Below the pieces are notes generated by a model, which did not search any database, was not told where the DNA came from, and saw nothing but the letters and a program-made list of their open reading frames with translations. From positions 1 through 23,017 of the IMG/VR virus record IMGVR_UViG_3300020281_000132: DNA of 23,017 nt, one strand, 5' to 3'. The first letter of the stretch is position 1; every line of letters begins with the position of its first letter. Positions 1 to 23,017 of the stretch are shown one piece after another. The stretch is from a virus. The position numbers were made by a program, and so were the translations under genes.

Positions 1-2
1 AT

Positions 3-515
3 ATAATATCTCAACCTTATCCTATAAAAACAGCAAAGTGGGAAACTTTATTTACAAAAATAAAGGATGGACGGGTTACAAAACCTGAACAGTGCGGACA
101 AAACATGAATCAATACCCAATTTTATTAAAAGATGAAGAGCATGATATTTCAGTAGAGGATGGGGTTGTTGAAGTGACCCATGCACCAACTGGCTGTATG
201 TTAATTAAAAGAGATGTCTTTTCCAAACTAATAGATAAGTACCCTAATATGGATATAAAACAAAAAACTGTTATAGATGGAGAGTTTATAGATAGACCTC
301 ATTTTTATGCTTTTTTTGATACATATTATGACACACAATCAAAAAGATACTTTGGTGAAGACTTTGCTTTCTGTCGTTTGTGGAAAAACATCGGTGGTAA
401 AATGTATTGTTATATTAATGACTACATAACTCATGTAGGTGAATTTCAGTATACAGGTAGACTTTTAGACGAGATGACAAAGCAAGGTGTTGAAAAACCT
501 TGTGATACAGAGTAG
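3..515 (+). CDS. Glycosyltransferase-like protein, C-terminal part (cut by left edge)
   Basis: The reading frame is open from the left edge without a stop, so the first visible ATG (105) is internal and the true start lies outside the window. About 170 residues are visible. They carry blocks I recognise from a phage and marine family of GT-A-like (ANP1/family 2-like) glycosyltransferases: PYPIKTAKWE near the start, then APTGCMLIKRDVF, then FFDT, then the GEDFAFCRLWKNIGGK block, and a terminal THVGEF. In such enzymes the E-D-x-x-F-C-x-R/L-W part is near the acceptor and metal site. Such proteins often sit beside structural genes and may glycosylate virion or host surface components; that role is inference. 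The stop is followed by a 30-base gap and a strong ribosome binding site for the next gene. Confidence 0.65.
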   Translation: MISQPYPIKTAKWETLFTKIKDGRVTKPEQCGQNMNQYPILLKDEEHDISVEDGVVEVTHAPTGCMLIKRDVFSKLIDKYPNMDIKQKTVIDGEFIDRPHFYAFFDTYYDTQSKRYFGEDFAFCRLWKNIGGKMYCYINDYITHVGEFQYTGRLLDEMTKQGVEKPCDTE

Positions 516-545
516 AATAACAGTATTTAAATAGGAGATTTTTTT

Positions 546-1445
546 ATGGCCTTACAAGGACTCATGTTACCCATTCTTATAGGTGGTGGGATTGGAGCCG
601 TCTCAGCTTTAGCAAGAGGTGAATCAACAAGAAATGTTTTTAAATCAATGGGGTTAGGTGCTTTATTTGCCGGTATTGGCGGAGCACTATTTAAAGGAGC
701 TGGTTTAGGTGGTGGAACACCTGCGGTTCAAGCAGCAGGAGGTCTTGACGCAGAGGCTGCTAGAGCTTTGACACAAGAATTTGGTACAGAGGCTGCCATG
801 AATTTAGCACAACAAACGGCACAAGCACCCCTAACAACAATGCAGTCAATCGGTATAGGTACTACAGCCGGTGCTTTGGGCGATTCAATGGCAATGACTA
901 GACCAACTATGGAACAACAGCTTGCAAGCGCGTCACCTTATTCTGAAGAAGATTATGCAATGGCTTATTCTAAGGCAAGAGATAATTTATCGGGTATTAC
1001 TGAACGAGCACCTGTTGAGCCAGCATTAGCTGCTCCACCCGCAAACCAACAACAAGCTTTATATGATTTTCAATCTCCAAGATATCAATTAGCACAAGGA
1101 GGTATAGTTGATGCTATGCCTAAATATAGAGAGGGTGGTGTAAATTATCTACCAAGTAAAACAGATCACGATGAGTCTGATGCTACAAATTACGTAAGAG
1201 CTATGGGTTATGTTGAAGATGGTTCAGGTAACGGCGACAAAGATGAAGATACTATGTTAGCACAACTTGCAGATGGTGAATTTGTATCACGTGCAGATGC
1301 CATTTTAGGTGCGGGTATTATGTCAGGTGCTAATCCAAAAGATATGAAAGATATGAGAAGTAAAGGAGCTAAGTTTTTTTATAATCAACAAGATCAGCTC
1401 AAAAGAATTTATGACATTGTAAACGATGGAAGTAAAACAAGTTAG
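546..1445 (+). CDS. Glycine-rich virion-associated protein with DGEFV motif
   Basis: 299 aa, preceded by AGGAG (533-537) at good spacing, which fixes the start. The N-terminus has two hydrophobic, glycine-rich stretches (about residues 7-23 and 34-55) that could insert in or press against a membrane. The middle is Ala/Gln-rich and probably flexible. The C-terminal third has a block common in podovirus structural regions: a GGIVDAMP stretch, an acidic patch, then LADGEFVSRADAILGAG, ending in a charged helix. I know this DGEFV pattern from marine phage virion regions but cannot assign a biochemical role. It opens the virion module and overlaps the next gene by 20 bases, suggesting coupled translation. 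A small tail or internal virion protein is the best guess. Confidence 0.6.
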   Translation: MALQGLMLPILIGGGIGAVSALARGESTRNVFKSMGLGALFAGIGGALFKGAGLGGGTPAVQAAGGLDAEAARALTQEFGTEAAMNLAQQTAQAPLTTMQSIGIGTTAGALGDSMAMTRPTMEQQLASASPYSEEDYAMAYSKARDNLSGITERAPVEPALAAPPANQQQALYDFQSPRYQLAQGGIVDAMPKYREGGVNYLPSKTDHDESDATNYVRAMGYVEDGSGNGDKDEDTMLAQLADGEFVSRADAILGAGIMSGANPKDMKDMRSKGAKFFYNQQDQLKRIYDIVNDGSKTS

Positions 1446-1842
1446 TGTTGAGTGTGTAGATGTTTTTTGGGATAAGGTTAAAAGTTGGATTGAGCGTGTT
1501 GTAAAGCAAACAAATGGCAGGCATACTCTTGAAACAACATATAATCTCTTAAAACAAGGAACTATGACTATGTTTCTAATCACTCACAAAAAAAAAATAA
1601 CAGCTGTGGTGGTGACACAAAAAGTTTACTATCCAGCAAGAAACGCATTAGGCTTTTTATTTATTGGAGGTAGTCAAGTTTGTAAACATTTAAAAAAAAT
1701 TGAAGAGTTTTTTATTGAATATGCACGAAGTTTAAATTTGGATATAATTGAGTGTTTAGGAAGAAAAGGTTGGATGAAAGTTTTAAAAGAACAGAAACAA
1801 ACAATGAAATTGACAGGATATGCATATGAGATTTTTGCTTAA
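1426..1842 (+). CDS. GNAT-fold-like protein, gp13-like internal virion candidate
   Basis: 138 aa. The central and C-terminal parts read like a degenerate GNAT acetyltransferase fold: strands MFLITHKKKITAVVV and ALGFLFIGG, a helix with KKIEEFFIEYARSLNLDIIE, then a GRKGWMKVLKE segment and a last strand YAYEIF. The acetyl-CoA loop Q/RxxGxG/A is not evident, so catalysis is doubtful. T7 internal virion protein gp13 has the same length (138 aa) and a GNAT-like C-terminal half, and lies just before the internal core genes, as here. Equivalence to gp13 is inference from position, length and fold pattern. The gene starts inside the preceding gene. It carries a run of ten A (1588-1597) inside the coding frame, which could allow slippage. 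Confidence 0.6.
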   Translation: MEVKQVSVECVDVFWDKVKSWIERVVKQTNGRHTLETTYNLLKQGTMTMFLITHKKKITAVVVTQKVYYPARNALGFLFIGGSQVCKHLKKIEEFFIEYARSLNLDIIECLGRKGWMKVLKEQKQTMKLTGYAYEIFA

Positions 1843-2911
1843 ATTAATACCAAACAAATTAAAAATTTGGCTTTTAAATATTTTATATAAAGATATTGCT
1901 GGTAAAGGAACATGTGGTGACACAGAGTTAGCTCACATTAACAAAGATGAAGCTCTACTTCTAAAATTAGCGGGTGGTTCAGGCACAATAAATGAATGCA
2001 CAGGATTAAGACAATATGGTAAAGGTGGTGGAGGTAGTGCACCAGCTCCAGCTCCAGCTCCGTCTGCACCTGAAAAACAAACAACTATTTCTCGTGAAGC
2101 TCCTGAAATTGAAGCTAGAAAACTTGCTTTATACGATGAAGCGATAGAACTTTCAAAAGTTCCAATAGCTGTGCCTAGTTATCAAACAGCAGGACCTTCT
2201 CCTCTTGAACAACAAGGTTTTCAGGTTGCAGGAACAGTTGGTGTGGGTTTACCGGCACTTCAACAAGGTGTAGGTGCTTTGACACAAGCAGGCACACAAG
2301 CTATGTCATTACCTGACATTGAGGCTTTTTTCAATCCTTATGAACGATATACAATTGATGAAATTAACAGACAAGCAGCTATGAAACAAAATGCTTTATC
2401 AGCTCAAGCTGTTGCAGGTGGTGCGTTTGGTGGGGGGCGAGAGGGTGTACAACGTGCCGAGCAAGAGAGAGCACGTTTGCAGACATTAGGTCAATTACGT
2501 GGACAAGGCTTTCAAGCTGCTTTAGGTGCTGCGCAACAGCAACAAGCTTTTCAACAACAAGCATTGTTAAATCAAGCTAAGGGTTTTTCTGACCTTGCTA
2601 ACCAACAACAACAAATGCAACAACGAGATATTCAAAGTCAATTACAAGCTGGCGCAATACAAAGAGATATTGCACAAAGAGCCTTGACTGCTGAAAGACA
2701 AACAGATGTAGCAAGAGCTTACGAACCATTTCAGAGAATAGAATTTCAAAAAGGTATCATGACTGCCCTACCAACAGCTGCTTCGCAAGTCACAGCCGGA
2801 ACTGGTCCTGGTGTTAATCCTTTTGCTCAAGCTATAGGTGCAGGTGTAGGTGCTTACAAAGCGTTTGATCTTTTAGGTGGCACAGGTATTTCCGGTGGTG
2901 GTAAGGCATGA
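1826..2911 (+). CDS. Gln/Ala-rich phage structural protein
   Basis: 361 aa from ATG 1826. An ATG at 1820 is in frame, but AGGA (1815-1818) sits only one base from it and seven bases from 1826, so 1826 is preferred. The N-terminus (MRFLLKLIPNK...) leads into a module around GDTELAH, LAGGSGT and TGLRQYGKG that I recognise as recurrent in marine phage tail or internal proteins. A Pro/Ala linker (APAPAPAP) follows, then long helical Gln/Ala-rich sequence (about residues 170-300) with Q-runs, probably extended or coiled-coil. The C-terminus is glycine-rich (GAGVGAYKAFDLLGG). It lies just upstream of two giant virion proteins, so an internal core or tail-lumen role analogous to T7 gp14 is likely, though I see no direct homology. 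It overlaps its neighbours by 17 and 4 bases. Confidence 0.6.
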   Translation: MRFLLKLIPNKLKIWLLNILYKDIAGKGTCGDTELAHINKDEALLLKLAGGSGTINECTGLRQYGKGGGGSAPAPAPAPSAPEKQTTISREAPEIEARKLALYDEAIELSKVPIAVPSYQTAGPSPLEQQGFQVAGTVGVGLPALQQGVGALTQAGTQAMSLPDIEAFFNPYERYTIDEINRQAAMKQNALSAQAVAGGAFGGGREGVQRAEQERARLQTLGQLRGQGFQAALGAAQQQQAFQQQALLNQAKGFSDLANQQQQMQQRDIQSQLQAGAIQRDIAQRALTAERQTDVARAYEPFQRIEFQKGIMTALPTAASQVTAGTGPGVNPFAQAIGAGVGAYKAFDLLGGTGISGGGKA

Positions 2912-5481
2912 GCAAAGTATTAAAAAGAAAATTATTTAGGCACAAGTATCAAACAACCACGAACCAAGTGCCAGGCTACCGAGCAGGTGCCTTTTTAGAC
3001 ACTCTAAGAACACTTGCTAATGTTGCTACTCCTTACACACAGGGCGCAAGAATGTTTGCACAACCTTTGATGCAACGTGGTGTTCAATTTGGTCAAAAAG
3101 TTGCTGAATCACCAGCAGGAAAATTAGCAGGCAGAGGTATTAAACGTTTAGGAGAAAATCGTTTTGTAAGAGGTCTAGGTAACGTAATTTCTGCAGCTGC
3201 CCCTATAGGTGCTGTTGGTTATGGTGCTAAAACTTTATACGATTTAGGACAATCTGGTGTGGCTGCTAGTCGTGGTGACTTTGATCAAGCCAAAACAGAA
3301 TTAGGTGAAGCTGCAGATTCAGCTATAACAGCGGCTTACAATATACCATTTGTAAGAAAAGGTGCACAATTGTATTCAAAAGCTGGAAAATATTTAGGTT
3401 TGCCCGGAGAAGGTAGAGGTTTAAGAAGACTTGCTCAAACTGTAACACCAAAATTTACTAAAAGCTTTTTGGGAGGCGCTGGTTTTGAGGCAGGTTTAGT
3501 TGGTGCAGATGCTGCTTTACCTGATTATGAACCAAATCTTTTTGAAGAGAAACCAAGGGCGCATAATTTATTTCCTCCAACACCAGAAGATGAGGCAAAA
3601 TTAGATGGCACTAACAACAATGTTTTGACACAACAAACAGGAGAGACAACAGAGACTGATAGACAAGCTGTGGTTGGTGAAGGTGAACAATCAGCAGTAG
3701 AAAAAAACGCATCTAGTGAACAAGAACTCGCTAACCCTAATGTGTTAGGTAGAGATGTATTGACAGCAAGTCGTGATGAACGCAACAAAAATGTTGTTCT
3801 AAGAGAAGAAAACCCAAAATTATACGAAGACATAATGGCAGGGAAAGATGGTGCTTTAACAAAAGAAATGCAAAACCAGTTTGACGAACAGTATGCAGAT
3901 GCTAACGCACAAACCTATTCTAAACGAACAGATCCATATTCAACAGTTCAGACTGATTTAACAACTTTGGGTAATGAATTACAAAAAGCTGAATACGATA
4001 ACAGTAAAGCTATGGCTTTAGTGGATAAATATGCAAAGACCATTGATGACAAAAAGAAACAAAGTTTTGAAGAGTACAGAAAAAGATATCAAGAAATGAC
4101 CGGTGATGATGGCACAAATAATTACAGAGATTTAGCTATGTTTAAATGGGCTATGCGTATGATGAGTGGTAAGACCACACAAACAGGTATGGGTGGTTTT
4201 TTTGATATACTTGGTAGATCATCTTCCGCGCTTGCTGATGATATATTAGCTATTGATCAAAGTGAAAAAGCACAAAGAAGAGCATTAGCTGATAGATATA
4301 TGAATTATGAAGCACTATTTGATCAACAAAAAGATCAACAACTGTATAATATATTTACTCAAAAATTAGGACTTATTCAAAATGTTCAAGAGAAAAAATT
4401 CTTATCGGACCAAGACATGATAGATAAAATGTTTGAAATAAATAAATTACAGATTGAAGCTAGAACAGATGCGGCAAAATTACAAAATGAAGCTTTTAAA
4501 AATTATTTTAAAGTGGGTGATGGGACTACATATAAACTGCCAGATGCTAATGTTTTTGGTGGTGAAAGAATGATTACCCTTTATCAAAACGATCAAAAAG
4601 TACCTATGTTTTTTAATCCAGCAAAGGGAAAATTAGAACCTTTTATGATAAATGGAAAACTTGCTGACATAGATAAATTATCTAAAGTAGAATATAACGC
4701 AACGAAGTTAGCTGAAATCTTTGATCAAATGAAGTCAATTGATGAAGCTATGCGTTATTCGGATCAGTTTAAAAAAATTACTAGTGAAGAGGGGTTTGGT
4801 GATGGTATTATTGGTTTATCTGGTAGCGTAGAGCTTTTATTAGAAAACTTAGGTGATGTTCTTACCCAGTTGCCTGTTGCTGGACCAAGTTTAGCAAAGT
4901 TTTTAGGTCATAGTGAACTTTCTTCTATGATGGTTGGTGGAGATAATTCAGCATTCAAACAACAATTAGCTAAAATTTCAGATCCAAAGGAAGCTGCAGA
5001 AATTTTAAAGCGTTACGATGACGATATAGGTCGGGTTACTAATAGAAGTTATGTTTTAAAGGTTGCAAAAGACAGAGGTATTGCTGCCGATGATGAAGCA
5101 AAATTAGCGGCTTTATCACAATTATTAATTATTGAGCAAAGAATGAAATATAATGTAGCGCACGCAAACAAGGCCGGTGATAGACTTGCAGTTTCAGATA
5201 TTAAAAGTGCTGAAGGAAGAACTCAGATATTTACAATATTTAAATCAAGAAGAATTATTAAGAAAAACTATGAAAACTTTGGCATTGAAATGACGGGTAC
5301 CTTTGCAAAACAGTTTGATAAGTGGAAACAATTCGGTGGTGATCCAAATGCGATTGCAAGAGCTTTTCATGACAATGCGTTTGTTAAAGCACTTTTGGCT
5401 GAACAAGATATGAAAATTGAACAAGTTGGAACAGAGGAAGAAATATTGGAAAGATTAAAACAACAAGGTTTACTGAGGTAA
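2908..5481 (+). CDS. Large internal virion / DNA ejection protein (857 aa)
   Basis: Starts in a 4-base ATGA overlap with the preceding stop. The N-terminus is basic (KVLKRKLFRHK). Residues about 87-110 form a Gly/Ala-rich hydrophobic stretch (GNVISAAAPIGAVGYGAK) able to enter a membrane. Residues about 205-290 are acidic, Glu/Thr/Asn-rich and likely disordered. The rest is predominantly helical with many charged and Gln residues. No enzyme signature such as a lytic transglycosylase ExxxS motif stands out. Size, composition and position right before the 1069-aa protein match the internal core or ejection proteins of T7-like phages (gp15/gp16 slot). I infer that it is packed in the capsid and ejected into the host envelope. 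It could alternatively be a tail-interior protein. Confidence 0.6.
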   Translation: MSKVLKRKLFRHKYQTTTNQVPGYRAGAFLDTLRTLANVATPYTQGARMFAQPLMQRGVQFGQKVAESPAGKLAGRGIKRLGENRFVRGLGNVISAAAPIGAVGYGAKTLYDLGQSGVAASRGDFDQAKTELGEAADSAITAAYNIPFVRKGAQLYSKAGKYLGLPGEGRGLRRLAQTVTPKFTKSFLGGAGFEAGLVGADAALPDYEPNLFEEKPRAHNLFPPTPEDEAKLDGTNNNVLTQQTGETTETDRQAVVGEGEQSAVEKNASSEQELANPNVLGRDVLTASRDERNKNVVLREENPKLYEDIMAGKDGALTKEMQNQFDEQYADANAQTYSKRTDPYSTVQTDLTTLGNELQKAEYDNSKAMALVDKYAKTIDDKKKQSFEEYRKRYQEMTGDDGTNNYRDLAMFKWAMRMMSGKTTQTGMGGFFDILGRSSSALADDILAIDQSEKAQRRALADRYMNYEALFDQQKDQQLYNIFTQKLGLIQNVQEKKFLSDQDMIDKMFEINKLQIEARTDAAKLQNEAFKNYFKVGDGTTYKLPDANVFGGERMITLYQNDQKVPMFFNPAKGKLEPFMINGKLADIDKLSKVEYNATKLAEIFDQMKSIDEAMRYSDQFKKITSEEGFGDGIIGLSGSVELLLENLGDVLTQLPVAGPSLAKFLGHSELSSMMVGGDNSAFKQQLAKISDPKEAAEILKRYDDDIGRVTNRSYVLKVAKDRGIAADDEAKLAALSQLLIIEQRMKYNVAHANKAGDRLAVSDIKSAEGRTQIFTIFKSRRIIKKNYENFGIEMTGTFAKQFDKWKQFGGDPNAIARAFHDNAFVKALLAEQDMKIEQVGTEEEILERLKQQGLLR

Positions 5482-5484
5482 ATT

Positions 5485-8400
5485 ATGGATTTAGATCAAT
5501 TACAAGAATCATTTGATAAATTTGAGTTTGACCCTACGCAACACACTCCTGAACAGTTAGCAACAATTAACCAAGCTTTTCAAGGGGGTGTTCTTAAAAA
5601 TTTTAAAAACGTAGGTCAGTATGAATCTGTTAGAAAATCAGCACAATCTAATATTGCAGCAGGTATAGAAAAAGCTGAAGAAACAGTGCCTGGAATTAAT
5701 GTTCCGGGTGTTGGTCAAATTATGACTGAAAGAGCAAGTTATGAAACAGCTGTTGATGTTGCAGGGTCTTTAACGCCTTATGTGATGGATCGTAAAAAAT
5801 TAATTGAGGCGTTTGATCCTACAACAAGTAATCAATTTGGTGTTAATTATAGGAAAGGTTTTGCTAAAACAACAGCCGACATGGCTGACAAACTAAGTAA
5901 AATACCTTTTGTAAAACGTTTTGGTTTACCAGGAAGATTATTTGCAAGAACAGTTGGAGCACTTGCAAACGCAGCCAATAAGACAGATGATTTTTTACGT
6001 TTTGGTGCAACACAAGCCGCTCGGACAGAGTTAAAATCTGTGGTAGGAGGTAGCTTAGGTGCAGGTGCTGGCTCCGCGATGTTTGATGTTGTAAACAATT
6101 TTCAAGATGATGTAGCTGTTGGTGTACAGTATGATTTAGCCGATGTTTCACAAAAAGAAATTGATGCTTTACCTCCAGTACAAAGAACTTTTGCGCACTC
6201 TATGGAAGCTATGAAAAATTCACTATTATGGGCAGGTGGTATGAATGCTTTTGTACAAACTGCAGGCATAACAGCAAAAGCTTTTGCTAAATTTTTAACA
6301 GGAACAGGCACACCACAATCAAAAGAAATTGCAGAAGAGGCCAAAAAAAGAGGTATTAACCTTAATTTAGGTCAAGTAGCAAATGACAATACAGTACTAG
6401 GTAAATTTGTAAAAACATATTTTGAAACTTTGGGTATTATGCCCGGTGTTTCTGTAGTGGGTAGAACACAAAGATTAAAACAAGACAAAAAAGTAGCTGA
6501 GTCTATGTTTGATTTTGCAGAAAATTTTGCACCTGTAACAACCACACGTTTATTAGGTTATGAGGCTTTAGATGTCATAGATAATAATTATGTTCAGTTT
6601 ATGAATTTGATTGACGAAAGTTTTAAATCTTTAAAAAATTCAGCTGAAAAGTTTGATAACCCAAGAATGATACCAACTAATAAGTTAAGAGAGATGGCTT
6701 CTAATTATATGGGTGAGTTACAAAGTGCAGAACTCAAAGGTTTAAATTTGTCTGAAGATAAAAACTTTCAAAAAATCCTAGTAAAGAATCAACCTATCAA
6801 CGCTTTGTATCTAAAATTCGGTGAAAAAGGGATATTTGATGAAAAAACTTTTTTAACACCACTTGAGTTTTTACAACTTAGAAAAGATATTACAGCAGCA
6901 GTAAAAGCCTCACCAAACAATAGAAGTATATTAGAAGCTGCTACCGGATTGAGAAGAGCTTTAGATCAAGATTTTGCTTCAGTAGGACAAAAAGAAGTTC
7001 AAAAGGAAATACTTGAAAAAAGTCCTTTTTTGCAGGGTAAGACATTTACTAATGCAACAGAAAAAGACAAGTTTGTTAAAGAACAAACAGATGAATTAGC
7101 TGCTTTTGGTAAAGATTTAGTTACAAAGTTTCAAATGTACTCGGCAATAACCTCTCCTTTTGAAAGTATGACAGCTAAACAATTACAGGACTTTGGCGAT
7201 TACCTGTTTACAGCAAAATCAGAATTAGGTATTAAAGGTAAGGGTAAACACCCTAGTGAAATGTTTGATACAGTAATAACACAAATTTTACGTGATGGAT
7301 CGCCAGAAGCACTTAATGAATTAAGGTTTTTAGTAGGAGCTACTGACAAACAATTTACTAGAAAAGTAAAAGTTAAAACACCTGAAGGTAAAATTGTTGA
7401 AGAACAAATGCAAATTGGTGAAAATTTTATGAACAGGTTAACCTCTCGTTTTATTTATGACGCCTTCTTTAAATCTTTTGCGAGACAACCTGATGAAGCA
7501 GTAGCAAGAAACATGGATTTATTTAAAAAGTTACAAGAGCAAGATATGATGAAAGGTACTTTTGCTGATGAAATTTTAAACGCAACCGGAACTCAGGACA
7601 TATCTAAATTAAAAAAAATTCAAGCAGAAAAAACAATGGCTAATAATGTTGAACGAATTAGAAAAGATCAAATAGAAGTTGATCTAGCTCCTGATAAATT
7701 AGGTGAGTTTGAAGGTGTTGAAAAACTAAGACAAAATTTGGGATTAACAAAAGCAGATGGTAGTATAAACCAAGCTGGTAGAGAAAAACTTGAGATATTG
7801 TTTGGTACAGGTCAAAAAGGCAAAGATCATTTAAACGATCTTGAAAAGTTTCTTGATACACTTGACACACATTATTCACAAGCTATAGGCGATAGTAGTA
7901 AATTTTTAACAAGAAGAATTGGGTTGGTGGGTTTATCTATAGGTGCAGGTACTATAGGTGCTCTGACAGGTGGTATAGGAGTAGGTTTTACTGGTTTAAT
8001 TTTAACACCATTATTGTTAAGAGGTGCAGGTAAATTAATAGCTGACCCTAAATACATGAAAGCTTTACTTGATGTGTACACCCCTGACGAAAGATATAAA
8101 ATGCTAGGTAAATTGAATCCCTTAGAGCCGTTAGGTAAATATTTGTCACCATCCAAAAGACGTTCATTAGGTATCTTGTTAAATTATTTTAAAAGTGATG
8201 AAGATGAAGTTGATGTGGATCCAGCAAAAATGACAGCGGAACAAATACGAGACTATTTATTTGGTAAAAAAACTTTAATAGATAATACATCTTTACAAAT
8301 GTCAGACTTGCCACCAAATATGAAAAAGAGAATGTTTCCTGATGCATACTTATATGAAAGAGCAAGTCTTGAAGATAAGGCTAAATATGATGAGATGATG

Positions 8401-8694
8401 AGAGGTGGAATGAATGCTTTGGCATTTACAAACGCAGTAGAAGATGCAGATAATGAACAAGCTGCAGCCACACAGCAAACACTTAATGCTTTAAGCCTTG
8501 ATGCTCAAATTAGAAACCCTCAAAGAACGGGTTTGATGCAGATGACACCAACACAACAAACACAGCCAGAAGCTCAACCCACACAACCTACACAACCTAC
8601 AGGAACACAAATGAACAGGCAAGGTTTATTTGCAACCTTGTTTCCAAATGATCCTTATGGTAATTTACTAGCACAAGGAAGACAAAATGCCTGA
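5485..8694 (+). CDS. Giant internal virion protein (1069 aa), gp16-slot
   Basis: The start is set by GAGG (5475-5478) six bases upstream and lies three bases after the previous stop. This is the largest gene of the window. The N-terminal half is helical with an Ala/Gly hydrophobic patch near residues 185-205. A long glycine-zipper-like hydrophobic region lies at about residues 812-845 (GLVGLSIGAG... then GVGFTGLILTPLLL), the best transmembrane candidate, followed by an ADPKYMKALLDVYTPDE block. The C-terminal tail is Gln/Pro/Thr-rich with TQPTQPTQ repeats and ends in LFPNDPYGNLLAQ, a type of ending I know from other marine phage internal proteins. Membrane-penetrating DNA ejection is the likely role, by analogy with T7 gp16. 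I see no lysozyme or transglycosylase catalytic motif. Confidence 0.6.
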   Translation: MDLDQLQESFDKFEFDPTQHTPEQLATINQAFQGGVLKNFKNVGQYESVRKSAQSNIAAGIEKAEETVPGINVPGVGQIMTERASYETAVDVAGSLTPYVMDRKKLIEAFDPTTSNQFGVNYRKGFAKTTADMADKLSKIPFVKRFGLPGRLFARTVGALANAANKTDDFLRFGATQAARTELKSVVGGSLGAGAGSAMFDVVNNFQDDVAVGVQYDLADVSQKEIDALPPVQRTFAHSMEAMKNSLLWAGGMNAFVQTAGITAKAFAKFLTGTGTPQSKEIAEEAKKRGINLNLGQVANDNTVLGKFVKTYFETLGIMPGVSVVGRTQRLKQDKKVAESMFDFAENFAPVTTTRLLGYEALDVIDNNYVQFMNLIDESFKSLKNSAEKFDNPRMIPTNKLREMASNYMGELQSAELKGLNLSEDKNFQKILVKNQPINALYLKFGEKGIFDEKTFLTPLEFLQLRKDITAAVKASPNNRSILEAATGLRRALDQDFASVGQKEVQKEILEKSPFLQGKTFTNATEKDKFVKEQTDELAAFGKDLVTKFQMYSAITSPFESMTAKQLQDFGDYLFTAKSELGIKGKGKHPSEMFDTVITQILRDGSPEALNELRFLVGATDKQFTRKVKVKTPEGKIVEEQMQIGENFMNRLTSRFIYDAFFKSFARQPDEAVARNMDLFKKLQEQDMMKGTFADEILNATGTQDISKLKKIQAEKTMANNVERIRKDQIEVDLAPDKLGEFEGVEKLRQNLGLTKADGSINQAGREKLEILFGTGQKGKDHLNDLEKFLDTLDTHYSQAIGDSSKFLTRRIGLVGLSIGAGTIGALTGGIGVGFTGLILTPLLLRGAGKLIADPKYMKALLDVYTPDERYKMLGKLNPLEPLGKYLSPSKRRSLGILLNYFKSDEDEVDVDPAKMTAEQIRDYLFGKKTLIDNTSLQMSDLPPNMKKRMFPDAYLYERASLEDKAKYDEMMRGGMNALAFTNAVEDADNEQAAATQQTLNALSLDAQIRNPQRTGLMQMTPTQQTQPEAQPTQPTQPTGTQMNRQGLFATLFPNDPYGNLLAQGRQNA

Positions 8695-8908
8695 ACCACG
8701 AACCACGAAAGAACATATAATATCCCTTTACGGACACATTGAGGGTGTTAAAAAAGATGTGAGGACTATACGAGAGAATCACCTTACTCATATTCACGAA
8801 GACATAGATAAACTAGGTGCGAAAGTTGATAAGTTGTTATTTTGGCTCATGAGTGGTATGCTTACCATTATTATAACAATTGTAGGACTAGTCGCATGGA
8901 TCCAATAA
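8687..8908 (+). CDS. Small coiled-coil plus membrane anchor protein, XhlA-like
   Basis: 73 aa. Residues about 8-45 form an amphipathic helix (HIEGVKKDVRTIRENHLTHI) and residues about 51-72 a clear transmembrane segment (MSGMLTIIITIVGLVAWI) at the very C-terminus. This layout, with an NHLxHIxxDIDKL block, matches XhlA/hemolysin-like accessory holin proteins and similar small proteins of marine phages. A role in lysis, or as a membrane-anchored virion or assembly factor, is inferred. No endolysin is visible nearby, so the lysis assignment is tentative. The gene starts in an 8-base overlap with the stop of the 1069-aa gene and is overlapped by 13 bases by the next one, so translation is probably coupled. 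Confidence 0.6.
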   Translation: MPEPRTTKEHIISLYGHIEGVKKDVRTIRENHLTHIHEDIDKLGAKVDKLLFWLMSGMLTIIITIVGLVAWIQ

Positions 8909-9339
8909 GTATTGCAACAACTGCATTTACTGTTATCAAACAGGGTGTTTCAGTAGGAAAAGAATTACACAGTTTATCTGGACAAATAATTAAGTTTGTC
9001 AAACAAATGAGTATTGTAGAAGAAGAACACAAAAAAGAAAAATCAAAATGGTATACATCTTCTAACGAAGAAGCTCTTGATACCTATTTTAAATTAAAAC
9101 AAGTACACGATATGGAAAATCAACTACGAGAAATTTTTATGTTATATGGAGCGCCCAATGCCTGGAGTGAATTTATTGCAATTAGAACAGATATAAAGAA
9201 AAAAAGACAAGCTGCTATAGCGAAAAAGAGAAAAGAAAGAGAGAATTTAATTATGTTATGTGCTTATGCTGCACTTGTAGTTGCTCTTATTGGTTTGGTA
9301 TCCTTATTGTTGATAAACAGTGGTTTGCTTAAAAACTAG
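8896..9339 (+). CDS. Conserved marine phage membrane protein of unknown function
   Basis: 147 aa from ATG 8896. An in-frame ATG at 8842 would add 18 residues lying wholly inside the upstream gene and without family likeness; AGGA at 8884-8887 supports 8896. The N-terminus MDPISIATTAF...GVSVGKE and the central EALDTYFKLKQVHDMENQLRE plus AWSEFIAIR blocks resemble a protein I have seen repeatedly next to structural genes in marine podoviruses. A strongly basic helix (KKKRQAAIAKKRKERE) precedes one C-terminal transmembrane segment, about residues 118-141. Two adjacent genes each with a single C-terminal membrane span could form a lysis or envelope-interaction pair. That is only a positional inference. 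Confidence 0.6.
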   Translation: MDPISIATTAFTVIKQGVSVGKELHSLSGQIIKFVKQMSIVEEEHKKEKSKWYTSSNEEALDTYFKLKQVHDMENQLREIFMLYGAPNAWSEFIAIRTDIKKKRQAAIAKKRKERENLIMLCAYAALVVALIGLVSLLLINSGLLKN

Positions 9340-9462
9340 GCAAAAACCGACCGATTTTAAGCGTCATACACGCAAACATTTAATGTCGGACGACCTTTAC
9401 TACCTACCTAAAATAGACTAATATATTCTAAGTTAACTAAAATAAACCTATAGGAGAAAATA
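9340..9462 (+). promoter_or_regulatory. Non-coding gap upstream of the basic protein gene, weak promoter candidate
   Basis: About 120 bases without a reading frame, the longest purely non-coding gap in the window. The best sigma70-like match is TTTACT (9396-9401), 17 bases, TAATAT (9419-9424), with four of six matches in each box; this is weak and could be chance. No convincing hairpin terminator is seen after the stop at 9339. A strong Shine-Dalgarno AGGAG (9452-9456) stands six bases before the ATG at 9463. The gap separates the virion module from the following genes, so a phage-specific or host promoter here would make sense. Confidence 0.3.
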
Positions 9463-9816
9463 ATGAGAAAACGTATGAAATCTAAAGGCTATGCCAAAGG
9501 CGGAGCTAAAATGATGAAAGCTATGCGTGGTAAAATGGCCAAAGGTTATGCCAAAGGCGGAGCTAAAAAAGTAATGAAAGCCATGGGTGGTCGTATGATG
9601 GCTAAAGGCTATGCCAAAGGTGGAGCTAAAAAAGTTATGAAAGCGTCAAGGGGTACAGCTAGTTTTATGAAAAGCAGTGGCAAACAAGGACAAAAAGCAA
9701 AAAACGTGGCAGACGTTACAATAGCAACATTTACTAAAACTTTAAAAGGCATGGGTGTTGGCAACAGAATTACAGCGAATGATATAAATAAAGCTAAAAG
9801 ACAGTTGCTTAAATAA
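9463..9816 (+). CDS. Very basic Lys/Gly/Ala repeat protein
   Basis: 117 aa containing 26 Lys, 7 Arg, only 2 Asp and no Glu, so net charge is about +31. The first half consists of three copies of AKGYAKGGAK(K)VMKA-type repeats spaced 19 and 21 residues. The second half is a more ordinary short domain (VADVTIATFTKTLKG...ITANDINKAKRQLLK). The composition resembles histone H1-like or transition-protein tails, so nucleic-acid binding or condensation inside the capsid is plausible. Similar KGYAKGG proteins are, from memory, frequent in marine podoviruses near virion genes, with unknown function. The start is fixed by AGGAG six bases upstream. The gene stands alone between a non-coding gap and a hairpin-controlled gene. 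Confidence 0.65.
   Translation: MRKRMKSKGYAKGGAKMMKAMRGKMAKGYAKGGAKKVMKAMGGRMMAKGYAKGGAKKVMKASRGTASFMKSSGKQGQKAKNVADVTIATFTKTLKGMGVGNRITANDINKAKRQLLK
9484..9644 (+). repeat. Three in-frame tandem repeats in the basic protein gene
   Basis: Near-identical DNA copies begin at 9484, 9541 and 9604 with the core AAAGGCTATGCCAAAGGC, differing by single bases (for example GGT for GGC). The spacings are 57 and 63 bases, both multiples of three. The high DNA identity points to recent duplication or ongoing recombination within the gene. Confidence 0.8.
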
Positions 9817-9847
9817 ATAACTTGCCATCTGGTATTTAACATTTATG

Positions 9848-9884
9848 ATAGGGTATGGCTTATTTGATAAGTAACATACCCTAT
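9848..9884 (+). promoter_or_regulatory. RNA hairpin covering the ribosome binding site and start codon of the 9855 gene
   Basis: ATAGGGTATG (9848-9857) pairs perfectly with CATACCCTAT (9875-9884), ten base pairs. Inside, CTTAT (9859-9863) pairs with ATAAG (9867-9871) around a TTG loop, separated from the outer stem by 1 and 3 unpaired bases. The outer stem includes GGG (the only Shine-Dalgarno-like bases) and the whole ATG at 9855-9857. In the mRNA this would hide the start site, so translation should depend on a melting signal, RNase or RNA-binding protein. Three T residues at 9885-9887 follow the stem's terminal T, so a weak terminator is the alternative reading. Confidence 0.6.
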
Positions 9885-10532
9885 TTTAAAGTATGGGTAA
9901 GAAAAGAATTTACACACAATCACAGAAAATATCAGGGTGAATATATTCACGCTCTTGTTTGTTCTGTTACTAGTATCCCTGATAGATGTCTAAGTTTTCA
10001 GGTCATTTTCACAGGCTGTGAAGACGAAGAAAATAGACTTGAAAATCCTCATGGTGGAGCTATGTGGGCAAGAATGCCTATTACTGCTCTTGTGGCGGAT
10101 GAGCCTCTTGATACATATCCTCCCCCTATACAGACTCATCTGGCACAACCATGGGATTGTTCAGCACGAAACTTTGAGGTGATTAAACTTGACAGAACAT
10201 CGTCAAGTCCGTGGCTTTGTAAAATAGATGGAGAGTTTTATACAGGAAAATATATTTTTACTGTTGACTATACCGGATCAGAAATTGCAGATGATCCAGC
10301 ACAACATAAACAATCACATGTTATAAGACTTACAAGTGGACCATGGAATGGGTGCATTGTTGCTTTACCAAATAACAGAGTCAGAGTAACTTCTCCAGCT
10401 ATGTGGGTTACAGGTAAAGGTGCTCCGGATTTTGTACCAAGTCAATGGACACATAGTGCAGAAGAGCATGACAGCTATATGGATTGGGAAACAACATTCA
10501 ATAATCTATATGCAGATTCAAAGAAAAAATAA
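9855..10532 (+). CDS. Conserved marine podovirus protein of unknown function
   Basis: 225 aa. I recognise the family from marine T7-like phages by its N-terminus (MAYLISNIPYFKVWVRKEF, THNH), a GGAMWARMPITALVAD block, HLAQPWDCS, FTVDYTGSEIADDPAQHKQSHVI and PNNRVRVTSPAMW. Its function is unknown to me. Strong conservation and position between virion and replication modules suggest a virion component, perhaps tail or head decoration, but nothing enzymatic is evident. The start matches the family N-terminus even though the only SD-like GGG is one base before ATG and both are buried in a hairpin (9848-9884). Its 3' end overlaps the exonuclease gene by 23 bases. Confidence 0.65.
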   Translation: MAYLISNIPYFKVWVRKEFTHNHRKYQGEYIHALVCSVTSIPDRCLSFQVIFTGCEDEENRLENPHGGAMWARMPITALVADEPLDTYPPPIQTHLAQPWDCSARNFEVIKLDRTSSSPWLCKIDGEFYTGKYIFTVDYTGSEIADDPAQHKQSHVIRLTSGPWNGCIVALPNNRVRVTSPAMWVTGKGAPDFVPSQWTHSAEEHDSYMDWETTFNNLYADSKKK

Positions 10533-11241
10533 TTCATTTGAGGTAAATGGTTTTGTAATTAATAAAAAATATAATTACAATGAATTTAGTAGAAACGATG
10601 AAGAGACGGGTAGAACCTATAATGTTGGTGAGAACAAAGTACCATCTGTCACAACAATCTTATCAAAAACGCAGAGCGAAGAAAAAAGAAAATCATTAGA
10701 TGCATGGAGAGAACGTGTAGGTTATCAAGAAGCTGCACGGATCACGAACCAAGCTGCCAGAAGAGGCACAGAAATGCATTATGTTTTAGAACAATATTTA
10801 CAAGGTATTGGTTATTTAAATTTATCTAAAGATGGTGCGCTACCAAGAATGATGGCTCACACAATTGTTGATAATCTTGACCATTTTAGTCAGGTATACG
10901 GCACTGAGGTTAGTTTATCGTACAAGGACCAATGGGCAGGGTCTTCTGATCTTATTGGTGTATATGATAACAAACCAACAATTATAGATTTCAAACAAGC
11001 AAATAAACCGAAAAGAGAAGAATGGATTGAAGATTATTATTATCAAATAGCTGCTTATGCTCTGGCACATAAATTAAATTTTGGTCCAATCACACAAGGA
11101 CTAATATGTGTTTGCACAAAAGACCTTGTATATCAACAATTTAAAATGAATGAAGATAATATAAAAGAGTATGAAGATAAATGGTTTGCAAGAGTAGAAA
11201 AATTTTATAAATATTCTAAAACTTCTTCGCCTAAAGTTTGA
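10510..11241 (+). CDS. PD-(D/E)XK exonuclease, RecB/Cas4-like
   Basis: 243 aa from ATG 10510. A longer in-frame start at 10420 would run 90 bases further into the previous gene and adds no family sequence. Visible motifs are RGTEMH with His90, GSSDLIG with Asp147, TIIDFKQ with Asp160 and Lys162, and QIAAYALA with Gln179 and Tyr183. Together these form the RecB-family H...D...DxK...QxxxY nuclease signature. It probably acts as the phage 5'-3' exonuclease for host DNA degradation, primer removal or recombination, the job of T7 gp6, although the fold differs. It heads the replication module and is the last plus gene before the minus-strand helicase, with which its 3' end overlaps by 37 bases in convergent orientation. 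Confidence 0.8.
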   Translation: MQIQRKNNSFEVNGFVINKKYNYNEFSRNDEETGRTYNVGENKVPSVTTILSKTQSEEKRKSLDAWRERVGYQEAARITNQAARRGTEMHYVLEQYLQGIGYLNLSKDGALPRMMAHTIVDNLDHFSQVYGTEVSLSYKDQWAGSSDLIGVYDNKPTIIDFKQANKPKREEWIEDYYYQIAAYALAHKLNFGPITQGLICVCTKDLVYQQFKMNEDNIKEYEDKWFARVEKFYKYSKTSSPKV

Positions 11242-12611
11242 GCACTTATTTTAAGTTTTTTATTAAGAGCTTTTAAAATAAACTCATCAATAGTTCCTCT
11301 AGCAAGTATGTCAATATATGTTACTTTATTTTCTTGACCTATTCTATGTGCTCTATCTTCAGACTGTTGACGCACCTCTAAATCATAACTATTACTAAAA
11401 TAAATTACAGTATTTGCTTTTGTAAGATTTAAACCATAACCACCAGTTGTTGGATTACCGACAAAAAATCTACATTGTGGATCTTTTTCAAATCGTCTTA
11501 CACCTTCTTTTCTATCCTCTACTTTAATAGCTCCATAAACAGAAACTGTAGACTCGTCACCAAATTTTATTTTTAATTCATTTATAATTTTAGTAATGGA
11601 ATTAAGGTAGTTTGCCCAAATTATTACTTTACCATCCAATTCATCAATAATACTAAAAAGTTCTTTCATTTTTACATTTTCTAAATCTGTGGTTACCCCT
11701 GTGTCACTGACCATAAAACCACAACATACTTGATGTAATTTTAATATTTCAGTCAACTTGTTAGTGTAAGAGGCTTCTTTGTCTTGAATAATTGCTCTCG
11801 CAAACATTTTAAGTTGCGCGTATGCTTTTTGTTGATCACCCGTAAGTTCTACATATCTTTTTTCATAAACCTTATCTGGCAAATCTAGACAATCTTGTTT
11901 TTTTACTCTATATGAAAACATTTTTAATTTTTGTTCTAACTCATCTAGATTAGTAAAGTATAAAGGTAAGGCAAATTGTCTACCCGTGTTACCTAAACTT
12001 ATTGATTTCATTATACAATATCGTGATCTAAAAGCATAATAATTTGTTATACCTAATAATTCAGGATGTAAAAAACCACATTGACTAAATAAATCTAGTG
12101 GGGATTTTGTAACAGGTGATCCTGTAAGAATTCTTTTATAAGCTATTGGTTTACAAATTTTTGTTAGTTCTTTTGTTCTTTTTGCCTGTCTATTTTTTAT
12201 AGTTGTTGCTTCATCTAATATGATCATCATGGTATCATGATACTCATTAATAATATCCTCAACCGCCTTGGAACCAGACTTACGAGAAAATGCTTCTACA
12301 TTTATTAAAAAGAATGTTAATTTTGTTGATTGTCTTACAAATTTTTTGTCTAATTTATGGGTGTGAATGGTTGTGTCAACAGGACAGTGAGTGTTTATTT
12401 CGTCCTTCCAATTACGATAAACCGAGTTTGGAGCCACTACCAAAACGACATTAATCTTTTCTTGTTGATATAAGTAGGCAGCATTGTCAATTGAAACTTT
12501 TGTTTTACCCGTTCCCATTTCCATAAAATAAGCATAATTTTTTTTATCAGCACCGGCTATAAGAGCTTGTCTCTGATGCTCGTAGGGTTGTGTCTTGTAT
12601 TCATATCCCAT
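11205..12611 (-). CDS. SNF2-type superfamily 2 helicase/ATPase
   Basis: 468 aa on the minus strand. Helicase motifs in order: EMGTGKT Walker A (Lys36), APNSVYRNW (Ia region), LDEATTIKN Walker B (Asp133-Glu134), TGSPVTKSP (motif III), GGYGLNLTKANTVIYF (motif V) and QQSEDRAHRIGQ (motif VI, residues 415-426), typical of the SNF2/Rad54 group. These ATPases translocate on double-stranded DNA and remodel protein-DNA or branched structures. In a phage, roles in recombination, fork restart or host chromatin stripping are possible. No extra nuclease or DNA-binding domain is seen. There is no Shine-Dalgarno before ATG 12611, and a strong promoter ends so close that the mRNA leader would be about five bases. 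It is one of only two minus-strand genes in the window. Confidence 0.9.
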   Translation of the reverse strand: MGYEYKTQPYEHQRQALIAGADKKNYAYFMEMGTGKTKVSIDNAAYLYQQEKINVVLVVAPNSVYRNWKDEINTHCPVDTTIHTHKLDKKFVRQSTKLTFFLINVEAFSRKSGSKAVEDIINEYHDTMMIILDEATTIKNRQAKRTKELTKICKPIAYKRILTGSPVTKSPLDLFSQCGFLHPELLGITNYYAFRSRYCIMKSISLGNTGRQFALPLYFTNLDELEQKLKMFSYRVKKQDCLDLPDKVYEKRYVELTGDQQKAYAQLKMFARAIIQDKEASYTNKLTEILKLHQVCCGFMVSDTGVTTDLENVKMKELFSIIDELDGKVIIWANYLNSITKIINELKIKFGDESTVSVYGAIKVEDRKEGVRRFEKDPQCRFFVGNPTTGGYGLNLTKANTVIYFSNSYDLEVRQQSEDRAHRIGQENKVTYIDILARGTIDEFILKALNKKLKISAQTLGEEVLEYL

Positions 12612-12622
12612 AATATTATAAC

Positions 12623-12651
12623 TTTATATAAAATAAATCTTGACAAGTCAA
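12623..12651 (-). promoter_or_regulatory. Sigma70-like promoter for the minus-strand helicase
   Basis: On the minus strand TTGACT (12651-12646) is followed by exactly 17 bases and TATAAA (12628-12623), five of six matches in each box at optimal spacing. The predicted start near 12616 leaves about a 5-base leader before ATG 12611, so the transcript would be nearly leaderless. Its -35 region is interlocked with that of the plus-strand promoter. Confidence 0.6.
12640..12651. repeat. TTGAC-AA-GTCAA inverted repeat shared by both promoters
   Basis: TTGACAAGTCAA is a perfect 5-base inverted repeat around an AA centre. Each arm supplies five bases of a -35 hexamer, pointing in opposite directions. 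It could be simply two adjoining -35 boxes, or also an operator for a dimeric regulator; the sequence alone cannot tell these apart. Confidence 0.6.
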
Positions 12652-12668
12652 TGAATAAATTTTACAAA
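12640..12668 (+). promoter_or_regulatory. Sigma70-like promoter for the replication genes from 12689
   Basis: The perfect -35 box TTGACA (12640-12645) is followed by 17 bases and TACAAA (12663-12668), four of six matches to the -10 consensus. The predicted transcript start is near 12675, just before the Shine-Dalgarno at 12677-12684. This would serve the 181-aa protein and, through coupling, the SSB candidate, primase, helicase and polymerase genes. Confidence 0.45.
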
Positions 12669-12676
12669 GAAAAATG

Positions 12677-12684
12677 AAAGGGGG
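12677..12684 (+). promoter_or_regulatory. Ribosome binding site that decides the start at 12689
   Basis: AAAGGGGG lies five bases before ATG 12689. The earlier in-frame ATG at 12674 lies upstream of this site and at the predicted transcript start, so it is a poorer candidate. Confidence 0.6.
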
Positions 12685-12688
12685 TCTT

Positions 12689-13234
12689 ATGGACTTAGAA
12701 GCAGAATCTACCCGAATCAAGGTAGACACTGATGTCACCTCTGACATCGCTACATCTTGCAATAAGCTATTGGAACTTCAGACACAAATGAAAAAATGTG
12801 AAGAACATTTAAAATCACTTCACGAAGAAGAACGTTTGCTCTCTGAACAAGAAATTCCAAACTTAATGCAAAAAGCCGGTATATCAATGTTGAAATTGGC
12901 AGATGGATCATCTGTTGAAATTAAACCTTTTTATGCTGCAAAAATCCCTGTAACCAAAACTGATGAAGCCTTTAAATGGCTTCGTGACAAAGGATTTGGG
13001 GATATTATTAAAAATAATGTCACTGTTACTTTTGGAAAAGCTCAAGATAATGCCGCTCGTGTTATTTATGAAGATCTAAAATCTGCAGGACATAATGTAA
13101 TTCAAAAAGAAAAAGTAGAATCATCAACTCTCAAGGCGTTTGTACGAGAACAAATTGAAAATGGTAATGATGTTCCTATGGATCTTTTTGGGGTATATGT
13201 TGCTAACAAGACTAAAATAAAAGGAGAAAAATAA
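12689..13234 (+). CDS. Conserved phage protein upstream of SSB candidate, unknown function
   Basis: 181 aa. Residues about 20-60 form a charged helical, coiled-coil-like segment (LLELQTQMKKCEEHLKSLHE). The C-terminal part has blocks I recognise from T7-like marine phages: LADGSSVEIKPFYAAKIP, EAFKWLRDKGFGDIIKN, a VTVTFG strand, a VESSTLKAFVREQIENG block and MDLFGVYVANKTKIK. In those genomes the gene also sits directly before the candidate ssDNA-binding protein, two bases away here, so a shared role in replication or recombination is likely, but the activity is unknown. It is probably the first gene of the replication transcript from the promoter at 12640. Confidence 0.65.
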   Translation: MDLEAESTRIKVDTDVTSDIATSCNKLLELQTQMKKCEEHLKSLHEEERLLSEQEIPNLMQKAGISMLKLADGSSVEIKPFYAAKIPVTKTDEAFKWLRDKGFGDIIKNNVTVTFGKAQDNAARVIYEDLKSAGHNVIQKEKVESSTLKAFVREQIENGNDVPMDLFGVYVANKTKIKGEK

Positions 13235-13236
13235 TT

Positions 13237-14037
13237 ATGAATCAAGTCGCAACGAAAAAAGAAAATGCTGTTCAAGCAGCACCTTTATTGGAGGAATATG
13301 CAGGACAAGGAACTGAAAATATTACAGCACGTGATACTAAGCTTCCTATCCTTAAAATACTTTATGCTAACTCACCAGTGCTTGATGAAAGTGATGGTAA
13401 GTTTAATGAAAAAGCTAGGCAAGGTGATATTTACAATGAGATTACAGGGTCTTTGTACAAAGGCAAAGATGGTATTCTTGTTGTGCCTTGTTTATACGTT
13501 AATACTTTTAATGAGTGGAAAGACAGAGGTGATTCCCCTGGCCGTCCAATAGGCATTCATACTGATCCAAGTGTAATGAGAAATACATCACGTGGTGACG
13601 ATGGTAAAGATAGACTGGAAAATGGTAATTATATTGAAGATACAGGTAATCATTTTGTTTATATTTTGAATAAAGATTATGAGCCTATTGAAAGCGCTTT
13701 AATTACAATGAAGTCAACACAAAAGAAAAAATCAAAATTATGGAACTCTATGATTCAATCAAGAAGAATGAAAGGTAAAAATGGTTTTTTCTGTCCACCT
13801 TCTTGGGCCACAACATACAAATTGACAACTACGAAAGAATCTAATTCTCAAAATAGTTGGTATGGTTGGGTCTTAGAGTTTGATAAAATCATAGCTGATC
13901 AAGAAAAAACTTTACAAATTACACGAGATTTCTACGACAGTGCTAAGTCATCAGAAATTTTTGGTAAGGTAGATTTTGGTCAAGAAAATGCTATGAACGA
14001 GACCTCAAAAAAAGAAACCGGCGACGTTCCATTCTAA
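13237..14037 (+). CDS. Candidate single-stranded DNA-binding protein
   Basis: 266 aa, preceded by a strong AAAGGAG site. The body contains blocks seen in a phage family placed in the SSB slot: RDTKLPILKILYANSP, GDIYNEITGSLY, ILVVPCLYVNTFNEWKDRG and a WYGWVLEFD strand. The C-terminal tail is flexible and ends in ETGDVPF, close to the acidic Asp-Asp-Ile-Pro-Phe tip by which bacterial SSB recruits partner proteins. This tip and the position between the 181-aa protein and the primase support binding of ssDNA and recruitment of primase, polymerase or exonuclease, comparable to T7 gp2.5. I see no clear OB-fold signature by eye, so the assignment is probable rather than certain. The stop (14037) directly abuts the primase ATG (14038). 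Confidence 0.6.
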   Translation: MNQVATKKENAVQAAPLLEEYAGQGTENITARDTKLPILKILYANSPVLDESDGKFNEKARQGDIYNEITGSLYKGKDGILVVPCLYVNTFNEWKDRGDSPGRPIGIHTDPSVMRNTSRGDDGKDRLENGNYIEDTGNHFVYILNKDYEPIESALITMKSTQKKKSKLWNSMIQSRRMKGKNGFFCPPSWATTYKLTTTKESNSQNSWYGWVLEFDKIIADQEKTLQITRDFYDSAKSSEIFGKVDFGQENAMNETSKKETGDVPF

Positions 14038-15618
14038 ATGGAAAACGCTCTCTTCAAATTATTTGAAGGCGACAATACCAAATATCTCAAGTCCTCTCTT
14101 ACGGGAGAGGACGATGAGAGGGGTAAGAAGTCCGCTGATTATTTCACTGTACATGAATCAGTGACCACGGACCTATGGCGCCAGCATTTAAATGGAAAAC
14201 TAAGGTTAGGTTTACGACCCGAAATTGATGGTCAATGTAAGTGGGGTTGTATAGATGTTGATCCTAATAATTACAAAGATTACTCTGAAAAAAAATATGT
14301 TGAAATTATTAAAAAATACAAATTACCATTTGTGCCTGTAAAATCAAAGTCTGGTGGTTTGCACATATTTGTATTCTTTAATGATTTTGCTGACGTTGAC
14401 AAAGTTATTGCTAAACTATCTGAAATAAACCAACAATATTTTTTGGCGCAAGAAATATTTCCTTGTAATAAGGCAGTAAACATGCCGTATCATAATGAAC
14501 AAGCAACCATGGAATATGCTTTTGACGATAACAATACACCCGTGCTTGTAGGTAAATTTATAGAATTAGCCAAAAAAAAGATGTTGGCACCAAAAGATTT
14601 TTTTGATCTTAAAGTTGAGGAATATGAGGCAGAGTCGCAATGGAGTAATTATCCACCTTGTGTGCAAAAACTTATTCAAGAGGGTTGGAGCGGTACAAAT
14701 AGAAATAATTTTTTATTTAATGTTTTGGTTTTAGAAACAAAAAAAGATCAATCCTTATCTGTGCAGCAACTTGAACAGATTGCACTATCTAGAAATGCTC
14801 AAATATTTAGAAAACCTTTACCAACAGGAGAGGTTGTGGCTTTAGCTAAATCTGTATCAAAAGGTGGTTATCAATTTCAATGTCCACCAAAGCACCCGGA
14901 ATATCAACCAATTTGTAATAAAGATTTATGTAAGACAAGAAGTTTGGGTATTGGGGATGCCGTGCCAGACATTATAGATGCCTTTGATAATATAAAATAT
15001 ATTCAGGACACAAAAAACATTTGGTATCAATTTGATTTTAAAGGACAGCATGTAACAGTTACACCAGATGATATGAAAGACGAAAAATCTTTTAGGGTGA
15101 GGTTGCTGCGCCATAGGATTTATTGGTTAACATTACCTAAACCAAGAAAAGGTCCTAGTCCTTTTGAGCTACTGATGAAATCAATTGTTGACAAGTCAGA
15201 AGAAAGTCAAGAACATATATATGCTGACACATTAGAAGAAGAAAGGTATTCTTTATTAAAAGATTTTTTTGAATCACATATTGAACAAGATAAGTTTGAT
15301 AAATTAAAAGACGGGTATGTGGTGTTAGACAGTAAATCTAATCTTTGTTTTTTTAAAAAACTTACGTTGGATAAATTTATTAAAAAGAATGCATCAAAAG
15401 CATTTAACACTACAGCTGATGCACTTAGGTTGTTAGGATGTGAAAGAAAAGACTATCATGAAGGTGAGAAAAATGTTTGGTCAGTAGAGATGCCTGATTT
15501 TGTTAATCATCAAGCAATTAAGACTAAAACAAAAGATACAGAAAGTGAAATGGATGACAGTTACCACGACAAATTCAGAACTACAAAAACACAAGGCGCT
15601 GCACAAAAAGACGATTAA
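14038..15618 (+). CDS. AEP-superfamily (PrimPol-like) primase
   Basis: 526 aa. The N-terminal half holds the archaeo-eukaryotic primase core: HLNGKLRLGLRP, CIDVD with Asp73 and Asp75 as the metal-binding DxD, and KSKSGGLHIFVFF with His109 in the sxH motif. The layout resembles the AEP-TOTE type (primase domain of TOTE conflict systems), which is shared with phages. Residues about 225-275 look like a PriCT-type helical domain (EQIALSRNAQIFRK, VVALAKSVSKGGYQ). Next comes a Cys/His cluster C282, H286, C293, C298, a probable zinc knuckle. The C-terminal part is unassigned. It would lay primers, and possibly polymerise DNA, for the PolA polymerase. No helicase domain is fused, unlike T7 gp4. The last 65 bases overlap the next gene in another frame. 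Confidence 0.8.
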   Translation: MENALFKLFEGDNTKYLKSSLTGEDDERGKKSADYFTVHESVTTDLWRQHLNGKLRLGLRPEIDGQCKWGCIDVDPNNYKDYSEKKYVEIIKKYKLPFVPVKSKSGGLHIFVFFNDFADVDKVIAKLSEINQQYFLAQEIFPCNKAVNMPYHNEQATMEYAFDDNNTPVLVGKFIELAKKKMLAPKDFFDLKVEEYEAESQWSNYPPCVQKLIQEGWSGTNRNNFLFNVLVLETKKDQSLSVQQLEQIALSRNAQIFRKPLPTGEVVALAKSVSKGGYQFQCPPKHPEYQPICNKDLCKTRSLGIGDAVPDIIDAFDNIKYIQDTKNIWYQFDFKGQHVTVTPDDMKDEKSFRVRLLRHRIYWLTLPKPRKGPSPFELLMKSIVDKSEESQEHIYADTLEEERYSLLKDFFESHIEQDKFDKLKDGYVVLDSKSNLCFFKKLTLDKFIKKNASKAFNTTADALRLLGCERKDYHEGEKNVWSVEMPDFVNHQAIKTKTKDTESEMDDSYHDKFRTTKTQGAAQKDD

Positions 15619-17176
15619 GATATTTGGTCCTCCAGGAACAGGTAAAACTTATACTTTAATTGAACGTGTGCTAAAAAAATATTTAGCTAAAGGTGTTCAT
15701 CCAGATAAAATAGCGTTTATATCTTTTACAAACAAAGCTGTGGATACAGCGCGCGACAGAGCTTTAGCAACTTTTACAGAATACACAGAGGATGATTTTC
15801 AAAGATTTAAAACTTTACATAAATATTGTAGAAGATATTTTGAAGAGGAAGTGTTTGATCCAAAAAATTGTATGCTTGACTACGCTTTGCAGGCAAAGAT
15901 TATAAAAACTTCAGACACTCGTCTTTCTGATGACAATTTTACTTACAAGGATTGGTCACTTGGTATATATGATAAAGCAAGAAACATGATGGTTGATCCA
16001 CGTTTAGTATATAAACAAGAAAGTTATAAAAAAGATTCTTTAGATGTATTTTTGAGAAAAATAGACACTTACGAAAATTATAAAAAACAATCTTTTATTG
16101 ATTTTACCGACATGATTTCAAGATCTATAGATGAGGTAGACTTCCCTGCGCTAGAAGTTTTAATCCTTGATGAAGCTCAAGACTTTACACCACTTCAATG
16201 GTCGGTTATTTACAAAATGGCAGATAAGGTTAAAAAGATTTACTTAGCTGGGGATGATGATCAGGGTATTTACAAATGGAACGGAGCTGATCCTAAATAT
16301 TTCACAACATATTTTCCTGGTAGAAAAGTTGTATTACGACAAACAAGAAGATTTGGTGAAGCTATACATCATTTTTCACAGATCATAAGACGTGGAATAA
16401 TTGATAGTGAAGAAAAAGAATATGAAGCACTAGAGAAAAAAGGTGTGGTGAAAAGGTATCTAAGTTTTAACGAAATACCTATTGGAAAACTGCCGGGAAC
16501 TTGGTATATTTTAGGCAGAGTTAACACAACAGTTAACGAACTTAGAATGAGTGCTAAAGACGCAGGATTATACTATGGTGACAACAAAGGAACCCGATCG
16601 TTTGACAGCTCACAGTGGGCGGCCATACGAGCATGGACGAAAATTTCCAAAGGTAAAAAGCTTGACAAAAAAAGAGCTGAAACAATGTTTAAGTACATTC
16701 GTCAAATCAAAGACCTAAGCTACCGACGCGACAAATTTTGGAGTTCTCTGCCTGATTACCAAGAATATGATTTTCAAGGTTTAAAAGATTGGTGTGGTTT
16801 AGATTTAGATGATGCTGATCAGAGTAAACCTTGGTGGGAAATACTGCAGCGTAACTTTAAGCCAGAGCAAGTGACTTATTTTATTAGATTATTAAAACGA
16901 TATGGTCAGAAACAACTAAATGAAGAACCACAAATTATTATTGACACTATACATTCTGTCAAAGGTGGTGAGGCTGACAATGTATTAATATATTCAAAAA
17001 CAAATTGGCCCTCAGCTTTTTTAAATAAAAACATAAATGAAAAATCTGATGAGAAAAGAGTATATTATACGGGTGTTACGAGAGCAAAAAACACTTTACA
17101 TATTTTATCCACAGACTATAAATATAACTATCCTATTGGTTCGGACTATTTTGTTTATTTACAGGAGAAAAAATGA
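15554..17176 (+). CDS. UvrD/Rep-like superfamily 1A helicase
   Basis: 540 aa from ATG 15554. Another ATG at 15500 is in frame but even deeper in the primase gene. Motifs: GPPGTGKT Walker A (residues 25-32), FISFTNKAV (Ia), LDEAQDF (Asp206-Glu207), AGDDDQGIYKWNGAD (III/Q-like), RQTRRFG (IV), TIHSVKGGEADN (V, about 465-476) and VYYTGVTRAKN (VI, about 503-513). All key residues of an active 3'-5' SF1A helicase are present, in a compact form shorter than cellular UvrD (about 720 aa). It may unwind DNA for the phage fork, since no DnaB-like or gp4-like helicase is visible, or act in recombination. No good Shine-Dalgarno is seen; coupling to primase translation is likely. The stop overlaps the next ATG by four bases. 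Confidence 0.9.
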   Translation: MTVTTTNSELQKHKALHKKTIKIFGPPGTGKTYTLIERVLKKYLAKGVHPDKIAFISFTNKAVDTARDRALATFTEYTEDDFQRFKTLHKYCRRYFEEEVFDPKNCMLDYALQAKIIKTSDTRLSDDNFTYKDWSLGIYDKARNMMVDPRLVYKQESYKKDSLDVFLRKIDTYENYKKQSFIDFTDMISRSIDEVDFPALEVLILDEAQDFTPLQWSVIYKMADKVKKIYLAGDDDQGIYKWNGADPKYFTTYFPGRKVVLRQTRRFGEAIHHFSQIIRRGIIDSEEKEYEALEKKGVVKRYLSFNEIPIGKLPGTWYILGRVNTTVNELRMSAKDAGLYYGDNKGTRSFDSSQWAAIRAWTKISKGKKLDKKRAETMFKYIRQIKDLSYRRDKFWSSLPDYQEYDFQGLKDWCGLDLDDADQSKPWWEILQRNFKPEQVTYFIRLLKRYGQKQLNEEPQIIIDTIHSVKGGEADNVLIYSKTNWPSAFLNKNINEKSDEKRVYYTGVTRAKNTLHILSTDYKYNYPIGSDYFVYLQEKK

Positions 17177-17505
17177 AAGATGAACTTTCACAACTTTTAA
17201 TTAAATTTTTTGAAAAACACGGCAAACAATTTGATAGTGAAGATTTAGAAAAATTTAATGAACTGTGGAAAAGTTTTTATGAAACTGTTGATGAAGGAGA
17301 TAGCCTTTGGAGTAAAGGTAGTCAACATTATAAAAATTTTGAAATACAACCCGGTCAATATATTTTGAGAAACAACATGAAATTTCCTGAAGGTAACGTA
17401 ATAAAATATACATCAAGGCATGATCAAAAAACCGGTGGTGGTAAAAAAGATATTCTTAAAGCCATACATTATTTAGAGATGATACTTGACAGAGATTATG
17501 ACTAG
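17173..17505 (+). CDS. DUF3310 (SaV-like) protein
   Basis: 110 aa, starting in an ATGA overlap with the helicase stop. Residues about 52-106 carry the DUF3310 pattern: HYKNFEIQPGQYI, MKFPEGNVIKYTSRH, K(T)GGGKKDILKAIHYLE. The N-terminal half is a charged helical extension. This domain is widespread in phages, and I recall T7 gp1.7, reported as a nucleotide kinase, being grouped with it. Whether this copy phosphorylates nucleotides cannot be read from the sequence, since there is no P-loop. A job in nucleotide supply or replication fits its place directly before the polymerase gene, whose start it overlaps by eight bases. Confidence 0.8.
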   Translation: MKDELSQLLIKFFEKHGKQFDSEDLEKFNELWKSFYETVDEGDSLWSKGSQHYKNFEIQPGQYILRNNMKFPEGNVIKYTSRHDQKTGGGKKDILKAIHYLEMILDRDYD

Positions 17506-19369
17506 TTTGCAACTTACATTTAATTTTAAAAAACACATCTGGTCTGCACCAAGTGACTACAAAGATTTATCCAGCGCAAAAGAGATTGCTATAGATTTAG
17601 AAACGAGAGATGATGGTATTACAAAGGGATTAGGTGCTGGATGGGCCACTGGTTATGGTGAAATAATTGGATTTGCAGTGGCTACTGAAGGATGGCAAGG
17701 CTATTATCCTTTCGGTCATTTTGGTGGTGGTAACTTAATTAAAGAACAAGTTTTAAGATACATGCATGATATATGTAAACTACCTTGTACAAAAATATTT
17801 CACAATGCACAATATGACGTCGGGTGGTTGAAAGCTTATGGTATGGATGTGAATGGTGAGATTATTGATACTATGATAGCTGGCGCTCTGATAGATGAAA
17901 ATAGATATACGTATAAGTTAAACGCGCTTGCTAAAGATTACTTGGGTGAACTCAAAGCTGAAACTGATTTAGTTGAAGCAGCTAAAGCACACGGAGTAGA
18001 TCCGAAGATGGAAATGTGGAAATTACCAGCTGAGCATGTGGGTTATTATGCGGAACAAGATGCACGGCTCACGTACCTATTGTGGCAGCGTTTTAAACAT
18101 GAGATACATACACAGAATCTTGAGACAATATGGGGATTAGAAAAGAACTTATTACCTACACTCATAAAAATGAGACAAAAAGGTATTCGTGTTGATATAG
18201 AAAAAGCAGAAAAATTAAAAGTAGATTTTGAAGAGAGAGAAAAAAAAGTGTTAAGCAAAATCAACAAGTTGGTTGGTAAAGATGTTGACATTTGGGCTGC
18301 ACGTCAAATTGGTTTTGCTTTTGATAAGTTAGGCATAGATTATCCAAAAACACCAAAAACAGGTGAGCCTAGTTTTACACAAAATTGGCTAATGAATTCA
18401 AATCATGAAGTATCTAAATTAATAGTTGAAGCTAGAGAGGTTAATAAATTTCATAATACCTTTTTAAATTCTATTATGAAGTATGAATACAAAGGCCGTA
18501 TTCACGGAGAGATAAATCAACTGCGTTCAGATTCAGGTGGCACTGTATCTGGTAGACTAAGTATGTCTAACCCGAACTTACAGCAGTTACCTGCAAGGAA
18601 TAAGGACTTCGGTCCTTTAATCAGAGGCCTTTTTCTCCCTGAAGATGGATGTAGGTGGGGTTCTTTTGATTATTCTCAACAAGAACCTCGCCTAGTTGTG
18701 CATTACGCCTCAAGTATTGGTGAGGGTTATGAAGGTTCTCAAGAGTTGGTAGAGGCTTATACTAACGCTGATGCTGACTTTCACCAAACTGTAGCAGATC
18801 TTGTTGGTATAGATCGTAAACAAGCAAAAACAATTGGTCTTGGTTTAATGTATGGTATGGGTAAGAATAAATTATCAAACATGTTAGGTGTTTCTTTTAA
18901 CGAAGCGCAAGAATTAATTAATAAATATAATAAAAAAGCGCCTTTCGTAAAACAATTATCAGATAGGTGTATGCAAAAAGCAAACTCAGAGGGTGTAATC
19001 AGAACTAAGCTAGGGCGTAAATGCAGATTTGATTTATGGGAACCAAAAGATTTCGGTGTACATACCCCGGAGAAGTTTGAAAACGCCTCAGCAAAATATG
19101 GTTCAAGTAATATTAAAAGAGCTTTTACATACAAGGCTTTAAATAGACTTATACAGGGTTCTGCAGCTGATCAAACTAAACAAGCTGTTGTATCGTGTGA
19201 GGCAGCTGGCTTCTTACCGATTTTACAAATACATGACGAGTTATGTTTTAATGTTGAGCGTGATGAAGACATTGAAAAAATTAAAAGCGTGATGGAGGCC
19301 TGCGTCAAGCTTAAAGTTCCGAGCGTAGTTGACGTGGCAATAGGTAAAGACTTCGGAAAAGCCTCTTAA
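17498..19369 (+). CDS. polA: DNA polymerase I (PolA/T7 gp5-type) with 3'-5' exonuclease
   Basis: 623 aa from ATG 17498; the alternative TTG 17486 would add four residues. The exonuclease domain is intact: DLE (Asp33, Glu35), HNAQYDVGW (Asp107) and YAEQD (Tyr184, Asp188). The polymerase domain has motif A FDYSQQEPRL (Asp391), motif B RKQAKTIGLGLMYG and motif C IHDEL (Asp580, Glu581), all catalytic acids present. In motif B the residue matching E. coli Phe762 is Leu448. No 5'-3' exonuclease domain and no insertion between exo and pol parts are seen. A thioredoxin-binding loop like that of T7 gp5 is not obvious. It replicates the phage genome with the upstream primase, helicase and SSB candidate. 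Its start overlaps the DUF3310 stop, and its stop overlaps by four bases a convergent minus-strand gene. Confidence 0.95.
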   Translation: MTSLQLTFNFKKHIWSAPSDYKDLSSAKEIAIDLETRDDGITKGLGAGWATGYGEIIGFAVATEGWQGYYPFGHFGGGNLIKEQVLRYMHDICKLPCTKIFHNAQYDVGWLKAYGMDVNGEIIDTMIAGALIDENRYTYKLNALAKDYLGELKAETDLVEAAKAHGVDPKMEMWKLPAEHVGYYAEQDARLTYLLWQRFKHEIHTQNLETIWGLEKNLLPTLIKMRQKGIRVDIEKAEKLKVDFEEREKKVLSKINKLVGKDVDIWAARQIGFAFDKLGIDYPKTPKTGEPSFTQNWLMNSNHEVSKLIVEAREVNKFHNTFLNSIMKYEYKGRIHGEINQLRSDSGGTVSGRLSMSNPNLQQLPARNKDFGPLIRGLFLPEDGCRWGSFDYSQQEPRLVVHYASSIGEGYEGSQELVEAYTNADADFHQTVADLVGIDRKQAKTIGLGLMYGMGKNKLSNMLGVSFNEAQELINKYNKKAPFVKQLSDRCMQKANSEGVIRTKLGRKCRFDLWEPKDFGVHTPEKFENASAKYGSSNIKRAFTYKALNRLIQGSAADQTKQAVVSCEAAGFLPILQIHDELCFNVERDEDIEKIKSVMEACVKLKVPSVVDVAIGKDFGKAS

Positions 19370-19533
19370 TAATTTATTTTAGCGTTAGCTATATCTCTCT
19401 CAATCAATCTTTGTTTTACACAATCAATTTTTTTTTCAAGAGCTTTCATTTCAATAGAATAAACACCAGTTGTTAAGTAAGTATGATTCCATTGATTTTC
19501 TAACGCCATTTTTTGAGCAATTAAGCCATCCAT
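19366..19533 (-). CDS. Small minus-strand protein of unknown function (55 aa)
   Basis: A short reading frame read on the minus strand from ATG 19533 to TAA 19366-19368. It has a full Shine-Dalgarno, AAGGAGAG (19545-19538), four bases from the ATG and a promoter just upstream, which is much stronger support than length alone. The product begins MDGLIAQKMALENQWNHTY and continues as a charged helix (MKALEKKIDCVKQRLIERD), all soluble-looking, with one cysteine and no membrane segment. I do not recognise it. It is convergent with the polymerase gene (four-base overlap of the stops) and divergent from the 85-aa gene at 19621. It could be a small early host-takeover protein, or its transcript could act as antisense RNA to the polA 3' end; both are guesses. 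Confidence 0.7.
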   Translation of the reverse strand: MDGLIAQKMALENQWNHTYLTTGVYSIEMKALEKKIDCVKQRLIERDIANAKINY

Positions 19534-19550
19534 GTATCTCTCCTTGTATT

Positions 19551-19579
19551 AGAATATAATTTTTTACATAAATTGTCAA
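19551..19579 (-). promoter_or_regulatory. Sigma70-like promoter for the 55-aa minus-strand gene
   Basis: Minus strand TTGACA (19579-19574), a perfect -35, followed by TATTCT (19556-19551) at 17 bases or the better TATATT (19558-19553) at 15 bases. The transcript would start at about the Shine-Dalgarno (19545-19538) of the 55-aa gene. Confidence 0.5.
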
Positions 19580-19585
19580 TATGTC

Positions 19586-19614
19586 TTGACCTATACTAAA
19601 TAGTTGTGTATAGT
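19586..19614 (+). promoter_or_regulatory. Sigma70-like promoter for the 19621 gene cluster
   Basis: TTGACC (19586-19591), 17 bases, TATAGT (19609-19614): five of six matches in each box at ideal spacing. The predicted transcript start falls at about 19620-19621, that is, on the ATG of the 85-aa gene, implying a leaderless mRNA. It lies back to back with the minus-strand promoter, six bases between the two -35 boxes, which form the inverted pair GTCAA-N6-TTGAC. Confidence 0.6.
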
Positions 19615-19620
19615 TGGGAT

Positions 19621-19878
19621 ATGAAAGCAAATATAAAATCAAAAAAAGTTAAAGTATTTTTAGAAAAAATTGAAAACATACTTATGAATGTTCCAACTAC
19701 AGATTTTGGAGGAAATCCATTAGATGAATCTGAACTAAGTGCTTATGCAACAAAATTAAAGTCGGTAAAATATACTTGTCCTGACACAGAACGAGAATAT
19801 ACTAATATCTTTAACACCGATTTGGCTATGTCTTTCGTAAAATCAGAACACGCAGCCAAATTGGGTGAAGATGTATAA
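19621..19878 (+). CDS. Small protein of unknown function, first gene of accessory operon (85 aa)
   Basis: 85 aa from ATG 19621. A GTG at 19606 is in frame but lies upstream of the -10 box at 19609-19614 and so cannot be on that transcript. The N-terminus is lysine-rich (MKANIKSKKVKVFLEKIENI) and helical, followed by a short loop with DFGGNPLDESELSAYATKLK. One cysteine is present; no membrane segment or known motif is seen. I do not recognise the family. The ATG coincides with the predicted transcript start and has no good Shine-Dalgarno, so it is probably translated leaderless. Eight bases overlap the PP-loop enzyme gene, suggesting coupled synthesis and possibly a partner role. Confidence 0.6.
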   Translation: MKANIKSKKVKVFLEKIENILMNVPTTDFGGNPLDESELSAYATKLKSVKYTCPDTEREYTNIFNTDLAMSFVKSEHAAKLGEDV

Positions 19879-20716
19879 TCCTTTTTTATTAGAGACACCC
19901 GGTGTAATAAATTTTTCTGGAGGCAGAACCTCTGGTTTTATGCTTAGAAAAATATTAGATGCCTTTGATAACAAACTGCCAGATGACTTGCCTGTAGTCT
20001 TTGCAAACACAGGTAAAGAAATGCTTCAAACACTTGACTTTGTTAATGATTGCGCAACACATTGGGATGTCCCTATAGTTTGGGTTGAGTACGACAACGA
20101 TGCTGAAAACAAAATTAGAATTGTAGACTATGAATCAGCCTCAAGAGAGGGTGAGCCATATGAACAGTTAATTGATAGCAAAAGATTTTTACCAAATCCA
20201 GTGACACGTTATTGTACATCTTATCTTAAAATTAAACCTATGCGCGCGTACTGTATGTTTCACAAGGGTTTTGAATATTGGAACAGTTACGTGGGTTTAC
20301 GATATGATGAACCACACAGAGTCGCACGATTAAGTAACAGAAATAAAAAAGAACGATGGGAAACAGAAGCACCTTTACATGATGCAAAAATTACAGTGCA
20401 GCACGTTTTTGATTATTGGAAAAACAATGATTTTGATTTACGTTTACCTAATATAGGTGGTAAAACACCACAAGGTAATTGTGATTTATGTTTTTTAAAA
20501 GGTGCAAACACTATAAAAAATATTATGAAGTCTGATCCTAAATTAGCCGATTGGTGGATCAAACAAGAAACTAAAAATTTAGGTACAGGCAATGACAGAG
20601 CTGCTTATTTTAGAAAAGATAGACCGAGCTATGCTAAGTTACTTAAAAACACACAAGATCAACTAGAATTGTTTGATTTTGACCAAGCAACCGACACTTG
20701 TTTTTGTCACGATTAG
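19871..20716 (+). CDS. PP-loop PAPS-reductase-like enzyme
   Basis: 281 aa from ATG 19871, preferred over GTG 19865 because it gives the usual 8-base overlap. The adenine nucleotide alpha-hydrolase PP-loop SGGRTSGF is at residues 16-23, followed by PVVFANTGKEMLQTLDFV (nucleotide fold), RYCTSYLKIKPM (Cys115), GLRYDEPHR, GNCDLCFLKG (Cys204, Cys207) and a final CFCHD (Cys277, Cys279). The family activates substrates through adenylylation or PAPS binding. The cysteines could hold an iron-sulfur cluster, as in DndC-like and tRNA-thiolating relatives. The typical PAPS-reductase ECGLH tail is absent, so sulfate reduction is not assured. Thiolation or other modification of DNA, RNA or nucleotides is an alternative. 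It belongs to the accessory operon driven from 19586. Confidence 0.75.
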   Translation: MYNPFLLETPGVINFSGGRTSGFMLRKILDAFDNKLPDDLPVVFANTGKEMLQTLDFVNDCATHWDVPIVWVEYDNDAENKIRIVDYESASREGEPYEQLIDSKRFLPNPVTRYCTSYLKIKPMRAYCMFHKGFEYWNSYVGLRYDEPHRVARLSNRNKKERWETEAPLHDAKITVQHVFDYWKNNDFDLRLPNIGGKTPQGNCDLCFLKGANTIKNIMKSDPKLADWWIKQETKNLGTGNDRAAYFRKDRPSYAKLLKNTQDQLELFDFDQATDTCFCHD

Positions 20717-20728
20717 AAAGGAGAAAAA

Positions 20729-20923
20729 ATGGATATTACCAAATATAAATCTGTGGCTGTTCGCGCTGAAAACTATAATTTGTTAAAGGGTTTGTGTAAA
20801 AAAAAATATAGAACACCCGGGGCATTTATTGAGAAACTAATAAATGATTATGTTACTTTTCAAGCGAATAAAGAAAATAAAACAGAGATTGAATATAAAC
20901 TATCATTACTGGAGGACAAATGA
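20729..20923 (+). CDS. Small ribbon-helix-helix-like DNA-binding protein
   Basis: 64 aa with AAAGGAG (20717-20723) before the ATG. The N-terminal strand KYKSVAVRAENYNLL, a helix, a turn at YRTPG and a second helix AFIEKLINDYV follow the ribbon-helix-helix (MetJ/Arc) pattern, with a short charged C-terminal helix (residues 48-64). Such proteins dimerise and bind short inverted repeats with the paired strands. It is the only evident transcription-regulator candidate in the window, so it might act on the TTGAC inverted repeats, but this is conjecture. It has a four-base overlap with the next gene. Confidence 0.55.
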   Translation: MDITKYKSVAVRAENYNLLKGLCKKKYRTPGAFIEKLINDYVTFQANKENKTEIEYKLSLLEDK

Positions 20924-21168
20924 ATAATTTAAGATGGGCACCTTTTTTAGTTTTCAAGGATAATAAAAACTACGCACAAGGTTATAGAGATGAAACATTA
21001 CAGCACGATGATTATAAAGCTGGCATTCATATCTCTATACCTGATCATCTAAACATAACAACCAACAATGAGTTTGAATATGGTGGGCATAAAATGAAAG
21101 CTATACACGTACAACGTTGTTCAGAATTTAAAGATCATGTCTATATATTTGCGAAGGAACAGCCGTGA
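20920..21168 (+). CDS. Small hypothetical protein (82 aa)
   Basis: 82 aa, starting in an ATGA overlap, with GGAGG (20911-20915) just upstream. The sequence is mixed and soluble: MNNLRWAPFLVFKDNKNYAQGY, then an acidic-His stretch (LQHDDYKAGIH), then strand-like segments (HKMKAIHVQRCSEF, HVYIFAKEQ). There is one cysteine and no membrane segment. I do not recognise it. It lies in the run of short coupled accessory genes that is probably transcribed from 19586. Confidence 0.5.
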   Translation: MNNLRWAPFLVFKDNKNYAQGYRDETLQHDDYKAGIHISIPDHLNITTNNEFEYGGHKMKAIHVQRCSEFKDHVYIFAKEQP

Positions 21169-21371
21169 AATGGATCGTAATATTTTTTTTAGCTAATGGC
21201 CTTGAACATGTGCACGGCGAAGTAGATATTTGTGACTATGAAAAAATTTGGGAACAGGTTGACATTTACGAAGCTGAAACAAATAAAGATGTAACAGGTT
21301 GGGGTTGTTATGATGAAAAAACTTTTTTGTTAAGGCAGGATGCCAGGAAAAGATTGGGTATAGATGTTTAG
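21165..21371 (+). CDS. Small two-cysteine protein A (68 aa, GTG start)
   Basis: 68 aa from GTG 21165, in a 4-base GTGA overlap with the preceding stop and with AAGGA (21154-21158) six bases upstream. Layout: hydrophobic strand WIVIFFLANGLEHVHGEVDI, helix starting at Cys (CDYEKIWEQVDIYEAETNK), then a short strand with a second Cys (VTGWGCYDE). The hydrophobic start could be a signal peptide, but it is short and continues into amphipathic residues, so a beta strand is as likely. Two similar proteins follow directly, which suggests a tandem family. I know comparable short MKWI...C...C proteins from marine phages, without a known function. Confidence 0.55.
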   Translation: MKWIVIFFLANGLEHVHGEVDICDYEKIWEQVDIYEAETNKDVTGWGCYDEKTFLLRQDARKRLGIDV

Positions 21372-21591
21372 TTGGTTGATTGTAACAGTTTGGTTTGAAT
21401 TTGATAACAAATTATTCATGGAACATTATATTAAAAAAAACAATAGCGTTTGCAGAGATGCTATCTCTCAGGTTGTTGAGTCAGCTAAAAAACAATATCC
21501 GGAGCAAAAAATTAAAGCAGCCAAATGTAACGATCCTATCATTTGGTTCAAAAAATATAAACTTAACAAATGGGATCAAGTTAAAGACTAA
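21364..21591 (+). CDS. Small two-cysteine protein B (75 aa)
   Basis: 75 aa, 8-base overlap with the previous gene. It has the same layout as its upstream neighbour: hydrophobic strand WLIVTVWFEFDNKLFMEHYI, helix starting at Cys30 (VCRDAISQVVESAKKQYP), then a strand ending at a second Cys (KIKAAKCND) and a basic Trp-containing tail. The Cys pair could form a disulfide that ties the helix to the last strand, which would imply the periplasm, or could bind a metal. Function unknown. Confidence 0.55.
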   Translation: MFSWLIVTVWFEFDNKLFMEHYIKKNNSVCRDAISQVVESAKKQYPEQKIKAAKCNDPIIWFKKYKLNKWDQVKD

Positions 21592-21600
21592 GGGGGTATT

Positions 21601-21807
21601 ATGGAAACTTTAATCATAGGTCTAGTTATGAACATTTATACGTGGAGTAACGCAGACTTTTTTGTACAACGAAAAAATAATGAACGGGAACATACTTGTG
21701 TGTGGGTGGATAAAGGGTGGTCAAAAGCTGATCCAAAAAATCCATCGTTAGATTTATTTGGTTATACAAAATACAAACAAGAATGTGTAATAAAGGAGAA
21801 AGAGTAA
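21601..21807 (+). CDS. Small two-cysteine protein C (68 aa)
   Basis: 68 aa with a G-rich Shine-Dalgarno (AGGGGG, 21591-21596) close to the ATG. Hydrophobic N-terminus TLIIGLVMNIYTWSNADFFV, then a charged stretch, Cys33 (HTCVWVDKGW) and Cys63 (KQECVIKE). The spacing differs somewhat from proteins A and B, but the hydrophobic start and two-Cys pattern repeat. The start segment might be a signal peptide or membrane anchor. The stop TAA shares its last base with the next ATG. Function unknown. Confidence 0.5.
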   Translation: METLIIGLVMNIYTWSNADFFVQRKNNEREHTCVWVDKGWSKADPKNPSLDLFGYTKYKQECVIKEKE

Positions 21808-21965
21808 TGCAAGCAAAAGAAAAATTAGTCGTTTATGAAATTTGTGAAGAGTGTCATGGTAATGGGTTTATTAGACCTAACAGATTTAGTGATAAAGATA
21901 TTGATACTACCTACGTATGTAATGCATGTGGTGGATCTGGTCATTCAGGTAAACATTATGAATGA
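21807..21965 (+). CDS. Free-standing DnaJ-type zinc-finger protein (52 aa)
   Basis: 52 aa from ATG 21807, with AAAGGAG at 21792-21798; an in-frame ATG at 21783 lies upstream of that site. It carries two CxxCxGxG elements, CEECHGNG (Cys13, Cys16) and CNACGGSG (Cys38, Cys41), the zinc-binding repeat of the DnaJ cysteine-rich domain, and nothing else. One zinc bound by four cysteines is expected. DnaJ J-domain residues (HPD) are absent, so it is not a co-chaperone by itself. Small proteins of this type are common in phages, with undefined roles. I recall that the polymerase of the marine phage HMO-2011 contains a DnaJ central domain, while here it is separate. It has an 8-base overlap with the next gene. 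Confidence 0.75.
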   Translation: MQAKEKLVVYEICEECHGNGFIRPNRFSDKDIDTTYVCNACGGSGHSGKHYE

Positions 21966-22098
21966 AGAAAAATTGTTAATACTATGTGTTGAAAACCCTG
22001 GATACGCAGCCGCACGTTTACAAAGTCATTATGGCTACACTATGGCTCAACTACAATTGATAAAAAATCGTGCCTCGTTATTACAAACCCGCGAATAG
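21958..22098 (+). CDS. Very small hypothetical protein (46 aa)
   Basis: 46 aa from ATG 21958, which overlaps the zinc-finger stop by eight bases. The frame stays open upstream to an ATG at 21835, but that part is out-of-frame sequence of the zinc-finger gene. The product MNEEKLLILCVENPGYAAAR continues LQSHYGYTMAQLQLIKNRAS: two helices with a turn, helix-turn-helix-like in outline, but too short to classify. The short overlap with an SD-less start supports coupled translation. It overlaps the GTG start of the HNH gene by 29 bases. Confidence 0.5.
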   Translation: MNEEKLLILCVENPGYAAARLQSHYGYTMAQLQLIKNRASLLQTRE

Positions 22099-22402
22099 TT
22101 ATACGAGCATCTCTTGTAGAGAACTTTTTGTAAAAGATTCTCAGTATAGAAATAGACACCGACTAAAAACGCGCGTAATAAAAACCGGTAAAGTTCCTTA
22201 TCGTTGTTTTAAGTGCGGAAATAGAGGAAGATGGCAGGGAAAAAAATTAACACTTGTCTTGGACCATAAAAATGGTGTAAAACTAGATCACAGGCTACAG
22301 AACCTTAGGTTCGTGTGCCCAAACTGCGATAGTCAGTTACCCACGTATAAAAGTAGAAACATCAAGTATCAAGAATCACGGACCAAGGGCCAGCTCAAGT
22401 AA
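22070..22402 (+). CDS. HNH-family protein (possible endonuclease)
   Basis: 110 aa. GTG 22070 is the only usable start, because a stop lies in frame nine bases upstream. Zinc-binding CFKC (Cys46, Cys49) and CPNC (Cys83, Cys86) flank the HNH core LDHKNGVKLDHRLQNLRF, with Asp65-His66 and Asn78. The position after CPNC, often the last His of HNH (CPNCH), is Asp87 here, which may weaken or alter metal binding, although I recall CPNCDSQ in related proteins. The tail QLPTYKSRN is typical. A nicking or homing role, or DNA packaging help as for other phage HNH proteins, is possible. It has no Shine-Dalgarno, and coupling to the 46-aa gene is likely. Confidence 0.75.
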   Translation: MPRYYKPANSYTSISCRELFVKDSQYRNRHRLKTRVIKTGKVPYRCFKCGNRGRWQGKKLTLVLDHKNGVKLDHRLQNLRFVCPNCDSQLPTYKSRNIKYQESRTKGQLK

Positions 22403-22421
22403 CCTTTAACTGGAGTTTGTG

Positions 22422-22646
22422 ATGGATTTAAATGAAACAAAAAAAATATTAGATATTCTAAGTAAAAATCTGACCAGAAAAGATTTTAAAAAAGTTATGG
22501 ATTTTATGTATAGCATATCCATGGGTGTAGAATTTAATGTAACTCAACAATTTTACACTGCTTTACTTAATCAATATTATAAAACTGACGATAAAAAAGA
22601 GAATATTGTTAAATTAAAAGTTATGAAGGGTGGAAAACATGCCTAA
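22422..22646 (+). CDS. Small hypothetical protein (74 aa)
   Basis: 74 aa from ATG 22422, with GGAG (22412-22415) six bases upstream; a GTG at 22419 is too close to that site to be preferred. It is helical throughout with alternating charges (MDLNETKKILDILSKNL, RKDFKKVMDFMYSISM), ending in basic KLKVMKGGKHA. No cysteine, membrane segment or recognisable domain. It overlaps the next gene by eight bases. Confidence 0.5.
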   Translation: MDLNETKKILDILSKNLTRKDFKKVMDFMYSISMGVEFNVTQQFYTALLNQYYKTDDKKENIVKLKVMKGGKHA

Positions 22647-22878
22647 GAAAGTCTACGATAGATATATGAAAAGATCAATTAATTGGAAACAACTTATTGG
22701 TGAAGAAGCTGAGGTAATAAATCCATCTGAGTTAGAGGCTATTGATAGAATGCATTTTATAGATGGTATTTTATCTGATTATTTATCTTTTAAACAAATA
22801 GATGAGCCGTTTGCTAAAGCTTACGCAAAAAAATATATTGAAGTTTTATCGGAATTAATAAAAACTTACGGACACTAA
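22639..22878 (+). CDS. Small hypothetical protein (79 aa)
   Basis: 79 aa from ATG 22639, eight bases after AAGGG (22626-22630); the GTG at 22630 is part of that site and gives only three more residues. Basic N-terminus MPKKVYDRYMKRSINWKQLI, then acidic helices (GEEAEVINPSELEAIDR, DGILSDYLSFKQID). All helical, no membrane segment, no known motif. It is followed without a gap by the gene cut at the right edge. Confidence 0.5.
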   Translation: MPKKVYDRYMKRSINWKQLIGEEAEVINPSELEAIDRMHFIDGILSDYLSFKQIDEPFAKAYAKKYIEVLSELIKTYGH

Positions 22879-23017
22879 ATGAATCCATCTCCAGTTTTGC
22901 TTAAAAAAATGGGTTTACGTTTTGCCAGAAGTGTCCTGTCCACTAAAGATTTAGAACCTGAGCAAAAACTGTGGCGTGCTGTTGTAATAAATGCAATAGA
23001 AGATTGTATGATTGAAC
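22879..23017 (+). CDS. Conserved small phage protein, N-terminal part (cut by right edge)
   Basis: The frame opens at ATG 22879, directly after the previous stop, and runs off the right edge with 46 codons visible. The product MNPSPVLLKKMGLRFARSVL continues with a PEQKLWRAVVINAIEDCM block. This W-x-A-V-x-x-x-A-I-x-D pattern is one I associate with small proteins common in phages and prophages, which continue into a Trp and Cys-containing second half. The continuation is not visible, so the family assignment is tentative and its function is unknown. Confidence 0.5.
   Translation, partial: MNPSPVLLKKMGLRFARSVLSTKDLEPEQKLWRAVVINAIEDCMIE

What the first reader, a model, noticed from the sequence alone, without database searches (positions are those of the whole stretch)
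9848..9884. Strong hairpin sequesters ribosome binding site and start codon
A perfect 10-bp stem plus a nested 5-bp stem encloses GGG and the AUG of a conserved virion-like gene, and lies directly between this gene and the basic repeat protein gene. In an AT-rich genome such pairing is unlikely by chance. It could delay or limit translation, or respond to a protein, temperature or RNA processing. Since the right arm encodes Ile-Pro-Tyr, selection on RNA and protein would overlap.
Basis: seen in the sequence. Interest (0 to 1): 0.6.

Follow-up and report, generated by a model that had tools for sequence, protein, structure and literature searches.

The report
Phage promoter nested in start-codon hairpin
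In a family of viruses that infect abundant ocean bacteria, one gene's start signal is folded shut in RNA that runs in from the neighbouring gene but left open in RNA made from the gene's own promoter, so the gene should be read only from its own message.

Summary
The hairpin is real (-20.3 kcal/mol, z -5.3, 0/200 shuffles). The predicted transcript is therefore leaderless (starts at or next to AUG), and the GGG is promoter discriminator, not a Shine-Dalgarno site. Of 180 distinct homologues, 64 keep this promoter at that spacing (0.4 expected); all 64 use ATG. In those 64 (18 clusters) read-through RNA folds over the start far more than protein- and promoter-preserving shuffles (Fisher p 4e-15). 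The arms covary, match better within than across lineages (p 5e-5), and are rebuilt in at least four different pairings. Opening the start costs about 10 kcal/mol in read-through RNA but about 1 in the leaderless RNA, whose left arm is not transcribed. Homologues lacking the promoter show no excess start-codon sequestration. Best reading: a T4 gene e / I-TevI-like switch that silences the gene on read-through messages and permits translation only from its own leaderless mRNA. A terminator is unlikely. The start site and the translational block are inferred, not measured.

The parts
9463..9816 (+). upstream gene: basic KGYAKGG-repeat protein with its own Shine-Dalgarno; source of read-through RNA
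   Evidence: AGGAG upstream of its ATG; a basic Lys-rich, usually KGYAKGG-repeat protein sits at this place in most promoter-type relatives, stop 29-43 nt before the ATG in 63/64; no terminator match between 9339 and 9855 on + strand
9822..9827 (+). -35 box TTGCCA
   Evidence: consensus scan, 10/12 with the -10; TTG with 16- or 17-nt spacer in 64 distinct relatives
9844..9849 (+). -10 box TATGAT
   Evidence: TANNNT ends exactly 5 nt before the start codon in 64 of 180 homologues, 0.4 expected
9850..9854 (+). discriminator AGGGT (the 'GGG' of the finding); part of the left hairpin arm; not an SD site
   Evidence: position between the -10 box and the ATG; SD-like 4-mer in 0/64 relatives
9855..9855 (+). 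predicted transcription start (A of ATG, +/-1 nt), giving a leaderless mRNA
   Evidence: inference from -10 to TSS spacing; all 64 use ATG, versus 71/116 in homologues without the promoter
9848..9857 (+). left arm of outer stem (overlaps end of -10, discriminator, ATG); only its last 3 nt are in the gene's own transcript
9875..9884 (+). right arm of outer stem, codons 7-10 (Asn-Ile-Pro-Tyr)
   Evidence: covariation with left arm
9859..9871 (+). nested 5-bp stem CTTAT/ATAAG with UUG loop
   Evidence: poorly conserved among relatives
9855..10532 (+). regulated gene, 225 aa, PHROG 3704 (called 'PurM' or 'ferredoxin' in phage records; function unknown)
10510..11241 (+). downstream exonuclease gene (PHROG 298), likely start at in-frame ATG 10510, overlapping the regulated gene by 23 nt and so possibly coupled to it
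   Evidence: for the family; start chosen by reading the sequence, inference

Best explanation
A two-message switch. A sigma70-type promoter (TTGCCA-16-TATGAT) fills the 38-nt gap behind the basic repeat-protein gene and starts transcription at or next to the A of the ATG (inferred). RNA from this promoter is leaderless: it has only 3 nt of the left arm, so the AUG is free at the 5' end and can be bound directly by ribosomes. RNA that runs in from upstream virion genes contains the whole left arm, which pairs with codons 7-10 and buries the AUG, and there is no SD site to help; that message should not make this protein (and perhaps not the overlapping exonuclease). The result is that expression depends on the gene's own promoter and is uncoupled from read-through. 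Shown here: the hairpin, the promoter-like motif and its fixed spacing, selection for the structure in read-through RNA only, and its absence in promoter-less homologues. Inferred: the start site, that read-through occurs, and the translational block.
For: Promoter: 64 of 180 distinct homologues have TTG-(16/17)-TANNNT ending exactly 5 nt before the start (0.4 expected); start codon ATG in 64/64 versus 71/116 without it (p 7e-11) and no SD-like 4-mer. Leaderless mRNAs in Sinorhizobium all begin with AUG (PMC3616915). The intergenic gap is 29-43 nt in 63/64 and is just the promoter. Structure: in 18 clusters, with protein, -35, -10 and discriminator held fixed, mean z -2.6 (MFE) and +2.3 (cost of opening the start), Fisher p 4e-15 and 2.5e-11. 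Opening costs a median 10.0 kcal/mol in read-through RNA and 1.2 in leaderless RNA; leaderless RNA shows no excess structure (z -0.33, p 0.30); homologues without the promoter show no excess sequestration (z 0.10). Native arm combinations beat swapped ones, 10.1 versus 7.7 kcal/mol, p 5e-5. Covariation score 0.190 versus 0.138 +/- 0.008 in shuffles and 0.034-0.139 when slid; 28 double-change cells, reached by 0/500 shuffles. Pairing is rebuilt in at least four ways, including upstream-only partners. Related phage HTVC027P has no RNA polymerase gene and relies on the host's (PMC12753301).
Against: No transcript or ribosome data exist for this phage. The clusters are related, so the Fisher p values overstate the evidence. 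In several of the 18 clusters (for example 9, 12, 15 and 16) the opening cost is not above the null, and in cluster 15 the ATG sits in a loop. Two further relatives with the promoter one nt further away use GTG, so the ATG rule is not absolute. Leaderless translation has not been shown in SAR11 in the papers I could search.
Confidence: 0.72

Rival explanations
1. Promoter only: the conserved feature is a leaderless sigma70 promoter; the hairpin is a by-product of a G-rich discriminator plus ATG facing the conserved codons Asn-Ile-Pro-Tyr and has no role.
For: The promoter is the most constant element; part of the pairing (ATG with CAT, GG with CC) follows from fixed sequence; 3 of 10 pairs never vary.
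Against: Excess structure remains when promoter elements and protein are held fixed; swap test p 5e-5; compensatory changes; other lineages pair the start with quite different sequence.
Confidence: 0.17
2. Intrinsic terminator that stops read-through from the upstream gene just at the new promoter.
For: A strong stem with three G-C pairs in a row, followed by TTTTAAAG, at the end of a gene; the own transcript would escape it.
Against: Not found by the terminator scan. In 18 clusters no helix is followed by at least 5 T in 8 nt, and in several the helix is followed by ACTAGCAA, AAAGTATG or TACTTAAC.
Confidence: 0.05
3. DNA operator: the inverted repeat across the start site is bound by a dimeric regulator of the promoter.
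For: A 16-nt imperfect inverted repeat spans the -10 box to +36.
Against: Arm sequence, register and spacing change between lineages; G-T combinations, which pair only in RNA, are common (24 of 54 at one pair).
Confidence: 0.04
4. RNA thermometer or ligand/protein-responsive element in the gene's own mRNA.
For: Start codon sequestration is the classic arrangement.
Against: The own mRNA lacks the left arm; the stem is about fully formed at 10-37 C; no Rfam match.
Confidence: 0.02

Closest known systems
Bacteriophage T4 gene e (lysozyme), soc, 49, I-TevI and segB; phage Aeh1 mobE: late promoter inside an inhibitory hairpin (PMC3014915, PMC2988022)
   Same: A helix hides the start region in longer transcripts from upstream; a promoter placed in the 5' arm makes shorter transcripts that lack that arm and are translated.
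   Different: Here the short RNA is predicted leaderless with no SD; the promoter is host sigma70-like rather than a T4 late promoter; the gene, phage group and host are unrelated; timing is unknown and may be the reverse (read-through from virion genes); pairing partners differ between lineages.
Leaderless mRNAs, e.g. 171 in Sinorhizobium meliloti (PMC3616915) and phage lambda cI from PRM (own knowledge)
   Same: -10 box about 5-6 nt before ATG, no SD, ATG start.
   Different: The known cases are not described as paired with a hairpin that silences read-through RNA; here the start site is not mapped.
Pelagibacter phages HTVC023P and HTVC027P (closest cultured relatives)
   Same: DNA polymerase 72% and 48% identical, helicase 56% and 44% identical; both carry the PHROG 3704 gene.
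   Different: Their copies of this gene sit in other contexts; HTVC023P has a GGAG about 15 nt upstream and no such promoter.

Membership tests
T4 gene e-type promoter-in-hairpin translational switch | start codon and/or SD sequestered in an RNA helix on upstream-initiated transcripts | tested here: met
   Opening cost median 10.0 kcal/mol; z +2.3 over 18 clusters, by computed folding
T4 gene e-type promoter-in-hairpin translational switch | promoter located so that its own transcript lacks the 5' arm | tested here: met
   Promoter motif with -10 box overlapping the left arm and fixed 5-nt spacing in 64 relatives; by sequence only, start site not mapped
T4 gene e-type promoter-in-hairpin translational switch | transcripts actually read in from upstream | not testable with these tools
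   No terminator match in 9339-9855 on the + strand and no room for one, but no RNA data
T4 gene e-type promoter-in-hairpin translational switch | measured drop in translation from the long RNA | not testable with these tools
   needs a reporter or ribosome profiling
T4 gene e-type promoter-in-hairpin translational switch | T4-type late promoter (TATAAATA) | tested here: not met
   The promoter is TTGCCA-16-TATGAT, sigma70-like; so it works like, but is not a member of, the T4 set
Leaderless mRNA | -10 box about 5-7 nt before the start codon, no SD, AUG start | tested here: met
   d = 5 in 64 relatives, ATG 64/64, SD 0/64; two further relatives at d = 6 have GTG
Leaderless mRNA | 5' end mapped at the AUG | not testable with these tools
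   no RNA data
Intrinsic terminator | stem followed by a U-rich tract | tested here: not met
   no hit in the scan; no cluster has at least 5 T in the next 8 nt

The most novel reading that the evidence does not exclude
Pelagiphages use a general regulatory device, a leaderless sigma70 promoter nested in a start-codon hairpin, that makes translation depend on which promoter made the RNA. It works without any Shine-Dalgarno site and evolves by rebuilding the pairing in new registers. A second gene (ATG at 19621 in the window, 85 aa) may use it too: relatives have a -10 box 6 nt before ATG and an ATCCTA/TAGGAT hairpin.
Probability: 0.35. Interest if true: 0.72.

Novelty: new variant of a known kind. 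Interest (0 to 1): 0.58.

Why it matters
If true, the T4 trick of hiding a gene in long transcripts and freeing it from its own promoter has an unrelated counterpart in viruses of SAR11, some of the most abundant bacteria in the sea, in a form where the freed message has no leader at all. It predicts which genes of these phages are insulated from read-through, gives a simple test for leaderless translation in SAR11 infection, and offers a compact design in which one sequence is promoter, insulator and coding region.

Tried and rejected
Terminator: rejected as a conserved function. DNA operator: arms and registers not conserved. Thermometer: stem formed at all marine temperatures. Known RNA family or tRNA: none. 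Downstream hairpin in the leaderless RNA (right arm re-pairing with GTATGGGT): seen in the window, but no excess structure across relatives. First degenerate pattern scan failed because of one N too many, repeated correctly. An early count of promoter-type loci used a wrong -35 window and was redone. Structure prediction of the 225-aa protein was poor (mean pLDDT 65), with no PDB match at E <= 0.001, so function stays open; the 'PurM' and 'ferredoxin' names have no support from Pfam or NCBIfam here.

Full report
OBSERVATION. The hairpin is there as described. Arms 9848-9857 and 9875-9884 pair perfectly and a nested 5-bp stem closes the loop. The MFE of 9835-9895 is -20.3 kcal/mol, z -5.28, with none of 200 shuffles as stable. 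It persists in a 738-nt context with probability 0.98. By energy alone it is in the top 0.09% of windows but not the strongest in the 23-kb window; its position over a start codon is what matters.

The 38 nt between the stop of the basic repeat-protein gene (9816) and the ATG (9855) hold TTGCCA (9822-9827), a 16-nt spacer and TATGAT (9844-9849), 10/12 to the sigma70 consensus. The -10 box ends 5 nt before the ATG, so transcription should begin at or next to the A of ATG (inference from the usual spacing). The GGG is then part of the discriminator and is too close to AUG to be a Shine-Dalgarno site.

RELATIVES. Four protein-based scans of IMG/VR and two DNA-pattern scans gave 180 distinct start regions of this gene. 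In 64 the same promoter occurs with the -10 box ending exactly 5 nt before the start; shuffled upstream sequence predicts 0.4, and no other spacing between 0 and 11 nt has more than 3. All 64 start with ATG and none has an SD-like 4-mer at -18..-4. Among the other 116, 71 use ATG, 25 GTG and 19 TTG, and 21 have an SD-like 4-mer (Fisher p 7e-11 for ATG). Some sequences were fetched with a pattern that contains ATG, but the protein-based set alone gave 62 such promoters, all ATG (whose list also holds one unrelated TANNNT match, L049). In 63 of 64 the upstream stop lies 29-43 nt before the ATG, so the gap is just the promoter. In homologues without the promoter the two genes overlap or lie within 10 nt in 92 of 114. 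So two configurations exist: genes abutting or overlapping and probably translated from one message, or separated by a leaderless promoter. Three more relatives have the promoter at 6 nt; two of these use GTG.

IS THE HAIRPIN SELECTED? I clustered the 64 at 85% identity (18 clusters) and compared each -40..+45 RNA with 300 shuffles that keep the -35, -10, discriminator, ATG and encoded protein, and randomise spacer and synonymous codons. Mean z is -2.6 for MFE and +2.3 for the cost of opening -3..+6; Fisher p 4e-15 and 2.5e-11. These p values treat related clusters as independent and are too small. Three controls bear on the reading. First, the leaderless RNA (+1..+60) of the same genes has no excess structure (z -0.33, p 0.30), and its start costs 1.2 kcal/mol to open against 10.0 in read-through RNA. 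Second, in 66 clusters of homologues without the promoter the start is no more buried than expected (z 0.10), although overall MFE is slightly low (z -0.67). Third, swapping upstream and coding halves among the 18 clusters lowers the opening cost from 10.1 to 7.7 (p 5e-5), so the halves are matched within lineages.

COVARIATION. On an ungapped alignment of 54 distinct sequences the window's stem is paired in 90.6% of cells. Its covariation score is 0.190 (shuffles 0.138 +/- 0.008; slid versions 0.034-0.139), with 28 cells changed on both sides, more than any of 500 shuffles, although the number of pairs with any double change (3) is not exceptional. Clear cases are -4/+27 (G-C in 24, A-U in 17) and -5/+28 (A-U, G-U, G-C). 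In 10 of 18 clusters the start pairs with codons 7-10 as in the window, in two with codons 9-11, in one with codons 2-4, and in three with the promoter spacer upstream. One is mixed, and in one the ATG is left in the loop. Different lineages therefore close the same site with different partners.

MECHANISM. The left arm, or the upstream partner, always lies in the promoter and so is missing from the gene's own RNA. Read-through RNA is closed and own-promoter RNA is open. Ribosomes ending at 9816 would not reach the stem at 9847 (a terminating ribosome covers roughly 12 nt downstream; own knowledge). The mechanism is the one shown for T4 gene e, where longer early transcripts form an inhibitory structure that cuts synthesis about 100-fold and late transcripts lack its 5' part, and for I-TevI and other T4-related genes (PMC3014915, PMC2988022). 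The differences here are a sigma70-like promoter, a predicted leaderless product and an unrelated gene and phage. I therefore say it works like the T4 switch and is not a member of that set.

WHERE IT IS. The window is a 23-kb virus fragment whose DNA polymerase is 72% identical to that of Pelagibacter phage HTVC023P. HTVC027P of the same group encodes no RNA polymerase and relies on the host's (PMC12753301), which fits a sigma70-like promoter. The regulated protein is PHROG 3704; its function is unknown and a structure prediction was too poor to help.

ALTERNATIVES. A terminator fails: no U tract in any of the 18 clusters. An operator fails on changing arms. A thermometer fails because the stem is formed at 10-37 C. 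The main rival is that only the promoter matters and the hairpin is a by-product; the fixed-element shuffles, swap test and covariation argue against it, but only a reporter assay can close it.

LIMITS. No RNA or protein data exist for this phage; start site, read-through and repression are inferred. The clusters share ancestry. I searched only open-access papers for prior reports and found none for pelagiphages.

Noticed in passing
19586-19621 (+): A second leaderless-type promoter: TTGACC-17-TATAGT, then 6 nt to ATG 19621 of an 85-aa ORF (the ORF list starts it at GTG 19606). Three relatives keep the 6-nt spacing; two of them (L332, L344) also have an ATCCTA/TAGGAT hairpin before the ATG.
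   Followed up: partly
12611-12674: Divergent promoter region between the helicase (minus strand) and the 12674 gene; helicase genes of four relatives have a -10 box 6-7 nt before ATG, so they may be leaderless too, without strong hairpins.
   Followed up: partly
9855-10532: Homologues in cyanophages and pelagiphages are annotated PurM or ferredoxin, and a paper counts purM in 45% of HTVC023P-type genomes (PMC9599517). Neither Pfam nor NCBIfam supports these names for this protein.
   Followed up: partly
9463-9816: Upstream basic protein made of KGYAKGG-type repeats: very variable in length and repeat number between relatives but present at this place in most of both configurations.
   Followed up: no
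10510-11241: The exonuclease ORF is listed from GTG 10420, but the in-frame ATG 10510 overlaps the end of the 9855 gene by 23 nt and is a likelier start, suggesting translational coupling.
   Followed up: no
18651 and 14076: Hairpins more stable than the one in question, inside the DNA polymerase gene and near the start of the 14038 gene.
   Followed up: no
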